Positions 1-64,000 of a stretch of 64,000 nucleotides of DNA are shown here, piece after piece. The notes beneath the pieces are model-generated. The model was not told the DNA's origin and did not search any database. It saw only the letters and a list, made by a program, of their open reading frames with translations. The DNA is from Candidatus Thiothrix sulfatifontis. GTDB taxonomy: Bacteria > Pseudomonadota > Gammaproteobacteria > Thiotrichales > Thiotrichaceae. The position numbers were made by a program, and so were the translations under genes. The stretch spans positions 1,054,001 through 1,118,000 of the forward strand of contig CP094685.1 in the NCBI GenBank assembly GCA_022828425.1. Reading direction: 5' to 3'. Position 1 is the first letter of the stretch. The number at the start of each line of letters is the position of its first letter.

Positions 1-119
1 ACAGCACCAAGATCGACATTATGCATTATCAAGCAAAAGGCTACAGCGAAGCTGAAATCCGCTCAATGGCGCAATATTTATCTGCCCTGCCCAAAGACCC
101 TAACGGAGGTAACGACTAA
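1..119 (+). CDS. fccA: C-terminal fragment of a c-type cytochrome, probably FccA
   Basis: Only the last 38 codons are in the window, read in frame 3 and ending in ...LPKDPNGGND. The heme-binding part lies upstream and cannot be seen. The fragment has the helix SEAEIRSMAQYLSALPK, typical of the C-terminal helix of class I cytochromes c. Its stop codon shares one base with the fccB start (TAATG), which implies translational coupling. In flavocytochrome c sulfide dehydrogenase, FccA is the cytochrome that accepts electrons from FccB. The identity is inferred from that neighbour. Confidence 0.7.
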   Translation, partial: STKIDIMHYQAKGYSEAEIRSMAQYLSALPKDPNGGND

Positions 120-1369
120 TGGCTAACCTAAATCGTCGTCAATTTTTACAAACTTTGGGGTTGGCATCCGTGGCGGGTGCGGCACTCAGTTTCAGCCAAC
201 TCAGCCGGGCAGCGGGGGCGCGTCCGCATGTGGTGGTGGTCGGTGGTGGTTTTGCGGGTGCAACGGCTGCGAAATATTTACGTTACTGGTCAAATGCCAT
301 TGATGTGACTTTGGTGGAACCGAATGCCACGTATTATTCGCCGATCCTCAGCAATTTGGTGTTGAATAACCAGCGCAATTTGGGGCAAATCAGTTTCAAT
401 TACAACGCCTTGGCGCAGAAATACGGGGTGAAAGTAATTCAGGAATGGGCGGATAGCATTAATGCACCCAACCAGTCGATTACTTTGCGTAACGGCGCGG
501 TGCTGAATTATGACCGCTTGATTGTCGCACCGGGTATCCAGTTCATGGATGTGCCGGGTTTGGACAGCAATAAAATCCCTCATGCTTGGCAAGCCGGAGC
601 ACAAACCACTTTGTTGCAGCAACAACTTGCGGCGATGCCTGCCGGTGGTTCGTTTGTGCTGACCATTCCTGCTACGCCTTACCGTTGCCCGCCGGGGCCG
701 TATGAACGCGCTTGCGTGGTAGCGGATTGGTTACGCACCAACAAGCCCGGTTCCACGGTTGTGGTGTTGGATGCGAACCCGGCGATTACGGTTGAGCCCA
801 CCATTTTTGGGACTGCGTTTGCCGAATACGGGGTGCAATACGTGCCGAATGCCAGTTTGCAGCGGGTGGATTCTGAGCAACGCATCGCGTACACCAGCGC
901 GGGCGAATTCAAAGCCAGCGTATTGAACGTGATTCCACCGCAACGCGCGGGCGATTTGGTCATCAATTCCGGTTTGGCGAACGTGGGCGGGCGTTGGGCG
1001 GGGGTGAACCCGTTGAGTTACGAATCCACCGCAGTGCCGAATATTCACATTTTGGGGGATTCGCAAGGCACAGCACAACCCAAAGCCGGGCATATTGCCA
1101 ATGCGGAAGCCAAAGTGTGTGCAGATGCGATTTTGCGTTTGCTGGCAGGGCAGCAGCCTTATGCTGCGCCGGTGACGAATTCGGCGTGTTACAGCCCGAT
1201 TTCCAGCAATACCGTGTCGTGGTTGACGGCGGCGTATGCGTATGATTTGGCGAGCGGCACCATGAAGTTAGTGCCGGAATCTTTCGGTGCCGCCGCCGCG
1301 CCCAGCAATAAGTATTACAACCGCATGTTTGATTGGACCACCAATCTGTTCAACGACACTTTCGCTTAA
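119..1369 (+). CDS. fccB: Flavocytochrome c sulfide dehydrogenase flavoprotein subunit
   Basis: 416 aa. This periplasmic flavoprotein oxidises sulfide and passes electrons to the FccA cytochrome. An N-terminal twin-arginine signal (NRRQFL followed by a hydrophobic stretch) indicates Tat export of the folded, FAD-loaded protein. The dinucleotide-binding motif VVVVGGGFAGATAAK lies at residues 38-52. The redox-active cysteines of the family are kept: Cys190 in YRCPPGPYERA and Cys357 in NSACYSP. The residue that carries the covalent FAD in Allochromatium FccB (Cys in YYTCYLSN) is Pro75 here (YYSPILSN), so the flavin is probably not covalently attached. An additional cysteine, Cys199, is present. 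The start overlaps the upstream cytochrome stop, so the two genes form an operon. Confidence 0.93.
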   Translation: MANLNRRQFLQTLGLASVAGAALSFSQLSRAAGARPHVVVVGGGFAGATAAKYLRYWSNAIDVTLVEPNATYYSPILSNLVLNNQRNLGQISFNYNALAQKYGVKVIQEWADSINAPNQSITLRNGAVLNYDRLIVAPGIQFMDVPGLDSNKIPHAWQAGAQTTLLQQQLAAMPAGGSFVLTIPATPYRCPPGPYERACVVADWLRTNKPGSTVVVLDANPAITVEPTIFGTAFAEYGVQYVPNASLQRVDSEQRIAYTSAGEFKASVLNVIPPQRAGDLVINSGLANVGGRWAGVNPLSYESTAVPNIHILGDSQGTAQPKAGHIANAEAKVCADAILRLLAGQQPYAAPVTNSACYSPISSNTVSWLTAAYAYDLASGTMKLVPESFGAAAAPSNKYYNRMFDWTTNLFNDTFA

Positions 1370-1399
1370 ACACCATGCTGACGTAAAGTTTGTGCTTGG

Positions 1400-1421
1400 A
1401 TGCCGGGTTTCAGCCCGGCAT
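1400..1421. terminator. Hairpin between convergent genes
   Basis: Perfect 8-bp stem (ATGCCGGG / CCCGGCAT) with a six-base loop, between the fccB stop and the stop of the convergent small gene. There is no U-run, so it may be a bidirectional structure rather than a classical intrinsic terminator. Confidence 0.5.
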
Positions 1422-1715
1422 TCAGCGTTTACCCAAACACCCTTCAATGCATTGCAGCACCTCACGTTGCATGGCGGGTCTGTCACGAATCCGCAAATGC
1501 GCACTTAAAAAAGACACCACCCGTTGCGCCAGCCGCTGCCGGTCATCCGCTGGCGCAATCACCGCTGCGTACAAATGCTGATCGTGTTCCAAAAAGCTGC
1601 AAGTTAAGTTGTGAAGCACGGTATCATCGTGGACGACGTGCATTGAAAAGCTGCGGGAATGTTTACTGACGGTGATAAACGCGTCCCGCGTGGTCGCAAT
1701 AGCGGGGTTCTTCAT
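1422..1715 (-). CDS. Hypothetical 97-aa cytoplasmic protein
   Basis: The start at 1715 (MKNPAIATTRDAF) is chosen over the longer frame because GGAG lies six bases upstream. The protein has no signal peptide or membrane segment. It has a mixed alpha/beta composition and a helical C-terminus (RPAMQREVLQCIEGCLGKR). It is not recognised. It is convergent with fccB and is followed upstream by the LuxR-type regulator gene on the same strand, so it may be the second gene of that unit (gap 95 bp). Its coding nature is supported by the ribosome site and natural amino-acid composition. Confidence 0.6.
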   Translation of the reverse strand: MKNPAIATTRDAFITVSKHSRSFSMHVVHDDTVLHNLTCSFLEHDQHLYAAVIAPADDRQRLAQRVVSFLSAHLRIRDRPAMQREVLQCIEGCLGKR

Positions 1716-1810
1716 GAAATGCTCCAGCAGTATCAATAAAATAGTGGATTGTTGCGGTTTTGTGAAAAAGCATAGCCCTACAGCCGGGGGTGTGCAATGC
1801 AGTCAGCGAC

Positions 1811-2335
1811 TTAACCGAGAAAATCCTCAAAAAACCACGCCGCAAATTCATGCCGCCCATTCAACCCCGATTTGCGGTAAATGCTGCTGGCTTGTTGGCG
1901 CACGGTTTTTTCCTTGGTATCGCGCACACTGGCGATTTCTTCAAAACTCAATCCTTTAAGCAATAACAGTGCCACGGCTTTTTCGCTGGGGGTTAAGTCC
2001 CAAGCAGTGAGCTGTTCTTGAATCACGGCGCTGTATTGTTGGCTGGTGTCACGCAATTTTGTATTGAGCGCATCCAGATCGCTGTGCGCGTGTTGCAAAT
2101 CGGCGCGGGTGAGGCTCAAAGCACGGTGCAATTGCCTGTTTTCCTGATAGCGCTGTTGCATCTGCCAGATCAGGATGGCGGCACCGCATAGCGCCAACAG
2201 GGTGATGATGCCTTGCATGACCAAGTAACCGATACCGTGGTAATCTTCGGTAAATTCATGAATAAAATTAGTCAGGTAAGGTGCTGCCAGCAAGATCAAA
2301 ATAAACAGCAAAAAGTGGTCTTTGTAACGCGCCAT
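1811..2335 (-). CDS. Membrane-anchored LuxR-type HTH regulator
   Basis: About 174 aa from ATG 2335 (MARYKDHF), with GAGGA 11 bases upstream; a longer frame starts at 2389. It has two N-terminal transmembrane segments (FLLFILILLAAPYL and YLVMQGIITLLALCGAAILIW). A coiled coil follows (about residues 62-100), then a C-terminal LuxR/FixJ-type helix-turn-helix: LTPSEKAVALLLLKGLSFEEIASVRDTKEKTVRQ is split over the usual turn. No receiver domain is present, so the signal would have to come through the membrane part or the coiled coil. It is divergent from the shp cytochrome gene and is a plausible regulator of it, which is an inference. Confidence 0.8.
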   Translation of the reverse strand: MARYKDHFLLFILILLAAPYLTNFIHEFTEDYHGIGYLVMQGIITLLALCGAAILIWQMQQRYQENRQLHRALSLTRADLQHAHSDLDALNTKLRDTSQQYSAVIQEQLTAWDLTPSEKAVALLLLKGLSFEEIASVRDTKEKTVRQQASSIYRKSGLNGRHEFAAWFFEDFLG

Positions 2336-2499
2336 GGTGGTGACATTCCTCGCTAATGTGGGATAAAGCATTCTAAGCAAACGCCCCAACCCTTGACTAT
2401 CGGGTAAATGCCTGACGCCTAACAGACAGTTGGCGGATAGCCTCAGCTTCTGTTGTTACTGCATTCTAAGCGCATTATTAAATTCATGGAGTGTTTAAA

Positions 2500-2916
2500 A
2501 TGCAACGTCATCAATTATACGGCTGGCTTATCCTGCTAGGCAGTGTGTGCGGCAGCACCCCACTGTGGGCAGACACGCCGCAACAACTGTTGGACGGTTA
2601 CAAGGCGGAGGCACAAGCAGAAAGCCCCGATTTCAACGGCTTTGATCCGCAACGCGGCGAGCAATTCTTCAATAAGACGCACGCCAACGACTGGAGTTGT
2701 GCCACTTGCCACACCAGCAATCCTGCTGCCATGGGCAAACACGATAAAACCGCTAAAAGCATCGAGCCATTAGCACCGAGTGCGAATGCCGAGCGTTTCA
2801 CCAACCCGAAAAAGGTGGAAAAGTGGTTCAAACGCAATTGCAACGATGTGCTGGAGCGCACTTGTACGTCGCTGGAAAAAGGCGATGTGTTGACCTATTT
2901 ACTGAGCATTCAATGA
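2500..2916 (+). CDS. SHP-like monoheme cytochrome c (DUF1924)
   Basis: 138 aa; start at ATG 2500 with GGAG eight bases upstream, not the GTG at 2491. A signal peptide ends near LWADTPQ. There is a single heme site CATCH (in DWSCATCHTSNP), and a downstream helix ends NPKKVEKWFKRNC with CNDVLERTCTSLEKGDV. This layout matches DUF1924, the sphaeroides heme protein family of high-spin cytochromes that bind O2 or NO. In other proteobacteria SHP genes sit with a diheme cytochrome and a cytochrome b, exactly the next two genes here. A role in periplasmic electron transfer to a small ligand is known for the family; the substrate here is unknown. Confidence 0.85.
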   Translation: MQRHQLYGWLILLGSVCGSTPLWADTPQQLLDGYKAEAQAESPDFNGFDPQRGEQFFNKTHANDWSCATCHTSNPAAMGKHDKTAKSIEPLAPSANAERFTNPKKVEKWFKRNCNDVLERTCTSLEKGDVLTYLLSIQ

Positions 2917-2926
2917 GGGCATGACA

Positions 2927-3448
2927 ATGTTAAAAATCAAGCGTAACCGCGCGATCACTTGGGTGTTAGCGGCATTGCTATTCGGCAGCGTTGCCAGTTT
3001 GCCGGTGACGGCGGATGATGACGGCGATGAATACCGTGAAAAAGGCGGAGGCAACGCTACTTCGGCAGCGATGCCACCTTCTTGGAAAACCGAATGCGCT
3101 GAGTGTCACCTTGCGTACCCAGCGAAGTTATTACCCGCCAGTGGCTGGCGCGAAATCATGGGCAATCTTGATCAGCATTTCGGTACGGATGCGAGTTTGG
3201 ATGCCGCCACCATTGCCGAGATTTTGCCATTTTTGGAACAAAACGCCGGTTCTGAGCGCAAATACGCGGCGGCAGAAGGTAAATCGGCGTTGCGCATTAC
3301 TGAAACGCGCTGGTTTGTGCATGAGCATTACGACGAATTATCCCCTGCGGTATGGAAGCGGGTGAGCAGCCCGGCCAATTGTGCGGCTTGCCATACCACG
3401 GCGGAACAGGGCAATTACGACGAAGATTTTATCAAAATTCCACGTTAA
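2927..3448 (+). CDS. Diheme cytochrome c (DHC type)
   Basis: 173 aa. ATG 2927 is preferred over ATG 2921 because GAGGG lies at correct spacing only for the second codon. The N-terminal signal peptide is followed by an acidic stretch (DDDGDEYREK). Two heme-binding motifs are visible: CAECH about residue 47 and CAACH near the C-terminus, within about 25 residues of the end. This architecture matches the diheme cytochrome that is the redox partner of SHP. It lies 10 bases after the SHP stop and 12 bases before the cytochrome b gene, so the three form one operon. Confidence 0.85.
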   Translation: MLKIKRNRAITWVLAALLFGSVASLPVTADDDGDEYREKGGGNATSAAMPPSWKTECAECHLAYPAKLLPASGWREIMGNLDQHFGTDASLDAATIAEILPFLEQNAGSERKYAAAEGKSALRITETRWFVHEHYDELSPAVWKRVSSPANCAACHTTAEQGNYDEDFIKIPR

Positions 3449-3460
3449 GGAGCGTTCCCC

Positions 3461-4072
3461 ATGTTGCAACGTATTTTAGTGTGGGATGTGCCGACACGGG
3501 TGTTTCACTGGTCGTTAGCGTTGTCCTTTGCTGGGGCGTATGTGACGGCGGAATCGGAACGTTACCGCGATATTCATTTGGCCTTGGGTTATGTGTTGCT
3601 GGGGCTGTTGGTGTTTCGCTTGGTGTGGGGGCTGGTGGGAACGGCGTATGCGCGTTTCAGCGCGTTTACCTTTACGCCCTCGCAAGTGAAAGCGTATTTG
3701 CTGGGCTTGCTGAGCAAGCAGCCGCCGCATTACGTGGGGCATAACCCGGCGGGTGGGGTGGCGATTTTTGCGCTATTGGCGTTGGGCTTGCTGCTCAGTG
3801 TCAGCGGGCTGGGCTTGGAATGGGAAATTGGTGATGAAGATTTCATGGAGGAATTGCACGAAATCGCCGCGAATCTGATGTTGTTGGTGGTGCTGGTGCA
3901 CATTGCTGGGGTGTTGATTAGCAGTGTGTTGCATCGGGAAAATTTGGTGCGGGCGATGTTTACCGGCTACAAGCAGGCAGAGAATGCCGTGAGCATTGGT
4001 AGTGTTTACATTTGGCTGGGGGCGGTGATGGTGGTGGGAATCGGGGTGTTTTTTTTCGCTTACTTGGGATGA
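3461..4072 (+). CDS. Cytochrome b561-type membrane protein
   Basis: 203 aa with four hydrophobic segments. Conserved histidines lie in the helices: RVFHWSLAL, DIHLALGYVL, LHEIAANL and LVHIAGVL, with a further LHRENLVRAM typical of the Ni-Fe hydrogenase/b561 cytochrome family. It would take electrons from the quinol pool and hand them to the diheme cytochrome and SHP. AAGGAG lies eight bases before ATG. It is the third gene of the SHP-DHC-cytochrome b set. Confidence 0.87.
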   Translation: MLQRILVWDVPTRVFHWSLALSFAGAYVTAESERYRDIHLALGYVLLGLLVFRLVWGLVGTAYARFSAFTFTPSQVKAYLLGLLSKQPPHYVGHNPAGGVAIFALLALGLLLSVSGLGLEWEIGDEDFMEELHEIAANLMLLVVLVHIAGVLISSVLHRENLVRAMFTGYKQAENAVSIGSVYIWLGAVMVVGIGVFFFAYLG

Positions 4073-4121
4073 TTGGGTAAAAATAAATCACTTGTTGATA
4101 AGGTTGCGCGGCAAACCTCGT

Positions 4122-4140
4122 CCTTCAGGGCGGGGAGGAT
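4122..4140 (+). repeat. Left copy of a 19-bp repeat flanking tnpB
   Basis: CCTTCAGGGCGGGGAGGAT here and CCTTTAGGGAGGGGAGGAT at 5534-5552 differ at two positions and lie in the same orientation. The right copy is where the transposon right end / guide-RNA scaffold of TnpB elements is expected. The left copy may be the same end from an older insertion. A perfect 7-bp hairpin (GGGAGGC-GAA-GCCTCCC) follows at 4146-4162, as expected for an IS200/IS605 subterminal hairpin. Confidence 0.6.
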
Positions 4141-4145
4141 AGCGC

Positions 4146-4162
4146 GGGAGGCGAAGCCTCCC
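4146..4162 (+). other. Subterminal hairpin, left side of the tnpB element
   Basis: GGGAGGC and GCCTCCC form a perfect 7-bp stem around a GAA loop. IS200/IS605 elements are recognised through single-stranded hairpins near their ends rather than terminal inverted repeats. The exact left boundary of the element cannot be fixed from this sequence alone. Confidence 0.45.
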
Positions 4163-4302
4163 TGTGTTCGGAGTGATGTTGGGGTGTTTGCTGCTGCTGG
4201 ATGACGGATGTTGTATAATTTTTCTTGCGTATCATCCGGCTAAAAACGCCTTTAAGACGGTTCACCCAGATAATTGCCTACCCGCCAAGCTACACTACGG
4301 GT

Positions 4303-5514
4303 ATGCAACGACTCCAAGCCTTTAAATACGAACTCAAGCCCGACGGCGGACAACGGCACAATCTGCGCCGTTACGCGGGTTCGTGTCGGTTTGTTTACAA
4401 CAGGGCGTTAGCGTTGCAGCAAGCCAATCATGAGTTTGGTGAAAAATTCATCGGTTACGTGGCAATGGCAAAACACCTGACCGCATGGCGGAATGGCACA
4501 GAAACCTCTTGGCTGAAAGATTCCCCCGTCCATCCGCTGCAACACGCCCTGAAAGACCTCGATAAGGCGTACCAAAACTTCTTTGCCAAACGTGCTGATT
4601 TTCCCCGTTTCAAACGCAAGGGCAGCGCTGATAGCTTTCGCTACCCAGACCCCAAACAAATCAAGCTCGATCAGCGTAACAACCGTGTTTTCCTGCCTAA
4701 ACTGGGCTGGTTACGCTACCGCAACAGCCGCGAAGTGTTGGGGGAATTGCGCAATGTCACCGTGTCCGGTAAAAACGGCAAGTGGTACATTAGCATTCAA
4801 ACCCAGCGGGAAATAGAACAGCCCGTATCCACCGCTACCACGGCTATCGGCATTGACTTGGGCATAGCACGTTTCGCCACCTTCTCAGATGGCAGCTACA
4901 TTGCCCCGCTCAATATCTTAAAAACCCAACAAGCCAAGCTCGCCAAATACCAACGGCGCATGGCGCATAAGCAGAAATTCAGTAACAACTGGAAAAAGGC
5001 GAAAGCCAAAGTTCAAAAACTCCACACACAAATCGCCAATACCCGCCGCGATTTCCTGCACAAAGCGACGACCACGATCAGCCAAAACCACGCGCTCGTG
5101 TTCATCGAAGATTTGCAGGTAGGCAATATGTCCAGATCAGCGGCAGGCACGGCAGAAAACCCCGGCAAGAACGTGGCTGCAAAATCGGGCTTAAACAAAG
5201 CCATTCTCGACCAAGGCTGGGGTGAGTTCCGGCGGCAACTCGACTACAAAATGGCATGGAAGGGCGGCATGTTATTCGCCGTTCCCGCCCATTACACCAG
5301 CCAAGAATGCCCCGAATGCCATCACGTCTCGGCGAATAACCGCCAAACGCAAGCGAAGTTTGTGTGCCTGAAGTGTCACTATGAAAATCACGCCGATCAT
5401 GTCGGCGCGATCAATGTTAAAGAGCGGGGACACCGCTTGTTAGCCTGTGGAGATGGAGCATTACGCGCCTCGATGAAGCAGGAACTCGCCGAAGTAAGTC
5501 AGCTATCTAGCTGA
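4303..5514 (+). CDS. tnpB: TnpB, RNA-guided nuclease of an IS200/IS605-family element
   Basis: 403 aa from ATG 4303 (MQRLQAFKYEL); the frame is open further upstream but lacks TnpB sequence. All catalytic features are intact: RuvC-I Asp185 in GIDLG, RuvC-II Glu269 in FIEDLQV, and RuvC-III Asp365 in NHADHVGAINV. The four zinc-finger cysteines are 336, 339, 355 and 358. TnpB proteins are guided by an RNA transcribed from the element's right end and cut the vacated donor site. No TnpA transposase gene is present beside it, so the element would need TnpA in trans. It sits between the cytochrome b gene and the DUF2202 genes. Confidence 0.93.
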   Translation: MQRLQAFKYELKPDGGQRHNLRRYAGSCRFVYNRALALQQANHEFGEKFIGYVAMAKHLTAWRNGTETSWLKDSPVHPLQHALKDLDKAYQNFFAKRADFPRFKRKGSADSFRYPDPKQIKLDQRNNRVFLPKLGWLRYRNSREVLGELRNVTVSGKNGKWYISIQTQREIEQPVSTATTAIGIDLGIARFATFSDGSYIAPLNILKTQQAKLAKYQRRMAHKQKFSNNWKKAKAKVQKLHTQIANTRRDFLHKATTTISQNHALVFIEDLQVGNMSRSAAGTAENPGKNVAAKSGLNKAILDQGWGEFRRQLDYKMAWKGGMLFAVPAHYTSQECPECHHVSANNRQTQAKFVCLKCHYENHADHVGAINVKERGHRLLACGDGALRASMKQELAEVSQLSS

Positions 5515-5556
5515 ATGCAGTAGGAATCCCCTTCCTTTAGGGAGGGGAGGATGTCA
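5515..5556 (+). ncRNA. Probable 3' end of the TnpB guide RNA (omega RNA) scaffold
   Basis: The G-rich block GGAGGGGAGGATGTCAAGG directly after the tnpB stop includes the right copy of the flanking repeat (5534-5552). In this family the scaffold covers the end of tnpB and the element's right end, and the guide is the DNA just beyond. If so, the guide would begin close to 5556-5558. Position and end are inference. Confidence 0.4.
5534..5552 (+). repeat. Right copy of the 19-bp repeat flanking tnpB
   Basis: It matches 4122-4140 at 17 of 19 positions in the same orientation. It starts 19 bases after the tnpB stop. Confidence 0.6.
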
Positions 5557-5579
5557 AGGCGGATACCTTCGCTTAATTT

Positions 5580-5596
5580 TTTCAGCTTCATTTCAG
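5580..5596 (+). promoter_or_regulatory. TTTCAG direct-repeat operator upstream of the first DUF2202 gene
   Basis: Two TTTCAG half-sites (5580-5585, 5591-5596) have an 11-bp period, as usual for OmpR/PhoB-family response regulators. The same 17-base block occurs at 7169-7185 upstream of the lipoprotein gene. The OmpR-type regulator encoded at 7906 is the obvious candidate binder. This is inference from spacing and location. Confidence 0.6.
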
Positions 5597-5644
5597 ATAA
5601 GCCGGTTAGTCTACACGCATAAATTAATTGTTTGGAGACTCACC

Positions 5645-6424
5645 ATGAAGACCATAAACCTAACCCGTCACACTGTCTTGGCCTGCGCCGTAACCTTGTT
5701 AATGGGTTGCGGCAGCAGCGGCACTGCTGATACGGCTGCACTGACCACCACAGCGGTTACGACTGCGGCTATTACGGCAGCAGCATCTGTTGCCGACACA
5801 GTAACAGCCAGCGCTACCGTTGCGGATGATGTTACTGGCAGCGTTGCGGATACTACGACTACCGCGACGACTACCAGCACTGCTACCACGCTGACAGCCG
5901 ACGAAACCGCCACGCTGCTATTCGTGCGCGAAGAAGAAAAGCTGGCACGCGACGTTTACCTCACGCTCTTCAACAAGTGGGGTACTAAAACTTTCCAAAA
6001 CATCGCCCTCAACAGCGAACAGCAACACATGGATGTGATGGGAACGCTGGTTGATACCTACAACCTGCAAGATCCCGTACTGACCGACACCATTGGCGCA
6101 TTCACTGACCCGGTATTGCTGGGGCTGTATCAAGATTTGGTCATGCGTGGCTCAACCTCGCAGAATGACGGTTTGCTTGTGGGCGGTTTCATCGAAGAAT
6201 TCGACATTAACGATTTGCAAGAAGCCATCGACGAAGCCAACGCTGGCAGCAAACCCGCCGATATTATTGTCGCCTACACCAACTTGATGTGCGGTTCACG
6301 CAACCATTTGCGCTCATTCGTGGGGCAAATTGAGAAAAACGGCGTGGATTACCAAGCGCAAGTCATTCCACAAGCCACCGTCGATGCGATTGTAAACAGC
6401 CCTGAAGAACAATGTGGCAAATAA
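5645..6424 (+). CDS. DUF2202 ferritin-like lipoprotein
   Basis: 259 aa. The signal peptide has a lipobox (LLMGC), so it is probably lipid-anchored. A linker of about 65 residues made almost only of Thr, Ala, Val and Ser follows, then a DUF2202 domain (about residues 90-255). Conserved motifs are FVREEEKLARDVY, SEQQHMDV, FIEEFDINDLQEA and GSRNHLRSF. The Glu/His pattern fits the four-helix ferritin-like fold that binds a di-metal centre; the cellular role of DUF2202 is not established. A second DUF2202 gene begins 29 bases downstream, so the two form an operon. A TTTCAG repeat operator lies about 50 bases upstream of the start. Confidence 0.85.
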   Translation: MKTINLTRHTVLACAVTLLMGCGSSGTADTAALTTTAVTTAAITAAASVADTVTASATVADDVTGSVADTTTTATTTSTATTLTADETATLLFVREEEKLARDVYLTLFNKWGTKTFQNIALNSEQQHMDVMGTLVDTYNLQDPVLTDTIGAFTDPVLLGLYQDLVMRGSTSQNDGLLVGGFIEEFDINDLQEAIDEANAGSKPADIIVAYTNLMCGSRNHLRSFVGQIEKNGVDYQAQVIPQATVDAIVNSPEEQCGK

Positions 6425-6453
6425 CTTCATCATAAATACAAGGAGATACTCCC

Positions 6454-7122
6454 ATGACTTTACGTAAAACACTCATCGCAGGCATGATTGCCATGACTTG
6501 CACAGGTCTGCTGACCACGCCCACGTTTGCCAAAGGCAACGGGCAGCAGCAAGCACCCGTATTGAGCGCTGCTGAAACCCAATCCCTGCGTTTCATGCGC
6601 GAGGAAGAAAAATTGGCACGCGATGCATACATCAGTCTGTATCAGCAATGGCAATTGCCAGTGTTTAACAATATTTCGCAATCTGAACAGCAACATACCG
6701 ATCGCGTTAAAGCCTTGCTGCAAACCTACCGGATTGCTGACCCTGTGACCAATGATGCTGTTGGCGTGTTCCAGAATGTGGATTTGGCAGCTTTGTACGC
6801 AACGCTAATGGCGCGTGGGCAAACCTCTGCATTGGATGCGCTGTATGTTGGTGCGTTGATTGAGGAAGTGGATATTGTGGACTTGCAAAAATCCATGCGT
6901 GAAACCACTCGCCCCGATCTTCTCAACACTTACGATAATTTAATGCGAGCGTCACGCAACCACCTGCGAGCGTTTGTTAAGCAGATTCAGCGCCAAGGTG
7001 TGAAGTATGTGGCGCAAACCATGCCACAAGCGGAAGTTGACGCGATCATCAATAGCCCGAACGAGCGTGGGCAAGGTGGTGGCGGACAAGGCGGCGGACG
7101 TGGGCAACGTCGCGGGATGTAA
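6454..7122 (+). CDS. Secreted DUF2202 ferritin-like protein
   Basis: 222 aa. A cleavable signal peptide (MTLRKTLIAGMIAMTC..., cleavage near TFAKG) has no lipobox, so the product is probably soluble in the periplasm. The DUF2202 domain covers about residues 35-200 with FMREEEKLARDAY, SEQQHTDRV, LIEEVDIVDLQKS and ASRNHLRAF. The C-terminus is a Gly/Gln/Arg tail (GQGGGGQGGGRGQRRG). GGAG lies at the expected distance before ATG. It is a paralogue of the preceding lipoprotein and is transcribed with it. Confidence 0.86.
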   Translation: MTLRKTLIAGMIAMTCTGLLTTPTFAKGNGQQQAPVLSAAETQSLRFMREEEKLARDAYISLYQQWQLPVFNNISQSEQQHTDRVKALLQTYRIADPVTNDAVGVFQNVDLAALYATLMARGQTSALDALYVGALIEEVDIVDLQKSMRETTRPDLLNTYDNLMRASRNHLRAFVKQIQRQGVKYVAQTMPQAEVDAIINSPNERGQGGGGQGGGRGQRRGM

Positions 7123-7168
7123 AATGACCAGCCTGTGGCGCTTATTTTCTGCTTTGGGTGGATAGATT

Positions 7169-7185
7169 TTTCAGCTTCATTTCAG
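7169..7185 (+). promoter_or_regulatory. Second TTTCAG direct-repeat operator
   Basis: Half-sites at 7169-7174 and 7180-7185 with the identical CTTCA spacer seen at 5580-5596; GAGCCG follows just as AGCCGG does at the first site. It lies about 56 bases before the start of the lipoprotein gene. Confidence 0.6.
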
Positions 7186-7241
7186 GTTGAGCCGTTACAG
7201 TTTTGCGCTTTTCGTAACACTAAATAATGGAATTCTTCAGC

Positions 7242-7889
7242 ATGAAATTGAAAAAGAATATGGCGGCAGGGTATGTGGTCACGTTGTGTTCTCTACTAGC
7301 ACTCGCTGGTTGTGGTGGTGGCAGCGGCAGCGGCAGCAATAGCACCGCTACGGGCGGTGATGGCGGCGCACCCACAGAGTCTTACATTGACTATCTTGCC
7401 AGCAATCATGCGGCTTACACCAACACGGGCACGACGGAAAATCCGAGTGCCCGTTTTCAAGACACCAGTTACTCCTTGTCATGGTTGATTGCCACGCAAA
7501 CAGCAGAACAAGCTGAAAACTTGAAAAAGCACATCGAATTCATGGGGACGGCAATGACGAATGGCGGCAATCCCCGCGAGTGGGATAAGCTGTTTTTAGC
7601 CGATGCCTACATGAAAACCGAACACCGCTACGAAACGCGCGTGTCGGTTTCTGGGTATAATGTCTTGGTTGAAAAATTCGCTACCGATGCGTGCGCTTAT
7701 CAGCTCTTAAAAGCTCATGCGACAGGCGTCAGTGGCAAGTTTTTTGAAGGCAATATCAAAGTGGATTTCAGCCCACTCGCCGAAGCGGTCATTGCCAGTG
7801 AAGCGTGCGCGATCGACCGCAGTGCGATCGAGACGTATATTGCGGCGCGGTTGAAGCCCGTTCCCAAAGGTATTCAGAAAAACACGTAA
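7242..7889 (+). CDS. Hypothetical lipoprotein
   Basis: 215 aa from ATG 7242 (MKLKKNMAAG); an in-frame ATG at 7227 is less likely because GGAA is placed for the second. The lipobox LALAGC is followed by a Gly/Ser linker. The mature part has helices and two cysteine pairs (TDACAYQLL, SEACAIDRS). No family is recognised. It lies 16 bases before the response-regulator gene, and a TTTCAG operator precedes it. It may therefore be an accessory or sensor-modulating protein co-transcribed with the two-component system; that is inference. Confidence 0.75.
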   Translation: MKLKKNMAAGYVVTLCSLLALAGCGGGSGSGSNSTATGGDGGAPTESYIDYLASNHAAYTNTGTTENPSARFQDTSYSLSWLIATQTAEQAENLKKHIEFMGTAMTNGGNPREWDKLFLADAYMKTEHRYETRVSVSGYNVLVEKFATDACAYQLLKAHATGVSGKFFEGNIKVDFSPLAEAVIASEACAIDRSAIETYIAARLKPVPKGIQKNT

Positions 7890-7905
7890 CCTTAACAGGA
7901 AAGCC

Positions 7906-8595
7906 ATGCGCTTATTACTGGTGGAAGACGACACCGAACTCAGCAGCAGTTTGCACACGCGCTTAAAACGTGAAGGCTTCGCGGTGGACATCGCCAGTAA
8001 CGGTGTGGATGGCGAATTCATGGGCGACGAAACGCCTTACGATGCGGTGATTCTTGACCTCGGCTTGCCGCAACGCAGCGGGCTGGCGGTGTTGCAACAC
8101 TGGCGGCAGCGCGGCAATCGCGTGCCGGTGATTATTCTCACCGCCCGCGATGCCTGGCACGAACGGGTGGACGGTTTCAAAGCCGGGGCAGACGATTACC
8201 TCGGCAAGCCGTTTCATTTTGAGGAATTGCTGGTGCGGGTGCAGGCGTTGATTCGCCGTAATTTGCAAGCGGCAGTTCCCGACCAAAAGTTGCATTGCTG
8301 CGGCTTGCAATTGGATGAGGCACATCAGCAAGTCACCACGCCAGACGGTGAAGTCTTCGAGTTGACGGGGACAGAATTTCGCCTGTTGCGCTATTTTATG
8401 TTGCACCCCGGTCGGATTCTTACCAAGTCACGTTTAACCGAACACGTTTACGAGCAAGATTTTGACCGTGATAGCAATGTGATCGAAGTGTATGTGCGCC
8501 ATTTGCGCCGCAAGTTGGGGGATTGGCGCATCCAAACGCGGCGCGGGCAGGGGTATATTTTCATCGACCCCGACAAGCCGGAGCTGCCCTTATGA
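7906..8595 (+). CDS. OmpR/PhoB-family response regulator
   Basis: 229 aa. The receiver domain has acidic residues VEDD near the N-terminus, the phosphoacceptor Asp51 in VILDLGLP and the lysine in YLGKPFHFEEL. The C-terminal winged helix (EFRLLRYFMLHPGRILTKSRL ... VYVRHLRRKLG) is of the QseB/PhoP type. AGGAAA lies before ATG. The stop overlaps the kinase start (ATGA). The TTTCAG repeats at 5580 and 7169 have the 11-bp period preferred by this family, so it probably controls the DUF2202 operon and its own transcription unit. Confidence 0.92.
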   Translation: MRLLLVEDDTELSSSLHTRLKREGFAVDIASNGVDGEFMGDETPYDAVILDLGLPQRSGLAVLQHWRQRGNRVPVIILTARDAWHERVDGFKAGADDYLGKPFHFEELLVRVQALIRRNLQAAVPDQKLHCCGLQLDEAHQQVTTPDGEVFELTGTEFRLLRYFMLHPGRILTKSRLTEHVYEQDFDRDSNVIEVYVRHLRRKLGDWRIQTRRGQGYIFIDPDKPELPL

Positions 8596-9611
8596 AGTCG
8601 TTGGAACGTCAGTTGCAGGTTAATCTTGCGATTATTTTGGTGTTGGTGATGGCGCTGATTTGGGGCGTGGGGATGGCGTTGCCCTGGTTTTTTGAAGGAA
8701 CGCAAAATGTGCATTCGGCAGGGGTGGTGTTTGCGCCAGACGCGGCTCAACACCGTCCACAGCGTTTCAAGTGGTTATTTCCGTTATTGGCAGCGGCGGG
8801 GATTGCATTGATTTTGGTGATTCAAGGCATTGTTATTCGTCGGACTTTTCAGCGTTTGGATTACATTCGTGCGGAACTGCAACAGCTTGATGCGGGCGCT
8901 ATCAATAAGCTCAATGAAGCCGTGCCTGCGGAAATTTACCCGATTATCAAAGAGTTCAATCATTTATTGAGCTTGATGCAGGAGCGTTTGGAACGTTCCC
9001 GCAATGCGTTAGGCAATCTGGCGCACGCGCTGAAAACCCCGCTCAATTTACTCACGCAACACCTCGATGCTGACATATCAGCGAGCAGCCATCAGCAGGC
9101 GCAATTACAAGCCGAACGCATCCGCCAATTGACTGAGCGTGAACTTAAACGTGCGCGTATGGCAGGTCTTGGTAATACCACGCAACGCTTTGACCCGCGT
9201 GTGGAATTGCCCGTGCTGGTGGAGGTGTTGGCGCAGGTACACCACAAATCCCCGCGCTGCATTACGCTGGACATTGCCCCGACGATTACCCGTTTCGGCG
9301 ATCGCGAAGACATGCTGGAATTGCTGGGAAACTTGCTGGATAACGCCTGCAAATGGGCGCAACAACAGGTGCGTTGCCAGATCAGCCGTGTCGCAGGCAA
9401 GGTACACATTAGCGTGGAAGACGATGGCAACGGGCGCACCGAGGCAGAATTACAGCAAATGACGGCACGCGGGGTGCGGCTGGATGAAAGCGTTGAAGGC
9501 CACGGGTTGGGGCTGTCGATTTGCAAAGACATTACCAAATTGTACGGTGGCACACTGGTGTTTGCGCGTTCCACGCAACTGGGTGGCTTGCGCGTAACGG
9601 TTACGTTTTAA
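8592..9611 (+). CDS. Membrane sensor histidine kinase, PhoQ-like
   Basis: 339 aa from ATG 8592, which overlaps the regulator stop by four bases. TM1 is about residues 10-32 and TM2 about 62-83, with a very short periplasmic loop of roughly 30 residues between. The H-box is NLAHALKTPL with His145, the variant seen in PhoQ-type kinases. The ATP-binding domain has the N-box ELLGNLLDNACKWA, VEDDGNG and GHGLGLSICK. The short loop argues against a large ligand domain. It is the partner of the regulator at 7906. Confidence 0.9.
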   Translation: MKSLERQLQVNLAIILVLVMALIWGVGMALPWFFEGTQNVHSAGVVFAPDAAQHRPQRFKWLFPLLAAAGIALILVIQGIVIRRTFQRLDYIRAELQQLDAGAINKLNEAVPAEIYPIIKEFNHLLSLMQERLERSRNALGNLAHALKTPLNLLTQHLDADISASSHQQAQLQAERIRQLTERELKRARMAGLGNTTQRFDPRVELPVLVEVLAQVHHKSPRCITLDIAPTITRFGDREDMLELLGNLLDNACKWAQQQVRCQISRVAGKVHISVEDDGNGRTEAELQQMTARGVRLDESVEGHGLGLSICKDITKLYGGTLVFARSTQLGGLRVTVTF

Positions 9612-9622
9612 ACCAGTATCTT

Positions 9623-9946
9623 TTAAACGGCTTGTTGCAATGCTTGTAAGGTGGCGGGATACAGGGCTTCCAGTTCCGTGACCAAGGCATTAACGCCGCT
9701 GGCATCGCCGCTTTCGCCTTTGTGTTGCAAGGTTTTGCAAAGGTCGCTCATTTGCACAGCGCCGAGGCTGACGCACGAACCTTTGAGTTTGTGGGCGACT
9801 TTGCCGAGTTCGACAAGGTTGCTGCTGTGGGCGTGTTGGCGAATGTCTGCCAACATTGCCGGGGTGGTGCTGCCAAACAGTTGAATGAGGCGCGGTAAGA
9901 TGGCGGCCGGGAGCTGTTGGAGTGCTTCAGTAGCTACTAATGGCAT
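9623..9946 (-). CDS. HPt phosphotransfer protein
   Basis: 107 aa from ATG 9946, with GAGGA eight bases upstream; the longer frame to 10048 is only overlap with the kinase gene. It is an all-helical HPt domain with the phospho-accepting His52 in VAHKLKGSCVSLGA. The gene start lies inside the last codons of the hybrid kinase (20-base overlap), so the two are translated together. It would take a phosphate from the kinase's last receiver domain and pass it to an unlinked response regulator; none is encoded next to it. Confidence 0.9.
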   Translation of the reverse strand: MPLVATEALQQLPAAILPRLIQLFGSTTPAMLADIRQHAHSSNLVELGKVAHKLKGSCVSLGAVQMSDLCKTLQHKGESGDASGVNALVTELEALYPATLQALQQAV

Positions 9947-12263
9947 GATCGGCTTCCTCGCGAGGCTGATAGCGGTTGTTGGGGGTGCACCAGTATTGCA
10001 GGGCGATTTCGACAGCTTCAGGCAAGACGGGTTTACTGATGTAATCATTCATTCCGGCTTGCAGGCATTCTTGCCGGTCGCCTTCCATGGCATTCGCGGT
10101 CATGGCAATGATGATCGGTTGTTGATCCAGCGGGAAATCCGCGCGGATGCGGCGGGTGGCTTCGAGGCCGTCCATATCCGGCATTTGCATGTCCATGAAA
10201 ATCACGTCGTAGGCTTTTTTGCGCAAGGCTTGCAGGGCTTCGAGGCCGCTTTCGGCAAGGTCAACTTTGTAAGCCATTTCATCCAAGATGGACGAGGCGA
10301 CAATTTGGTTGATCGGGTTGTCTTCTGCTAACAAAATGCTGAGTGGCAAACGTTCACCCAATTTGAGGGGGGATTTTTCTGGGCGATTGCTGACCAGATT
10401 GAGTTCCCCCAATACCGTCATGAGGCTGTCAAATAAACGGCTGCGGGTCAGCGGTTTGGTAAGGTACAGGTTGTAGAGTTCGCGCACGATTTCTTTGGGG
10501 TGGCGGTCATTGGGGGGCGCAATCAAAATCAGCGGCAATTCCTGCTTGCTGAAACGTTGGCGGATGTATTTTGCCAATTCCAGCGGGGCATCGCCGGGTA
10601 AATTGCTTTCAATCAGGGCAATGTCATAGATTTTTCCAACGGCAATCTGATTGATGGCGTCGGCAGTAGTGCTGGCAGCGTCGACGGTCGCTCCCCAACC
10701 CTGACAAAAGTCTTGAATGGCTTGGCTGCGAGCAGGATTATTTTCCACCACTAGCAAGTGTTTGCCTATGATTTCAGGGATATTGGTGTGCAAAAACGGT
10801 TTGAGTTTGCCATTGGCTTGGCGGGTTTTGATGGTGAAATAAAAACGGCTGCCGACGCCGACGGTGCTTTCTGCCCAAACGTTGCCGCCCATCATCTCGA
10901 CGAGATGGCGCGAAATAGCCAGCCCTAGCCCCGTACCTTCGTGCCGACGGCTGAGCGTTTCGTCAGCACGGCTGAATTGCTCGAAAATGTTTTCTAACCT
11001 GTCGGCTGGAATACCGGGGCCGGTGTCGTTGATTTGGAATTCGAGTTCGTAAGCGTCATCGTGATGGTTGCGTGGGATAACAAACACGGTGATTTCACCG
11101 CTGTCGGTAAACTTGATGGCGTTACCGATTAGGTTGGTTAAAATTTGCCGCAAGCGCACCATGTCGCCTTCGATGAATAGCGGAATAGACGGCCCCACGG
11201 CATAAGCCAGTTCCAGATTTTTTTCGAGGGCTTTGGCATTGAGCAGGTTGAGAATTTCTTCAATGCACGCACGTAATTCAAACGGTTCGCGCTTGAGGTC
11301 GAGTTTGCCCGCTTCAATCTTGGAAAAATCCAACACGTCATTGATGACGGTGAGCAAGTGTTCGCCGCTGAGGTGAATGCTGTCCACGAATTCGGTTTGC
11401 TTCTTGCTCATGGGCGTATTCATCAGCAAGCGCGTCATGCCGATCACGCCGTTCATGGGGGTGCGGATTTCGTGGCTCATGGTGGCGAGGAAGCGGGCTT
11501 TGGTTTTGACCGCATCTTCGGCGATTTTTTGAGCGGTTTGCGCCGTTTGGGTCATGTGTTGGAAGCGCGTGGAGAAATACAAGCGGCTAATAATCAGCAA
11601 CACAATAATGCCCAGTGTTCCCCACAAGGCGCGTTGTTTTAAATACGTGAGTTGTTCCGCCATCTGTGTGGTGCTGGCATCGGTACTTCGGATGGATTGC
11701 AGAATGGTGTCGCCAATTTCTTGCCCTAATTGATTGTCGATTTTCTCAATTTCTGCCATCAAATCCTTCGCTTGATTGGCGGTATCGCGTGCATCCGCCG
11801 CGAGTTGCCGCCAATGCGGGGAGTTTAAACCTTCAAGCTCGGCACTGAGGTTGGACATGATGCCAATGACTTCTTCGTAGTTGGCTTTCAGGTCTGGGCG
11901 GTCATCAATTGGCCAGACGGCTAAGAGTTGTTGACCTTGTTGTTGCAATGTTCGGCTAAGTTGGTGCAACAGCGGCAGATTATCCGGCGTACTGTCGGGG
12001 TTAAACGCAAACTTGAAGAATTCATCGTTTAACTGGTCAAACGTTGCGCGTTGTTGATCAATGGCGGTTTCCAGTTCGAGCTGGCGCATGAATGAGGCAT
12101 GGGATTGCTGCAACGAGGTATTCGACACCTGCATATTCTGGCGCACTTGGTTGGATATGTCGGTGAGATGAAACCACAGCAATACGGCAATAATTCCCAA
12201 CAATGCGATAAGGAACGTACTGTCAATAATTTGCAGTATCCGTAAGTTATTGAAAACGCGCAT
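9927..12263 (-). CDS. Hybrid sensor histidine kinase with two receiver domains
   Basis: 778 aa from ATG 12263. Order: TM1 (about 15-33), a helical periplasmic sensor (about 34-212), TM2 (about 213-230), and HisKA with His264 in MSHEIRTPMNG. Next is the HATPase (NLIGNAIKF, DTGPGIP, GTGLGLAI), then a first receiver-like domain and a second, complete receiver with Asp in FMDMQMPDMDG. The first receiver has LIESNLPGD, a Glu where the phospho-Asp is expected, so it is probably a pseudo-receiver. BarA-like layout with the HPt as a separate, overlapping gene. No strong ribosome site is seen. Confidence 0.92.
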   Translation of the reverse strand: MRVFNNLRILQIIDSTFLIALLGIIAVLLWFHLTDISNQVRQNMQVSNTSLQQSHASFMRQLELETAIDQQRATFDQLNDEFFKFAFNPDSTPDNLPLLHQLSRTLQQQGQQLLAVWPIDDRPDLKANYEEVIGIMSNLSAELEGLNSPHWRQLAADARDTANQAKDLMAEIEKIDNQLGQEIGDTILQSIRSTDASTTQMAEQLTYLKQRALWGTLGIIVLLIISRLYFSTRFQHMTQTAQTAQKIAEDAVKTKARFLATMSHEIRTPMNGVIGMTRLLMNTPMSKKQTEFVDSIHLSGEHLLTVINDVLDFSKIEAGKLDLKREPFELRACIEEILNLLNAKALEKNLELAYAVGPSIPLFIEGDMVRLRQILTNLIGNAIKFTDSGEITVFVIPRNHHDDAYELEFQINDTGPGIPADRLENIFEQFSRADETLSRRHEGTGLGLAISRHLVEMMGGNVWAESTVGVGSRFYFTIKTRQANGKLKPFLHTNIPEIIGKHLLVVENNPARSQAIQDFCQGWGATVDAASTTADAINQIAVGKIYDIALIESNLPGDAPLELAKYIRQRFSKQELPLILIAPPNDRHPKEIVRELYNLYLTKPLTRSRLFDSLMTVLGELNLVSNRPEKSPLKLGERLPLSILLAEDNPINQIVASSILDEMAYKVDLAESGLEALQALRKKAYDVIFMDMQMPDMDGLEATRRIRADFPLDQQPIIIAMTANAMEGDRQECLQAGMNDYISKPVLPEAVEIALQYWCTPNNRYQPREEADHAISSY

Positions 12264-12291
12264 AATCAATTATTCGTTGTTATTGTGGGTG

Positions 12292-13137
12292 TTAAAACGC
12301 AAAAGTCAGTGTCTCTGAAATAAAGTGATGGGCACTGTCATCGTGGTCAAACACTGCCACTGCGCCTTTAACGGGATTGCCTACGGTGAATTGCACATCA
12401 TCCTCATGACCCGTATTGAGCTTGCGGCGTTGTTCCAAAGACCAGCGTCCGTCTTTCCATACGCCTTTTGCTTTGACGTCATCGGCTCCGGCAGGGAGTT
12501 TTTCCTGTGGAACGTATTTGGGCATTAAGTCTTGTTGTTTTTTAAAATAGCGTTTGGTTGCATAGGGTTCAACGCCCATGTCGGTAGGGCGATTGATGTA
12601 CAAGTGTGAACCGTCCGGCAAAGTGGTTTTGTACGATTCGGCCATGGGCTGTTTGCTGATGACGGTGATTTTGTCATGGCTAATGCCGATGGGGTTGGTA
12701 CGTGCCGCTTTCCAGTTCCACATATCAGAGGTGAATTCTTTGCCAGATAACCAATTGGCGTCGTAATCGCCTTCCATGGCAAATTCCATGGCAAAACGGT
12801 CTTCGAGCTGGGGGCCTTCGACGTATTTTTGTTGGGCTTCATCCCAAATGCTGGGCTTGTGCTGAATGTCTTGGGTGCTGTCTTCCCATTCGGTGTGGAA
12901 AAAGACTTCATCGCCAAAGATTCCCGCTTTCAATAAGACGGTTTTGGTGCGTTCAGGTTGGCCGACGTAGGTGAGCTTGATGGTACTGGCAGCAATGTCT
13001 TGCCAATCCTCGGCTGAACCGTCGAGTTGGGGCGCGGCTTTGAGTGTATTGATCTTGATCGTTGGTGTTTCAGCGTGAGCCAAGCTCAGTGCGCTGCATA
13101 AAATGAAAGCTGATGCCATCAGTAATGGGTGTTTCAT
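12292..13137 (-). CDS. Periplasmic ethylbenzene-dehydrogenase-related (EB_dh) heme-binding-like protein
   Basis: 281 aa with a cleavable signal peptide (cleavage near LAHAETP). APQLDGSAEDWQDI near the mature N-terminus, EVFFHTEWEDSTQD, and a late GHEDDVQFTVGNPVKGAVAVFD resemble the beta-sandwich EB_dh domain. That domain is found in gamma subunits of DMSO-reductase-type enzymes and in related cytochromes that bind heme b non-covalently. There is no CXXCH. The gene is 28 bases upstream of the hybrid kinase on the same strand and could be its operon partner, perhaps a periplasmic redox or ligand sensor; this is inference. Confidence 0.75.
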   Translation of the reverse strand: MKHPLLMASAFILCSALSLAHAETPTIKINTLKAAPQLDGSAEDWQDIAASTIKLTYVGQPERTKTVLLKAGIFGDEVFFHTEWEDSTQDIQHKPSIWDEAQQKYVEGPQLEDRFAMEFAMEGDYDANWLSGKEFTSDMWNWKAARTNPIGISHDKITVISKQPMAESYKTTLPDGSHLYINRPTDMGVEPYATKRYFKKQQDLMPKYVPQEKLPAGADDVKAKGVWKDGRWSLEQRRKLNTGHEDDVQFTVGNPVKGAVAVFDHDDSAHHFISETLTFAF

Positions 13138-13255
13138 GCGCTGTATCCCCGCTTATTTTTGAATGTATTAGTAGCTGCGTGAACATTGTGTCTAGTATTT
13201 ATCAGAATGGTATCAATAAAACTATTTAATTGGAATAAGTTATTTTTGGTCAAAA

Positions 13256-13291
13256 AAAAGCCCCGCAAGTCATTGACTGTACGGGGCTTTT
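13256..13291. terminator. Bidirectional terminator left of the island
   Basis: 10-bp perfect stem AAAAGCCCCG / CGGGGCTTTT with A-run and T-run on the two sides. It lies just outside the left att repeat. Before the island inserted, this would have been directly downstream of the tRNA-Ser gene, so it is probably the tRNA's native terminator. Confidence 0.8.
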
Positions 13292-13293
13292 AA

Positions 13294-13316
13294 ATATTGG
13301 CGGAGAGAAAGGGATT
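13294..13316. repeat. att repeat, left end of island
   Basis: Twenty-three bases starting ATATTGGCGGAGAG are identical to 27550-27572. They correspond to the 3' end of the tRNA-Ser gene (CCA tail, acceptor stem and part of the T arm). Identity stops exactly after GGGATT in both. Confidence 0.92.
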
Positions 13317-13386
13317 GATACTGTAAGCGTAAGCCTATGAAACTGCATGGATTGTTGCTTGTGCCTTGCTAGTCATACAAACAGAG

Positions 13387-13402
13387 ATACAAACATTTTG
13401 AT
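13387..13402 (+). repeat. Possible integrase arm-type site, left
   Basis: ATACAAACATTTTGAT is identical to 27432-27447, in the same orientation and about 90-125 bases inside each end of the island. GATACAAG/GATACTG variants surround it. Its position suits arm-type binding by the integrase. Confidence 0.45.
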
Positions 13403-13665
13403 TTTCACCCCCTGTTTTTGCGTGTAACCCCACTGCCAACAATACCAGCCCGCCCGCTATCGTCTGCCCTTCCCGTGGTTGCGGTTTGCCTAGCCCGTCT
13501 GTACAGGCTTTAACGGTGTTTCCTTGTGTGGTTGTGGCGTGGTAAGTGCGTCGATATTAAATTAAATAAATAATAAATATTGCAAAATAAAATAGAAAAT
13601 ATTTGTTTTTCCGCTAGTGGGTTTGGGGGGGCTTGGGTGGGGTGTGGGGGTTGTTTTTCCGAAAA

Positions 13666-13836
13666 TCCCAACTTTTCCCCAACTTTTCGCGTAAGTTATT
13701 GTATTTAAAAGAAAATGGCAGTTGGGATGGCTTTTTCAAAAGCAACCTAAGTTATTGTATATAAATAACTTTCGTGGTTGGGAAAAATCCCAACTTTATC
13801 CCAACTTATCCCAACTTTTTGGGGTGAAAGTTGGGG
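13666..13836. repeat. AGTTGGGA iteron-like cluster, left
   Basis: Exact copies of AGTTGGGA or its complement lie at 13666, 13720, 13788, 13799 and 13809, with variants at 13677, 13776 and 13829. The last three exact copies are spaced 11 and 10 bases, so they face the same side of the helix. A second direct repeat, TAAGTTATTGTAT, occurs at 13692 and 13748. The surrounding 13,317-13,929 has no gene and is AT-rich in parts. This looks like an origin of replication or a regulatory array for the element. Confidence 0.6.
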
Positions 13837-13930
13837 TTTTGGAGGTGAATTTGAGGTTTGCTTAAAAATAACTCACAAAGGATAAAGTAATATTTATTAT
13901 GATTTTTCGATTTGTATTTATTTTTGATAG

Positions 13931-13955
13931 TAAAAAGCCGCGATGAACGCGGCTT
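13931..13955 (-). terminator. Terminator of the DUF3987 operon
   Basis: Stem AAGCCGCG / CGCGGCTT with a five-base loop, followed on the minus strand by a run of T. It lies 25 bases beyond the DUF3987 stop. Confidence 0.75.
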
Positions 13956-13979
13956 GATGGTGGCGGTTTTACAAGATAA

Positions 13980-15443
13980 TCAAGCAATCAGGCGTAGGTA
14001 TTTGCCTTGGCTGAAGCCGTTGGGGTAGAACGTTTCCTCCTCCACAACCACGCCTTTTCTGATAAGTTCATCAACGGTTTCGTTGATCTTGTTGGTTAGG
14101 CTGCTGCGGGGAATTTCCGACCATGGCTTACCTTCGCATTTGTTGGTACGTATCAGCTTGCGGGTGGCGTTCTGCTGTTTGCCAAGGTAGGCAATGATCG
14201 AATTTTCAAAGGCGTTTAAGCCGATAACCTCCAAGTCGATTAACAGGCTTAGTATGTATTCCAGCATATCGCGCATGATGTTGATGCCCGCTTCTACGTA
14301 TTCCCGCCCTACTTCACCCACTGGTTTTTCATCCAAGATCGCTAATAGAGTGGCAATTTTCATAATGTGCATGTCGACTTTTGAAACAATGCCGCCCATG
14401 GTGGCGGTGCTGTACTTGCCGCCTTCTAGCAAATGTGGCTCCATCTCATTTCTAAACAGTTGGATTTTATGCCAGTCTTCTTTATTGAGGCGGTACGCTG
14501 GCAAGTCGTCAAAATCCTTCGCCAGTGTTAGCACTTGCGCCGTTATATCCTTCACAATTCGGTTGTAAACATTCTGGCTGTATTCTTGTGGGTAGTATTG
14601 TCGGGTGTGGTCGCGTGTGCCTTGTTGTGTCGGTTCCCGTGCCAGCATGAAACGTTCCGCCATCCCAGAACCTTCGGACTTTGCCAATATGGTTTCAATC
14701 GCTGCCGGTTGCGCAAAGCAAGTGATTGCCCCTACAACAATTCCGGTGTAAGTCGTTCTCTCTTTTGCTGCCCGTGCGCCCGCATGATATTCAGCGTTGA
14801 AGCCCTTTAGGGGCAAGTCTCCATTGTTCTTTTTATCTTTGCCGCCGTATGCAGCGCCAGTTAGGGTATTCACCACGGCTTGTTCCGCACTGGCAAGGGC
14901 AAAATAGCCGCCAGACTCTGCCAATACCGATTCAAGGGCTTCTACTGTTGAGTCAGTGATAAAAATACGGGGCGGTCTTGGTTCGTCAAATTTGCCATCA
15001 GATCCCGAATTTTCGTGTGCTTCTTTGCGTTGCTTCCATGCTTTATCGGCTTCCTTTTGTGCCTCAAATATTGGGCGTTGGAAGGCTTTTAGCATTCGGC
15101 TTTTCGCATCGCCCGGAATGCCGCCACAGATGATGTATTCCCCAACGGGGAACAAACTTCCATCCTGATAGGCGACTGCAACAGAACGGCACGCTACAGA
15201 CGAAACAATGCCTAACGCTACCAATAAGCTAGTTGACGGATAAATGTTGCACATCCGCGCTACGTCGCCCACGTACTGCTTAAAATCACCGTCAGGGAGG
15301 TGCTTCAACAGGTCAAGTGTGTGCGGTTTCGCCTGTTCCGGTTCGGCTGGTTTGTAGGTGGGCTTTTCGGTGCGTACAAAATTATTCACGACTGACAGGT
15401 TAGGTTTGCCGCTGGTAGTGGTTTGAGGTGTTGGGGTAGTCAT
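13980..15443 (-). CDS. DUF3987 protein (helicase-like replication protein)
   Basis: 487 aa. The middle part matches the DUF3987 family (YfjI-like): a P-loop-like segment ICGGIPGDAKSRMLKAF replaces the canonical GxxGxGKS, followed by IFITDSTVEALESVLAESGG and SGMAERFMLAREP. Family members are found with primases in plasmids, satellites and integrative elements and are thought to act in element replication. The ATG overlaps the stop of the TOPRIM gene by four bases. The N-terminal 40 residues are Pro/Thr-rich and probably unstructured. Confidence 0.85.
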   Translation of the reverse strand: MTTPTPQTTTSGKPNLSVVNNFVRTEKPTYKPAEPEQAKPHTLDLLKHLPDGDFKQYVGDVARMCNIYPSTSLLVALGIVSSVACRSVAVAYQDGSLFPVGEYIICGGIPGDAKSRMLKAFQRPIFEAQKEADKAWKQRKEAHENSGSDGKFDEPRPPRIFITDSTVEALESVLAESGGYFALASAEQAVVNTLTGAAYGGKDKKNNGDLPLKGFNAEYHAGARAAKERTTYTGIVVGAITCFAQPAAIETILAKSEGSGMAERFMLAREPTQQGTRDHTRQYYPQEYSQNVYNRIVKDITAQVLTLAKDFDDLPAYRLNKEDWHKIQLFRNEMEPHLLEGGKYSTATMGGIVSKVDMHIMKIATLLAILDEKPVGEVGREYVEAGINIMRDMLEYILSLLIDLEVIGLNAFENSIIAYLGKQQNATRKLIRTNKCEGKPWSEIPRSSLTNKINETVDELIRKGVVVEEETFYPNGFSQGKYLRLIA

Positions 15444-16486
15444 GGGGTAGTATCCTTGTGGGCGTTGCTTCCCAGCAATGCCGTTAAATCGTTGAAATCG
15501 GAAAGGTGCAAGGGGGCAGTGTCGGGGAATTCCGGCACGATCAAACCGACCTTGGGTAAGCTGGCAACCACGGCACGCGCTTTGCTTAAGCCGGGGTTGT
15601 CGGGGGTTTTGCGGTCGTTATCCGCGCATACGGTCAAGGGAATATGCGGAAAGCGGTTGTGGTAGTTTTGGGTAACAGGTAGCAGGTTTCCCGCGTCAAA
15701 GGCTACCAGCACGGGTAAGCCGTAGGCTTCATGCAGGCTTGCGCCGGTGGCGTAGCCTTCGCAGACGTACACACCTTGGGGGTGTGTGAGGTTGTCGCCT
15801 ATTAAGTGGAATTTGCCGCGCTTGGGTGTGCCGGTCAAAAAGCGTTTCTCACCTGTGGGGGCAATGGTTTGCAAGCCGTGCAAGGTGCCGTCAAGGTCAC
15901 AGAGGGGAATAAGCAACAGATTGCCCGCTTGCCGGATGTTGTATGCCCCTACCCGCTTACGCATCAGGTAAGGGTGTGCGGGGTTGGCAGGTTGGCCAGA
16001 TTCCCACATTGCCCCGCCTTGGCGGTGGGCTTGTTCCGCTTTGGCGGCGCGTTCCGCTTGTTGTTGGGCAACTTGCGCTTGTTGCTTGCGCTCTAGTTCT
16101 TGCTTCGCTTCGCGGCTCAATTGAAAAAACGTGCTAAAGCTGTTCCATTGGTAAGTGGAACCTTCCCGCCAGTTGCCGAAAATGCAGACAATGCCCCACT
16201 GATAGGCTTGATCAATCATCAGGGTGTGTTCATGGCAGACATACCAGCCCGCCTTATCGTCGGGTTTACCATTGCTAGAAAAGCGTTCTAATTTGCCGCT
16301 GCATTCAATCGTATTAGGGGCATGACCAATATTCTCTATCAGCGCTTGTCTGAAATTAGTGAGAATATCCGTGGTGCTTAATGGCAGTTTTGCGGCTGAT
16401 GTTTTATAATCAATTCTCGAATCGTTGAAATTTGTATGGCCTCTAGTGTTGGTAGCGCTAGGGGCTTTTCTTTGTGCGCTTTTCAT
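15440..16486 (-). CDS. TOPRIM-domain primase (TraC/P4-alpha type)
   Basis: 348 aa from ATG 16486, with GAGGG seven bases upstream; the longer frame to 16522 overlaps alpA. It has an N-terminal region with FGNWREGSTYQW, a Gln/Ala-rich helix (about residues 138-165), and a zinc-free TOPRIM domain. The TOPRIM motifs are GVYVCEGYATGASLHEA (catalytic Glu), VLVAFDAGN and LTVCADNDRK. It would make primers for replication of the element together with the DUF3987 helicase-like protein. Four bases separate it from the alpA stop. Confidence 0.86.
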   Translation of the reverse strand: MKSAQRKAPSATNTRGHTNFNDSRIDYKTSAAKLPLSTTDILTNFRQALIENIGHAPNTIECSGKLERFSSNGKPDDKAGWYVCHEHTLMIDQAYQWGIVCIFGNWREGSTYQWNSFSTFFQLSREAKQELERKQQAQVAQQQAERAAKAEQAHRQGGAMWESGQPANPAHPYLMRKRVGAYNIRQAGNLLLIPLCDLDGTLHGLQTIAPTGEKRFLTGTPKRGKFHLIGDNLTHPQGVYVCEGYATGASLHEAYGLPVLVAFDAGNLLPVTQNYHNRFPHIPLTVCADNDRKTPDNPGLSKARAVVASLPKVGLIVPEFPDTAPLHLSDFNDLTALLGSNAHKDTTP

Positions 16487-16490
16487 AAAA

Positions 16491-16748
16491 TTACCCTCTT
16501 GCTTGATAAATCCATTCGTCAACTTCTGATTCTAACCATCTGCGGGTTCTTGTGCCGTATAACGTGCCATAGGGAAATGTTCCCGCTTTGCGCCAGCGGT
16601 TTATGGTGCTTCTGCCGTATCGGGTTTTCATTACAACTTCATGCATATCAATCAGGCGGATACCGATAGGCATTTCAGGCTTTTGGTGCTGTAGTTTTTG
16701 TTTCCATTCTTGGAAATCAAACGTGTTTAATGATGTTAGGGTTTGCAT
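16491..16748 (-). CDS. AlpA-family DNA-binding regulator / excisionase
   Basis: 85 aa. GIRLIDMHEVVMKTRYGRSTINRWRKAGTFP and LYGTRTRRWLESEVDEWI are the standard AlpA winged-helix motifs. GGAG lies eight bases upstream of ATG. AlpA proteins activate integrase transcription or act as directionality factors in P4-like elements. It is the first gene of the replication operon. Confidence 0.9.
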   Translation of the reverse strand: MQTLTSLNTFDFQEWKQKLQHQKPEMPIGIRLIDMHEVVMKTRYGRSTINRWRKAGTFPYGTLYGTRTRRWLESEVDEWIYQARG

Positions 16749-16776
16749 GGTAAATACTCCAATGAGTGTTAAAGGT

Positions 16777-16800
16777 GGGCAGGGTTTTAACTCCCTGCCC
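16777..16800. terminator. Hairpin between the membrane operon and alpA
   Basis: Perfect stem GGGCAGGG / CCCTGCCC with an eight-base loop, between the end of the 728-aa gene and alpA. There is no U-run on the minus strand, so it may attenuate rather than stop transcription. Confidence 0.5.
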
Positions 16801-16815
16801 TGTTGGGTTGATAAA

Positions 16816-19002
16816 TTAAGCTAAAATATATTTAGGCTTACCGTTTGAGTAATCAGGATTGGCTTTTAAAATTCCATCCTGTAAGGCGCGTTGATTCCAG
16901 TTCAACCAAATGCGCCCCATTTCCTGCACTGTTAAGCCTGTTTTGTCGTCCTTGCTCTTGGTGGATTGGCTGATAAAACGCTTACAATCACGAGCGCCGG
17001 GAGTGATTTCCTTGTCATTTACCTTTGCAATCCATTGCGGGTAAAGGTCGATTTCTGCTTGCTTGGCTTCACCTGTAAGACCGTTTTGCACCGTTTCGCC
17101 GCTACCGTTTTGTGACCGTGCGGGCACGGTGTCTGCTACCGTTTCGCACCGTGCGGGCACGGTTGGCAGAACGGCCTCTGAAACGCTTTCATGAAACGGT
17201 AGGGCGGTTGCCAAGGGTAGCGGGTAGATCGCTTCAGCCGTGCCTAACGCGGGGTTGTGCAGGCCAGTTGCACCAGTGCGTTGCTGCAATGGCATGACCG
17301 GGGCAGGGGTAGCAGGTGCCGAACTTTTGGCAATCTTAGCCGCAACTTTTAACAGGTCTTTATCGTCAAGATCGGCAGGGTTAAATAGCTTTGAATAACC
17401 ATCGAATACCGCCGCCTGAATATCGGCCTCAGTTGTTGCGCCTGACTTTTTAACCGCATCCACTAACGCATGGATAGTTTCAGCAACAGACTGGCGTTTA
17501 ATTTCCGGGGTAGGAGATTCTCTGAAAACCTTGCCAGCTTCATGTTTTGCCGTTTCTGCCTGATACAATTTACTGACATTAGCCGCTTGTTCTGGCGATT
17601 GTTTAAAGCCTTGCACCTCTTGAATAACAGGCGCATCACTACGCCACCGTGGGGACAATTGGTATTCATTGCCATGCTTCACTAAAACATTGTCCTTTGT
17701 GGCTAAATGTTCCAGTAAATGCGCCGCTAATTTCATAACGGTTTTTCGCGGTGTTTCGTATCCAGCGTCATACAGGGTTTTATAAACAGCGGGGTAGAGT
17801 GATTCAGCCGTTGGTTCTAATTCACTGCGCAATAACTGGAATTTGATTGATTTTAGCATTTCATTCATAAACGCCTGATCGGGTTTACCTGACATTGATT
17901 CCAGCTTATCGCCCACGGCTTTAGCTGCATTGCCCATTGCTTCCATTTGCTGATTCCTTCCGTGTTGCGCCCGTGCGTATTCATTGGCGAGAATTTCAGG
18001 GCTTGCCTTTAAACCGCTTTCAACCTTTTGGGCGTATTCCGCTACGCTCATTTTTGCAGAATCAAATGCTGATAGGGGAGGGGTGATGTTATAAGCGTCT
18101 TGGGTAGACCGTGGTTTATCTTCGGTATTACCGCCTTTCCCCTTAATCCGCCGTAACGCATTGGCATAGGCAAATAGCGCCATAATGTGCTGACACTCGA
18201 ACACGAAGATCAACACGCCGATCACCAGTAGCATTCCGGTGTTGTTGTCGGTTTGCGTTGCTTTCCCAATGGCTTGGAACATGGGCTTATCAAAATGCTC
18301 ACGTACCTTTAGCATGGCGTCGGTTTTGGCATTTAACGCCGCTGCATTGGTGTCGTTCGCCATGGCGTTTGCCATCTGCATTGACTCCCGTACCGCCGCT
18401 ACATTCGCTTCGGATTGCGCACAATCGAACGTTTTACCCTTGGCTAGTGCTTTTTCCATCCTCACTTTGCAATCGGCTAACCGCATTTGTGCGGCTTGCA
18501 GGTCTTGGGTGAGGGCAGTGCTACCCGTGGATAACGTGACGTTGCTACCCGTTACTTCCTTCATCATGCCGGAATTTTCCGCCGCTGAATTGGCGATATG
18601 TTGCTGGTTGTTGGACGTGCTGAACGCCTCAAACAGTAGCCCCGATGTGAGAAACAAGCCCATGGCGATAATCTGCGAGGTTTTTAGCTTGTAGCCTTCC
18701 GCTCTGTGAATAGCAATGTCTTCGTAAACCGCTTCTTTGCTGGAGGCCAGAAAAAAGGCGAGGGTGAAGGCAATCACGCTGAACACAATCAGCGCCACCC
18801 AATCGTTACTTTTCTGAACAATGAATGTGCCAATGCCCCACACGTCAGCGACGTACAGCATGAACACTGCGACGATGTATAGCCCGAAGGTTGCCCATTT
18901 CGCCCACTGCATCAGGTTATAGTTTTTAATGGCCCGGTGTTTGTCACTAAAGACCGAATCACCGTTGCCCGCTTTGGTTGCTAATACGCTTTGAATATTC
19001 AT
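16816..19002 (-). CDS. 728-aa membrane protein of unknown function
   Basis: Three transmembrane segments lie near the N-terminus (about 33-57, 68-86, 108-128). A loop of about 110 residues with Cys and Asn/Ala-rich helices follows, then a fourth TM (VIGVLIFVFECQHIMALFAY, about 255-275). The remaining about 450 residues are soluble and predicted cytoplasmic. This part contains a possible winged-helix stretch (TVMKLAAHLLEHLATKDNV...HGNEYQLSPRW), Pro/Thr-rich linkers, and a final conserved-looking block (RIWLNWNQRALQDG). No family was recognised. It is the last gene of a five-gene operon and starts nine bases after a small TM protein gene. Confidence 0.8.
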   Translation of the reverse strand: MNIQSVLATKAGNGDSVFSDKHRAIKNYNLMQWAKWATFGLYIVAVFMLYVADVWGIGTFIVQKSNDWVALIVFSVIAFTLAFFLASSKEAVYEDIAIHRAEGYKLKTSQIIAMGLFLTSGLLFEAFSTSNNQQHIANSAAENSGMMKEVTGSNVTLSTGSTALTQDLQAAQMRLADCKVRMEKALAKGKTFDCAQSEANVAAVRESMQMANAMANDTNAAALNAKTDAMLKVREHFDKPMFQAIGKATQTDNNTGMLLVIGVLIFVFECQHIMALFAYANALRRIKGKGGNTEDKPRSTQDAYNITPPLSAFDSAKMSVAEYAQKVESGLKASPEILANEYARAQHGRNQQMEAMGNAAKAVGDKLESMSGKPDQAFMNEMLKSIKFQLLRSELEPTAESLYPAVYKTLYDAGYETPRKTVMKLAAHLLEHLATKDNVLVKHGNEYQLSPRWRSDAPVIQEVQGFKQSPEQAANVSKLYQAETAKHEAGKVFRESPTPEIKRQSVAETIHALVDAVKKSGATTEADIQAAVFDGYSKLFNPADLDDKDLLKVAAKIAKSSAPATPAPVMPLQQRTGATGLHNPALGTAEAIYPLPLATALPFHESVSEAVLPTVPARCETVADTVPARSQNGSGETVQNGLTGEAKQAEIDLYPQWIAKVNDKEITPGARDCKRFISQSTKSKDDKTGLTVQEMGRIWLNWNQRALQDGILKANPDYSNGKPKYILA

Positions 19003-19011
19003 AAGTCCCCC

Positions 19012-19368
19012 TTAGAAACTGTTCGCCAGCAAAAACATGCCAGCCGCCGCCGTCATGATCGACACGCCGTCACGGGTGTAAAACACCACTGCGACAAAAA
19101 ACGCGCCTATCAGGAATTGACCAATAAACGCCAGTGCGCCCGCTCCGAAGAACAGGGCGTAATGAAAATATTGGTAGGCGGTGAACAGCATCCCGATGGA
19201 TACCAGCACGCGGGCGGTGATGATGAAAACGCGCTCCCAGTCGATACGGCCTAGGATGGCGGTTAAGCTGGATACAGTGCTATCCATGCCGTGCGCATCA
19301 GGTGAGTGCTGTAACGCTCTCACAGAGGCAACATGCGCTTGCTCTTGGGGTGTCAGTAGTGGATTCAT
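19012..19368 (-). CDS. Small three-TM membrane protein
   Basis: 118 aa. A soluble N-terminal 45 residues (LTPQEQAHVASVRAL) is followed by three hydrophobic helices: VFIITARVLVSIGMLF, ALFFGAGALAFIGQFLIGAFFVAVVF and SIMTAAAGMFLLANSF. The ATG overlaps the previous stop by four bases. It is probably a partner of the 728-aa membrane protein, with which it is coupled. No family is recognised. Confidence 0.75.
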   Translation of the reverse strand: MNPLLTPQEQAHVASVRALQHSPDAHGMDSTVSSLTAILGRIDWERVFIITARVLVSIGMLFTAYQYFHYALFFGAGALAFIGQFLIGAFFVAVVFYTRDGVSIMTAAAGMFLLANSF

Positions 19369-19673
19369 GCTTCAGCCCTCCGATAACCACGTTTCAACAT
19401 ATCCGCCTCAATAGCAGCAAAAGCCGCCTCACGGTTGCGCTTGTGTTGATCGTGCTGATAGCAGTCGATTACCCACGGCATACGCCCACGCCTTGACCAC
19501 ACCACGCCTTGAAATTCGTATCGTGCGGGAAGTTGCCCGCCATTTTTCAGGGATATGGTTAGCGGTGAACCGTCTGGCTTGTACCAATGCAAACCGCTGA
19601 TAGTTGGTTCTGGCGTTACTGGTGCGCCTATTGGCAGGGCAAACAGGGATAGTTGATCGAGTGGCTTAGCCAT
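19365..19673 (-). CDS. Hypothetical 102-aa protein
   Basis: ATG 19673 is chosen because AGGAGG lies six bases upstream; the longer frame overlaps the preceding gene. It is a soluble, beta-rich protein (SGLHWYKPDGSPLTISL, GVVWSRRGRMPWVIDCYQHD) with a basic C-terminal helix. It is not recognised. Both ends overlap neighbours, so it is translationally coupled in the five-gene operon. Confidence 0.75.
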   Translation of the reverse strand: MAKPLDQLSLFALPIGAPVTPEPTISGLHWYKPDGSPLTISLKNGGQLPARYEFQGVVWSRRGRMPWVIDCYQHDQHKRNREAAFAAIEADMLKRGYRRAEA

Positions 19674-20109
19674 GCTGCACCTCCTGCATATCGCAATTGA
19701 GCCACACTTTGATGCTTGCGCCGCTGGTGGGGTCAATGCCGATGCAATAACAAGAACAGGCGCGATAATCGCCTGAGTCCATGCCGTAATCGTGATAGTA
19801 CGAGCCGCCGTTTTCGTCGCACTGCCAGTAATGCCCATCCTCCAGCCAATCCATGCGGGGGGGAACGATGCATTTACCGTGGAGGTTGGTATAGGCTTGC
19901 GTATTGGTGCGTGCCTGTTCTGCACGTACCAAATCAAGCAAATCCACTTTTAAGCAGTCGAGAATGCGTAGGGTATCAATCACGTTTTCGACGTATCCGC
20001 TTTTGCGGGTGGATACAGTGCTATCCAGCGCCGCCGCGTGTTGGGCGAAGATCGCCAGACTGTCGGCACGGGCGTGAATGTCACGAAGTAGGGTGTTTAG
20101 GTCGCTCAT
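19666..20109 (-). CDS. Hypothetical 147-aa protein with Cys-rich C-terminus
   Basis: The N-terminal half is helical (LNTLLRDIHARADSLAIFAQHAAAL). The C-terminal half is Trp/Tyr/Cys-rich (DGHYWQCDENGG, GDYRACSCYCIGIDP, VWLNCDMQ), which suggests a small metal-bound or disulfide-free beta domain. No family is recognised. It overlaps the upstream and downstream genes (ATGA at 20106-20109). Confidence 0.75.
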   Translation of the reverse strand: MSDLNTLLRDIHARADSLAIFAQHAAALDSTVSTRKSGYVENVIDTLRILDCLKVDLLDLVRAEQARTNTQAYTNLHGKCIVPPRMDWLEDGHYWQCDENGGSYYHDYGMDSGDYRACSCYCIGIDPTSGASIKVWLNCDMQEVQHG

Positions 20110-20387
20110 ACAGCACCGCCTTTGATTTCTGTTACAGGATTCAAAGTTTTCACTACGTCGGAATATTCGAGCGCGTGAATAGCGTCATGCAGGGCTTCAA
20201 GGCGTGTTTCTAGGGTTTCGAGTAGGTGGGTAAGTTCTGCGACTTCCACAACCTCATTAAGTGCCGATTTTCTGCCAATGCTGGCAAGGTTGAATAACGC
20301 CCATGATTCATTACCCAATTGATTGAGGGTGGTTTTCAGGTCGGTATTGTTTGTGCCGTTGGGCGTTGTGATAAGATTACGTTTCAT
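20106..20387 (-). CDS. Hypothetical 93-aa coiled-coil protein, first gene of the five-gene operon
   Basis: Mostly helical with a leucine-rich amphipathic stretch (VAELTHLLETLETRLEALHDAIHAL). The N-terminus is polar (TPNGTNNTDLKTTL). It resembles a small accessory or oligomerisation protein; no family is recognised. Its 3' end contains an imperfect copy of the inverted repeat that frames the TumE/TumA genes (20121-20147). Its start lies about 105 bases before the RHH regulator gene. Confidence 0.7.
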   Translation of the reverse strand: MKRNLITTPNGTNNTDLKTTLNQLGNESWALFNLASIGRKSALNEVVEVAELTHLLETLETRLEALHDAIHALEYSDVVKTLNPVTEIKGGAV

Positions 20388-20491
20388 TTGCTGAGTTCTC
20401 TTAACTTCGATCAGTAAATGGGCTGTTTGGGTGGTTCCAACACCTTGCAGCCCGTAAGCGCCTTACCCTTCATCGGGTGGGGCGTTTTCGT

Positions 20492-20662
20492 TTATGCCTT
20501 CTGTGTTTTGTCTGCCTCCTTCACTTCACGAGCTTGCTTGATAAGCTGGCATACCATGCTGTTCACGCTTCGCCCTGTCTTACGTGCCTGTTCCTCAATC
20601 CATGCTTTATCTTCTGGTTGCATACGCAAGCCGAAAGGTTTGATTGATCTTGTTGCGGTCAT
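20492..20662 (-). CDS. Arc-type ribbon-helix-helix regulator
   Basis: 56 aa, short and easily missed. KPFGLRMQPEDKAWIEEQA and TGRSVNSMVCQLIKQAREV give the strand-helix-helix of the Arc/MetJ family, in which the N-terminal strand reads the DNA major groove. AAGGA lies nine bases upstream of ATG 20662. It is divergent from a second RHH gene at 20774 whose strand shares the motif PFGLRM. The pair recalls the Mnt/Arc switch of phage P22 and probably controls a lysis/maintenance-like decision of the island; that is inference. Confidence 0.82.
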   Translation of the reverse strand: MTATRSIKPFGLRMQPEDKAWIEEQARKTGRSVNSMVCQLIKQAREVKEADKTQKA

Positions 20663-20683
20663 TTCCGTCTTTCCTTTTTAATA

Positions 20684-20770
20684 ACACCGTGAAGTCACAA
20701 TAATTACACCGTGTTTCTATCACGTCAAGCATTTTGTGATTACACTGTGAAGTCATTGTGTAACGGTGTA
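20684..20770. promoter_or_regulatory. Operator cluster between the divergent RHH genes
   Basis: The 112-bp divergent region carries repeated half-sites: ACACCGTGAAGTCACAA at 20684, ATTACACCGTG at 20703, ATTACACTGTGAAGTCA at 20739 and TAACGGTGTA at 20761. ACAC(C/T)GTGAAGTCA occurs twice in direct orientation about 60 bases apart. Ribbon-helix-helix repressors typically bind such short repeated boxes in tandem. Confidence 0.65.
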
Positions 20771-20773
20771 CTT

Positions 20774-20983
20774 ATGAGTAGAGATGTAAACCCCTTCGGC
20801 TTGCGGATGCCGTCCGATGTGAAGGAAGAGCTTGAAAAACTGGCAGAACAGAACAGGCGTTCACTGAATGCTGAAATAGTCGTAAGGCTTGAAGAAAGCA
20901 TCAAGCGCGAAAAAGAAAGCTGCATCACTGGCGATGAACTGCGACGCATCGTCAGGGAAGAACTCACCAAAGCGGGTAAGTAG
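20774..20983 (+). CDS. Arc-family ribbon-helix-helix regulator
   Basis: 69 aa from ATG 20774; the open frame begins at 20711 but that part overlaps the operators. VNPFGLRMPSDVKEELEKLA and RRSLNAEIVVRLEESIKRE are classic Arc features. A C-terminal extension (GDELRRIVREELTKAG) may mediate tetramer formation. The ribosome site is weak. It is divergent from the 56-aa RHH gene. Confidence 0.85.
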   Translation: MSRDVNPFGLRMPSDVKEELEKLAEQNRRSLNAEIVVRLEESIKREKESCITGDELRRIVREELTKAGK

Positions 20984-21061
20984 GGAGTTCTGTTTTTAGT
21001 AGGCAAAGCGTTGCTGTAGCCCATAGAATGGACTCCTATTAGTCATAAAAATTAAGCAGAA

Positions 21062-21092
21062 ACCCCACTCCTAAGCCCTGTGAGGTTTTTTA
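21062..21092 (+). terminator. Probable terminator after the rightward RHH gene
   Basis: AACCCCAC pairs with GTGAGGTT (one mismatch) followed by six T. The rest of 20,984-21,194 shows no gene. Confidence 0.55.
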
Positions 21093-21194
21093 TGGGTGGT
21101 GTTTGGTAAGTTCAGTGAGGTATTTTTAACATAAAAATAAATAAATTGTTTATCATCAATACGTTAACTATTTAAATGTAGCACTTTTTTTGCA

Positions 21195-21761
21195 TCACTT
21201 TTCGTTCTGTTTGGCACTCATAACCCGTCGTTCATGTGCTTTTATCAGTTTTTCAGCCTTGCGCCGCTCTGCGTCGGGTGTAATCGACTGGGTGTTGATG
21301 TGATCAGTAAAAAGTTTACGGTAAGCTGTATAGGTGGTGCGGTAGGCAGTACCAAAATGAAGAATTTTTCTTTCAAGCCTGATATTCAGGTGTTTCAGTT
21401 CCTCCTCTGTTTTTCGCTGTTCCCTGTGTCCTTGTGCTGCCCACTTCCATAACTGGATACAAGACGGGGTGTCATGCTTAACCTTCAAATAAGATTCTAG
21501 GACTTCAGCCCATAGCAGAATGGGTGTACTCGCTGTGCGTTTTCTGATGTGTTGTTTTTTATCGTGTTTTGCATCCATAACAAATAGACGCAAGCCTTCA
21601 GAATCAGTAACCAGCCAATCATTCAGCGTTTGGGATGCGCGGTTTTTTTCCAGTTCTTTTTGAATATCATCCAAGGATTGATAGCCGCTTTTGAAACAAT
21701 AGCAAATGCTCTTGTACTGGAAACATAGCAAGTCCTTGCAGTAGTACCACGCATTACCCAT
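21195..21761 (-). CDS. Hypothetical 188-aa basic protein
   Basis: Highly charged, Lys/Arg/Gln-rich helical protein (DIQKELEKNRASQTLNDWLV, HDKKQHIRKRTAS, REQRKTEEELKHLNIRLERK). Four cysteines lie in the first 22 residues (WYYCKDLLCFQYKSICYCF), perhaps a metal-binding knuckle. AGGA lies about nine bases upstream of ATG. No family is recognised; the basic helices could bind nucleic acid. Confidence 0.6.
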   Translation of the reverse strand: MGNAWYYCKDLLCFQYKSICYCFKSGYQSLDDIQKELEKNRASQTLNDWLVTDSEGLRLFVMDAKHDKKQHIRKRTASTPILLWAEVLESYLKVKHDTPSCIQLWKWAAQGHREQRKTEEELKHLNIRLERKILHFGTAYRTTYTAYRKLFTDHINTQSITPDAERRKAEKLIKAHERRVMSAKQNEK

Positions 21762-21811
21762 AATTCATTTTCCTGTCAGATTGTCAGAACATCCAAACGG
21801 GAATACGCAAA

Positions 21812-21843
21812 AGGGGAAAGCCGCTAACTTTCCCCTTTTTTTT
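21812..21843. terminator. Strong hairpin with T-run
   Basis: GGGGAAAG (21813-21820) pairs with CTTTCCCC (21828-21835), followed by eight T; an A-run precedes it. It lies downstream of the 74-aa minus-strand gene (ends 21928), so it probably terminates the small-gene run. Confidence 0.75.
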
Positions 21844-21927
21844 GTTCCCGACTTGGTGGAAGGTAGAACCAAGTCGGGGGAATTTGCAATAGGTTGTTAA
21901 GGTTCACGCCCGCCCGTTGCGGGTGGT

Positions 21928-22152
21928 TTAGAGTTCCGTGCGAGTCAGGTATTGATTCCCGCCTTGTGTGCCGTCGATCTTGTAGAGCGGCTTGTCGTGT
22001 TGGCTGCGCGTTTCGCGGTTGGCGGTGACGGAATCCCACACGGTGTAGTAGTTGCCACGGTTCGCCGCTGCATCGCTGCGAGCCATACGACACGCGGCTT
22101 CAAAGGTTTGCAGGGTTGCCAGCCGGATACCGTTTTTAAAAATCACGAACAT
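21928..22152 (-). CDS. Hypothetical 74-aa protein
   Basis: FVIFKNGIRLATLQTFEAACRMARSDAA... reads as an alpha/beta mini-domain with a Tyr/Asp-rich C-terminus. AGGAAA lies upstream of ATG 22152. It overlaps the preceding gene by 17 bases. No family is recognised. Confidence 0.6.
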   Translation of the reverse strand: MFVIFKNGIRLATLQTFEAACRMARSDAAANRGNYYTVWDSVTANRETRSQHDKPLYKIDGTQGGNQYLTRTEL

Positions 22153-22501
22153 GCTTCAGTTTCCTTTGCATCATCGGTGCTTTGGGCAAATACAGGGATT
22201 TACCGCCGTATTCAGCCGCAAGCCCAGTAAATAAGGTTTGCAGGATTTTCGCCGCTTCCTGCCGGTCATAACCCGCCAATTCCAGCGAATAGCGCCCCAA
22301 ACTCAACATAGCGGGCAATGTTGCCGAACCGTTGCCGCTGCTGTGAGTGTTAACGGGTCGTTTAGCCGCTTGCGCTTGGGTGGCTAGATCGTGCTTATCC
22401 AGCTCTTCAATAGTGCGTTCGGCACGGTCTACCGAACATCGAGCCACGTCTAGCACGATCATCACGCGGATAGGGTCGGGTGAATGTGTATGCGGTTGCA
22501 T
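22136..22501 (-). CDS. Hypothetical protein with a Mor-like C-terminus
   Basis: 121 aa. The C-terminal AAKILQTLFTGLAAEYGGKSLYLPK resembles the end of Mor/C-type activators, where GG-x-x-[IL]-Y-[IL]-P-K forms the start of the DNA-binding helix pair. The rest of that domain is missing here, so the likeness may be local. The N-terminus (RVMIVLDVARCSVDRAERTIEEL) could be a regulatory region. It is the start of a short operon with the 74-aa gene. Confidence 0.6.
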   Translation of the reverse strand: MQPHTHSPDPIRVMIVLDVARCSVDRAERTIEELDKHDLATQAQAAKRPVNTHSSGNGSATLPAMLSLGRYSLELAGYDRQEAAKILQTLFTGLAAEYGGKSLYLPKAPMMQRKLKHVRDF

Positions 22502-22558
22502 GGTGTTTGCTCCTACGTCATCACGACGTTGGTATAAAGTAAAAAAGTGGGTTTACCC

Positions 22559-22816
22559 CTAAGCCATAACCAGATGACGAACCATGTAGGCTTTAACATG
22601 CTTTGGATTGAAGCGGTAAAGGTGTCGATTACCCACGGGTATTTCTATTCTGGGTAATAAGTTAGGGTGTTTTTTGGCATGGCGTAAAAACGCGGGTGCT
22701 GTCATGTTTGCCATTGCCGCCGCCGCTCTTCCTGACAGGCTGTATTCATGTATTTCATGAACTGCTTTACGGTGTGCTGTAGCGTTAAGGTTTTTTTGTG
22801 GTCTGGAAACTGTCAT
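22559..22816 (-). CDS. Hypothetical 85-aa HTH-like protein
   Basis: ATG 22816 is preferred (AGGTG five bases upstream). The sequence YSLSGRAAAAMANMTAPAFLRHAKKHPNLLP followed by PVGNRHLYRFNPKHVKAYM has the layout of a small winged-helix (helix-turn-helix then a wing-like RHLYRF strand), similar to the AlpA/MerR-like DNA-binding fold. It is probably a regulator. No specific family is claimed. Confidence 0.65.
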   Translation of the reverse strand: MTVSRPQKNLNATAHRKAVHEIHEYSLSGRAAAAMANMTAPAFLRHAKKHPNLLPRIEIPVGNRHLYRFNPKHVKAYMVRHLVMA

Positions 22817-22840
22817 GGTTTCACCTAATTGCATCATGGT

Positions 22841-23146
22841 TTAGTAATTAAAGCCGCCATCAACAAGATTAACGGCATTAGCGGCATTAGCGGCATTAGC
22901 GGCTTCGGGTTTCTTTTCCGGTGTCTTCTCTGGTTTATTCTCCGGTTTCTTTTCCGGTGTCTTTTCCGGTGTCTTTTCGGCTTCCTCCAATTTGTCCAGC
23001 AAAGCAGAAACCCGCTTTTCCAGAACATCAACCCGATCAATTAACAAAGTAACCGCTTTTAAAAAAAGCTCTTGAAATTCGCCGTCTTGTTCGCTTTGGT
23101 TGTTATTTTTTGCTGAACCAAAGCCGAAAGGGGGTTTATGTTTCAT
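22841..23146 (-). CDS. 101-aa coiled-coil protein with KPE repeats
   Basis: A polar N-terminus is followed by a coiled coil (LFLKAVTLLIDRVDVLEKRVSALLDKLEEAEK). Then comes a repetitive, unstructured tail of EK(T/K)PE(K/N)KPE units, followed by AANAANAANAVN. The tail is encoded by short DNA tandem repeats that could change length. It overlaps the upstream HTH gene by ATGA. GGAG lies ten bases upstream. Function is unknown. Confidence 0.65.
   Translation of the reverse strand: MKHKPPFGFGSAKNNNQSEQDGEFQELFLKAVTLLIDRVDVLEKRVSALLDKLEEAEKTPEKTPEKKPENKPEKTPEKKPEAANAANAANAVNLVDGGFNY
22874..22900 (+). repeat. Three perfect 9-bp tandem repeats inside a gene
   Basis: GGCATTAGC occurs three times head to tail, encoding AAN on the minus strand. 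A 12-bp-like repeat family (TTTTCCGGTGTC and variants) lies next to it at about 22916-22978. Slippage here would change the length of the protein tail without shifting the frame. Confidence 0.85.
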
Positions 23147-23349
23147 GCTGCAATATCTCCGGGGTAAATTTTTGAATGCTTGAATGCCAAAACATCCGCT
23201 TTCAGGTAAACGGCTTTTGATTTCGGCTTGTACTGTCTAAACGGTATCGGGTAGCCCTTCACGGTTGTAACGGAAACACCCAACAGTGCCGCCGCTTCGC
23301 TACGGGTAATTTCCTCGCTGTCTGTCGTTGTTGCTTGTGCCTCTGTCAT
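23143..23349 (-). CDS. Small helix-turn-helix regulator
   Basis: 68 aa from ATG 23349 with GAGG six bases upstream. EEITRSEAAALLGVSVTTVKGY is a good helix-turn-helix, followed by a wing-like KSKAVYLKADVLAFK. It is an AlpA/MerR-like small regulator, probably autoregulated. The longer frame to 23535 has no likely ribosome site and is less plausible. Confidence 0.78.
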   Translation of the reverse strand: MTEAQATTTDSEEITRSEAAALLGVSVTTVKGYPIPFRQYKPKSKAVYLKADVLAFKHSKIYPGDIAA

Positions 23350-23467
23350 GTTGTGCCTCATTGCGTAAAGAAAGTTAGGTTTTGCAAAGTGTGCAACATA
23401 AAAAGCCTTGTTGTTCTTTGAGGTTTCAAGATTCGCGGCAAACCTTGAAAAGACGAAACCAAGACAA

Positions 23468-23491
23468 TGACACAAAGTGTCACACTGTGAC
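23468..23491. promoter_or_regulatory. Overlapping palindromes in the divergent region
   Basis: TGACACAAAGTGTCA (23468-23482) and GTCACACTGTGAC (23479-23491) are both perfect inverted repeats. They lie between the leftward HTH gene (starts 23349) and the rightward 279-aa gene (starts 23676), so they are likely operators. The remaining 23,350-23,675 has no gene that I can support. Confidence 0.6.
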
Positions 23492-23675
23492 CTAGCACTG
23501 ATTTTCAGGGTTTCCGGTGGGCATAGCGCAACCACGAAAGCCCATAGCCATACTGGTTAAGGGTTTGAGGGGTGTCACTTAATAAACTGCTTTAAGTGGC
23601 TTGTGATCGACTTGGGGGAGCGTCCGCACTCCTCCTCACCTGCCGGGTTTTTGCATTTTTTTTGAGGATTTCCCC

Positions 23676-24515
23676 ATGTTTGAACTGACCGAAGACACAC
23701 AACCAGCCAATGAAACCGTTTCAGACGATATTCAGGCATACATTGAACAAGTCATGCAGGGTTCTATAGCGTCAAGTTACCCGATTGATTACCTGATTTT
23801 GATGCTGATCGAAGAACCAGAACAAACCATTACGCCCGCCCATGTTGAAATAATCAGTTCCCGGCATGAAGCCCTTGCAGAACGGCTTGCCCAACTTGTG
23901 GAACTGAAAACCAGCCTGCAAGATGAATTAACAGGTATCCAAGAAACGCTTTCAGCACCACGCCCGACCTATGCCCAACTGATTGCACAAGGTGACATTG
24001 CCGCCGCTGATGCTTGGGAGGCTGAAAATTTACGACTGAGAGGCAAACAACAAAACATTAATGACAAGTTGTCGGGGTTTGGTGAAGCTGAAAAGCTCTT
24101 GAATAAGGAAATATTCCACCATGCCAGAATGCTGGGATACCTAAATAAAGCGGTCATCTGGGAGGAATACAAAACCAAAATGCAGCAATTCGCTGAAACT
24201 TTTGAACCCTTGAAAGTGAGTTATCTAGCGTGTGAAACACTCTATTGTCAGGTATGGCATAACGAACCAAGGCAGAAAAACCGGAAACATCGTAACCAGC
24301 TTTTAACGCTTGCCAACATACAGCCGGAATTAAACCGTGAATATGCCGCTGGTGTTTTGAAGGGTGGCTTGAATGCCGAGCTTATGGTGGTTGACCGCAT
24401 CATTAACAGCAAACCGCCATTTGTAAACCCTGAAGCCGCCGAGTTGGTTATGGATCGTCTGCCAGAACTGCATAAAGTAATTGCAGCAAAACCGCCTATT
24501 GATCGTCGTTTTTAA
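23676..24515 (+). CDS. Hypothetical 279-aa protein, possible cargo gene
   Basis: A soluble, helix-rich protein with a central coiled coil (about residues 65-110 and 125-160). There is no signal peptide, TM segment or recognisable catalytic motif. HNEPRQKNRKHRNQLLTLA is strongly basic. GAGGA lies about nine bases before ATG. It is alone on the plus strand and has its own promoter region and terminator, unlike the minus-strand small genes around it. Function is unknown. Confidence 0.8.
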   Translation: MFELTEDTQPANETVSDDIQAYIEQVMQGSIASSYPIDYLILMLIEEPEQTITPAHVEIISSRHEALAERLAQLVELKTSLQDELTGIQETLSAPRPTYAQLIAQGDIAAADAWEAENLRLRGKQQNINDKLSGFGEAEKLLNKEIFHHARMLGYLNKAVIWEEYKTKMQQFAETFEPLKVSYLACETLYCQVWHNEPRQKNRKHRNQLLTLANIQPELNREYAAGVLKGGLNAELMVVDRIINSKPPFVNPEAAELVMDRLPELHKVIAAKPPIDRRF

Positions 24516-24540
24516 ATCCACTGGCAAACTAACCAAACAA

Positions 24541-24565
24541 GCCCGCCCAACACGGTGGGCTTTTT
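24541..24565 (+). terminator. Terminator of the 279-aa gene
   Basis: GCCCGCC / GGTGGGC stem (one G:T or mismatch position) followed by TTTTT. Confidence 0.7.
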
Positions 24566-24581
24566 CATACCTGCCAAACGC

Positions 24582-24605
24582 AAAAAGCCGGGAACTTGCC
24601 CGGCT
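24582..24605 (-). terminator. Terminator of the toxin-antitoxin stretch
   Basis: AAAAAGCCGGGAACTTGCCCGGCT; on the minus strand the GCCGGG/CCCGGC stem is followed by T's. A nearly identical sequence lies at 26013-26038 after the integrase gene. Confidence 0.75.
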
Positions 24606-24633
24606 CTTTGGTGGTGGCTGTATCGCTACCCAC

Positions 24634-24828
24634 TTAGATAACTTCATTACCTACGGGTGGCATGTTCTCCCATTCGCGGGCTTCTTCCGACATAGCGTAT
24701 TCTGGATTACATCCCTCCAACAATTCCGCCAATGTGTAACGTTTGTGGGTAGGTTTAGCCGGTGCTGGTGGTACATCACCACAAGGCTTAGCGCCGGGGT
24801 TGCCCGGTTCTGTGGTGGTGATGTTCAT
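24634..24828 (-). CDS. MazE/ChpI-tail orphan antitoxin-like protein
   Basis: 64 aa. KRYTLAELLEGCNPEYAMSEEAREWENMPPVGNEVI (read in two parts) resembles the toxin-binding C-terminal arm of MazE/ChpB antitoxins (YSLEELL ... PPVGREVI). The N-terminal AbrB-type DNA-binding domain of MazE is missing and replaced by a Pro/Thr-rich stretch. No MazF gene follows. The ATG overlaps the DUF433 stop by four bases. It may be an orphan antitoxin that neutralises a chromosomal MazF-type toxin; this is inference. Confidence 0.65.
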   Translation of the reverse strand: MNITTTEPGNPGAKPCGDVPPAPAKPTHKRYTLAELLEGCNPEYAMSEEAREWENMPPVGNEVI

Positions 24829-25058
24829 GCCGCTATCAACACCTGTAAAGTGTGTTCACGGTTCGCCGCGAATTGTAGAGAGGCGATAATATCCGCCGCT
24901 TCCAGTTCCGGGAAGTCTTCAATAATTTCTTGTGTATCCATGCCAGCCGCAAGCCAGCCCAACACATCATAAACCGTAATCCGCAAGCCACGAATGCACG
25001 GCTTACCGCCGCGCTTGCCCGCTTCAATGGTGATTCTGTTGTTTGTCGGTGCGCTCAT
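24825..25058 (-). CDS. DUF433 antitoxin (VapB45-like)
   Basis: 77 aa from ATG 25058 with GGAGG seven bases upstream. ITIEAGKRGGKPCIRGLRITVYDVLGWLAAGMDTQEII is the DUF433 signature. DUF433 antitoxins normally sit next to a DUF5615 PIN-like toxin. No such toxin is encoded here; the next gene is the MazE-tail protein, which it overlaps by four bases. Confidence 0.85.
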   Translation of the reverse strand: MSAPTNNRITIEAGKRGGKPCIRGLRITVYDVLGWLAAGMDTQEIIEDFPELEAADIIASLQFAANREHTLQVLIAA

Positions 25059-25081
25059 TGCACAACCTCCCAATGCTGAAG

Positions 25082-25105
25082 TTTGATTGTTGTTACAGAT
25101 TTCAA
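25082..25105 (+). repeat. Inverted repeat framing tumE/tumA, left copy
   Basis: TTTGATTGTTGTTACAGA continues as TTTCAA. The complementary copy is at 25799-25822 (24 bp with one mismatch). An imperfect third copy is at 20121-20147 inside the 93-aa gene. Confidence 0.7.
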
Positions 25106-25476
25106 GCCGCCGCTTTGTTCTCACCCTTCAAGGTGAATTCTGTCCTGATTTCCGCAAAGGGGGAAAATACCCGCCCTGCTTCGTCACGTTCCAACAAGCC
25201 AATTTCCAAAAGCCTGCTTACATCCGTGTGAACGTTCTTCACATCCCGCCCCAATTGCTTAGCAAGTTCGCGGATACTCACCGCCGCTTTGCCTTGCAGC
25301 CTGTCCAGCAGTTCCCAGCGCTTGGGGGTAATCGCCTGAAACAATCCCATAGGCGTTTCAAAGGTGAATACCTCACCCTGATAACTGCCGGTTTCCAGTG
25401 CATCCACGAAAGCCGCGCCCATTTCCAGCAAATCGGCTTCTAGGTTGGGTTCAATGCGAATAATTGCGTATCTCAT
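25102..25476 (-). CDS. TumA-like antitoxin (HVO_A0114-type HTH)
   Basis: 124 aa with an N-terminal helix (IIRIEPNLEADLLEM) and a C-terminal winged helix (KAAVSIRELAKQLGRDVKNVHTDVSRLLEIGLLE). This matches the HVO_A0114-type DNA-binding antitoxins that are paired with TumE/DUF6516 toxins. The ATG overlaps the toxin stop (ATGA, 25473-25476), and toxin-first gene order fits tumE-tumA pairs. It probably represses its own operon. Confidence 0.82.
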   Translation of the reverse strand: MRYAIIRIEPNLEADLLEMGAAFVDALETGSYQGEVFTFETPMGLFQAITPKRWELLDRLQGKAAVSIRELAKQLGRDVKNVHTDVSRLLEIGLLERDEAGRVFSPFAEIRTEFTLKGENKAAA

Positions 25477-25763
25477 GGCTTGCCCCTCTCTGTGAGGATG
25501 TCAGTTACAAAATCCCGCCATACCTGTTCCGGTGTGGTGAAGGTGTAAGGCGTTTCGGTGTCGTAATAGTGCTTATGGTCGCCCTTGCCGCGTTCGTTGT
25601 CGTAACCGATAACACGTTGCCCCGGATAACCATAAAACAAGCGGTATTTGTACAGGTGGCTAGAACCCATAACGGCTTGGGGCAATGACCACGCCACGCC
25701 CTCAATAATTGCGCCGTCCGCAAATTCACGCCGCCGCTTGTAAATCAACACTGCTTTTTCCAT
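25473..25763 (-). CDS. TumE-family (DUF6516) toxin
   Basis: 96 aa from ATG 25763 (MEKAVLIYKRRREF). Family features are ADGAIIEGVAWSLP, YKYRLFYGYPG, RVIGYDNERGKGDHKHY and a C-terminal amphipathic helix (PEQVWRDFVTDI). TATACT ends seven bases before the ATG, a good -10 box, so the transcript may be leaderless; there is no Shine-Dalgarno sequence. GTTGG/CCAAC arms (25764-25768, 25777-25781) flank that box and may be the autorepression site. Confidence 0.82.
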   Translation of the reverse strand: MEKAVLIYKRRREFADGAIIEGVAWSLPQAVMGSSHLYKYRLFYGYPGQRVIGYDNERGKGDHKHYYDTETPYTFTTPEQVWRDFVTDILTERGKP

Positions 25764-25798
25764 GTTGGCAAGTATACCAACGCTTTGGGGTGGGTGCT

Positions 25799-25822
25799 TT
25801 GAATTCTGTAACAACAATCAAA
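25799..25822 (-). repeat. Inverted repeat framing tumE/tumA, right copy
   Basis: Complement of 25082-25105 with one mismatch, 36 bases upstream of the tumE start. Confidence 0.7.
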
Positions 25823-25859
25823 AGCCCTTGCCTGCCCTGCCAAGAATAGGAAAACCATG

Positions 25860-25877
25860 AAATAAAGCGCTTTATTT
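25860..25877. other. 18-bp perfect palindrome
   Basis: AAATAAAGCGCTTTATTT. It is perfectly self-complementary, next to the right AGTTGGGA cluster and between tumE and the integrase gene. It may be a terminator (T's follow on the plus strand) or an operator. Confidence 0.55.
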
Positions 25878-25883
25878 TCAACG

Positions 25884-25985
25884 AGTTGGGATAAGTTGGG
25901 AAAAGTTGGGATAAATCCCAACTCTGAATATCTATATAATACATACACTTACATATACATTTTTTAAAAGTTGGGAAAGTTGGGA
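25884..25985. repeat. AGTTGGGA iteron-like cluster, right
   Basis: Exact copies lie at 25884, 25894, 25904, 25916 (inverted), 25969 and 25978. The first three are in tandem with a 10-bp period, as at the left cluster. An AT-rich spacer (TATCTATATAATACATACACT) sits between the two groups. The block lies just upstream in the minus-strand sense of the terminator after the integrase gene. The 25,764-26,065 gap holds no gene. Confidence 0.65.
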
Positions 25986-26012
25986 TATTTTTCTTTTTCT
26001 AAGAACAGGCAC

Positions 26013-26038
26013 AAAAAAGCCGGGAACTTGCCCGGCTT
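26013..26038 (-). terminator. Terminator of the integrase gene
   Basis: GCCGGG/CCCGGC stem flanked by A-run on the plus strand, T-run on the minus strand. It lies 28 bases past the integrase stop. Confidence 0.75.
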
Positions 26039-26065
26039 GGTTACGTTAACTGTTACGGTATCGGC

Positions 26066-27388
26066 TTACTTCCCTTTGGTTTGAAACGGTATCACCTGCC
26101 CGCCCGCCCTCAGTTGGTCTAGGTAGTCTGCCCACACCTGCATCATGTCGCGCCTCACATCCACGTACACGGGGCAATCTGCCCTATCGTAAGCCGCTTT
26201 AATCGCGTTCTTTTCCTTATGGCCTAGCTGTTGCTCTACAAGCGATTCATCCCAACGTTTGCGCCCCTCCACGTACATGGAATTTAGCAGGCTGGATGCC
26301 ATGCCCCTAAAGCCGTGCGCGGTCATTTGACCATGAAACCCCATGCGCTTCAGTGCCACGTTCACAGTACTACGGTTCATCGGGTTGTCGCGGTTGTTGG
26401 GCATACCCTGAAACACGTACTTCTTGTGGCCCGATAGCGGCCTAAGTTCCTCAAAGATCGCCAGCGCTTGCGCGGATAACGGGATAATGTGTTTATTCTT
26501 CGGGTTGTTGGCTTGCTTAATGCGGGTGGGGGCTTTCATGCGCCGTACTTCGATTTCCCACGTTTGGTTATCCCAGTGTATTTCTGACCATTCCGCTTCT
26601 ATCAATTCGCCAGGTCTAAGCATCACCAGGGCGGAAAGTTTCAAAGCGCATACCGTATAAAAATTGCCGTGGTAATTGTCGATAGCCCGCAACAGTCGCC
26701 CCACTTCGATAGGGTCGGTAATCGCTGGCATTTGCCGTTCTTCTTCGCCCGGCTTGAATAACCCTCTCAGGCTTGGCGTTGGGTCGGTCTCTGCCCTGCC
26801 CGTCGCCACGGCATAGCGGCATATCTGCCCAATGCTGCCCAATACCTTCAAGTGGGTGTCGTGCGTGATGCGCTTTTGAATGCGCTCAATGACGGTTATC
26901 AGTTCGCGGGGTTTCAGTTCCGCTATGGGGCGCTTTCCAATGTAGGGGAATACATCCCGTTCCATGTAACTAACGGTGCGGGTTTGGTGGGTTTGGGACT
27001 TGTGGGCAAGATGATTCACAAACCATTCACGCGCCACCGCTTCAAAACTGTTGCTGTCTGCATCCGCTTGGTTGGCCTGTAGTTCGCGCTTGTATACCGA
27101 AGGGTCAATACCACGCGCCCGCAATGCCCGCGCCTCTTCGTGCCGTTCCCGTGCCAGCTTCAACGACACATCGGGGTAACGACCAATGGTGAGGGTTTTT
27201 TGTTTCGGAAAACGGTAGTTATAGCGCCAGACTCTAGTTGTGGTTTTGCCGTTGGTGGTTACGTGCAAGTACAGGCCGCCGCCGTCTGAATAGTTGCGTG
27301 GTTTTCCGTCTTTGTGGGGTTTGGTGACTTTCACCAGTGAGTCAGTCAGTTTGCGCTTGCATGGCTTGGCGTCTAGGTTTGCGGTCAT
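26066..27388 (-). CDS. int: P4-type tyrosine integrase
   Basis: 440 aa from ATG 27388, with AGAGG ten bases upstream; the longer frame to 27484 runs into repeats. The N-terminal DUF4102-like arm domain (KLTDSLVKV, YSDGGGLYLHVTTNG, LTIGRYPDVSLKLARERHEEAR) is followed by the catalytic domain. Its residues are Arg in LVMLRPGELIEAEW, His-x-x-Arg in AHGFRGMASSLLN, the GHK box QLGHKEKNAIK and Tyr in AAYDRADC. It inserts the island into the tRNA-Ser 3' end, next to which it lies. Confidence 0.96.
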   Translation of the reverse strand: MTANLDAKPCKRKLTDSLVKVTKPHKDGKPRNYSDGGGLYLHVTTNGKTTTRVWRYNYRFPKQKTLTIGRYPDVSLKLARERHEEARALRARGIDPSVYKRELQANQADADSNSFEAVAREWFVNHLAHKSQTHQTRTVSYMERDVFPYIGKRPIAELKPRELITVIERIQKRITHDTHLKVLGSIGQICRYAVATGRAETDPTPSLRGLFKPGEEERQMPAITDPIEVGRLLRAIDNYHGNFYTVCALKLSALVMLRPGELIEAEWSEIHWDNQTWEIEVRRMKAPTRIKQANNPKNKHIIPLSAQALAIFEELRPLSGHKKYVFQGMPNNRDNPMNRSTVNVALKRMGFHGQMTAHGFRGMASSLLNSMYVEGRKRWDESLVEQQLGHKEKNAIKAAYDRADCPVYVDVRRDMMQVWADYLDQLRAGGQVIPFQTKGK

Positions 27389-27431
27389 TTGTTTGTATCC
27401 TCTTGGGTATGGTTGAAGGATACCAACAATA

Positions 27432-27447
27432 ATACAAACATTTTGAT
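27432..27447 (+). repeat. Possible integrase arm-type site, right
   Basis: ATACAAACATTTTGAT is identical to 13387-13402. GATACAAG / GATACAGC / GATACAAC variants follow between 27475 and 27548. Confidence 0.45.
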
Positions 27448-27489
27448 GCGCTTCAGTGAGCCAACTTGATACAAGCTGATACAAGAAAA

Positions 27490-27520
27490 CCCTTACAGAT
27501 TGCGGCCTGTAAGGGCTTTT
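27490..27520. terminator. Hairpin downstream of tRNA-Ser
   Basis: CCCTTACAG / CTGTAAGGG, nine bp, then CTTTTTGG on the plus strand; on the minus strand the stem ends in GGGTTTTC. It lies inside the island and replaces the tRNA terminator that the island displaced. Confidence 0.7.
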
Positions 27521-27549
27521 TGGTTCAAGCTGATACAGCCTGATACAAC

Positions 27550-27572
27550 ATATTGGCGGAGAGAAAGGGATT
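27550..27572. repeat. att repeat, right end of island (tRNA side)
   Basis: Identical 23 bases to 13294-13316. This copy is the real tRNA-Ser 3' end. Confidence 0.92.
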
Positions 27573-27641
27573 CGAACCCTTGATACGTTGCCGTATACAC
27601 ACTTTCCAGGCGTGCTCCTTCGACCACTCGGACACCTCTCC
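27554..27641 (-). tRNA. tRNA-Ser (anticodon GGA)
   Basis: 88 nt with encoded CCA at 27554-27556. The acceptor stem GGAGAGG pairs with TCTCTCC (one G:U). Long variable arm, GTTCGAATC T loop. The anticodon GGA (27605-27607 on the plus strand reads TCC) sits in CTGGAAA. It resembles E. coli tRNA-Ser(GGA). Its 3' end is the island attachment site and is regenerated by insertion. Confidence 0.97.
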
Positions 27642-27835
27642 GCGAGATTCTACACAAGGGCAAAATCAAGGGCGCAATCGTAACGCAGCAGCGGTAGCTT
27701 GTAAACCGTGGAACCGGATTTTCACGCGGCAGGGCGAAATATGCAGTTGGTCGGCTAAGGTTCGACAGCGGGGCGGGGATGCGCTAGAGTGAAATACGGG
27801 GTTCATAACAATAAATAAAAGCTAAATAAACAGCC

Positions 27836-28891
27836 ATGGCATTGATTCCAACATTTCAAACATTCATACGCTGGTGGGGTGAAGGCTTATACAACGGTCT
27901 CCCTAACGCCGCTCGCAAACTGTTTCGCACCGCCTTGCCGCGCTTGGTCTTGCACACGCACGACGGGCACAGCGTCGATGTGCAGTGGTCGCAGGACGGC
28001 AAATCACAAATGCGCGGTCAATTCGCATTACAAGGTGGCAATACCCAACACAGCGATTTGCTGCCTGCTGCCGCTAACGGCAAGCCTTACGAGGTGGAAT
28101 TGTGTTTGGGAAAGAGCCAAGTTTTGGCGCTGCAACACCATTTCCCGGAAGCCGTTAAAGAAAATCTGCAACAAGTATTGAGTTATCAATTGGATCGCCT
28201 GACGCCGTTCACGGCTGACAGTGCGCTGTTTGATGCGCGTGTGGCGCAGCACGATAAGGGGCGCAAAGAAATCCTTGCGGATATTTTTGTGGTTCCCAAG
28301 CATGTGGTGGAACGCTTTAACCGCTTATTAGCCGATATTGGGATAGAGCCGGTGCGGGTGGTGTCGGTCGCAGGGGCGGATAAAGGCATTAATCTCGCCG
28401 CTCGCCAAGATTCTAAGAATACACAAGGTTGGTCGCGGATTCCGCTGTACGCTTTTCTGGGGGCATTGGTGCTCTCGTTGGCGGTGCCATTGGGTTACAA
28501 ATACCGTCGGGTGGATCAGATTGAAACCGCGTTAGCCGAAGTGCGCAGCAATTCAGCAGAACAATTGGCGATTCGTGAAAAGCTGGTGGCTGCTGAAGAG
28601 GCACTAACCTTTATAGAGTTAAAGCGCAAAACGTCACCCATGGCGCTGGATGTGGTGGAAACCCTGTCGGCAATGATTCCTGAACATACCTGGTTGGAAC
28701 GTTTGGAAATGCAAGGCGGTAAGCTGGAAATTCGTGGCGAATCGGGGATGGCATTGAGCCTCATTGATACGCTGGAAGATGCGGCTGAGTTTACCGCAGT
28801 GCGTTTTAAATCGCCTGTGACCCGCAATAAAGACAATGGGCGTGACCGTTTCCATATCGAAGCGACTTTGGAGGTTCCTCATGCTGAATAA
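27836..28891 (+). CDS. gspL: Type II secretion protein GspL (PilM/PilN-like)
   Basis: 351 aa. The N-terminal actin-like GspL half (SKSQVLALQHHFPEAVKENLQQVLSYQLDRLTPF, split) with DIFVVPKHVVERFNRLLADI is followed by one TM segment (IPLYAFLGALVLSLAVPLGYKY). A periplasmic PilN-like ferredoxin-fold ends the protein (IPEHTWLERLEMQGGKLEI). In the type II system it links the ATPase to the inner-membrane platform. Its stop overlaps the gspM start. 27,642-27,835, before it, shows nothing else. Confidence 0.85.
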   Translation: MALIPTFQTFIRWWGEGLYNGLPNAARKLFRTALPRLVLHTHDGHSVDVQWSQDGKSQMRGQFALQGGNTQHSDLLPAAANGKPYEVELCLGKSQVLALQHHFPEAVKENLQQVLSYQLDRLTPFTADSALFDARVAQHDKGRKEILADIFVVPKHVVERFNRLLADIGIEPVRVVSVAGADKGINLAARQDSKNTQGWSRIPLYAFLGALVLSLAVPLGYKYRRVDQIETALAEVRSNSAEQLAIREKLVAAEEALTFIELKRKTSPMALDVVETLSAMIPEHTWLERLEMQGGKLEIRGESGMALSLIDTLEDAAEFTAVRFKSPVTRNKDNGRDRFHIEATLEVPHAE

Positions 28892-29486
28892 GGCATTTTG
28901 GCAGCAGCATCAGGTATTGCTGGCGTGGAGTTTATTGGCGTTGCTGCTGGTTATCGGGCTGTTTCTGGTGGTGATTCCTAGCGTGCAAAAGTCGTGGGAG
29001 TTGAGTGAACGCATTGAAACCGGCTATGAACAGCTTACCCGCTTTCGGCAAATGGCAGCCGCTACGCCGGAATTCATGGCGGAATACGAGCGCGTGCAGC
29101 AAAACGGTTTGGATAAATTGTTTTACCCCGCAGGCATGACCTCGGCGCAGGTGGCCAAAGAATTGCAGAAGAATCTGGCAACCGTGATTATCCGTGACAA
29201 CGGCGTACTGCTGAGTTCGGAAGTATTGGATGTGCAGCAAACCGAGGCAGAGCAAGCGAATACCGCGTATCAGCGGGTGATGGTCAAAGCGGTTTTTCAG
29301 AGCGAACCGGCGTTATTGCGCGAAGTCTTGCATCAGGCGTATCAAGCGCGTCCGCTCATGTTTGTGGAAAGCCTTGATGTTAAACCCATGGGTTCTGAGG
29401 ACGAAAAAACGCAAGTGGTGAAAGCCGAAGTGCAAATTTCAACCTATTGGCGCGGCGGGGAGGTGCAACATGAAGCGCTTGATTAA
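28881..29486 (+). CDS. gspM: Type II secretion protein GspM
   Basis: 201 aa from ATG 28881, in the end of gspL (11-base overlap); GGAGG lies upstream. A single N-terminal TM (LLAWSLLALLLVIGLFLVVIP) is followed by a periplasmic domain with a coiled coil and a ferredoxin-like part of the GspM/PilO type. It partners GspL in the inner-membrane assembly platform. Confidence 0.8.
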   Translation: MLNKAFWQQHQVLLAWSLLALLLVIGLFLVVIPSVQKSWELSERIETGYEQLTRFRQMAAATPEFMAEYERVQQNGLDKLFYPAGMTSAQVAKELQKNLATVIIRDNGVLLSSEVLDVQQTEAEQANTAYQRVMVKAVFQSEPALLREVLHQAYQARPLMFVESLDVKPMGSEDEKTQVVKAEVQISTYWRGGEVQHEALD

Positions 29487-30255
29487 ACCACCGATACAGT
29501 CTTTATTGTGGTTGGGTGGGGCAATATTGTTGGGCAGCACCGGCTGGAGTTTGGTGAGCCTGAAACTGTTGGAAGCCGAACAGTCGCAGCAATCCAGTGC
29601 TGTCAGTGTGAAAATTCCTGACGCCAGTGTGCTGGATGCGCCCGATTTAAACCGTTATGCGCAAATGGTGAGCGCTCCCTTGTTTTGGGAAAGCCGCAAA
29701 AAGGTGGAGCCTGAAAAGCTGGAAGCGCCGGTGATTGTGTCAACACCTGTCGATACCACGCTACCGGAAGGGCGTTTGATCGGCATTGTGGATTTGGGCA
29801 ATAGCCTGTTTGCTATGATGGAAAATGCAGCGGGCGGCACGGTGCAATTACGCACCGGGGATACGTGGGGCGCTTGGGCGGTGAAGGGCATTGATCCTGA
29901 CCGTGTGTTCTTAGCACTTGGCGATCAGCAGCAAGAAATTCCCTTAGTGGCGGATTTTTCTGCGCCGCAAGAAAACCCGCAAATGGCACAAGCCCGGATA
30001 GTGCGGCAGCAAGTGGTCGCGCAACAGCAGGCCGTGGCGCAACCAGCCGCCGCCGCACCAATGCCCCCTGCATTGCCAACCGCTAATGCGGCGAATATGC
30101 CGACAGCGGCTGGGATGCCATTCCCGGCTGATGCGCAAAAGCAGCCGCCTGCGTTGTCGGTACAAGATGCGTTGGAAGCGCGGCAGCGTTTGATGGCGTC
30201 ACGCTGGGGTGGCTTGACCGGCGAGAATCCTGCATCAGCACCGCCCGCACAGTAG
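29470..30255 (+). CDS. GspC/GspN-like periplasmic coupling protein
   Basis: 261 aa. A single N-terminal TM (QSLLWLGGAILLGSTGWSL) is followed by an HR-like beta domain (LPEGRLIGIVDLGNSLFAMMENAAGGTVQLRTGDTWGAWAVKGIDPDRVFLAL, split). The C-terminal region is Ala/Pro/Gln-rich. The HR-like domain is what GspC uses to touch the secretin GspD. It overlaps gspM by 17 bases. Confidence 0.7.
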   Translation: MKRLIKPPIQSLLWLGGAILLGSTGWSLVSLKLLEAEQSQQSSAVSVKIPDASVLDAPDLNRYAQMVSAPLFWESRKKVEPEKLEAPVIVSTPVDTTLPEGRLIGIVDLGNSLFAMMENAAGGTVQLRTGDTWGAWAVKGIDPDRVFLALGDQQQEIPLVADFSAPQENPQMAQARIVRQQVVAQQQAVAQPAAAAPMPPALPTANAANMPTAAGMPFPADAQKQPPALSVQDALEARQRLMASRWGGLTGENPASAPPAQ

Positions 30256-30380
30256 GCACAAATTATCCGATAAACAGTACTTTTTATTAAATTTACAAAC
30301 CATTAGTATAAGTAAAATCAAACCCGACGGCGTTAGTTAGATTGGGTCTTAGAATAAAAATAAAAAATGGGGTTAGCTTT

Positions 30381-32648
30381 GTGAAACACAAGAGCAGCAT
30401 TGTAGGGCTGGTCAGTGTGGCGGTACTCATGTCCGCTTGCACATCCATTAAGGGCAGTCCGGGTTATCGCAACAATATCAAAAGTGCCGGTTTTCAGCGC
30501 AGTAACGCAGTGAAAGAGTTGGAGCCTGCCGCTGTCGGGTTATCACGTCCGGTGTTACGCCCTGCCGATGCGGGCAGTGTTAAAACGATTGGCTATCAAG
30601 AAAATAATTCAGCGGCACCCGCTTGGGATTCAATGTCGGCGGGCAGTGCCATGTCGCGCTCTGGCAAGGGTGATGACGTGGAATTGATCTTGGGTAGCCA
30701 AGATTATTACCGCACGGATGTGAAACGCCCGGCCGCTGCCAGTCAGCGCGGGGATGAAGCAGGCATTGCCCTCAATTTCGAGCGAGCCAGTATCCGTGAA
30801 GTGGTCAAAGTGGTGTTGGGCGATATTCTCAAAGAAACCTACACCGTGGAGCCGGGGGTTGAGGGCGAAGTGACCATTAATTCCACCGATCCGATTGATC
30901 GCGGTGCGTTAATTCCTACCTTGGAATCTTTGCTGCAAAGCCAAGGGGCGGTGCTTTACAAAGACGATACCGGCAATTACCGGGTCGCGGCGCGTGCCAA
31001 TCTCAAGGGGCGTGGTTTTATGCCATCCACGGGTCAAATTAAGCCTGGTTACAGTATGCAGGTGGTAACGTTGCGCTATATCCCGGTGGCGGAAATGCAA
31101 AAAATACTGGAACCACTGGCCAGCCCAGACGCCTTTGTGCGGGTTGACCCAAACCGCAATATGTTGGTATTGGCGGGAACCAGTTCCGAACTGGCGAATT
31201 TGATGGCGACGATTAAGACCTTTGACGTGGATGTGCTGAAAGGCATGTCTGTCGGTATTTACCGTGTCAAAAACGTCGAAGCGGGCGTAGTGGCAAAAAA
31301 TCTGGATGCGCTGTTTGGTGAAAGTGGCAATAGCCCAATGGCAGGCATGATTAAAATCATGCCGATTGAACACATGAACAGCATTATGATTATTTCTGCC
31401 AACGCCGATTACTTGAAGGATATGAAAGACTGGGTAGACCGTTTCGATCAGGCCAGCCAAACGGCGGGTCAACAATTGTTTGTTTACCACGTGCAAAACG
31501 GTAATGCTGAGCACTTGGCGGATATGCTGAATCAGGTTTTTGGCGGTAAGAAAAGCAGCAGTGGCAAAAGTGCTTTGCCGGGGAGCAATGCGTCCAGCCT
31601 TGCACCGGGTTTAGAGCCAGCCACCGTGGGCGCGGATGGTCAGCCGGTGGCGGCCGAACCTTTGAAAACCATGTTGGGTGATTCCAGCAGTGGTGGGGTA
31701 AGCATTAACCCGGATGCGGAAGTACGCATTGTGGCGGATAAAACCAACAATTCGTTGATGATTATGTCGACCGAAGATGCTTACAAGCAGATTCAGGAAT
31801 CGCTCAAGCGGCTGGATGTGATGCCAATGCAGGTGCAAGTGGAAGCGTCAATCATGGAAGTGACTCTGACCGATGGCTTGGAATACGGGTTGCAGTGGTA
31901 TTTCAAAAATGACGGTAATGCCTTTGGTTCTAACGGTCTTGGTGGGCTGGGGTCTAATGGCGATGGTTACATGACGCCGGGTGGCTTCTCGTTCTCGGCA
32001 ACCTTGGGGGCGGAACGGGTGATGGGGGCGCTGAATGCCTTGGCGCGGGAATCGAAAGTCCGCGTCTTGTCATCGCCGTCGATTCTGGTGCTGGATAATC
32101 AGACCGCTTCGATCAAAGTAGGGGATCAGCAGCCCGTGTTTACCGGCAGTCTTTCTTCGCCGAATGGCAATGGCACGAGCCTGACCACGGCGACCACGGT
32201 GCAATACAAAGACACCGGGGTTTCCTTGCAGGTAACGCCGCAGGTGAACAATAACGGTTTGGTGAAAATGGACATTCAGCAAGACATTACGGACGTGGGC
32301 GAAATTGATTCCGCCACCGGCAACCGCAGTTTCTTGCAGCGCAATATTAAAAGTACGGTCGCGGTTAAGAGTGGTGAAACGATTGTGTTGGGCGGTTTGA
32401 TTCGCGATAACAATACCCAAGGGCGCAACGGCGTGCCGGGTTTGAGCAAAGTGCCGGTAGTGGGTAATTTGTTCAGCGCGAATAGCAGCGGCGGCAAACG
32501 CACCGAATTACTGGTGTTGATTACCCCCACGGCGATTAAAAGCCAGCGCGATTTGGTCAAAACCGGCGAAGAAATGCGCGAACGTATGCAGGGTTTGATG
32601 GATGGCGATAAGTTTTTACCGCAATTGAAGGGGCAATATGTTGATTAA
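30381..32648 (+). CDS. gspD: Type II secretion outer-membrane secretin GspD
   Basis: 755 aa from GTG 30381 (GGGG eight bases upstream; TTG 30342 is less likely). Signal peptide with lipobox MSAC, so a lipidated secretin that may not need a separate pilotin. After a disordered N-terminal stretch come N0 (IALNFERASIREVVKVVLGDIL), repeated N1-N3 domains, and the secretin core (VEASIMEVTLTDGLEYGLQW, VQYKDTGVSLQVTPQV, GVPGLSKVPVVGNLF). It forms the outer-membrane channel. The ATPase (GspE), GspF and pseudopilin genes are not in the window. Confidence 0.93.
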   Translation: MKHKSSIVGLVSVAVLMSACTSIKGSPGYRNNIKSAGFQRSNAVKELEPAAVGLSRPVLRPADAGSVKTIGYQENNSAAPAWDSMSAGSAMSRSGKGDDVELILGSQDYYRTDVKRPAAASQRGDEAGIALNFERASIREVVKVVLGDILKETYTVEPGVEGEVTINSTDPIDRGALIPTLESLLQSQGAVLYKDDTGNYRVAARANLKGRGFMPSTGQIKPGYSMQVVTLRYIPVAEMQKILEPLASPDAFVRVDPNRNMLVLAGTSSELANLMATIKTFDVDVLKGMSVGIYRVKNVEAGVVAKNLDALFGESGNSPMAGMIKIMPIEHMNSIMIISANADYLKDMKDWVDRFDQASQTAGQQLFVYHVQNGNAEHLADMLNQVFGGKKSSSGKSALPGSNASSLAPGLEPATVGADGQPVAAEPLKTMLGDSSSGGVSINPDAEVRIVADKTNNSLMIMSTEDAYKQIQESLKRLDVMPMQVQVEASIMEVTLTDGLEYGLQWYFKNDGNAFGSNGLGGLGSNGDGYMTPGGFSFSATLGAERVMGALNALARESKVRVLSSPSILVLDNQTASIKVGDQQPVFTGSLSSPNGNGTSLTTATTVQYKDTGVSLQVTPQVNNNGLVKMDIQQDITDVGEIDSATGNRSFLQRNIKSTVAVKSGETIVLGGLIRDNNTQGRNGVPGLSKVPVVGNLFSANSSGGKRTELLVLITPTAIKSQRDLVKTGEEMRERMQGLMDGDKFLPQLKGQYVD

Positions 32649-33036
32649 AAATACAGTCTCGGTGTTGCTGGCAAGTGCATTGCTGGCAGCGTGCAGCCCG
32701 GCAGCGTCGGTGCTGACTGAGCGTGCAGAACAGCGTTGGGATGCATTGATCAAGGGCAATCTTGAGCAGGCATATGGCTATTACACCGAGGCGTTTCAAG
32801 CCACGACCCCGTTGGAGGTGTTCAAACGCAACACGTCGAGCACTGGGTTGTGGAGCAAGGCGCAGGTGCAAAAAGTCGAGTGTGAAGCATCCGGCAAGCG
32901 CTGTGCGGTGGATGTTAAGGTCACGGTTTCGTTGAAAATGCGTGGGTTAAGTCAGCCCGTGGATACCAGCGATACGGTGAAAGAAACATGGGTCAAGGAC
33001 AGTTGGTTTTCAGACTGGCGGTACGTGAAAAAGTAA
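32638..33036 (+). CDS. Small lipoprotein next to the secretin
   Basis: 132 aa. Lipobox LLAAC. The mature part begins with an amphipathic helix (LTERAEQRWDALIKGNLEQAYGYY), then a cystatin/NTF2-like mix ending DSWFSDWRYVKK. It overlaps gspD by 11 bases, so it is co-translated. A pilotin or secretion accessory role is inferred from location only. Confidence 0.75.
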   Translation: MLIKNTVSVLLASALLAACSPAASVLTERAEQRWDALIKGNLEQAYGYYTEAFQATTPLEVFKRNTSSTGLWSKAQVQKVECEASGKRCAVDVKVTVSLKMRGLSQPVDTSDTVKETWVKDSWFSDWRYVKK

Positions 33037-33182
33037 AGGTATTCATTAAAAAAAATTATCAATCACGTATAATGACCGGGTAGTTTTCAGAAATATGTGA
33101 GTCTGGGAACCCGTAAATTTAAACAATAAATCTTTCAATACTCCGTCAACAATATATAAAGATAGAACAAGGAGGCACGTAA

Positions 33183-35144
33183 GTGTTCAAGAAAAATAAA
33201 GTCGCCATCAGTGTCGCAACGGGCATTCTTGGCATTGTGGGGGGCATCACGAGCGTTCAGGCAGTGCATGTTAATCCAGAAGGCACGGGACAGGTTCTGC
33301 TATTCCCTTACTTTAACGCACAGGAAGGCTATGTCACCAACATTAACTTGGTGAATTCCACTGACAAAACCAAAGCTGTCCGCATTCGCTTCAATGAAGG
33401 GAAAACCAGTAAAGACGTATTGGACTTCAATATTTACATGTCGCCTCAAGACGTTTGGACCGGCAGCATTCAAAAAGACGCTAACGGTGTTGGTTCGATT
33501 TCCACGACTGACCGTAGCTGTACTTACCCAGAGGAAATGGCGGCTACTTGTGCGGATCCCGGTTGTGAATCCGAGCAGTCGTTCAAGGGTTATCAGATGT
33601 TCACTAACGTAGCTGCTGAAGATACGTTGGAAGGCTATATTGAAGTCATCGAAATGGGTGAAGTCAAGGATGGCGCCATGGCAGCCGGTGCGTTACACAA
33701 CGGTGGAAAACCTTCCAATTGCAGTGCAGTGACCAATGGCGCAGTAAAATTGTCCAGAACTGGTTTGGATGCGCCGGGCGGTGGTTTATTTGGTTCATCC
33801 GCCATCATTGACGTTGCTAACGGTACTGCCAACGCGATTGATCCGGTCGCTTTGGACAATTACAGCAAACGTTCACAACATACCCTTCCTGATGACCCAT
33901 TGAACTTTGATATTCCCTCCTTGGCTTCCGGTGACGTGATGACCAGTGAAGTGCTGGTTCCCGGTGCGAATAACAGTAACCCGACTTGGGTCACCACACT
34001 GTGGAACAAATTGGAAAATGACCCTTGTTTAAATGATGGGGATCCAAAAACACCGGCTTGCGGTTTAAACCCGTATCCAGTGGCTCATGCTTTATTGTCT
34101 CGCAATATTATGAATGAGTATTTTGTTGATCCGTCAACGGGTTACGATGGTCATACTGACTGGGTGGTGACATTCCCAATGAAAAAGTTGGGTATTTTCA
34201 ACCGTCACAGTGTTGAGCAATTAACCAAAGTTAAGGTTCTGGACGCAAATAACAAGCCGACTGGCGAATATGTGTGTGAAGATGCTCACGGTGCGCAAAT
34301 TATGCCGCAAGATTTGGGCAATAATGATTGTGAGCGTTACCCTGATGTACGGGCTTCATTCGACCGTGATATTTATGACCGTGAAGAAACACGCATTAAA
34401 GACGCTAACTTCTCACCTAACGTGTTTATCCCGCGTGTCTTAGAGCGTGAAGTCAACGTATTGACCTTTACCAGCACGGATAAGGCGTACAATTCTACTA
34501 AGACGGCGTTAGCAAGTAATCATATGTTGCCTGCGGGTAAAACACGTACTGCGAATGAGAAGGGTGTGTTGGATCCGGCTGGCAAATACGACTTAGACGA
34601 TTTTGTTAATGTCAGTAAGTTTGTTAGTGGTTGGTCACGCATGACATATGCGAATGACTATTGGCTGAGCATGTGGTGGCCGCATACTGAAACCCGCGTG
34701 TGTAAAGTGGATTACAAAACTGGGTTGATCTTAAATACCGCACCCATTAACCCGTACAAAACATTAATGAAACAAGATAATAGCGCACATTATTTGGCAT
34801 TGGATGGCACGGTATTGGTGGACAATGGGATGCGCCCATTGGTTGATCCTAAAACAGGTAATGAGTTGGTCGATAAAGACGACAAAGCCACGACTTGGTT
34901 GGGTTCTACCAGCGAACGTTCCAATACCAATGACACCTTGCCGTCTTGCCCGTGGGAATCGGCAGATAACGGGTTTGGTATCACCAACGGTATTTACAAT
35001 GGTGTGCCTAGCACTGGTTTTGCCTTGATTCAAGGCAATGTGAAAAGCGGCACGACTAGCTTGTTTGGTGACGTATTGCCACACAAGAAGACACAAGGCA
35101 CTGATACTTATATCCGTGCACACAGTGAAAGCGATGCGAAGTAA
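33183..35144 (+). CDS. Exported 653-aa protein of unknown function
   Basis: GTG start with GGAGG seven bases upstream. A signal peptide ends near SVQAVHV. The mature protein has PEGTGQVLLFPYFNAQEGYVTNINLVNST, reminiscent of beta-sandwich surface proteins. It has several cysteine pairs (CTYPEEMAATCADPGCES, CLNDGDPKTPACG, CEDAHG...CERYPD) and charged, Asp/Asn-rich loops. It is not an autotransporter and has no TM beta-signal that I can see. It lies after the type II secretin, so it could be a secreted substrate or S-layer-like protein; that is inference. Confidence 0.85.
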   Translation: MFKKNKVAISVATGILGIVGGITSVQAVHVNPEGTGQVLLFPYFNAQEGYVTNINLVNSTDKTKAVRIRFNEGKTSKDVLDFNIYMSPQDVWTGSIQKDANGVGSISTTDRSCTYPEEMAATCADPGCESEQSFKGYQMFTNVAAEDTLEGYIEVIEMGEVKDGAMAAGALHNGGKPSNCSAVTNGAVKLSRTGLDAPGGGLFGSSAIIDVANGTANAIDPVALDNYSKRSQHTLPDDPLNFDIPSLASGDVMTSEVLVPGANNSNPTWVTTLWNKLENDPCLNDGDPKTPACGLNPYPVAHALLSRNIMNEYFVDPSTGYDGHTDWVVTFPMKKLGIFNRHSVEQLTKVKVLDANNKPTGEYVCEDAHGAQIMPQDLGNNDCERYPDVRASFDRDIYDREETRIKDANFSPNVFIPRVLEREVNVLTFTSTDKAYNSTKTALASNHMLPAGKTRTANEKGVLDPAGKYDLDDFVNVSKFVSGWSRMTYANDYWLSMWWPHTETRVCKVDYKTGLILNTAPINPYKTLMKQDNSAHYLALDGTVLVDNGMRPLVDPKTGNELVDKDDKATTWLGSTSERSNTNDTLPSCPWESADNGFGITNGIYNGVPSTGFALIQGNVKSGTTSLFGDVLPHKKTQGTDTYIRAHSESDAK

Positions 35145-35251
35145 TGTTTACTGTTAAGTAATGATTTCTTGGTTCGATTAGGTTGAGACAATGGCTTCCC
35201 TTTAATTTATTAGAGGGAAGTTTTTTCGGTTTTGCTTGCTGAATAAATACT

Positions 35252-36133
35252 ATGAAAAATCAATATCTCGTATTGTTGTGGTGTGCTGTTGCACCCTTGA
35301 TTTGGGCAGATGATACTGCGTCTGCACCGCAATGGGTTTTTAAAGACCCACAAATGACTTTTTCTGAGGATTTGCTGAAGCCAGCACTGGCGTTCCAAGG
35401 ATTAAATTTACAGGATATGGATGCCAAAACTCGCCAAATCACACTCGAAGATTTGTACATTCGTGAAATGCTGGTTAAGCAAGGGATTGATCAAGATACC
35501 GCGCGGCAAGCAGAGTTAGATGAGCGGCTTAATGAGTTCCGCAAATCTGAAATCTCGCGGTTGGCACTCGAAAAAGCCAGCGAAGCCGGTATGCCGGATT
35601 TCACCAGTCGCGCGCAAGAATTGTATTTAGCGCATCAACACGACAAGTATCAATTGCCATTGCGTTTGCGTGTGCGCACCGTGGAAATGCCGATCGTGGG
35701 AGACAATCTGGATGCCGTTAAGCAGAAATTAGCTGAAATTCGCACTCAGGTATTAGCCGGTACGTTGGATTTTAAAGCCGCTGCCATTGCCAATTCACCC
35801 AGTGCGTCACATAAAATGCGTGAAGGCGATTCATTCTGGTTTCGACGCGGTGAAGTACCGGATGCTTTTTATGACGAGGCCACTAAACTTGGTAAAAAAG
35901 ATCCGTTAAGTAATGTATTGGTGTTAGGCAATACCGCTTATTTATTGCAATATTTGGATCGCAAAGAACCAGAAGTGCTAACGTTTGAGCAAGTCAAACC
36001 CAATATTATCGCAGAGCTGCAACGTGAATACCGCACGGACAAAGTGAAACAGTTAACCCAGCAATTGCGTGAACAATTTAAGCGTGATGTCACCGTTAAT
36101 CCAGTTTTTTTAAAGCCGCAAACTGATGAATAA
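35252..36133 (+). CDS. PpiC-type (parvulin) peptidyl-prolyl isomerase-like protein
   Basis: 293 aa with a signal peptide (LIWADDT). A SurA/PrsA-like helical N-terminal part (TLEDLYIREMLVKQGID) is followed by a parvulin-like core: RVRTVEMPIVGDNLDAVKQK, DFKAAAIANSPSASHKMREGDSFWFRRGEVPDAF. It is periplasmic. It overlaps the permease gene by eight bases and is the first gene of the polysaccharide locus. EpsD-like PPIases occur in such loci. Confidence 0.8.
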   Translation: MKNQYLVLLWCAVAPLIWADDTASAPQWVFKDPQMTFSEDLLKPALAFQGLNLQDMDAKTRQITLEDLYIREMLVKQGIDQDTARQAELDERLNEFRKSEISRLALEKASEAGMPDFTSRAQELYLAHQHDKYQLPLRLRVRTVEMPIVGDNLDAVKQKLAEIRTQVLAGTLDFKAAAIANSPSASHKMREGDSFWFRRGEVPDAFYDEATKLGKKDPLSNVLVLGNTAYLLQYLDRKEPEVLTFEQVKPNIIAELQREYRTDKVKQLTQQLREQFKRDVTVNPVFLKPQTDE

Positions 36134-36902
36134 AACCATTGCCCCAGCATTGCTTTGGCAGTTGTTTCGTCAGGAATTGCGTGAGCGTTATGTTGGCACA
36201 GCATTGGGGGTGTTTTGGTTATTAATACCGCCGTTGTTTATGTTGGTGATTTACGCATGGGTATTCGGTGAGATTTTGCAAATGCGCTTGGGGACAGACA
36301 CCGATTCAGCACAGTTTGCGGCGTGGTTATTGGCGGGTTTAACCGCATTTAATGCCTTGGCAGAGGTGTTAACCCGTGCGCCTGCGCTTCTGATTGAACG
36401 GCGGGATTTATTGTTGAATTCGCCGTTGCCGCCAGCAATATTGCCGCTGTTGCCGGTGGGCGTTTCGTTGGTATTGGAAGGGTTGTCGGTGGGGTTGTTG
36501 CTGTTGTGGTTGCTGGTGCAGGGGCGTTTGGAGCCATTGAGTTTGGTATCTTACCTGCCATTTTTGGGAGTGCGGCTGCTGTTTTCGCTGGCATTTGCAT
36601 ATGGTTTGGCGGTGTTGGGGGTGTTTTTGCGCGATTTACGGCAGATGATGCCACCGTTATTGACCGTGTTGCTGCTGGTATCGCCGATTGTGTACCCGTT
36701 GAGCGTGGTGCCGGAAGGTTTTCAGGCGTGGTTTGCGTGGAATCCGTTGGCGCAATTGGTGGAGGGTTATCGGGCGGCGTTGCTGGAAGGACGGTTTTTG
36801 TGGGAAGCCTTTCTGGGATTATTGCTGCTGGCAAGCGCTAGTTTGGCATTGGGGTGGTGGTTGTTCCAGCACTTGTTGTTGCGGGCGAGGTATGTGCTGT
36901 GA
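36126..36902 (+). CDS. wzm: ABC-2 type polysaccharide export permease (Wzm-like)
   Basis: 258 aa with six hydrophobic segments and an N-terminal LFRQELRERYVGTALGVFWLLIPPLF, typical of ABC2 O-antigen and teichoic-acid permeases. SPIVYPLSVVPEGFQAWFAWNPLAQLVEGYRAALL is the usual re-entrant/C-terminal signature. It works with the adjacent ATPase, whose GTG start overlaps its stop (GTGA). Confidence 0.9.
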   Translation: MNKTIAPALLWQLFRQELRERYVGTALGVFWLLIPPLFMLVIYAWVFGEILQMRLGTDTDSAQFAAWLLAGLTAFNALAEVLTRAPALLIERRDLLLNSPLPPAILPLLPVGVSLVLEGLSVGLLLLWLLVQGRLEPLSLVSYLPFLGVRLLFSLAFAYGLAVLGVFLRDLRQMMPPLLTVLLLVSPIVYPLSVVPEGFQAWFAWNPLAQLVEGYRAALLEGRFLWEAFLGLLLLASASLALGWWLFQHLLLRARYVL

Positions 36903-38098
36903 GTACGAATTGGGCGATTCGGTTGACGGCGGCGGGTGTGGCGTATCGGCGTTATGCGCATCCGCGTGATGCTTTGCTGGAATGGGTGTTGCGGCGTGCG
37001 CGTCATGTGCCGTTTTATGCTTTGCAAGGGGTGAGTTTGCAGGTGCAAGCGGGCGATTCGTTAGGGGTGGTGGGCGATAATGGCGCGGGCAAAAGCACGT
37101 TTCTGAAAATGCTGGCAGGCAATTTACCCCCGACGGAAGGTCAATGTGAGATTCGCGGTAGGCGTTCGGCGTTGCTGGAATTGGGTACAGGTTTGCAGCC
37201 AGAGTTTAGCGGGGTGGACAATGCGCGGTTGGGTTTGGCATTGCGTGGGCTGAGTCAGGCGGAGATTGCGGCGAAATTGCCAGAAGTATTGGCGTTTGCG
37301 GAATTGGGTGAGTTTGCGCAACAGCCAGTGAAAACGTATTCGAGCGGCATGGTGGTGCGCTTGGTGTTCGCGGTAGCGGCGGTGATTGAGCCAGCAGTAT
37401 TGATTGTGGATGAAGCGTTGTCAGTGGGTGATCAATACTTCCAGAAGAAATCCTTGGATCGGATGCGGGCGATTTTGGGGAAGGGCGCAACCTTGGTGTT
37501 TTGTTCGCACAATCTGTATCAGGTGCGGGAAATGTGCCGCCAAGCGATGTGGTTGGAGCAGGGCAGGGTGCGGATGCTGGGGGATGCGCAAACGGTGGTG
37601 GATGCGTATCAGGATAGTGTGAGAGGAAGAAACCCCTCCCAATCTTGTCCCTCCCCTGACAAGGGGAGGTTAGGAGGGGTTTCTTTACTTGCCGTCACAC
37701 TGAACCAAGGCACTTTTCAAACCCACGATCCGTTCCGCCTCAGTATTCAAGCCAGCCAAGGCGATCGTCCGCTTGCTGATGTGCATGTGGGGATTGTGAT
37801 TCGGCGCAATGATGATGTGCAATGTTACGGCATCAGCACCTTACACGATGGGGTGCAAATGCAGCCGCTGGCGGATGGTATCGTCGCGGCAGAATTTGTG
37901 ATTGAGCGTTTGCCATTGTTGTCGGGTGATTATTGTTTGGAAGTGTGGCTGATTGATGGCAGTGGGGTGCACGTCTACGATTCGCGGGAACGTTGCTGCC
38001 ATTTTCGGGTACAACAAGTCGGGCAACAGCAAGGTGTTGGCGTGGTGGTGTTGCCGCACCGTTGGGAAAAGGTGGGCTATGCGTTGGCGAGCGGATGA
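36899..38098 (+). CDS. wzt: Polysaccharide ABC exporter ATPase (Wzt-like)
   Basis: 399 aa from GTG 36899, overlapping the permease stop. Walker A is GDNGAGKSTFLKML, the signature KTYSSGMVVRLVFAVA, and Walker B VLIVDEALSVGD with H in FCSHNLYQV. A C-terminal carbohydrate-binding Wzt beta-sandwich (about residues 260-395) selects the glycan. A palindromic repeat (37631-37681) is read through in frame between the two domains as NPSQSCPSPDKGRLGGVSL. Confidence 0.92.
   Translation: MSTNWAIRLTAAGVAYRRYAHPRDALLEWVLRRARHVPFYALQGVSLQVQAGDSLGVVGDNGAGKSTFLKMLAGNLPPTEGQCEIRGRRSALLELGTGLQPEFSGVDNARLGLALRGLSQAEIAAKLPEVLAFAELGEFAQQPVKTYSSGMVVRLVFAVAAVIEPAVLIVDEALSVGDQYFQKKSLDRMRAILGKGATLVFCSHNLYQVREMCRQAMWLEQGRVRMLGDAQTVVDAYQDSVRGRNPSQSCPSPDKGRLGGVSLLAVTLNQGTFQTHDPFRLSIQASQGDRPLADVHVGIVIRRNDDVQCYGISTLHDGVQMQPLADGIVAAEFVIERLPLLSGDYCLEVWLIDGSGVHVYDSRERCCHFRVQQVGQQQGVGVVVLPHRWEKVGYALASG
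37631..37681. repeat. Palindromic repeat embedded in the wzt coding sequence
   Basis: Outer arms AACCCCTCC / GGAGGGGTT and inner arms CCTCCCC / GGGGAGG form a nested hairpin. A related, more diverged copy is at 40657-40694 in a glycosyltransferase gene. Both are in frame and add a disordered linker. Confidence 0.85.
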
Positions 38099-39008
38099 TT
38101 TTTCCTTGCGGTATCAGGTGTTGTTTCCGCTTTATGCGCACTTGCCGCCTGCGTTAGGTTATGGATTGGCGGCGCAACAGGCGGCGATTTTTCGGCGTAA
38201 CAAGGCAGATGAGGCGGCATTGATTCGCGCCCAAATGCGCAGCGCATTGCCTGAGGCGAGTGACACCCAGCTCGCGGGCTGGCTTGATGATTATTACCGC
38301 ATGGTGGAGCAAGAAGCGTTGGATACCTGGTATTTGCAACACCAACCGATTCAGCAAATTGTGGAGCTGGAAGGCTTTGCCGCCATTGCAGCGGCGCGGC
38401 GACAGGGCAAGCGGGTGTTGTTGACGGGCGGGCATTTCGGACGGTTCTGGATGGCAGGGTCTGCGATGCGGTCGGAAAGTTTTACCACGGGTACGATTAC
38501 CCGCGATGGGGGCAATACCAATAGCCACGGCTTGCACCCGGCGGAATACCGTTACCGTTTGTTTAAGTTGCAGCGCTTGCAGCAAGCCTTGGGTGGTACG
38601 TTTTTGGTGGAGGGCGATGAGTTGCGTCCGCTCTATCGGGCATTAAACGATCACTTAATTGCATTGATTTTTGATGTGCCATACACAGAAGCGCATAAAG
38701 GAAGGGTGACAGTTAATTTTATAAGCGGTACTATTGACCTGCCTGCCGGTATTTATCGAATTGCAAAAAAAACCAAGGCAGTGATCGCGCCATTCTTTAT
38801 GCGTGATTTGGGCGGGGGTCGGGTGAGAGCAGAATTTTCTGCGCTACTGGATCCGTATGATTATGACGAAACAGTATTGATGCAACAGCTTGCCAGTCAA
38901 CTGGAACAGCGGATTCGGGAAAGCCCCGGTCACTGGTGGTTATGGCCTGCACTGCCTCTGCTACGGAGCAATAACAATGACTCAGGTGATAGCTCACTCG
39001 CTGGATGA
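38079..39008 (+). CDS. Lysophospholipid acyltransferase-like protein (LpxL/HtrB family)
   Basis: 309 aa from ATG 38079, overlapping wzt by 20 bases. Family features are GKRVLLTGGHFGRFW, the H-x4-D-like ITRDGGNTNSH, LGGTFLVEGDELRPLYRAL and LIALIFDVPYTEAHKGRVTVNF. It probably acylates a lipid or lipid-linked sugar. No cleaved signal is visible; an interfacial membrane protein is likely. It overlaps the methyltransferase gene by 32 bases. Confidence 0.8.
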   Translation: MRWRADDFSLRYQVLFPLYAHLPPALGYGLAAQQAAIFRRNKADEAALIRAQMRSALPEASDTQLAGWLDDYYRMVEQEALDTWYLQHQPIQQIVELEGFAAIAAARRQGKRVLLTGGHFGRFWMAGSAMRSESFTTGTITRDGGNTNSHGLHPAEYRYRLFKLQRLQQALGGTFLVEGDELRPLYRALNDHLIALIFDVPYTEAHKGRVTVNFISGTIDLPAGIYRIAKKTKAVIAPFFMRDLGGGRVRAEFSALLDPYDYDETVLMQQLASQLEQRIRESPGHWWLWPALPLLRSNNNDSGDSSLAG

Positions 39009-39864
39009 CAACCATTCCCATAGCCAAATTGTGCGGCGCGTGCCGCGCTATGCCCAAGTGCTGGAGCTAGGGTGTGGCGATGGCAGTATGTCACGTTTGC
39101 TGCGTGAACGCTGCGATGCCCACATCATCGGCATTGATCATAACCCCGATATTGTCTGGCAAGCCCAGCGTTATTGCGATTATGTATTCACCGAAGATTT
39201 GGATGACCCGCACAGCCTCGATGCGCTCGAAGGCGAAAAATTTGACGTGATTACTTTGGTGGATGTGTTGGAGCATCTGCAACACCCCGAAGCCTTATTG
39301 CAACGGCTCAAACCCTTGTTGTTGGATGAGGGGCAAATATTGATTTCAATCCCCAATATTGCGCATTCCTCGGTACGCTTGGAATTATTGAACGGGCGCT
39401 TTGATTACGAAACGGCTGGTATTTTGGATGCCACACACTTGAAGTTTTTCACCGCCGAGAGCGTGCAAGCGTTGTTGGAAGAGGCCGATTTTGTGGTGAA
39501 TGATATTGACTACACTTGGCATGATTTGCCGGATGAAGTGATTACGCGCTACTTGAAAGCCGCAGGCTTGGAACCGACTCCGGCGGCGCTGGCGAAGTTT
39601 CATGAGCCGGATGCCATTGCGTACCAGTTCATTATTTCCAGCAGCCCTTTGGCTTCGGAAACGGCACGTATCGCGGAAAGAAGCAGTCAGGCGCAGCACT
39701 TAAAACCGATTGATGCGTCTTGGCAAACCTGGGGGCGGATGCATTCGGAATTGGCATTGGCTCACGCTGAATTGGAGCGGGTGTATTCGACCCGCAGTTG
39801 GCAGATGCTACGCCGTGGGGCAACGGCGTGGCGCAGTATTCAGTCACGATTCACGCTGGAATGA
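38977..39864 (+). CDS. SAM-dependent methyltransferase
   Basis: 295 aa from ATG 38977 with GGAG eight bases upstream. Motif I is VLELGCGDGSMSRLL, motif II IIGIDHNP, and post-motif FDVITLVDVLEHLQHPEALL. A C-terminal extension ends in SELALAHAELERVYSTRSWQMLRR, the coiled-coil signature that also ends the neighbouring glycosyltransferases of such loci. It probably methylates a sugar of the exported glycan. Confidence 0.87.
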   Translation: MTQVIAHSLDDNHSHSQIVRRVPRYAQVLELGCGDGSMSRLLRERCDAHIIGIDHNPDIVWQAQRYCDYVFTEDLDDPHSLDALEGEKFDVITLVDVLEHLQHPEALLQRLKPLLLDEGQILISIPNIAHSSVRLELLNGRFDYETAGILDATHLKFFTAESVQALLEEADFVVNDIDYTWHDLPDEVITRYLKAAGLEPTPAALAKFHEPDAIAYQFIISSSPLASETARIAERSSQAQHLKPIDASWQTWGRMHSELALAHAELERVYSTRSWQMLRRGATAWRSIQSRFTLE

Positions 39865-39915
39865 TACAGTGACGGTTGATTAAACCGTAATAATTATAAC
39901 AAGTTGGGGTATGTT

Positions 39916-41298
39916 GTGGTTAAGGTCAGTGTGATCCTGCCAGTTTACAACCATGCTCGGTGGGTACAGCAAGCGCTGGATTCGGTCTTGGCGCAAACGT
40001 TTAGCGCGTTCGAGCTGATTGTGATTGATGATGCTTCAACCGACGACTCTTGGGCAGTGATTCAGGCCGCGTGTGCCACACAGCCGGATGCGCGGGTGCG
40101 TTGCTTGCGGCATGAGCATAATCAGGGTGCACCGGCAACGTTAAATGAAGGGTTGCGGCTGGCACAGGGCGACTACCTCGCGATTCTGAATTCCGATGAC
40201 GTGTGGGATGTCACCCGGCTGCAACGCTTGGTGACGCTGGCGCAAAGCCAGTCGCTGGATTTTATTAGCACCGATGTCGCGGTGCTGGATGCCGATTCCC
40301 AACCGAAAGAAGCCGCCGAGCCGCACTGGGTCGCGTGGTTTGAAGGCTTGAAACAACACTACGCTACACACGCCGATACTCAGGCAACTTTATTGCGCGG
40401 TAATTTTCTGATTACGACTTCCAATTTCTTTTTCCATCAGCGGGTGTATGCGCAATTGGGCGGCTTTGCCGAGTTGCGTTATGTGCACGATTACGAGTAT
40501 GCCTTGCGGGTGCTGGAAGCGGGTTTTACGGTGCGTTTTCTGCACGGTGAGAAGTTATTGGGCTACCGTTTGCATGAGAGCAATACCATTCGGGAACAGC
40601 CGTTGGCGGCGATTGAAGAAAATATGCAATTGCTGTTGCGTTGGTTGCCGCATTGTTCTTCTCTTGATAAGGGGAAGCTAGAAGGGGTTTCTTCCCAACT
40701 TCAGGATTTATACCGTTATACCCGCGAAGAATGGTTGACGCTGGTGCATCAGCGGTTGCAGGCGCGTGAGCAGGAATTGTTGCCGTTGATTCACGACCGT
40801 GATGGCTGGATTGCGGAACGCGACCACATTATTAGCGCGTTACAGCAGCAGTTGGCACAACACCGGCAATGGCTGACGGAACGTGATCTTTGGGTGGCAC
40901 AGCGAGACGGTTGGATTACTGAGCGTGATACCTGGATTCAACAGCAAGCGGCTGAATTAGCACTGCGTGAGCGCTTGTTGGCGGAACGGGATGTTTGGGT
41001 GGCGGAACGCGATGGCTGGGTGACGGAGCGCGATGCTTGGATTGCTGAGCGTGATACCTTGATTCAACAACAGGCGACGACATTGGGGAATCAAGCGCGG
41101 TGGATGACGGATCGGGAGCAATGGATCGCCGATCGTGATGGCTGGATACGCGAACGTGACAGTTTGATTCAGCACTTGCAACACCAACAACAGGCACTTT
41201 TGAACAGTCGGGCATTCCGCTTAGGCGAGGCATTGTTGAACCCGTTACGGCGTTGCAAGCAATGGTGGCGCGGAGGTGATGTATGCCTGAAAAGCTGA
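39916..41298 (+). CDS. GT2 glycosyltransferase with ERDxW coiled-coil tail
   Basis: 460 aa from GTG 39916 (GGGG six bases upstream; frame opens at 39904). GT-A fold: VSVILPVYNHARWVQQALDSVL, VIDDASTDDSW, LNSDDVWD. Residues about 300-425 are a repeated coil built of [ED]RDxWI units (AERD, TERD, VAQRDGWI, VTERDAWI...), one unit about every seven residues. A palindromic repeat copy is embedded at 40657-40694 (CSSLDKGKLEGVSS). Coiled-coil tails of this type set chain length or attach enzymes together in some O-antigen systems. Confidence 0.87.
   Translation: MVKVSVILPVYNHARWVQQALDSVLAQTFSAFELIVIDDASTDDSWAVIQAACATQPDARVRCLRHEHNQGAPATLNEGLRLAQGDYLAILNSDDVWDVTRLQRLVTLAQSQSLDFISTDVAVLDADSQPKEAAEPHWVAWFEGLKQHYATHADTQATLLRGNFLITTSNFFFHQRVYAQLGGFAELRYVHDYEYALRVLEAGFTVRFLHGEKLLGYRLHESNTIREQPLAAIEENMQLLLRWLPHCSSLDKGKLEGVSSQLQDLYRYTREEWLTLVHQRLQAREQELLPLIHDRDGWIAERDHIISALQQQLAQHRQWLTERDLWVAQRDGWITERDTWIQQQAAELALRERLLAERDVWVAERDGWVTERDAWIAERDTLIQQQATTLGNQARWMTDREQWIADRDGWIRERDSLIQHLQHQQQALLNSRAFRLGEALLNPLRRCKQWWRGGDVCLKS
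40657..40694 (+). repeat. Second, diverged copy of the coding palindromic repeat
   Basis: GTTCTTCTCTTGATAAGG continuing to GGTTTCTT, aligning with 37647-37684 at about 31 of 39 positions by eye. In frame in the glycosyltransferase. Confidence 0.7.
40795..41172 (+). repeat. DNA repeats encoding [ED]RDxW units
   Basis: The 7-residue unit recurs about 18 times across 126 codons (GGAACGCGATGGCTGG, GAGCGTGATACCTGGAT and variants). The bases vary while the amino acids are kept, which suggests selection on the coil rather than recent slippage. Confidence 0.8.
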
Positions 41299-43346
41299 TT
41301 GTACGCGATTGGCGGCAAGTTCGTGCCTGGCTGGAACCGCGTCTCCACGGTATTCGGATGATTTCCTTGGATATTTTTGACACCGTGCTGGGGCGTTACG
41401 TAGGCGATCCCGCTGAAGTGCAACACGCGGTATGTCGCGCAGTGAGTGCGCGTACTGGACTCGCGGCGGCAACGGTGTGGCAAGCGCGGCAGCAAGCGGA
41501 ACAAGCATTGCGGGCGGAAGCGGTGCAAGCGGGTTTTGACCATGAATGTTGTTACCGCGATATGCTTACCCGTTGGGTGGAGGCGCTGGGGTTGGAGGCG
41601 GATGCCAGGTTAGCACCGTTTATCCGTCAAACCGAATTGGATTTGGAAGCCGCTACCTTGCACGTTAAACGCGATGCGCAGGTATTCATGGATTGGGTGC
41701 GCGAACAAGGCATTGAGATTATCGCCATCTCCGATATGTATTTGGATGGCGAGATGTTGCATGAATTGCTCCGACGCCTTGGCATTGTCGATTATTTTAC
41801 GGCTGTGTACGTCTCGGCGGATTTTAAGCTGGGGAAATACAGCGGGCGCTTGTTCGAGAAAATGTTGCAAGTCAAAGGCTTGGCGGCGCAACAGGTGGTA
41901 CACATTGGCGACAATCCGATTTCCGATCGGCGCATGGCGTGTCGCACCGGCATTCAAGGCGTTTGGTTGTATGAGAAAGCCGAATTGCGTCGCCGCGAAC
42001 GTCAAACCTTGTCCGCACAGATGGCGCAACGTGGCGGCATCTGGCAAGGGCGGCATTTTTTTGAATGCGTGGAAACCCGTAGCCAGCAGCAAGACAGTTT
42101 GAAACCGCGTGATTTCTTTTTTCGCTACGGGCGTGATGTGTTAGGGCCCGCGTTCAGTGTGTTTATGCAGGGCTTGCAGGAACGTCTGCAACAGCAAGCC
42201 AATGCAGGCAAGCCGTTAGAAAAGCTGCTGTTTGTGGCGCGTGATGGGTTTTTATTTGAGCGTTTGTATCGCACGACGGGGATGACGATTCCTGCCGAAT
42301 ACGTGTATTTGTCGCGCCGCGTGATTACTGCCGCAGCAACGGCTGACGGTTTGAGTCGGGAACAGGCGTTGGTGGCGTTTTATAACCCGAAACAGCAGGG
42401 CTTGGCATCGGTTTGCAAGGTTTACGGTTTGCCGGAAGCGGCGTTGCAACCCTTGGCAACACGGCACGGTTTCGTGGATTTCAGTGCGCCGCTTCACGAT
42501 TGGGACGACGTGCGCTTGCATCATTTTCTGCAAGATCAAAATGTTCAGGCCATTATCCGTGCCACAGGTCAGCAGCACCGGGCGTTATTGCAGCGGTATT
42601 TGGAGCAAGTGGGTTTCTTCGACCATCAGCGCATCGCTTTGGTGGACATTGGTTGGAATGGCACGGTGCAGAAATTTCTCAAGCAAGCGTTTGGGGCGCG
42701 TGCGGATTTTCCGCAACTGCATGGCTATTACTTTGCGTTTGTGCCGAAGTTGTACGCGGATTTTGGTGAGAACAATACCTGCGAAGGCATTGTGCACGAT
42801 TCACGGCGTGGCAATGCGTGTGAGCGGATTCCGGCGGAATTTGAGGAGATTTTTGAGCAAGGGGCGCGTTCGCACGAGGCCACCACGATTGCGTATGCCG
42901 AACAGGATGGGCGGGTTGTGCCGGTGTTGAAAGCGGATACGGCACCGGATCGGCAGGCGGAAATTTTGTGTAACCCGTTGGTGGCGCAAATGCAGCAAGG
43001 CATCTTGCACCATTGGGAGCATTTTTGCGCTGTTCAGCAACTGACGGGGTACGCTAGTCAACAATTGTTGCCTTATGTGCATGGCTTGCTGGAGCGTGCG
43101 GTGGTGTACCCAACGACGGAGGAAATCCATGCGTTGACGCAGTTGGTGCATACCGAAGATTTCGGGCATGACCATGTGTTGGCGCTGGCGAATCAGGCGG
43201 TGGGTTGGGGCGATTTATTACGCCCGCATCGTTTGTGGCAGCGCTTGGAAATCAGTGCTTGGCGTTATGCGCTGTTTGAGAAAATTCCTACCGGCATGGC
43301 GAATTTCGCGTTTCGTGTCGCGTATTTGCACGCCGTAAAAAAATAA
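41283..43346 (+). CDS. HAD-superfamily hydrolase with large C-terminal domain
   Basis: 687 aa, overlapping the preceding gene by 16 bases. N-terminal HAD: nucleophile Asp30 and Asp33 in SLDIFDTVLGRY, motif II IIAISDMYLD, lysine near SADFKLGKYSG, acid motif HIGDNPISDRRMA. The remaining about 430 residues are a separate domain (KPRDFFFRYGRDVLGPAFSVFMQGLQERL, FVARDGFLFERLYR) of the kind found in polysaccharide-locus HAD proteins. The substrate is unknown. Confidence 0.85.
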   Translation: MPEKLIVRDWRQVRAWLEPRLHGIRMISLDIFDTVLGRYVGDPAEVQHAVCRAVSARTGLAAATVWQARQQAEQALRAEAVQAGFDHECCYRDMLTRWVEALGLEADARLAPFIRQTELDLEAATLHVKRDAQVFMDWVREQGIEIIAISDMYLDGEMLHELLRRLGIVDYFTAVYVSADFKLGKYSGRLFEKMLQVKGLAAQQVVHIGDNPISDRRMACRTGIQGVWLYEKAELRRRERQTLSAQMAQRGGIWQGRHFFECVETRSQQQDSLKPRDFFFRYGRDVLGPAFSVFMQGLQERLQQQANAGKPLEKLLFVARDGFLFERLYRTTGMTIPAEYVYLSRRVITAAATADGLSREQALVAFYNPKQQGLASVCKVYGLPEAALQPLATRHGFVDFSAPLHDWDDVRLHHFLQDQNVQAIIRATGQQHRALLQRYLEQVGFFDHQRIALVDIGWNGTVQKFLKQAFGARADFPQLHGYYFAFVPKLYADFGENNTCEGIVHDSRRGNACERIPAEFEEIFEQGARSHEATTIAYAEQDGRVVPVLKADTAPDRQAEILCNPLVAQMQQGILHHWEHFCAVQQLTGYASQQLLPYVHGLLERAVVYPTTEEIHALTQLVHTEDFGHDHVLALANQAVGWGDLLRPHRLWQRLEISAWRYALFEKIPTGMANFAFRVAYLHAVKK

Positions 43347-43359
43347 TAAAGGGGCTGTT

Positions 43360-43542
43360 ATGGTTGTAAGTCCATTGAAGTTATTCGCGTATGCGTTGGC
43401 GTTTCGGTTTTCATCGGGGCGGGGGCGCTGTTTTAGTCCGGGGATTAAAGCCATGCTGATTTGGTATGGCACGCGCTTGCGCTTAGCAGTGCTGGATCGG
43501 GCGGCTGCCAAATGGTGGCGCGGGTGGCTTGAGTCGGTGTGA
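43360..43542 (+). CDS. Small 60-aa protein in the polysaccharide locus
   Basis: AAGGGG lies five bases before ATG, and the stop overlaps the next start (TGATG). The sequence is basic and amphipathic (MVVSPLKLFAYALAFRFSSG, AAAKWWRGWLESV). It may be a short leader or a real membrane-associated peptide. Coding evidence is moderate. Confidence 0.45.
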   Translation: MVVSPLKLFAYALAFRFSSGRGRCFSPGIKAMLIWYGTRLRLAVLDRAAAKWWRGWLESV

Positions 43543-44447
43543 TGATGGATAACGCACGGGTACAGATTTTACTGTCCACCTGGAACGGTGAGCGTTGGCT
43601 GCCGGAGTTATTGGCTTCGCTGGAAAAACAGACGTTTCAAGATTGGCAATTGCTGATTCGGGATGATGGCTCGACTGACCAAACGTTGCGCATTTTATTG
43701 AAATGGCAAGCGGCACACCCGGATAAGTTGGCGGGTTTGTTGCTGGATGGCAGTCATTTGGGGAGCAAGCTGAGTTTTAGCCGCTTGGTGGAAGCCAGCA
43801 CCGCGCCGTGTCTGCTGTTTTGTGATCAGGATGATGTGTGGTTTCCCGAAAAAGTGGAGCTGCAATACACCGCGTTGCGGCGTTTGGAAGCGCAATACGG
43901 TGAGGCGACGCCGCTGTTGGTGCATTCGGATTTGGTGGTGGTGGATGAGGAACGTGCCATACAAGCGGTATCGTTTTGGGATTACCGCGCTTTTGAAGTG
44001 GCGCAGCGCAAGCAGGCGTATTTGCTGAACAATGTGGTGACAGGGTGTGCCACGGCATTTAATCGCGCGGCAGCAGAGTTGGCGTTTCCAGTGCCCGTGT
44101 ATGCGCTGGAACATGATCGCTGGTTGGCGTTGGTGTGTGCGTGGTTTGGGCAAATACAGGCATTGCCGCATCCTTTATTGCTGTATCGCCAGCATGATGA
44201 GAATGCGATCGGGGCGGAACCTGCCACTGTTAATGGGTTAAGTACACGGGTGGATGGTTGGAGCCAGCAAGCGGAAGTGTTCTTGCACCGTTTTGGCGAG
44301 CGGCTGAATGCCGAGGATTTCAAATTGGTGACGGCAGTGGCGGGGCTACGCTATTTGCACGGTTGGAAACGGCGGCAACACATTTTACACCATCGGCTGT
44401 TCAAACCGGGTGTATTAAACAATGTGGCGCTGCTGCTATTTGCATAA
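43542..44447 (+). CDS. GT2 glycosyltransferase (rhamnosyltransferase-like)
   Basis: About 301 aa; ATG 43542 or 43545, the first GTG being 43539. VQILLSTWNGERWLPELLASL, IRDDGSTDQT and FCDQDDVWFPEKVEL are the GT2 motifs of rhamnosyltransferases such as WsaF/RfbF. It probably adds a deoxyhexose to the glycan. Confidence 0.88.
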   Translation: MMDNARVQILLSTWNGERWLPELLASLEKQTFQDWQLLIRDDGSTDQTLRILLKWQAAHPDKLAGLLLDGSHLGSKLSFSRLVEASTAPCLLFCDQDDVWFPEKVELQYTALRRLEAQYGEATPLLVHSDLVVVDEERAIQAVSFWDYRAFEVAQRKQAYLLNNVVTGCATAFNRAAAELAFPVPVYALEHDRWLALVCAWFGQIQALPHPLLLYRQHDENAIGAEPATVNGLSTRVDGWSQQAEVFLHRFGERLNAEDFKLVTAVAGLRYLHGWKRRQHILHHRLFKPGVLNNVALLLFA

Positions 44448-44463
44448 CAACAGGGGAGATACC

Positions 44464-45546
44464 ATGACAACAATAATTCAGCGCCCTGATGTGGCAGTGA
44501 TCGTCTTAACCCGCAATGCGGGGCGTTTGTGGCCGGAATGGATTAAGGCGCTTCAGCACCAAACCGTGCAGGCCGGGCGTTATTTGGTGATTGATTCGCT
44601 CTCAGAAGATCACACGGCGGAACTGGCAGCGGCGGCGGGTTTGGAAGTGCAGCGGATTCATCCGCGCGATTTCAGTCACGGCGGTACGCGCCAGTTGGCG
44701 ACGGAATTGTGCCCTGATGCGGAATTTCTGGTGTATTTGACGCAAGATGCCATTTTGAAACAAGCGGATTCGCTGGAACAATTGCTCAAGCACGCCGCTG
44801 ACGATAGCCAGGTGGGAATGGTGTACGGGCGGCATTTACCGCGTGCGGATGCGGATCATTTGGAACGCCATGCGCGGGGGTTTACGTATCCGGCAACGTC
44901 TTCGGTGCGTGACCGTGACAGTTTCAAAACCTTGGGGTATCGGGCGGCGTTTGCGTCGGATGTGTACGCGGTGTATCGGGCGAGTGCGTTGCGCAGTATC
45001 GGTGGCTTTCCCGAACACATTATTGTGAGTGAAGACAGTTATGTGGCGGCGCAGCTGTTGCTGGCGGGGTGGAAAACGGTGTATTCGGCGGAAAGTACCG
45101 TGGAACATTCGCACCGTTATTCGTTGGTGCAGATTTTCCGGCGTTATTTTGACGTGGGGGTGTTTCATGCGTCGGAACAGCCCTTGATGCAAGCGGTGGG
45201 TGCGCCCGATCGTGAGGCAGGTACGTATGTGCGTTCGCTGATTCATTATTTATATGTGCGCCAGAAAGGGTTATTGCCGTTGGCGGCGTTGCAGACCTTC
45301 GTGAAATTGATGGGGTTTCGTTTGGGGCAGCGTTACCGGCAATTACCCGTGAGTGTTTGCCGGATGATTAGCGTGCAACGTGCGTATTGGGGGAGAGAAG
45401 AGGGCGTATGCAATACGTCCCTACGGGTAGAGATGGGTAGGGGCGTCTTGCATACGCCCCTTTTAGATGCTTCGAAGCACCTAAAGTGTGACAAAACAGC
45501 AAAAATTTTGTTACAGAATCTTGACAGAGAACGGCTTGAATATTAG
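44464..45546 (+). CDS. GT2 rhamnosyltransferase-like glycosyltransferase
   Basis: 360 aa from ATG 44464 with GGAG upstream. VIVLTRNAGRLWPEWIKALQ, VIDSLSEDHT, DFSHGGTRQLA and GGFPEHIIVSEDSYVAAQLLLAGW are typical of rhamnosyltransferases. The natural end is probably near CRMISVQRAYWGRE. A palindromic repeat (45402-45459) then adds about 45 residues, ending in a low-complexity tail. Last gene of the locus, followed by a terminator. Confidence 0.87.
   Translation: MTTIIQRPDVAVIVLTRNAGRLWPEWIKALQHQTVQAGRYLVIDSLSEDHTAELAAAAGLEVQRIHPRDFSHGGTRQLATELCPDAEFLVYLTQDAILKQADSLEQLLKHAADDSQVGMVYGRHLPRADADHLERHARGFTYPATSSVRDRDSFKTLGYRAAFASDVYAVYRASALRSIGGFPEHIIVSEDSYVAAQLLLAGWKTVYSAESTVEHSHRYSLVQIFRRYFDVGVFHASEQPLMQAVGAPDREAGTYVRSLIHYLYVRQKGLLPLAALQTFVKLMGFRLGQRYRQLPVSVCRMISVQRAYWGREEGVCNTSLRVEMGRGVLHTPLLDASKHLKCDKTAKILLQNLDRERLEY
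45402..45459. repeat. 58-bp palindromic element at the 3' end of a glycosyltransferase gene
   Basis: Arms 45402-45424 and 45437-45459 match at 21 of 23 positions when one is complemented (GGGCGTATGCAA... and ...TTGCATACGCCC). The GTAGGGGCGT...GCATACGCCC type is a widespread intergenic repeat in some bacteria. Here it is translated. Confidence 0.85.
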
Positions 45547-45607
45547 TATATTCATATATTGTTCATTACCGATTTAACACTCCTCCATCCTCCTTTGGTG
45601 GTAATTG

Positions 45608-45634
45608 CGCGGCTCACACGAGCCGCGTTTTTTT
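45608..45634 (+). terminator. Terminator of the polysaccharide locus
   Basis: Eight-bp stem CGCGGCTC / GAGCCGCG with an ACAC loop and seven T. The rest of 45,547-45,851 has no gene; a short AAGTG...CACTT repeat (45731-45745) in the rplM leader may be regulatory. Confidence 0.85.
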
Positions 45635-45851
45635 ATTTTGAATACGGTAGTTTTGGTTGTTGGGTTTTTCATGTGTTGTCTCTTTATTGTTGCCTCCGCT
45701 TTGGCGTGAGGCATTTTTTTGTCGAGAGTTAAGTGCTAAACACTTGAGAATTTCCCGCATTTCCCCTAGAATGCCGCGTTTCTTCGTTCCCCCACCTTCT
45801 CAAGGTTTGGGGCGGATCGGCAAAACAGATTTAAGAAGTGGATTGAGCAAG

Positions 45852-46280
45852 ATGAAAACATTCAGTGCAAAGCCAGCTGAGGTAAAACGCGATTGGTTCG
45901 TCGTTGATGCCGAAGGCAAGGCGCTAGGCCGTTTGGCCTCCGAAGTTGCCCGGCGTTTGCGTGGCAAGCACAAGCCAGAATATACCCCGCACGTTGATAC
46001 TGGCGACTATATCGTTATTATCAATGCTGATAAAGTTGGTATCACGGGTAACAAAGCCAAAGACAAAACTTACTATCACCATACCGGCTATATCGGTAAT
46101 ATGCGTGCTTTCACCTTTGAAAAAATGCAACAACGTGCGCCGGGTCGAGTCATTGAACTCGCAGTCAAAGGCATGTTGCCAAAAAATCCATTGGGTCGCG
46201 CCATGTACCGTAAGATGAAAATTTACGCTGGCACAGAACATAACCACCAAGCACAGCAGCCACAAGCGCTGGACTTTTGA
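45852..46280 (+). CDS. rplM: Large-subunit ribosomal protein L13 (uL13)
   Basis: 142 aa from ATG 45852. [40 protein letters not shown] and [16 protein letters not shown] are diagnostic of L13. 23S rRNA binding protein. Followed 17 bases later by rpsI, the usual conserved pair. The longer open frame to 45657 is not used. Confidence 0.97.
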
Positions 46281-46297
46281 TCGGGCAGGAATGAGAA

Positions 46298-46690
46298 ATG
46301 GCTGAAACACAATATTACGGCACGGGTCGTCGCAAATCTTCATCAGCTCGCGTGTTTATGCGTGCAGGTAGCGGTACGATTACGGTTAATGGTAAAGCAT
46401 TGGGTGACTTTTTTGGTCGCCAAACGGCCAGCATGGTCGTGCGTCAACCGCTGTACACCGTCAACATGGCTGAGAAATTCGACATTAACGTCACGGTTGC
46501 GGGCGGTGGTATCACGGGTCAATCCGGCGCTATCCGCCTTGGCATTGCGCGTGCATTGCTGCAATACGACGAAACCCTGCGCGGCGAATTGAAGTCTGAA
46601 GGCTTCTTGACGCGTGACGCACGTAAAGTTGAACGTAAGAAAGTCGGCTTGCGCAAAGCACGTCGCGCTGTACAGTTCTCCAAGCGTTAA
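46298..46690 (+). CDS. rpsI: Small-subunit ribosomal protein S9 (uS9)
   Basis: 130 aa. [35 protein letters not shown] at the C-terminus (the tail that contacts tRNA in the P site). AGGA lies seven bases upstream. Second gene of rplM-rpsI. Confidence 0.97.
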
Positions 46691-46733
46691 TGCGGTTAAG
46701 CTTTCGGGTATTCTGAAAGCCTCAAGCGTGTAT

Positions 46734-46772
46734 CAACAAAGCCACAGTGCATCATTGCCTGTGGCTTTGTTG
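46734..46772. terminator. Strong bidirectional hairpin after rpsI
   Basis: Fourteen-bp perfect stem CAACAAAGCCACAG / CTGTGGCTTTGTTG. The rest of 46,691-46,998 before the porin has no gene that I can support; a short minus-strand frame there is a shadow. Confidence 0.85.
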
Positions 46773-46998
46773 CGTCTAACGTGCTGAAATTGCAATGACT
46801 ACCGTTCGTCGGTGATATGCTGGTTTGATTAGCAAATCATGTGGCATTTTTGCAACATCTACAGTAAACTTTGTAGCGTATTTGCAAAAAAGCTGTTGCA
46901 AGACGCTGGCAAGGGATGTATAAATACTCCCGTCAGATTGAACAAATCGAAGATTATATTTTAAAGACAGGACAAACCTTCTTAATAGGAGTCGACTC

Positions 46999-47955
46999 AT
47001 GAAAAAATTACTCGTAATCGCAGTTGCTACTGCACTGATCGCCCCTGCTGCGGCAATGGCTGATACTACTCTGTACGGCAAAGTGCACGCTACTGTTGGT
47101 AACGTTGAAACTGTTACTAAAGGCGTAGAAACCTCTGAAACTGTCGTAGAAAGCCACGATTCGCGTTTCGGTATTAAAGGTTCCACTTCACTCGACAACG
47201 GCCTGAGTGCAACTTACGGCTTGGAACTTGACGTGAATTTGGATGAGAAAGGCACTGTAGGCGCTAATCGTAACAAGTTTGTTGGCTTGAAAGGCGGCTT
47301 CGGTGAAATTCGCGTTGGTACTCACGATACCCCAGGGAAACTGGCTACTGCTGGTCTGGATGCTTTCGGTGATACCTATGGCGATATGAAAAACATCATC
47401 TCTTCTGATGGTGATCGCGTAAACAACGTCGTTGCTTACATCAACAAGTTTGGTCCTGTAGGTTTTGCTGCTGCTCACTCAACAAATGTTGGTGGTGACG
47501 ATGCTACAACGGCTGAAAATGCTGCTAACACCTTGATGGCTAACTACAGCACTGGCCCTTTCTACGGTGCATTGGGTGTCACTGCTATTGATGACACTGC
47601 TGAAACCACTAAAGCGAATATTGGCCTTGGCTATAAGTCTGAAGCTGGTCATTTTGTCAACTATGTGTCTGAAGGCGTTGTAAAAGACGGTACTCCTGCT
47701 GCTGATGATGAGGCTAACGTATATCTTGCTGGTGGTTTCAAAATTGGCGCTGCTACCCTGAAGGGGGCTGTAGGTGTAGGTGAGCGTGACGGTGCTGGTG
47801 AAGAAACGCAAGCCACTTTGGGTGTTGATTACAGCTTGGGTAAGAAAACTTCTGCTTACTTGCTGTTGAATGACAACACCAACATTGGTCGTGTTGCGAC
47901 TGGCACGGAAGACTCCAAGAGTGCTGCTGTAGTTGGTTTAGTTAGCGAATTCTAA
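46999..47955 (+). CDS. Gram-negative outer-membrane porin
   Basis: 318 aa with a signal peptide ending MADTTLYGK. Beta-barrel pattern with DSRFGIKGSTSLDNGLSATYGLEL and FVGLKGGFGEIRVGTHDTPGK, the OmpC/porin_4 motif series; ends ...AVVGLVSEF with a C-terminal Phe. GGAG upstream of ATG. Codon use is strongly biased, as in highly expressed genes. Passive diffusion channel. Confidence 0.93.
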   Translation: MKKLLVIAVATALIAPAAAMADTTLYGKVHATVGNVETVTKGVETSETVVESHDSRFGIKGSTSLDNGLSATYGLELDVNLDEKGTVGANRNKFVGLKGGFGEIRVGTHDTPGKLATAGLDAFGDTYGDMKNIISSDGDRVNNVVAYINKFGPVGFAAAHSTNVGGDDATTAENAANTLMANYSTGPFYGALGVTAIDDTAETTKANIGLGYKSEAGHFVNYVSEGVVKDGTPAADDEANVYLAGGFKIGAATLKGAVGVGERDGAGEETQATLGVDYSLGKKTSAYLLLNDNTNIGRVATGTEDSKSAAVVGLVSEF

Positions 47956-47982
47956 TCCTTCGGGTTTAGTTGACAGCTAGAG

Positions 47983-48006
47983 AAAAGGCTCCTTCGGGAG
48001 CCTTTT
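47983..48006. terminator. Terminator of the porin gene
   Basis: Ten-bp stem AAAAGGCTCC / GGAGCCTTTT with a TTCG loop. Confidence 0.9.
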
Positions 48007-48038
48007 CGCGTTGTGGGGAATGCGCATGGAGGATAAAA

Positions 48039-48311
48039 ATGCAATTTGAGTGGGATGAAAATAAGGCATTGCGTAATGAGAAGAAGCACAAAGTGTCATT
48101 TCGGGAGGCGTTGACGGTGTTTGGTGATCCGCTGGAGATGACTATGAACGACCCTGCACATTCCGAAGGCGAGTATCGGTTTCTGAGTATCGGGCGTTCG
48201 ATAAATGGACGCTTACTTGTCGTTTCGTATACGGAAAGGTACGATGACCATATTCGCATTATCAGTGCCAGAGAGGCAACCAAGCAGGAGGAGCAGCAAT
48301 ATGAAAACTGA
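48039..48311 (+). CDS. brnT: BrnT-family toxin
   Basis: 90 aa from ATG 48039 with GGAGG upstream. MQFEWDENKALRNEKKHKVSF, EALTVFGDPLE, EYRFLSIGRSINGRLLVVSYTER and IRIISAREATKQE are BrnT (RelE-fold ribonuclease) signatures. The antitoxin start lies inside its last codons. Type II toxin-antitoxin pair. Confidence 0.93.
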   Translation: MQFEWDENKALRNEKKHKVSFREALTVFGDPLEMTMNDPAHSEGEYRFLSIGRSINGRLLVVSYTERYDDHIRIISAREATKQEEQQYEN

Positions 48312-48534
48312 TCTTGAGCAAGATACTTTACGTTCTGAGTATGACTTCTCGACAGCGGTACGTGGCAAACATCACAAAGCCTATCGCGAAGGTTTTATTG
48401 TTATGGTCGGTTTAGAAGCTGATGTGGCAAAGGTGTTCCCTGATGCTGAGGCGGTTAATCAGGCATTGCGGACATTGATGCGCTTGATGGCAGCGAGTGA
48501 AGCGGCAGCGCAGCAAACCAAAGAAGCGGCATGA
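48301..48534 (+). CDS. Antitoxin partner of BrnT
   Basis: 77 aa. LRSEYDFSTAVRGKHHKAYREG followed by DVAKVFPDAEAVNQALRTLM is the usual form of antitoxins paired with BrnT toxins: a toxin-binding N-terminal part and a ribbon-helix-helix DNA-binding end. Overlaps brnT by 11 bases and the next gene by four (ATGA). Confidence 0.85.
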   Translation: MKTDLEQDTLRSEYDFSTAVRGKHHKAYREGFIVMVGLEADVAKVFPDAEAVNQALRTLMRLMAASEAAAQQTKEAA

Positions 48535-49016
48535 TAAACCGGGTTTGCCAGCCCTGTACTGCCTGTTGCGACGGCTGGGTACAAATGAATATCAAGGGGG
48601 CAGATGTCTACCCCGGTTGCCCCTGCCCGCACAGTACCGGCAAAGGCTGCAATGACTACGCCAATCGCCCTGTTGATCCGTGTGACAATTTCAATTGTGG
48701 TTGGGTAATCCCTAACAGTCCGCTACCGGATTGGATGAAACCCAATGAAGCTAAAGTCATGGTGCTGTTCAACAAATTCCAATGGCGCGGTGTGCCGGTC
48801 GATGTGGCGCTTCCTGTCGGTAAACGCATTCCCCCGCGAGCCTTGAATTGGCTGAAACAGTTTGCCGAACAACACGGTCGCCCCTTGGTGTATTTGGAAC
48901 AAGAAGTTGTGGCTGGCAAGTTCCAAAAAGAGCAGCAAGCCGTTGCTTATGGGCCACCCGATTTCCAGCGCGAGGTCATGGCACAAATTGCCCAAGGCAA
49001 GCGCTTGTGGGTTTAA
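48531..49016 (+). CDS. Cys-rich hypothetical protein (YkgJ-like)
   Basis: 161 aa. CQPCTACCDGWVQ, YPGCPCPHSTGKGCNDY, DPCDNFNCGW: eleven cysteines in the first 57 residues, in a pattern like the YkgJ/UPF0153 zinc- or iron-binding family. Overlaps the brnT antitoxin gene by four bases, so it is transcribed with the pair. A role is not known. Confidence 0.75.
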   Translation: MINRVCQPCTACCDGWVQMNIKGADVYPGCPCPHSTGKGCNDYANRPVDPCDNFNCGWVIPNSPLPDWMKPNEAKVMVLFNKFQWRGVPVDVALPVGKRIPPRALNWLKQFAEQHGRPLVYLEQEVVAGKFQKEQQAVAYGPPDFQREVMAQIAQGKRLWV

Positions 49017-49092
49017 ACAATCCCTTCCGATATAACAGGTTTTTTTCAATGGTGCAGCGCGTTACACTACGCTTCTTTGCATAAGAGCATTC

Positions 49093-52000
49093 GTGAACGC
49101 CATGACAGCCAGCCACCCGATTCGGGAAATTCCGTACAACTACACTTCATTCTCCGACAAGGAAATCGTGCAACGCTTGTTGGGTGCACGCGCGTGGGAG
49201 ATTTTGCAGGCATTGCGTGAAAAGCGCGAAACCGGCATTTCGTCGCACATGTTGCAGGAGATTCTTGGCGATATGTGGGTGGTGCAGCGCAATCCTTACA
49301 TCCACGATGACTTGCTGGAAAACCAGAAACGGCGGCAATCGCTGTTCGACACCCTCAATGGGCGCGTGGAAAAGATTGAAGAACGTGCCAATGGCAATGC
49401 CCTCACCATCGAATTGATGCAGATTGCCCGTAGCGCCTTGGCACAGTTTGCGGAAATGTTTCGGGCGGAATACGACTTGCGCGAGAAAACCCGCAAGCGC
49501 CTGCAAAAGATTACCCGCAAAGACAATATTCAGTTTGACGGCTTGGCGCGGGTGTCACACGTCACCGATGCGACCGACTGGCGGGTGGAATTGCCCTTCG
49601 TGGTGCTGACCCCAGACACCGAAGAGGAAATGGCGGCGCTGGTCGGCGAATGCATTGAATTGGGGCTGACCGTGATTCCGCGTGGGGGTGGCACGGGTTA
49701 TACCGGCGGCGCAGTGCCGTTGGATGCGCGTAGCGCGGTGATCAACACCGAAAAGCTCGAATCCCTCAGTGAAGTGCAATACCGCAACGATTTGCCGGGC
49801 GTGGATAAAACCGTGGCAGTGGTGCGCTCCGGGGCAGGGGTCGTTACCCGCCGCGTGTCGGATTTGGCAGGCAAGCACGGTTTGGTGTTTGCGGTTGACC
49901 CGACTTCGCAGGATGCCTCCACTATCGGTGGTAATATCGCCATGAATGCCGGTGGTAAAAAAGCGGTCTTATGGGGAACCAGTCTCGACAATCTGCTCTC
50001 TTGGCGCATGGTCACGCCGGATGCGGATTGGTTGGAAGTCACGCGCCTGAATCACAATCTCGGCAAAATCCACGATCAGCAAACCGTGCAATTTTCGGTG
50101 CAACGCTTCCTCGCCGATGGCAAAACCCGCAAGGGTGAAGCGGAAATCCTCACCTTTGAAGGGCGCTATTTCCGCAAAGAAGGGCTGGGTAAAGATGTCA
50201 CCAATAAATTCCTCGGTGGCTTGCCCGGTATTCAGAAAGAAGGCTGTGACGGTTTAATCACCTCCGGCGAGTTCATTTTGCACCGGATGCCCGACCAAAT
50301 TCGTACCGTCTGTCTGGAATTCTACGGCACGGATTTGCACGAAGCCGTCCCCGCGATTGTGGAGGTGAAAAACTACCTCGACGGGCGCAATGACGTGCTG
50401 CTGTCTGGCTTGGAGCATCTCGACGAACGTTACGTCAAAGCGGTGAAATACACCCCGAAAGGCGCTCGCGGCATGTTGCCAAAAATGGTGCTGATTGCTG
50501 ACATTGTGAGCGATGACGAAAAGGCGGTGGCAGAATCCGCTGCCGAAGTGGTGCGTTTGGCGAATGCGCGGAATGCCGAAGGTTTCATCGCGATTAGCCC
50601 GGAAGCGCGTCGCCAGTTTTGGGCAGACCGTTCGCGCACGGCAGCGATTGCGGCGCACACCAATGCCTTTAAAATCAACGAAGACGTGGTGATTCCGCTG
50701 CACAATTTGGCGCGTTACACCGAAGGCATTGAAACCCTGAATATTCGCCAGTCGATGCAAAACAAGCTGCGCATGATCGACGGTTTGCTGGAACATTTGG
50801 CGAGCGATTTGCCAGAATTGCGGGCAGTGGCGGACTACGAGGCGAGTGCCGAACGCAGTTCCATTTGGGCAAACAAGTTGACCCATGCAGTGGATTACCT
50901 TCAGCAGCGCAAAGTGCGTTGGGAGCAGATTCTCGCCCATTTCGATGCACCTGCCGCTGCGCATCAAGACTTGCTGGATGACACCGCGAAAGCAGCGCAA
51001 CGCCCGCACGATCGGGTGATTGATTTGCTGTTGCGGCGTGAATTGCGCATTTCGTACCGCAAGGAAATTATTCGACCGTTGCAGGAAATGTTTGCCGGGC
51101 GTGAGTTAGAGCCGTTGATGCAGGCGATGGAAAAAATCCACCGCAAGATTCGCACCAGCCGTTTGTTCGTGGCGCTGCACATGCACGCGGGCGATGGCAA
51201 TGTGCATACCAATATTCCGGTGAATTCCAACGATTACGGCATGTTGCACGAAGCGGAGCGCATGGTGGATGCGATTATGGTGCTGGCGCGGGAATTGGAT
51301 GGGGTGATTTCTGGCGAACACGGCATCGGCATTACCAAGTTTCAGTATTTGGATGCGCGTGAAATCAACGAGTTTGCCGCGTATAAGCAAGACGTTGACC
51401 CGCAAGGGCATTTCAACAAAGGTAAATTGCTGCCGGGGTCAGGTTTGCAGAATGCTTACACGCCGTCGTTACGCTTGGTCGAGCGCGAGGCTTTGTTGTT
51501 GGAACACAATGAGTTAGGTGCGCTCAACAACGACATTAAGGATTGTTTGCGCTGCGGTAAATGCAAGCCGGTGTGCAATACGCACATTCCGCGTGCCAAT
51601 TTGCTGTATTCGCCGCGTAACAAGATTCTGGCAACGGGTTTGATGATTGAGGCGTTTTTGTACGAAGAGCAAACGCGCCGTGGCGTGTCGATTCGCCATT
51701 TCGATGAAATGAACGATGTCGCCGATCATTGCACGGTGTGCCACAAGTGTTTCAACCCTTGCCCGGTGAATATCGACTTCGGCGAAGTCAGTGTGCGGAT
51801 GCGCAGTATTTTGCGCGAACGTGGCAAGAAAAAGACCAGCCCGGTGACCTGGGCGTCGATGCAATTCCTGAATCTGAAAGACCCGACGCAAATCAATATT
51901 ATGCGTACCGGCATGATCAAGTTCGGTTACAAGGCGCAGCGTTTCGCGTATTCCTTGGCAAAAGCAGCGAATTTGTTAGGGGCTGATAAACGTCCGGCGG

Positions 52001-52956
52001 CAACCTTGGGTAAACCGGCGATCAAAGAGCAGGTGATTCAGTTCATTAAAAAGCCGTTGCCGAAAGGCTTGCCAGCGAAAACTACCCGCGCAATGTTGGG
52101 TTTGGAAGACGATAGCGTGATTCCGATCTTGCGCGATCCGCTGAAAACAGCGGATAAACGTGGCGATGCGGTGTTCTATTTCCCCGGTTGCGGCTCGGAA
52201 CGTTTGTTCAGTCAGGTGGGTTTGGCAACGCTGGCAATGTTGTACGAAACGGGTGCGACCACGGTATTGCCACCGGGGTATTTGTGCTGCGGCTACCCGC
52301 AAAACGCGGGCGGTGATTTGAAAAAGGGGACACAAATTTCCACCGAAAATCGCGTCTTGTTCCACCGCGTGGCGAATGCGTTGAGCTACCTCGACATTAA
52401 AACCGTGTTGGTATCGTGCGGAACGTGCATGGATCAGTTGCTCAAATACGAGTTCGACAAGATTTTCCCCGGTTGTCGCTTGCTCGACATTCACGAATAT
52501 TTGCTGGAAAAAGGCGTGAAAATGAATGGGGTTAGCGGTATCCAATACGTCTATCACGACCCTTGCCATACGCCGATGAAGCAGGTTAACCCGTTGAAAG
52601 TTACACAGGAATTGACGGGTTCCAATGTGGTATTGAGTGAGCGTTGCTGTGGGGAAGCGGGGACGTTTGCGATTAGCCGCCCGGATATTGCCAGCCAGTT
52701 ACGTTTTCGCAAAGCCGAAAGCCTCAAAGCAGGTATCAAAGAGCTGACGGGGGCGGACATGGCGCAGGAGGGCAAGGTGAAAATCCTCACGTCCTGCCCT
52801 GCCTGCCAGCAAGGGCTGTCACGTTACGCGGATGATACCGGGATGGAAACCGATTATATCGTGGTGGAAATGGCGAATTATTTGCTGGGCAATGATTGGC
52901 AGCAAGGGTTTGTCGGCAAGGCGACGCACGGTGGGATAGAGAAAGTGCTGCTTTAA
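49093..52956 (+). CDS. DUF3683 FAD/Fe-S oxidoreductase (D-lactate dehydrogenase-like)
   Basis: 1287 aa; GTG 49093 is used, ATG 49102 is possible. Order: DUF3683 (about 1-100), FAD_binding_4 ([33 protein letters not shown]), FAD-oxidase C-terminal domain ([22 protein letters not shown]), and two Fe-S motifs ([14 protein letters not shown] and [14 protein letters not shown]). Two CCG domains follow (FPGCGSERL...[16 protein letters not shown]...CCGEAGTF). It resembles D-lactate or glycolate dehydrogenases fused to their Fe-S partner. The substrate cannot be named. Upstream ribosome site is weak. Confidence 0.88.
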
Positions 52957-53345
52957 GGCGCGGAGATCGGCGGATGCTTTGCCTTCCGCCGTATCCAATT
53001 CAATGCCTGCAACACCCCTTTGCGGGTGACGATCCATTTTTCCAGTTCAAATTTGCCGGGGAAATTCATAATTCCCAAGCCAATCATCATGGTCAGCAAA
53101 CCTTGCCCCGGCAATATCAGCATGGCAATCCCGGCTAATAGCACGGGTAAGCCGAGCAAATTGCGGGCGATAGTACGGGGTTGCAATAATACGTGCCAGC
53201 GATGTACATCACGCAGGCGGATGAAATAGTCGCTGGGAATCCGTGCGACAAACCACGGCAATAACAGCAGTGACAGTACAAACGTAATGGCAGAGATTGC
53301 GCCGAGCCAGATAAACAACGTTTCCAATAAAAACCCCAAGGTCAT
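52953..53345 (-). CDS. PGPGW-type transmembrane protein
   Basis: 130 aa with two or three hydrophobic segments. [28 protein letters not shown] is close to the PGPGW signature of this family of membrane proteins of unknown function. Four-base convergent overlap with the oxidoreductase gene. Confidence 0.75.
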
Positions 53346-53367
53346 AAACGATGGGGTTGATTGTACG

Positions 53368-54561
53368 TTAGTTGTCCGGGTTAGCTTTGATTTTGTGGAT
53401 GCTTAAGTCAGCACCGTTGTATTCTTCTTCTTGTGATAAGCGAATGCCCATCGTGGCTTTGAGGATGCCGTACACCACAAAGCCGCCCGCCGTGGCAATC
53501 GCTACGCCAAGCAAGGTGCCCACCACTTGCGCTCCGAAACTGACACCGCCAATACCGCCGAGTGCTTCTAACCCAAAAATGCCTGCCGCAATGCCGCCCC
53601 ATGCACCACACAGCCCGTGCAGCGGCCATACCCCCAATACGTCGTCGATTTTCAGTTTGTTTTGCGCCAAAGTGAATGTCCAGACGAACAATGCTCCCGC
53701 AACCGCTCCGACCGTCAATGCACCTAAAGGATGCATTAAGTCCGAACCCGCGCACACTGCCACCAAACCGGCTAAGGGGCCGTTGTGGACGAAGCCAGGG
53801 TCATTTTTGCCTGCAATTAACGCCGCAATAATGCCGCCGACCATCGCCATTAAAGAGTTAATCGCCACCAAACCGCTGAGACCTTCGATTTTTTGGGCGG
53901 ACATGACGTTAAAGCCAAACCAGCCGACGGTCAGAATCCATGCCCCAATCGCCAAAAATGGAATGCTGGAAGGCGGATGTGCTGACACGGGTTTGCCGTC
54001 TTTGGTGTAACGTCCGTGCCGGTGTCCCAATAACATCACGGCGCCCAATGCAATCCAGCCGCCCATCGCATGAACGACGACGGAACCCGCAAAGTCATGA
54101 AAAGCAACGCCGAATAAGCCGGTGATCCACGCTTGTACCCCGTACAAATTGTTCCAGATCATGCCTTCAAAGAAAGGATAAATCAGCGCCACGATAATAA
54201 AAGTGGCAATCAATTGCGGGTAAAAGCGGGCGCGTTCTGCAATGCCGCCGGAAATAATCGCGGGAATGGCTGCCGCAAAGGTGAGGAGGAAGAAGAATTT
54301 CACCAAGTCATAGCCGTTCTTTTCCGCCAAAATGCTGGCGCTCTCAAAGAAGCCGACTTGATAAGCGACGTAATAGCCGATGAAAAAATACGCTATTGTG
54401 GACACGGCAAAATCCACAATGATTTTCACCAGTGCATTCACTTGGTTTTTGTGACGGACTGTGCCGACTTCTAAAAAGGCGAAGCCCGCGTGCATTGCCA
54501 GTACCATGACAGCACCCATTAACACGAACAGGGTATTTAATGCGGAAACCAGTTGCTCCAT
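53368..54561 (-). CDS. amt: Ammonium transporter, Amt/Rh family
   Basis: 397 aa with eleven hydrophobic helices. AFLEVGTVRHKNQVNALVKIIVDFAVST, FHDFAGSVVVHAMGGWIALGAVMLLGHRHGRY (first of the paired histidines) and DVLGVWPLHGLCGAWGGIAAGIFG (second) are diagnostic. GAGG six bases upstream. No glnK gene is adjacent. Ammonium uptake. Confidence 0.95.
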   Translation of the reverse strand: MEQLVSALNTLFVLMGAVMVLAMHAGFAFLEVGTVRHKNQVNALVKIIVDFAVSTIAYFFIGYYVAYQVGFFESASILAEKNGYDLVKFFFLLTFAAAIPAIISGGIAERARFYPQLIATFIIVALIYPFFEGMIWNNLYGVQAWITGLFGVAFHDFAGSVVVHAMGGWIALGAVMLLGHRHGRYTKDGKPVSAHPPSSIPFLAIGAWILTVGWFGFNVMSAQKIEGLSGLVAINSLMAMVGGIIAALIAGKNDPGFVHNGPLAGLVAVCAGSDLMHPLGALTVGAVAGALFVWTFTLAQNKLKIDDVLGVWPLHGLCGAWGGIAAGIFGLEALGGIGGVSFGAQVVGTLLGVAIATAGGFVVYGILKATMGIRLSQEEEYNGADLSIHKIKANPDN

Positions 54562-54762
54562 ACCTAACCTCTCTCACCTAAGCAGCCAAAAAGGGCACCA
54601 TCATAACCGCTGGAATCGGTTTAATGCACTATTTTGGTTGTCGGGTTGCACCAAAAAAGTGTGAGTGTGGAAACGGCGGATGCATAGTCTTTACACAATA
54701 GACTTGTCAGCGTCGGGTTTGCGTATATGATTACGGAGTACGGATACGTTTGGAAACGCAGG

Positions 54763-55230
54763 ATGAACACAGTGTCGCGCATCATCAGATTCGATTTATT
54801 GTCATTACCCGGCTTGAGCCTGTTTTTAGGTGGCTTATTGTGGGTAATGTCATTTACCCAAGTGACGTTTTACACCAATCACGGCGTGGTGATGGGCTAT
54901 TGGGTCGCCGCGACAGGTTGGTTGGGATTTGGGTTATTCCAGTTTGCATGGTATGCCAATTTGCTGGAATTGTTGGGGGTGTTACTGATGTCGCGCTACC
55001 CGAATCGGGCGATGGTCGTAGCGGTGCTAGGTGTGCTATTGGCAGGGCAGGCTTTTTGGTTTACCGAAATTCCGGGGCAGGCGGCTACGATGCGGATTCT
55101 TGATCTGGGAACAGGTTTTTGGATGTGGTACGCCAGTATCGTGTTAGTGACGCTCGGTGTGATTTTTGGGCCGACGGAGGAAGAATGTTGTTCTCCCCCA
55201 GTCGGATACAAAACAAGTAACGATGCTTAG
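54763..55230 (+). CDS. Hypothetical four-TM membrane protein
   Basis: 155 aa from ATG 54763 (GGAA seven bases upstream; ATG 54727 is also possible). Four hydrophobic segments; LPGLSLFLGGLLWVMSF, GLFQFAWYANLLELLGVLLM, MVVAVLGVLLAGQAFWF, FWMWYASIVLVTLGVIFG. The C-terminus ends with Cys-Cys (EEECCSPP). No family is recognised. Convergent with the DUF302 gene, overlapping four bases. Confidence 0.75.
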   Translation: MNTVSRIIRFDLLSLPGLSLFLGGLLWVMSFTQVTFYTNHGVVMGYWVAATGWLGFGLFQFAWYANLLELLGVLLMSRYPNRAMVVAVLGVLLAGQAFWFTEIPGQAATMRILDLGTGFWMWYASIVLVTLGVIFGPTEEECCSPPVGYKTSNDA

Positions 55231-55850
55231 AAATCGCCTTCCGCGCCGCCTTTCATAATCGCGGTCATGATTTCTTGTACCCCAAGCGCTTCGGCATGAA
55301 GCTCTGGGGGCAGGGTTTTGCCGCCGTAAATCATCATGTCCATATTCAGGGAATACAGGTGATATTTGCCTTCTTTGTCTTCGATCATCGCAATGCGGCA
55401 CGGCAGGTAAGCCGAGAATGCATCGCTGAAATCCACCATTTTCATCGCCGTTTGCGGGTTGCAGAACTGGTAGATTTTCAGGAAGCGTTGTTCCTTGCCG
55501 GTTTCAAGCTGCACTTGCTCGGATAATGGCAATTCACCCACGGCTTTAATATTGAGCTTGTTAGCAATGGATTTCATGGATTCTTCAGCATCTTGCCAAG
55601 TAACGCCGTCCGCCAATGAATATTTAACCACGGTAGCATCCGCCGAATTGCCGCTGGCTTTCAGCTTGGTCCACATTTCCATGTAAACATCTTTGGCTTT
55701 CGGGTCGAAACTGTCGAGCGCGGCTTTTTCAGCGCCAATGTCCATATCACCCATTTGCGCCATCATCGGGGCAAATTGGGTGTAAGCGTATGCGCCGCCA
55801 ACAATGGCGACCAAGCCAATAATGGCGAGAATATTGCGAATAAAGTTCAT
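55227..55850 (-). CDS. DUF302 domain protein
   Basis: 207 aa from ATG 55850 (GGAG, nearby). An N-terminal TM/signal segment (NILAIIGLVAIVGGAYAY) is followed by a soluble domain with VVKYSLADGVTWQDAEESMKSIA, KIYQFCNPQTAMKMVD and SAYLPCRIAMIED, the DUF302 pattern with its two conserved cysteines. DUF302 proteins are frequent in sulfur oxidisers, where a role in sulfur compound handling has been suggested. Confidence 0.87.
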   Translation of the reverse strand: MNFIRNILAIIGLVAIVGGAYAYTQFAPMMAQMGDMDIGAEKAALDSFDPKAKDVYMEMWTKLKASGNSADATVVKYSLADGVTWQDAEESMKSIANKLNIKAVGELPLSEQVQLETGKEQRFLKIYQFCNPQTAMKMVDFSDAFSAYLPCRIAMIEDKEGKYHLYSLNMDMMIYGGKTLPPELHAEALGVQEIMTAIMKGGAEGDF

Positions 55851-55926
55851 GAAGTCTCCTAGCGTATGTATCGAGGGAAGCCATTGCATGATGACTTCCC
55901 CAAAGGGTTTATTCCCTAAATAACGA

Positions 55927-56340
55927 CTATTTTATTTCTTGCGTGTCAATCTTCGCCATTAGCGCGAATGATTTGACAAAGGGGCCAGCCATCGCGGGAT
56001 TTTTGAGCATTGCGCCGTAGTCACCGGATAGGAATTTCAATTTGCCGAACGTGTAAGCGGTTCCCAGACCGACCAAGCCCATGGGTTCTTTGGTCCATTT
56101 CATCCAATCTTTGCGATCCGCACGCATGTCCCAATCCAAGGTTTCACCGTTGTAATCGCCAGCGCGGGTGCATTCGCCGTTTTCGACCACGAAAACCCCG
56201 ATGGGCTTGGCTTCGCCTTTCAAACCGCACGCGATGGTGGAATTGAACCCAATCGCAGCGAGTTTGTCTTTGACTTCAGGGTCGCCGTTCCAGAGGTCTT
56301 TGAGTTCGTTCATCCAATCGGCAGAAAAAAGTTGTGGCAT
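55927..56340 (-). CDS. SCP2 sterol-transfer-like protein
   Basis: 137 aa from ATG 56340 with GGAG upstream. SCP2 fold: MNELKDLWNGDPEVKDKLAAI at the start, then STIACGLKGE, IGVFVVENGEC, DWDMRADRKDWMKW and a C-terminal helix (PFVKSFALMAKIDTQEI). It would bind a lipid-like ligand. It is 76 bases from the DUF302 gene on the same strand, so probably the first gene of that pair. Confidence 0.82.
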   Translation of the reverse strand: MPQLFSADWMNELKDLWNGDPEVKDKLAAIGFNSTIACGLKGEAKPIGVFVVENGECTRAGDYNGETLDWDMRADRKDWMKWTKEPMGLVGLGTAYTFGKLKFLSGDYGAMLKNPAMAGPFVKSFALMAKIDTQEIK

Positions 56341-56430
56341 GGTTCCTCTCCTAGTTTGTGTTGAAAATAGCGGTGGCGATGTATATCTTGCATCCTTACG
56401 TTTCGCCACCTGTAAACAGTGATAATACCG

Positions 56431-57468
56431 ATGTTACATCAAACCGTGCTCCTCCCGATTTTGGTGACGCTAATCACCGTCTCTCTGGCTGGGTTCAGTG
56501 TTGCTGATACCCCAGCGGACTCCTTAACGGTGACAGTGCGACCTTTGGGGGAGGTGCTGCAAACATCTGAACGTAGTGTAACAGCAACGCTGATCAGTTT
56601 GAACGATAGCACGCTCAGCGCTGAAATTTCTGCGAAAGTTACCCAGTTGCGTGCGGATACGGGTGATACCGTGCAAGCGGGTCAAGTATTGGCGGAACTG
56701 GATTGCCGCGACCATCTGTTCACTCTGAGTCAAGCCAAAGCGGGGGTGGATGCGGCGAATGCGCGTTACCAATTAGCGAATACGCAACTTCAGCGCAATC
56801 AGCGTTTGCGTAGCACGGGCGTTGTTCCGGTGGAACTCTTGGATAAATCCGCCGCCGATGCGGAAGCGGCTAAGGCCGACGTAGCCGTTGCCAAAGCGCG
56901 AACCGACACTGCCCAACTCGCTGTCTCACGTTGCACCATTAAAGCGCCGTTTGCCGGACAAATAACCCGCCGTGACGTGCAAGTCGGGCAACAAGCCACG
57001 CCCGGCACACCCGCGTTCCAATTGCTGCAAGACAAAGCGTTGGAAGTGAGCGCCAGTTTGTCGGTGGATGAAGTGCAGGATCAAACGCAAGGAGCAGCGT
57101 TACGCTTTGTTGCCGATGGCGTGAGCATTCCACTGGAACGCCGTGCCGTGGTTGGGCAAATCGCCGGAAATACCCGCACGCAAGAAGTGCGTTTTACCCT
57201 CAAAGGTGAGCATTCCCTAGCCGTCGGACGCAGTGGACGAGTGGTGTGGCAAGGTAAATTACAGGCATTACCGGCGAGCTGGGTGGTGCGCCGCGAAGGG
57301 GGGTTGGGGGTGATGTTGGAAGTGGATGGCGTAGCAAAGTTTCACGCGCTCCCCGATGCCAAAGAAGGGCAGCCGGTGTTGATTGATTTGCCCACTTCGG
57401 TGCGTTTGATTGATCAAAACCGCTTGCGGGCAAGGGATGGGCAAGCCGTGACGGTGGAGAAACCCTGA
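56431..57468 (+). CDS. RND efflux periplasmic adaptor (membrane fusion protein)
   Basis: 345 aa from ATG 56431 (GTG 56419 possible). Signal peptide; a lipoyl-like barrel-sandwich hybrid (VTQLRADTGDTVQAGQVLAELD ... CTIKAPFAGQITRRDVQVGQQ), a helical hairpin and a beta-barrel. It connects the RND pump to the outer-membrane channel. Stop overlaps the pump start (TGATG). No TolC gene is adjacent. Confidence 0.92.
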   Translation: MLHQTVLLPILVTLITVSLAGFSVADTPADSLTVTVRPLGEVLQTSERSVTATLISLNDSTLSAEISAKVTQLRADTGDTVQAGQVLAELDCRDHLFTLSQAKAGVDAANARYQLANTQLQRNQRLRSTGVVPVELLDKSAADAEAAKADVAVAKARTDTAQLAVSRCTIKAPFAGQITRRDVQVGQQATPGTPAFQLLQDKALEVSASLSVDEVQDQTQGAALRFVADGVSIPLERRAVVGQIAGNTRTQEVRFTLKGEHSLAVGRSGRVVWQGKLQALPASWVVRREGGLGVMLEVDGVAKFHALPDAKEGQPVLIDLPTSVRLIDQNRLRARDGQAVTVEKP

Positions 57469-60400
57469 TGTACCGCCTCCTCATACAAAATCACGTTCTC
57501 GCGAACCTCACCTTTGTGTTGGTGCTGTTCATCGGCTTCACCGCTTATAACGCGATGCCGCGCCAGCAAGACCCGACCATCAATTTCAACTGGATTTCGA
57601 TTATCACCGCCTTGCCGGGGGCGAGTGCGGAAGACGTGGAAAAACGCATTACCGACCCGCTGGAGGACGCGATTCGCGGCATACCTGACATGAAGTTTGT
57701 GTCGAGCAATAGCCGGGCGAATATTTCCAGCCTGTTGGTGCGCTTTGAGGACATTGACGAACGTACTTTCGATAAGCGCCTTGCCGATTTGCGCCGTGAA
57801 ATTCAGAACGCTGAAAACTTGCTGCCTGCGGAAGCGGTGGATTCGATTGTGCTGGAAATCACCACGGCGAATGCATTCCCCTCGGCGATGATTGCGGTGC
57901 AAAGCGTTGCCGACGATGAAAATTTGCGGGTGCAAGCCAAAAATATTGAAAAAGCCATTGAGCAACTCAAGGGCGTGGAACGGGTTGACCCGGTGGCGTT
58001 GGATGAACCGGAGTTACAGGTACGTTTTGATACCACGGCGCTCGAATCTTTGGGGTTAGCGCCGGGGCAATTGGCAGAAACCATCCGCGCTTGGTTTCGT
58101 GACCTATCTGCTGGCAGTTTGGATGTGGATAAGCAAAGCTGGTTGGTGCGGTTAAGCGGCAAAACCAGCGACCCGCAAGCCTTGGGCGAATTGCCCGTTC
58201 CCGGTGTGCAGGGCGAAGTGCCATTGTCACGGGTCGCCAATGTGGAACGCGCCCGTGCCGAAGCCACCCAAAAAGTGCGTTTGGATGGCGAACCGGCGGT
58301 ATTGTTCGCGGTGATGAAGGAAGACAAAGCCAATGTGCTGGATTTGGTGGAGCGCCTGAAAACTTACATTGACGCGCGTAACCAGCAGGTTGGAGCCAGC
58401 GGGGTGAAACTGGTGTTGGTCGATGACCAAACCATTCCCACCCGTGAAGCGATTGGCATTATGGAAAGCAATGCCTTGCTGGGGTTTGCGTTGGTGTTAT
58501 TCGTGACTTGGTTATTTCTGGGTTTTAGGATTGCCGCGCTGACCACGATTGGGATTCCGTTTACGCTGGCGGCGACGTTTTGGGTGTTGTCCGGCATGGG
58601 TGAAACCTTGAATGTGACGGTGTTGCTGGGCATTGTGATTGTGTTGGGGATGTTGGTGGACGATGCGGTGGTGGTGGTCGAATCCATTTATTACCGCTTG
58701 CAACACGGCATGGATGCGGTCACGGCGGCGGTGGAATCCATGCGCGAGGTGGCTTTGCCAGTGACAACGGCGGTGCTGACCACGATTGCAGCGTTTTTGC
58801 CGTTGATGTTGTTGCCGGGAATACTCGGTAAATTCATGCAAGTGATTCCGATGGTGGTGACGCTGGCACTGGCGATTAGTTTGATTGAGGCGTTTTGGAT
58901 GCTGCCCGCGCACGTTGCCAGCATGAAAATGCGCTTTGATAAGCCGTCGCGTATTCAGCAACTGCGCAATCGTGGCACGCATTGGCTGCAAGTGAAATAC
59001 GCACGTTTGCTGGTGAAGGTGTTGCGCTACCCGCGTGCGGCGTTGAGTGCGGTGGCGTTAATGTTTGTGCTGGCGGTGGGGATTGTTGGGGCAGGCTTGA
59101 TTCCGCTGAATTTCTTTGCGGCGGACAGTTTGCGGCTGTTTTATGTGAACGTGGAAATGCCGAGTTCCACCGCGTTGGATGAAACCATGCAAAAGGTGCA
59201 GCAAGTCGAGCAGCAGGTGAAGAAGCATTTGCAGCCGGAGGATGCGCGTTCGGTCGTGGCTTACGCGGGGATGATGTTTACCGAAACCGAGCCGCTGTAC
59301 GGAGCACGTTATGGGCAGATGGTGGTGAGCCTCAAGCCCATGTCGGACGGTTCGCGGGAGGTGAAAACCATTATCGAGGGGATGCGTGCCGATGTGGTGA
59401 ATGTGCCGGGGGCGGTGAATATTGCGTTTCTGGAATTGGCCGGTGGGCCGCCTGCGGCTAAGCCGATCAGTGTGAAAGTGCGTGGCGATAATTACGCCGA
59501 AATTCAGGGTGCAACGGCGGCGCTCAAGCAAATTCTGAATGCGAATCCGGGTTTCAAAGACGTGACCGACGATGCCAGCCCCGGTCAGATGGAAATGACG
59601 TTGCGCTTGCGCCACGACAATATCCGCCGCGCTGGGGTGTCGCCGGATGAGGTCAGCCGCAGCTTGCGCTTGCTGGTGGATGGCGAAGTGGTCGCGGATA
59701 TGCAGGATCAGGGCGAAAAGCTGGAAGTGCGGGTCAAACGCCAAGAGGGGGATTTGCGCACGGTGGATCAGTTGCTGGATTTCCGTTTGCCTACTGCGGA
59801 TGGCGGCAGTGTGCCGTTACGTGAATTGGTGGAAGAACAGAAAGGCGTGTCGCTGGGCAATATCCGCCATTACAACTTTCGGCGGGCGATTACCTTGGAG
59901 GCCGATTTGGTGAAACGCCCGGATGAGCCGTTTTACGAATGCCGCTTGCAACCGATGTTCAGCGGGGCAGCACCGGATTATGCGCAGTGTGCGTTGGATG
60001 CGGTGCAGGCGAATCAGATCTTGCTGGAGGGCTGGAAACCTTATCAGGCGCAATTCCCGAATATTGATTTGGATTTTGCGGGGCAACTTGATGATATTCA
60101 GGAAAGCATGGATGCGATTGGCATGTTGTTCCTGTTTGGTATCGGCTTGATGTATTTGATTTTGGGGACGCAATTTGGGAGTTATTGGCAGCCATTGCTG
60201 ATTTTGTCGACTGTGCCGATGGCGTTTACTGGCGTGGTGTATGGCTTGCTGGTGACGCAAAACCCGCTGAGTTTGTATACGCTGTACGGGGTGGTGGCGT
60301 TGGCGGGGATTGCGGTGAATTCGGCGATTGTGTTGATTGCTGCGGCGAATGACCGGCTTGAATTGGGCATGAGTGTGTTGCACGCCACGGTGTATGCGGC

Positions 60401-60602
60401 GCGGCGGCGGGTGATTCCGGTGTTGATTACGTCCTTGACCACGATGGCGGGTTTGTTTTCACTCGCCACTGGATTGGGGGGCAAGTCGCTGATTTGGGGG
60501 CCAGTTGCGACGGCCATTGTGTGGGGGGTTGGGTTTTCAACCGTGCTGACGCTGTTTGCGATTCCGGTGTTGTATCGGGTGTCGAGCCGGTCGAAAACCT
60601 AA
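57468..60602 (+). CDS. RND-family efflux transporter permease
   Basis: 1044 aa with 12 TM segments and two large periplasmic loops, the AcrB-like plan. TM4 carries the proton-relay acids in VIVLGMLVDDAVVVVESIYYRLQHG; the GMD-like second half has ALAGIAVNSAIVLIAAANDRL. Substrate not clear; HME-type charged residues are absent. Operon with the adaptor. Confidence 0.94.
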   Translation: MYRLLIQNHVLANLTFVLVLFIGFTAYNAMPRQQDPTINFNWISIITALPGASAEDVEKRITDPLEDAIRGIPDMKFVSSNSRANISSLLVRFEDIDERTFDKRLADLRREIQNAENLLPAEAVDSIVLEITTANAFPSAMIAVQSVADDENLRVQAKNIEKAIEQLKGVERVDPVALDEPELQVRFDTTALESLGLAPGQLAETIRAWFRDLSAGSLDVDKQSWLVRLSGKTSDPQALGELPVPGVQGEVPLSRVANVERARAEATQKVRLDGEPAVLFAVMKEDKANVLDLVERLKTYIDARNQQVGASGVKLVLVDDQTIPTREAIGIMESNALLGFALVLFVTWLFLGFRIAALTTIGIPFTLAATFWVLSGMGETLNVTVLLGIVIVLGMLVDDAVVVVESIYYRLQHGMDAVTAAVESMREVALPVTTAVLTTIAAFLPLMLLPGILGKFMQVIPMVVTLALAISLIEAFWMLPAHVASMKMRFDKPSRIQQLRNRGTHWLQVKYARLLVKVLRYPRAALSAVALMFVLAVGIVGAGLIPLNFFAADSLRLFYVNVEMPSSTALDETMQKVQQVEQQVKKHLQPEDARSVVAYAGMMFTETEPLYGARYGQMVVSLKPMSDGSREVKTIIEGMRADVVNVPGAVNIAFLELAGGPPAAKPISVKVRGDNYAEIQGATAALKQILNANPGFKDVTDDASPGQMEMTLRLRHDNIRRAGVSPDEVSRSLRLLVDGEVVADMQDQGEKLEVRVKRQEGDLRTVDQLLDFRLPTADGGSVPLRELVEEQKGVSLGNIRHYNFRRAITLEADLVKRPDEPFYECRLQPMFSGAAPDYAQCALDAVQANQILLEGWKPYQAQFPNIDLDFAGQLDDIQESMDAIGMLFLFGIGLMYLILGTQFGSYWQPLLILSTVPMAFTGVVYGLLVTQNPLSLYTLYGVVALAGIAVNSAIVLIAAANDRLELGMSVLHATVYAARRRVIPVLITSLTTMAGLFSLATGLGGKSLIWGPVATAIVWGVGFSTVLTLFAIPVLYRVSSRSKT

Positions 60603-60612
60603 GCATTGAGCA

Positions 60613-61059
60613 TTAACGGCAGGCTTGGCGTAGGCGTGCGGCTTCCCGGAACAATCTGACGGATGTTTGCCGGTCATTGCGTTTGGATGCAAGTACCGCT
60701 TGGCTTTCGATTTGTGCCGCCCGATTCGCTGCATTTTGGCAGCTATTGACGGGTGCAGCGGGGGCAGGCGCAGCCATCGGGCGTGGTGCCATCCGCATTT
60801 GCGGCGCAGGCGCAGGTGGTGTGGCAATGCGCGTCGGCGTAGTGGTCGGGCGATTACGTAAGGCCAATTGTGCTTGTTGGCGCTGCTGTACTACCCGTCG
60901 ATTCGGCGGTGGAATGGGCGGTGGGCGCGGGGTGACTCGCACGACTGAATTGGCGGTATTGCCATAGCAATAAAATGATGAAGTGCATTCAGCAGCCGTA
61001 GCGGATGTGCTGCTAATGCCCAGTAAGAGGGATAGCAGCAGCGCAAGCTTGGTTTTCAT
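60613..61059 (-). CDS. Secreted Pro/Arg-rich protein
   Basis: 148 aa with a cleavable signal peptide (near TATAAECT). Two Cys near the mature N-terminus, then a Pro/Arg/Gln-rich, probably disordered core (TPRPPPIPPPNRRVVQQ), and a helical C-terminus (CQNAANRAAQIESQAVLASKR) with a second Cys pair. AGGAA upstream. Unknown function. Confidence 0.75.
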   Translation of the reverse strand: MKTKLALLLSLLLGISSTSATAAECTSSFYCYGNTANSVVRVTPRPPPIPPPNRRVVQQRQQAQLALRNRPTTTPTRIATPPAPAPQMRMAPRPMAAPAPAAPVNSCQNAANRAAQIESQAVLASKRNDRQTSVRLFREAARLRQACR

Positions 61060-61132
61060 ATCAGTTCCTGCAATAAGGGGCTGAAACGAGTCTAGTCAAG
61101 ATTACGAATTTCTGCTGCTATTCGCTTGATAT

Positions 61133-61627
61133 TTATACTGCGGCGAGGGCTGCGTCGTAGTCTGGCTCTTGGGCGATTTCCGGCACTTGTTCGGTGTAAG
61201 TGACCATGCCGTCTTTGATGACGACAATAGCGCGGGAGAGCAAGCCAGCTAACACACCCGTGGTAATGGTTGCGCCGTAAGCGTTGCCAAAATCCTTGTT
61301 GCGGAAGTCGGAGAGGGAAACCACATTGTCCAAGCCTTCCGCGCCACAGAAACGGCTATGCGCAAACGGCAGGTCAGCCGATACGCACAAGACCGCCACA
61401 TCCGCTTTGCCGCTGGCGAGTTCGTTGAACTTGCGGGTGGATGCGGCACAAACGCCTGTGTCAACACTGGGGTAAATGTTGAGGATGACGGTTTTGCCTG
61501 CAAAGTCTTGCAGGGTAACGTCAGACAGGTCAGTTTTGGTCAGGGTAAACGCAGGGGCTGCGCTGCCCACGGCGGGCAGTTCGCCGCAGGTTTCCAGCGG
61601 ATTGCCTTGTAAGGTGATGGTTGCCAT
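61133..61627 (-). CDS. tpx: Thiol peroxidase, atypical 2-Cys peroxiredoxin
   Basis: 164 aa from ATG 61627 with AGGAG upstream. [22 protein letters not shown] has the peroxidatic Cys with Thr three residues before it; the resolving Cys is in [24 protein letters not shown] at the N-terminus is typical of Tpx. Reduces peroxides with thioredoxin. Confidence 0.95.
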
Positions 61628-61788
61628 CTGAAATCTCCTTGAGTGATTGAAGCAGTTTAACGCCAACGCATGATACGGGTCATCGAGTAGAGCAGCAAAA
61701 TTCACCCACTCGACCTTGTTTGTGTGCGGCGGTGGAGTCATTGGGTATAACATACGTGCACTATATTGACCATAGACAAGGATGTGCG

Positions 61789-62601
61789 ATGCCTGAATTG
61801 CCCGAAGTCGAAACTACCCGCCGAGGCATTGAGCCTTGGTTAAAGGGGCATACGGTGAAGAACGTGTGTATCCGCCAGCCGAAATTACGTTGGCCTGTGC
61901 CGGATGCGGTTAGCGCATTGGCAGGGCAGGTGGTGCATGAGCTGACGCGGCGGGGCAAATATCTGTTGCTGCACACGGATGCAGGCGTGGGGCTGATTCA
62001 TTTGGGGATGTCCGGCAGTTTGCGGATGGTGGAGGCGGATTTAGCACCGCGTAAGCATGACCATTTCGATTTGGTGTTAGACAGTGGCAAGGCGGTGCGT
62101 TACCACGATCCGCGCCGTTTCGGAGCGTTTTTATGGGCAGAGGGCGATCCGTTGCAACACGCTTTATTGCGCGAGTTGGGGCCGGAGCCGTTGGAAGAGG
62201 GTTTCGATGGCGATTATTTATTTGAACGTTCGCGTAACCGCAGTGTGAGCGTGAAAGCGTTTGTCATGAATGCGCACATTGTCGTTGGCGTAGGCAATAT
62301 CTACGCCAACGAAGCGCTGTTTCTAGCCGGGATAGACCCACGGCTGGCGGCGGGGCGCGTATCCTGCGAACGTTACGCTAAACTTGCGCAAACTATCCGC
62401 CAGATTCTGGCCTATGCCATTGAATGCGGGGGAACTACTCTGCGTGATTTTGTACGTGAAGACGGGTCGCCGGGGTATTTTAAGCTGGAGTTGAAGGTTT
62501 ACGACCGGGCTAAGTTGCCGTGCGCCGTGTGCCAAAACCCCATTGTCCAAATCACCCAAGGGCAACGCTCCACCTGGTTCTGCCCCATCTGCCAAACTTG
62601 A
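61789..62601 (+). CDS. mutM: Formamidopyrimidine-DNA glycosylase (Fpg/MutM)
   Basis: 270 aa from ATG 61789. [17 protein letters not shown] holds the catalytic N-terminal Pro; [22 protein letters not shown] is the helix-two-turn-helix; the C-terminal zinc finger is [25 protein letters not shown] with four cysteines. It removes 8-oxoguanine and nicks the backbone. Confidence 0.97.
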
Positions 62602-62668
62602 CTCAATGCCACCCTCTTGGTTGCTGAGCGTAGCCGCAGCATCGCCTTGCGGCTTGCCGCTGAGTCAA
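62598..62668. repeat. Imperfect palindromic element after mutM
   Basis: TTGACTCA (62598-62605) and TGAGTCAA (62661-62668) are inverted arms; an inner GC-rich part can also fold. It covers the mutM stop and the last codons of the convergent small gene. It may be a transcription stop or a short mobile repeat. Confidence 0.5.
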
Positions 62669-62859
62669 GTATGGCGCGTACCCCTGATCGACATATCGGC
62701 TTCTTCCAGTACGCCATTCGCCATCAGTTCGCGAATCAACTGCCTGCGGATGCCTTTGTTGACGCCAATATCCATGCCAATGCGGTAAAAAAGGAAGGAG
62801 GGAATCCCGATAATGACCAACCCGATCATAAAATACATGATAACTTCTGTATCCAACAT
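62665..62859 (-). CDS. Small membrane protein
   Basis: 64 aa. AAGGGG five bases before ATG. One hydrophobic helix (IMYFMIGLVIIGIPSFLFYRIGMDI) then a charged helix (GIRRQLIRELMANGVLEEADM) in the cytoplasm. Convergent with mutM. No family is recognised, but the ribosome site and composition look real. Confidence 0.7.
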   Translation of the reverse strand: MLDTEVIMYFMIGLVIIGIPSFLFYRIGMDIGVNKGIRRQLIRELMANGVLEEADMSIRGTRHT

Positions 62860-62949
62860 AAAAGCCCCTTGCTTAATGTACCGTTGTGCGATTGATTCGA
62901 TTGTTTTTTAAGCGAAATAAACAGAGTCGCTCTTAAATAAGAATATTAT

Positions 62950-63918
62950 ATGAATAAGCTGAACAGGAAATTTACCGTAGCGCCAATGCTGGACTGGACT
63001 GACCGCCATTGCCGTTATTTTCACCGTTTATTGACCAAAAAATCCGTGTTGTACACCGAAATGGTGACGACCGGCGCACTGTTGTATGGCGACCCTGAGC
63101 GCCATTTACGCTTCAATCAAGAAGAACACCCGGTGGCGTTGCAATTGGGTGGCAGTGAGCCGCAGGAAATGGCGGAATGTGCGCGTCTGGCGGAAAATTA
63201 CGGTTACGATGAAGTGAATATCAACGTCGGCTGCCCCAGCGAACGGGTGCAAAAAGGCGCGTTTGGCGCTTGCTTGATGGCGGAACCGGATTTAATTGCG
63301 GAATGTGTTAGCGCGATGCAAGCCGCCGTGAATATTCCAGTGACGGTCAAAAATCGCATTGGCATTGATGATCAGGATGATTACGCGGGCTTGTATCACT
63401 TTGTGAACACCGTATCGCAAGCCGGTTGCCAGACGTTTATTATTCATGCGCGTAAGGCGTGGCTGAAAGGGCTGAGTCCCAAGGAAAACCGTGAGATTCC
63501 GCCCCTGCGTTACGAATTGGTGTATGAACTCAAACAAGCGTTTCCGCATTTGGAGATTATTATCAACGGCGGCATTACGACGCTGGAACAATGCCAGCAG
63601 CATTTGCAGCACGTTGATGGGGTGATGGTGGGGCGCGAGGCTTACCACAATCCGTGGCTGTTGGCGCAAGTGGATTCGGCACTTTACGGTGTGGATGACA
63701 CGTTTCAGGATCGCAAAGCGGTGTTGGCAGCGTTTTTGGATTACGTGCAGGCGCAACAAGCAGCGGGTGTGGCATTGAATCACATGAGCCGTCACATTCT
63801 CGGTTTGTTTCAGGGAATGCCGGGGGCGCGGGCGTTTCGGCGGCTGATTAGCGAGAATGCGCATAAGCAAAATGCAGGTATTGAATTATTGTGTAATGCG
63901 GCTGAAAAAATTGCTTGA
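62950..63918 (+). CDS. dusA: tRNA-dihydrouridine(20/20a) synthase DusA
   Basis: 322 aa. [40 protein letters not shown] (catalytic Cys), [24 protein letters not shown] and INGGI are DusA signatures. It reduces U20/U20a in tRNA with FMN and NADPH. Its stop overlaps the -35 box of the following tRNA promoter. Confidence 0.97.
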
Positions 63919-63943
63919 CCGACCTCTGTTTGCTCTATAGTAT
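63915..63943 (+). promoter_or_regulatory. Sigma-70 promoter of the tRNA-Asn gene
   Basis: TTGACC (63915-63920), 17-base spacer, TAGTAT (63938-63943). The tRNA begins 20 bases downstream of the -10 box, so a short 5' leader is removed. Confidence 0.7.
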
Positions 63944-63963
63944 ATGCGCCTCAAACCGACAGT

Positions 63964-64000
63964 TCCTCGATAGCTCAGTCGGTAGAGCAACGGACTGTTA
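63964..64000 (+). tRNA. tRNA-Asn (anticodon GTT), cut by the window end
   Basis: TCCTCGATAGCTCAGTCGGTAGAGCAACGGACTGTTA is the 5' half through the anticodon loop; the anticodon GTT is at 63997-63999. D arm intact. Confidence 0.93.

Follow-up and report, generated by a model that had tools for sequence, protein, structure and literature searches.

Predicted operators place ferritin-like DUF2202 genes of Thiothrix under a probable rewired relative of the PepSY/RR/SK1 two-component systems

Introduction

Upstream of a two-component system in Candidatus Thiothrix sulfatifontis lie two genes for ferritin-like proteins of the DUF2202 family, a name that we did not find in 5.39 million open papers and for which we found no assigned role. 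What controls these genes, and is it the neighbouring regulator? An initial annotation, made from the DNA alone, had noticed the same short block in front of the DUF2202 genes and in front of the unit that leads into the regulator gene, and proposed that the two copies are operators through which a PhoQ-like kinase with a short periplasmic loop controls secreted ferritin-like proteins. We followed this up in the 64,000-nucleotide stretch of DNA in question (the window; positions 1,054,001–1,118,000 of a single-contig 3.69 Mb genome), in the rest of that genome, in 16 genomes of the genus and in 369 genomes of Gammaproteobacteria.

Results

Two identical blocks in front of two transcription units

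In order of position, the window contains an SHP operon, a TnpB element, operator 1, the pair of DUF2202 genes, operator 2 and the genes for a lipoprotein, a response regulator and a histidine kinase. The features are as follows (window coordinates).

2491–4072, + strand: SHP operon, from profile matches (DUF1924 SHP 2491–2916, diheme cytochrome c 2921–3448, cytochrome b 3461–4072)
5578–5596, + strand: predicted operator 1, TTTTTCAGCTTCATTTCAG, two TTTCAG half-sites 11 bases apart; footprint in 14/14 regulator-bearing genus genomes
5607–5612, + strand: predicted −10 element TAGTCT, 10 bases 3′ of operator 1; spacing kept in 22/23 genus sites
5645–6424, + strand: DUF2202 gene a, 259 aa, ferritin-like, predicted lipoprotein (lipobox by eye); PF09968, 173 bits
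6454–7122, + strand: DUF2202 gene b, 222 aa, ferritin-like, predicted signal peptide (by eye); PF09968, 187 bits; PDB 3q4o (MJ0754), E 9e-50
7167–7185, + strand: predicted operator 2, the same as operator 1 over 19 bases
7196–7201, + strand: predicted −10 element TACAGT, 10 bases 3′ of operator 2
7227–7889 (start 7227 or 7242), + strand: lipoprotein gene with no family assigned; no Pfam match, found by alignment in six other genus genomes
7906–8595, + strand: OmpR/PhoB-family response regulator (Pfam Response_reg and Trans_reg_C), proposed binder of both operators
8592–9611, + strand: histidine kinase, 339 aa, without the ~100 aa periplasmic domain of its relatives

The 17-base block TTTCAGCTTCATTTCAG is present on the + strand at both places where it had first been described, 5580–5596 and 7169–7185, and the identity extends to 19 bases, TTTTTCAGCTTCATTTCAG (5578–5596 and 7167–7185). 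Its half-sites start 11 bases apart in both copies, which bears out the proposed phasing. The first copy lies 5′ of the DUF2202 genes and the second 5′ of the lipoprotein-regulator unit, again as originally described. Operator 1 is 65 bases from the DUF2202 start codon, operator 2 is 58 or 73 bases from the lipoprotein start (there are two candidate ATGs), and the regulator gene starts 16 bases past the lipoprotein stop. Each copy is followed exactly 10 bases downstream by a −10 element of the form TANNNT, and neither has a −35 box. Judged by these −10 elements, transcription would start near 5619 and 7208. An AlphaFold model of the lipoprotein, built on seven close sequences, had a mean pLDDT of 38, too poor for a fold search.

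The TnpB gene (4225–5514, NCBIfam guided_TnpB) sits between the cytochrome b gene and operator 1. The GC-rich hairpin end of its element (4225–5577 region) stops ~20–25 bases 5′ of operator 1 and abuts ADTFA-stop, the C-terminal end encoded by an SQR/FCSD-like gene, which occupies the same place in another genus genome, G009.

Searching the whole genome for TTTCAG-N5-TTTCAG, as the initial annotation had suggested, gave five exact matches in 3.69 Mb and none for the reversed pattern. With up to one mismatch there were 34 places (reversed control, 9), and 30 of these were examined: 26 fall inside open frames, two are intergenic without a −10 element and two are the window sites. Of the 30 of 34, the window sites alone thus combine an intergenic position with TANNNT at a distance of 10 bases, and the scatter over many unrelated genes that would have spoken against an operator was not seen. 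Within the window, up to two mismatches gave 18 matches against 5.75 expected. Since imperfect copies are frequent and mostly lie inside genes, TTTCAG half-sites alone are not specific; they are a weak signal, and the −10 spacing and the comparison with other genomes therefore matter. No operator with up to two mismatches was found 5′ of the SHP operon (5′ of 2491).

The block and the regulator occur together in the genus

A regulator of at least 75% identity is encoded in 14 of the 16 genus genomes, the present one included, and is absent from G003 and G014. The pattern TTTCAGNTTNNTTTCAG matched 23 times, in these 14 genomes and no others, and its reversed control not at all, so that blocks accompany the regulator in 14/14 genomes that have it and 0/2 that lack it, although the genomes are related to one another and such counts are not independent. 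By place, 14 matches precede a DUF2202 gene (one per genome), seven precede the lipoprotein gene, one stands 5′ of a small frame in an additional DUF2202 locus, that of G002, and one lies elsewhere (G001:1356323). TANNNT follows at exactly N10 in 22 of the 23 sites, against a background of 0.8% per position; the lone exception is the stray G001 site. G003 has a DUF2202 gene, and there both regulator and site are absent. Distant extra DUF2202 copies in G013 and G005 are likewise without one. The Thiothrix lacustris DSM 21227 record NZ_JHYQ01000013.1 and G011 (contig 10) carry the pair of sites as well.

The block was also recovered de novo. When all 6-mer/N(0–20)/6-mer dyads were ranked in the 200 bases 5′ of 15 DUF2202 transcription units from the 14 genomes, TTTCAG-N5-TTTCAG came top, in 15/15 promoters, whereas the best dyad in matching coding stretches reached 6/15. 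In a subset of diverged promoters that we selected ourselves, the block again ranked first, in 10/10, with variable flanks. These results bear on whether the block might be nothing but a conserved core-promoter or repeat element that binds no regulator. It does adjoin the −10 element, and identical copies could stem from duplication. Yet it is unlike a −35 box, its flanks have diverged, and it is lost together with the regulator and recurs in distant genera (below), all of which makes that explanation hardly credible.

Gene content around the regulator varies in the genus. EF-hand proteins replace the lipoprotein directly 5′ of the regulator in G002 (L113:8333-9043) and G006 (L118:10716-11183), and a cytochrome c or hydrogenase-like protein stands beside the regulator in some other genomes. 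At L116:3304-4494, a frame with a match to the [NiFe]-hydrogenase small subunit, and a weak one to cytochrome c, lies between the lipoprotein and regulator genes; L124:8166-9356 is its counterpart in another genus genome, to judge only by place and length. In G002 (L113:439-3763), the neighbour of the cytochrome b gene is a different two-component pair (regulator 44% and kinase 29% identical), which looks like a handover of the SHP operon to another system in some members of the genus.

The same predicted operator across Gammaproteobacteria

In the 369 gammaproteobacterial genomes, TTTCAG-N5-TTTCAG-N10-TANNNT occurs at 48 sites in 39 genomes, against five sites for the reversed pattern. All except the window's own two were inspected. 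Module genes (cytochrome b, SHP, diheme cytochrome c, PepSY and regulator, or an RND pump) lie downstream on the same strand at 33 of these 46 sites, a raw count under a lenient criterion by which cytochrome b alone or two of three pump genes sufficed; the other 13 have no module gene downstream. In the commonest arrangement, cytochrome b follows the site at about 60 bases, and SHP, diheme cytochrome c, PepSY, regulator and kinase come after it. SHP or diheme cytochrome c is missing from some of the cytochrome operons with the site (examples of the type are L292, L313, L320 and L133). Operons for outer-membrane/HlyD/RND pumps of the metal type form the other common class of target and often adjoin the regulator (L307, L325, L331, L332, L132).

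A regulator of at least 56% identity, a cut chosen after viewing the regulator list, is encoded in 32 of 39 genomes with the site and 46 of 330 without it (Fisher p 3e-18, kinship ignored). The pairing is not complete: seven of the 39 site genomes lack such a regulator, and 46 of the 78 regulator genomes lack the strict site. Twenty of these 46 were inspected, taken from the top of the regulator list (G240, whose contig starts inside the operon, was left out), and yielded 11 near-sites with a −10 element at N10 in nine genomes, against a control of zero; the other 11 of the 20 loci had no near-site with a −10 element. Among the matches listed for named genomes, module genes accompany 19/35 gammaproteobacterial sites and 2/85 others; the loci listed, at least 118, were split by record title into 34 gammaproteobacterial and 84 other loci, several of which end before a module would be visible.

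A further group of sites lies outside the Proteobacterial lineage of the window: in 9 of 22 clostridial loci inspected (L179, L186, L187, L189, L201, L203, L231, L233 and L248), TTTCAG-N5-TTTCAG-N10-TANNNT stands 45–150 bases 5′ of genes that by eye encode OmpR-like regulators. As Clostridia have the box 5′ of other OmpR-family genes, it is not unique to the PepSY/RR/SK1-type regulator family. This counts towards the view that the box belongs to another OmpR-family regulator, for instance a QseB-like one of ~45% identity such as lies nearby in several relatives, and that the regulator at 7906 is incidental. Second regulators of ~45% identity are indeed encoded 6–16 kb away in G002, G006, G007, G010, G011 and G015, and relatives of this kind could compete for the box. 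However, G014 encodes a second regulator yet lacks both the first one and the box, and across the class the box stands directly 5′ of operons that contain the 7906-type regulator family. We therefore consider a different binder improbable and retain the regulator at 7906 as the likely one.

Two further observations concern these loci. In G049, four TTTCAG-like half-sites with an 11-base period (L133:3022-3060) lie ~500 bases 5′ of the promoter-proximal site of the SHP operon. In G007, G009, G044 and G307 (L119:3623-4909, L121:10786-12072, L132:3353-4615 and L333), a gene for an SQR/FCSD-like flavoprotein is found next to either the operator or the PepSY-regulator genes.

A probable relative of the PepSY/RR/SK1 systems that has lost its sensor domain

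The regulator consists of a receiver and a winged-helix domain, and its predicted site is a direct repeat in the 10–11 base period of the OmpR/PhoB family. It is ~60–72% identical to the regulators of cytochrome-PepSY-RR-HK operons. The available excerpts of Meyer et al. 2010 (PMC2909971) describe a gene set Orf1/RR/SK1 that adjoins SHP operons, CzcABC pumps that in Allochromatium neighbour these regulatory genes, and the periplasmic motifs SGVYWQ and RSRSLWD of SK1. The PepSY-regulator-kinase set found here fits Orf1/RR/SK1 as excerpted there, an identification from gene order and the two motifs. The small gene of the set is PepSY by Pfam in G049 and G029 and falls just under the cut-off in G044 (23 vs 24 bits). 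These excerpts describe no operator for the family, and we found no description of a TTTCAG operator of the SHP-associated family in the open-licence literature.

Six long kinases (440–464 aa; two from G029 and one each from G049, G044, G034 and G054) carry variants of both SK1 motifs when aligned. The region with these motifs is absent from all 12 Thiothrix kinases aligned (336–345 aa), and the short loop that remains shows no conservation from species to species. All 12 retain the kinase core and its H-box. Because ~100 residues of SK1 region are missing relative to the long kinases, the short periplasmic loop of Thiothrix is best read as a lineage-specific loss of the sensor domain. The PhoQ-like kinase with a short loop of the initial annotation thus stands as to the loop, which results from deletion of the sensor domain; the likeness to PhoQ is only distant (153 bits against a cut-off of 497). 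PepSY gave no match in the window's own genome; three of the 16 genus genomes have one, none within the regulator loci examined.

The same promoter block together with the same regulator family indicates that the Thiothrix regulator is a relative of the PepSY/RR/SK1 systems and that the block is probably their operator. Such losses might also mean that the truncated Thiothrix kinase is a constitutive or phosphatase-only remnant, with DUF2202 under house-keeping control via a decaying system. That account draws on the loss of both sensor domain and PepSY and on the unconserved loop; set against it are the conservation of regulator, operators and −10 spacing in 14/14 genomes with the system and the intact kinase core with H-box in the 12 kinases aligned. 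We judge decay unlikely and favour a rewired, working system.

DUF2202 genes as targets

Both DUF2202 proteins match PF09968 far above the Pfam gathering score of 22 (173 bits for a, 187 for b). The ligand motifs, of the E/EXXH type, read REEEKLARD, SEQQH, IEEFDI and SRNHLR in protein a; in the two proteins the motifs are at residues 95, 124, 183, 218 and 49, 77, 136, 167. A solved homologue is MJ0754 (PDB 3q4n, 3q4o, 3q4q, 3q4r), which we take to be ferritin-like and which comes from an archaeon, unlike the Thiothrix proteins. Its Glu/His motifs align with those of protein b, which matches 3q4o at E 9e-50, and protein a has the same motifs.

Outside the genus, the box stands 5′ of DUF2202 in G029 and G022, with one mismatch each and the −10 element at 10 bases. 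Three tandem half-sites precede DUF2202 in G197, there without TANNNT at 10 bases, on the same contig as regulator and kinase genes, and among the matches listed a Thiotrichaceae MAG (L290) has the box 5′ of a DUF2202-HlyD-RND operon. No box precedes the majority of the other DUF2202 genes examined outside the genus. DUF2202 is encoded in 22 of the 369 class genomes, and the regulator in 15 of these 22 against 78/369 overall (p 1e-6).

Discussion

Comparison between genomes supports the block as an operator, its spacing to the −10 element, its co-occurrence with the regulator and the loss of the kinase domain. The proposal that these blocks link both transcription units, DUF2202 and lipoprotein-regulator-kinase, to the two-component system gains support from the co-occurrence, the N10 spacing and the class-wide pairing of regulator and block. 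Taken as a whole, the best explanation, to which we give a probability of roughly 0.8 on this sequence comparison, is that the blocks are operators of the regulator encoded at 7906, that they serve class II activation, and that the system is a rewired derivative of PepSY/RR/SK1.

The mechanism that we infer is as follows. The kinase (8592) would phosphorylate the regulator (7906), which would then bind TTTCAG-N5-TTTCAG as a head-to-tail dimer. The operator would take the place of the −35 box, and RNA polymerase would be recruited to the −10 element 10 bases downstream, as in class II activation. Two targets are predicted: the two genes for secreted ferritin-like DUF2202 proteins, and the lipoprotein-regulator-kinase unit, whose activation would amount to positive autoregulation. 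Elsewhere, the PepSY/RR/SK1 lineage would activate cytochrome b-SHP-DHC operons and RND pumps via the same operator; in Thiothrix, the operator would have been kept, the PepSY protein and the kinase periplasmic domain lost, and the target moved from the SHP operon to DUF2202.

Binding, activation and the direction of the effect are inferred parts of this scheme. A site that adjoins the −10 element could instead block polymerase, and the regulator might repress at both sites or act as a mixed regulator. The absence of a −35 box and a geometry that is that of BqsR, an activator in the available part of its description (PMC4682146), argue otherwise, and repression seems improbable to us; activation is the preferred reading.

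Despite the loss of the sensing domain from its sensor, the Thiothrix pair seems to govern secreted ferritin-like proteins. The presence of pumps, PepSY proteins, EF-hand proteins and ferritin-like targets leads us to suspect metal or redox stress of the cell envelope, a role to which we give an even chance at best. More speculatively, the DUF2202 proteins and the operon lipoprotein might act as a metal-loaded external sensor with feedback on the kinase, a storage-type protein having taken the place of the sensor domain; we think this rather unlikely. With DUF2202 under the predicted operator of a regulator family of SHP cytochromes and RND pumps, these proteins would have, for the first time, a context open to test, namely metal or redox stress of the envelope. 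Across Gammaproteobacteria, the operator also offers a means to delimit the regulon of this poorly characterised signalling family.

Comparison with known systems

Several two-component systems resemble the Thiothrix pair in part. The CarR chain 8gc6, presumably a Pseudomonas protein, is among the nearest solved structures to the regulator. According to the available text on BqsR of Pseudomonas aeruginosa (PMC4682146), it binds TTAAG-N6-TTAAG, one pentamer of which is common to BqsR and RNA polymerase, and activates. As described there, the site of BqsRS/CarRS has the same layout as the Thiothrix TTCAG-N6-TTCAG, with one base per half-site different, and the Thiothrix sites resemble it in their 11-base direct repeat, the lack of a −35 box and the position of the −10 element at 10 bases. 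BqsS is described as sensing Fe2+ through a periplasmic ExxE (PMC12666569, in the part available). The Thiothrix kinase loop has no ExxE, so that, as far as that account goes, the BqsS signal is not transferable by analogy. With TTCAG rather than TTAAG as half-site and no ExxE in the loop, membership of BqsRS was rejected.

Membership of PhoPQ was likewise rejected on NCBIfam cut-offs (PhoQ 153 vs 497 bits, PhoP 154 vs 336 bits): the kinase core is nearest PhoQ among the NCBIfam models, but it has no PhoQ sensor domain, and the PmrA, RppA and QseB models score above PhoP for the regulator. SsoR of Shewanella, as far as its available description goes, is unrelated in logic, and the excerpts of a Shewanella fitness paper held nothing on a Thiothrix-type system. 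For FeuPQ, a further candidate, no operator was found among the literature matches listed. UzcRS of Caulobacter is likened here by description: in the available excerpts (PMC8963506) it responds to metals and its targets are for the most part secreted proteins and pumps, UipA is a PepSY protein that binds metal, and the UzcR motif is CATTAC-N6-TTAA.

The closest relatives remain the PepSY/RR/SK1 systems of SHP operons. Thiothrix shares with them the regulator subfamily and TTTCAG-N5-TTTCAG-N10-TANNNT, and has an SHP operon just upstream in the window. It differs in that its own genome has no PepSY gene, the periplasmic domain that bears the SK1 motifs is absent from its kinase, and its SHP operon is without the operator, the predicted targets being the DUF2202 proteins and the lipoprotein instead. 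Loss of a sensor domain with retention of the operator would make this a clear case of regulatory rewiring.

Follow-up and report, generated by a model that had tools for sequence, protein, structure and literature searches.

A membrane-protein gene pair associated with diverse replication genes in Thiotrichaceae and with lexA on the chromosome

An integrative element in tRNA-Ser and its operon

The window, a stretch of 64,000 nucleotides of the chromosome of Candidatus Thiothrix sulfatifontis (GCA_022828425.1, CP094685.1:1054001-1118000), contains a 14.3-kb element integrated in a tRNA-Ser gene. The element is flanked by an exact 23-bp repeat, of which the left copy (ATATTGGCGGAGAGAAAGGGATT) lies at 13294-13316 and the right copy (27550-27572) corresponds to the 3' end of tRNA-Ser(GGA) (27554-27641), beside a gene for a tyrosine integrase (26066-27484, minus strand; Pfam Phage_int_M 7e-27, Phage_integrase 9e-15). 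From the integrase onward, the element encodes a TumE toxin and its partner, several unknown genes, and a divergent pair of Arc-type RHH proteins (20774-20983, plus strand, 69 aa, Pfam Arc 5.6e-14; and 20492-20662, minus strand, 56 aa, recognised by translation and Pfam Arc 5.8e-5) separated by TTACACCGTGAAGTCA-type repeats (20675-20755) that are probably operators. The operon under study follows, and 3' of it on the same strand are an AlpA-type regulator or excisionase (16491-16748, minus strand, 85 aa; Pfam Phage_AlpA 1.6e-9), a Toprim primase (15440-16522, minus strand, 360 aa; Pfam Toprim_3 1e-7, PHROG DNA primase 2e-65) and a DUF3987 helicase-like protein (13980-15443, minus strand, 487 aa; Pfam DUF3987 3.8e-36, PHROG DNA helicase 7e-56). 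Last come iteron-like repeats (TCCCAACTTT and its complement, 13662-13840), a region that folds far better than its shuffles (z -5.7) and is probably the replication origin. The element's proteins include no virion or conjugation proteins of its own (Pfam, PHROGs), and among those searched there was neither a TraB/FtsK-type motor nor a match to the Zot/pI ATPase. Descent from an inovirus was considered and rejected, since theta and primase-helicase replicons have related pairs too.

The operon, which is on the minus strand, comprises genes for a small soluble protein of 93 aa (20106-20387), a Cys-rich protein of 147 aa (19666-20109), a protein of 102 aa (19365-19673), a small membrane protein of 118 aa with two or three transmembrane (TM) segments (19012-19368) and a four-TM protein of 728 aa with a long cytoplasmic arm (16816-19002), spaced in that order by -4, -8, -4 and +9 bases. 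All five open reading frames are present, and the coordinates and lengths given in the first-pass annotation were correct throughout; the 102-aa frame starts at an ATG nested in a longer, TTG-started ORF of 190 aa. The operon probably begins one gene earlier, with the 56-aa RHH gene (20492-20662). Relatives of the 93-aa, 147-aa and 102-aa genes were found at 2/60, 8/60 and 0/60 related loci, respectively. Only the 118-aa and 728-aa genes are conserved as a pair across related loci, and the first three genes are accessory. The order of all five genes, put forward by the annotation as a searchable signature, did not recur at these loci; the signature is the last two genes.

Architecture of the 728-aa protein

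The 728-aa protein has four hydrophobic segments (approximately residues 38-57, 68-87, 110-128 and 254-275), followed by the long C-terminal part. From the pattern of charges, the N-terminus, the TM2-TM3 loop and the C-terminal arm are predicted to be cytoplasmic, and the loop of about 125 residues between TM3 and TM4, which contains C178 and C194, to be periplasmic (membrane core, 18178-18891, minus strand). Of 65 element copies, 61 have at least two cysteines in this loop. The cytoplasmic arm is long, variable and repeat-bearing, and ends in a predicted winged-helix domain (residues 634-728; 16816-17103, minus strand), for which AlphaFold2 modelling of the last 95 residues gave an H-H-H-wing arrangement (pLDDT 87.9, pTM 0.78). 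Structure prediction, proposed by the annotation as a check, gave a confident model for the tail; the model of the whole protein, based on four sequences, was unusable (pLDDT 39.8). In a comparison with solved structures, most matches to the tail were winged helices drawn from many families, one of them FtsK gamma (Z 6.1, rmsd 2.1 over 58 residues), and VIA-align Z scores of 5-7 such as these indicate a common fold only, not a function. A sequence search of the PDB found no convincing relatives. Winged helices may also bind protein or RNA. In 12 copies of the family the tail has instead the Cys/His pattern of a zinc ribbon (CPxCG...HxFC). DNA binding by the tail of the 728-aa protein is a prediction from the modelled fold, and the description of the pair as membrane-anchored, DNA-binding and replication-linked is well supported.

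Distribution of the family

In Thiotrichaceae, a profile of the 728-aa protein identified over 60 additional copies that are 400 aa or longer; three to five TM helices are predicted in almost all of them, and four in most. The family thus extends far beyond chance. Profile matches were found in 16/16 genomes of the genus and 34/63 genomes of the family, with many co-resident copies per genome, but in a class-wide sample of 369 Gammaproteobacteria only three genomes matched with both profiles, all of them Thiotrichaceae. The INPHARED phage collection gave no match, IMG/VR yielded none with the first profile and one integrated element with the second, and matches in PLSDB were confined to Thiothrix plasmids. 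The closest named relatives that were fetched are Thiothrix species with the same pair. A small TM gene precedes the four-TM gene in 53 of 65 copies, typically at a distance of about 10 bases. The pair has no family in Pfam, NCBIfam, PHROG or PADLOC, and its members are undescribed in any library searched. To our knowledge, no common accessory of unrelated replicons has been described for this bacterial family. The main genome comparison of Thiothrix reports plasmids, and a word search of its text found no phage, prophage, integrase or lexA (PMC8570282).

Linkage to replication genes

In 57 of the 65 element or plasmid copies, a recognised replication gene lies no more than five genes away from the module and in the same orientation, and the annotation's statement that the operon cannot be assigned to replication no longer applies. 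These neighbours are primase-helicase genes (25), Phage_GPA rolling-circle initiators (14), O-type initiators (9), Rep_3 (6) and Rep_trans (3), at least five unrelated classes, each confirmed by Pfam on a representative. The pair lies directly behind rep on T. unzii pTunz3 and on both pTunz1 replicons, and the module is within approximately 3 kb of 12/13 GPA-type rep genes in the genus, as judged by comparing positions by hand. On a tree of the N-terminal cores, at least 20 changes of replication class are required among the 57 copies (shuffled mean 28.5). A recognisable module accompanies only about 5 of the roughly 18 Rep_3 replicons of the genus, from which it follows that the module is not essential for replication; being optional on Rep_3 plasmids, it is not a basic replication protein.

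Exchange of cores and tails

The membrane core and the DNA-binding tail are freely exchanged. N-terminal cores that are 98-100% identical can be joined to tails with identities of 9-30%, and the reverse is also seen: one pair of copies (L062 and L063) has cores 100% and tails 9% identical, another (L011 and L044) has cores 23% and tails 94% identical, and the two pTunz1 replicons have cores 99% alike and tails 30% alike. One plasmid (L144) has a similar tail right behind rep with no membrane core. A correspondence between tail type and replication class was rejected (p = 0.58), and divergence of the tails of co-resident copies against incompatibility was not significant (p = 0.30); together these results argue against a strict rule of one tail for one origin.

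A chromosomal copy behind lexA

In 25 of 26 genomes belonging to three genera (groups g1, g7 and g8), the profile search identified a single syntenic, full-length chromosomal copy in a fixed place. The order in the loci that were read is lexA (its product confirmed by Pfam), an interval of about 24 bases, a small TM gene, the four-TM gene, and a gene for a LysM-like membrane protein, the LysM match being below the curated cut-off. The small partner at this locus resembles the 118-aa protein of the window in position and size only, with no detectable sequence similarity. The tail of the host copy matches the tail group of the window's protein (profile comparison, E 3.6e-5). The lexA-linked copies fall almost into a single clade, whose branches are short, in contrast to the diverse element copies. 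Their closest relatives follow O-type initiator genes on contigs of which some are large plasmids. This fits the domestication of an element's copy, or transfer in the other direction, the tree being unrooted.

A direct repeat, GTTCN7GTTC, which has the form of the alpha-proteobacterial LexA box, lies 33-40 bases ahead of the start of lexA in each of the 14 loci tested. The lexA operon is likely, judging from this motif, to be under SOS control. No exact copy of the motif precedes recA, and LexA control of the element copies was rejected, their promoters being without it.

Proposed function of the module

The 118-aa and 728-aa proteins may constitute a portable inner-membrane module that ties the DNA or the replication complex of an element to the membrane, an explanation that we favour tentatively, at somewhat less than an even chance. 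A tether is preferred to defence or conjugation because a putatively DNA-binding pair adjoins diverse replication genes and has a copy fixed behind lexA. Both proteins of the pair would be seated in the inner membrane with the cysteine-pair loop in the periplasm, and the cytoplasmic arm would end in an exchangeable tail that binds nucleic acid, with a winged helix in this element and a zinc ribbon in other copies. Encoded with replication genes, and expressed at a level that the divergent Arc-type regulators would set, the module would use this tail to retain newly replicating copies at the membrane and would coordinate them with segregation and septum formation, by analogy with Noc, which links DNA to the membrane in Bacillus. 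The copy fixed behind lexA would probably provide the host with the same coupling of DNA to membrane after DNA damage. It is doubtful, if conceivable, that the pair is a tether cassette indifferent to the mode of replication, with a membrane core and a swappable tail, that serves rolling-circle, theta and primase-helicase replicons as a portable device for nucleoid occlusion or partition and was domesticated once by the host in an SOS operon. If the tether is real, elements carry, whatever their replication chemistry, a separable cassette function that keeps replicating DNA at the membrane, and a host can place a copy of it under its DNA-damage operon. The function of the lexA-linked copy can be tested in the host without mobilising any element.

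The place of the host copy within the lexA operon also suggests a division checkpoint, in which the pair would block septation during DNA damage in the host or during replication of the element, the tail sensing DNA and the core acting on the divisome. Division inhibitors, many of them membrane proteins, commonly adjoin lexA (PMC6851548), the next downstream gene is the LysM-like one, and SulA was not found in the genome in a search for which the E. coli control was positive. The checkpoint is nevertheless unlikely: the inhibitors known are either SulA or small proteins with one TM segment, among which four TM segments and a long DNA-binding arm would be unusual, the family proteins have no match to the SulA domain, and the lexA-type motif is missing from the element-copy promoters and, in its exact form, from recA. 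The fixed copy behind lexA is in turn left unexplained by a role in the spread of DNA within filaments, in which the pair would aid the passage of DNA between neighbouring cells as the Spd proteins do in Streptomyces. Thiothrix is filamentous (PMC9455678), the small spdA (94 aa) of pIJ101 precedes the larger spdB (291 aa), and the window's element, in which neither virion nor conjugation genes are seen, encodes after a small gene a multi-TM protein with a C-terminus predicted to bind DNA, which is an Spd feature. There is, however, no similarity in sequence between the protein and SpdB (hhalign probability 0.1), no match to DUF2637 in Pfam up to E 1, and no TraB/FtsK-like motor in the element, so that we regard intra-filament spread as quite improbable. 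A DUF2637 search of the organism's own genome also came back empty, but carries no weight, its controls having been silent too.

The annotation had suggested entry exclusion or an anti-phage role in addition to membrane anchoring. Such a system, or one of superinfection exclusion, would accord with the membrane location, the mobile-element setting and the many co-resident copies per genome, but the five operon proteins have no match in PADLOC, Pfam recognised no conjugation genes in the element, the linkage is to replication genes and not to defence islands, and neither a DNA-binding tail nor a lexA-linked copy would be expected; we consider exclusion or defence very unlikely. We give a similarly slim chance to a membrane-bound transcription regulator, with a periplasmic loop that senses an envelope signal and a tail that controls the genes of the element. 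The conserved periplasmic cysteine pair would be consistent with it, as would an integral membrane protein that ends in a winged helix. Against it, the divergent Arc proteins, together with AlpA, already appear to provide regulation, other copies have zinc-ribbon tails, and the module is linked to replication and not to one regulated gene set. What survives of the first-pass interpretation is the absence of a recognisable family, upheld by Pfam, PHROG and NCBIfam for the proteins searched, and the membrane anchoring on which the tether builds; exclusion and defence have found no support, and the claim about replication and the five-gene signature fall away.

Comparison with known systems

The module is a good likeness, in how it may work, of membrane-anchored DNA-binding accessories of replicons; by sequence it belongs to none of the known families. 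SpdB of pIJ101 and SpdB2 of pSVH1 are DNA-binding integral membrane proteins on replicons of filamentous bacteria, as is predicted here, and a small gene likewise precedes the gene for the larger membrane protein, but the Thiothrix pair differs in having no detectable homology to them, a long periplasmic Cys loop and no TraB motor. The host copy shares its position in the lexA operon with the lexA-adjacent SOS division inhibitors (SulA, YneA, SosA, ChiZ and DivS), from which the family differs in its much larger size, its four TM segments, its predicted DNA-binding tail, and element copies that do not have the same promoter motif.

The window's element has the integrase, AlpA, primase-helicase and tRNA attachment site of P4-like satellites, and shares with these and other integrative elements a tRNA-Ser attachment site, a tyrosine integrase, AlpA, primase, helicase and iteron-like repeats. 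Unlike P4-like satellites, it has no recognised capsid-hijacking gene (no gene for interference with capsid size or packaging was detected by Pfam or PHROGs, several genes of the element being without a family), and membrane pairs related to its own are found just as well on true plasmids and next to rolling-circle initiators.

Noc of Bacillus and Staphylococcus must bind DNA and membrane simultaneously to block division (PMC4331003), and in S. aureus it also restrains the initiation of replication (PMC5540599). It is a ParB-related protein with an amphipathic membrane-binding helix, in contrast to the integral four-TM protein described here, which has a small TM partner, a winged-helix or zinc-ribbon tail and no Pfam match to ParB at E values up to 1, the tail being a predicted winged helix. 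The proposed likeness is one of function: as in Noc, a bridge between DNA and membrane would couple replication or segregation to division.

Two complete replicons are present on the Thiothrix unzii plasmid pTunz1 (L037), with a separate membrane pair (a small transmembrane protein and a four-transmembrane protein) after each replication gene; the membrane cores of the two pairs are 99% alike and the C-terminal tails 30% alike. Two replication classes also adjoin within a single locus in L081 and L088, where membrane cores and tails are near-identical. Between the arm and the tail, short in-frame repeats of the type TVPARxETVADTVPARSQNGS (residues about 600-640 of the window's 728-aa protein), which vary in number, are present in several copies of the protein. 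A 216-aa protein encoded behind a Rep_3 replication gene (L144 7914-8564) has a leader resembling that of the small transmembrane partner (MQTHDSNLRPSVR...) and an end resembling the winged-helix tail, with no transmembrane helices, and is a version of the module without its membrane part.

A TumE toxin and an HVO_A0114-type partner (window 25102-25817) are 99-100% identical to their counterparts on a different element of the same genome (L012 15060-15757). The two genes constitute a toxin-antitoxin cassette that has been exchanged recently between elements.

The Walker-type motif GAHDSGKS occurs in a protein encoded on each of two small Thiothrix plasmids (L147 2323-3063; L152 8643-9383); this protein is Zot-like as judged by eye and adjoined by membrane and secreted proteins. 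These plasmids may be filamentous-phage relatives maintained in plasmid form.

At the chromosomal locus, the lexA-linked membrane pair is followed by a protein with a signal peptide, a LysM-like N-terminus and a C-terminal transmembrane helix (L107 9826-10932), FimV/HubP-like on visual inspection, which possibly shares the function of the pair. A GTTCN7GTTC direct repeat lies 33-40 bases upstream of the lexA start in all 14 Thiotrichaceae loci tested (L107-L125) and has the form of an alpha-proteobacterial LexA box, here in a gammaproteobacterium.
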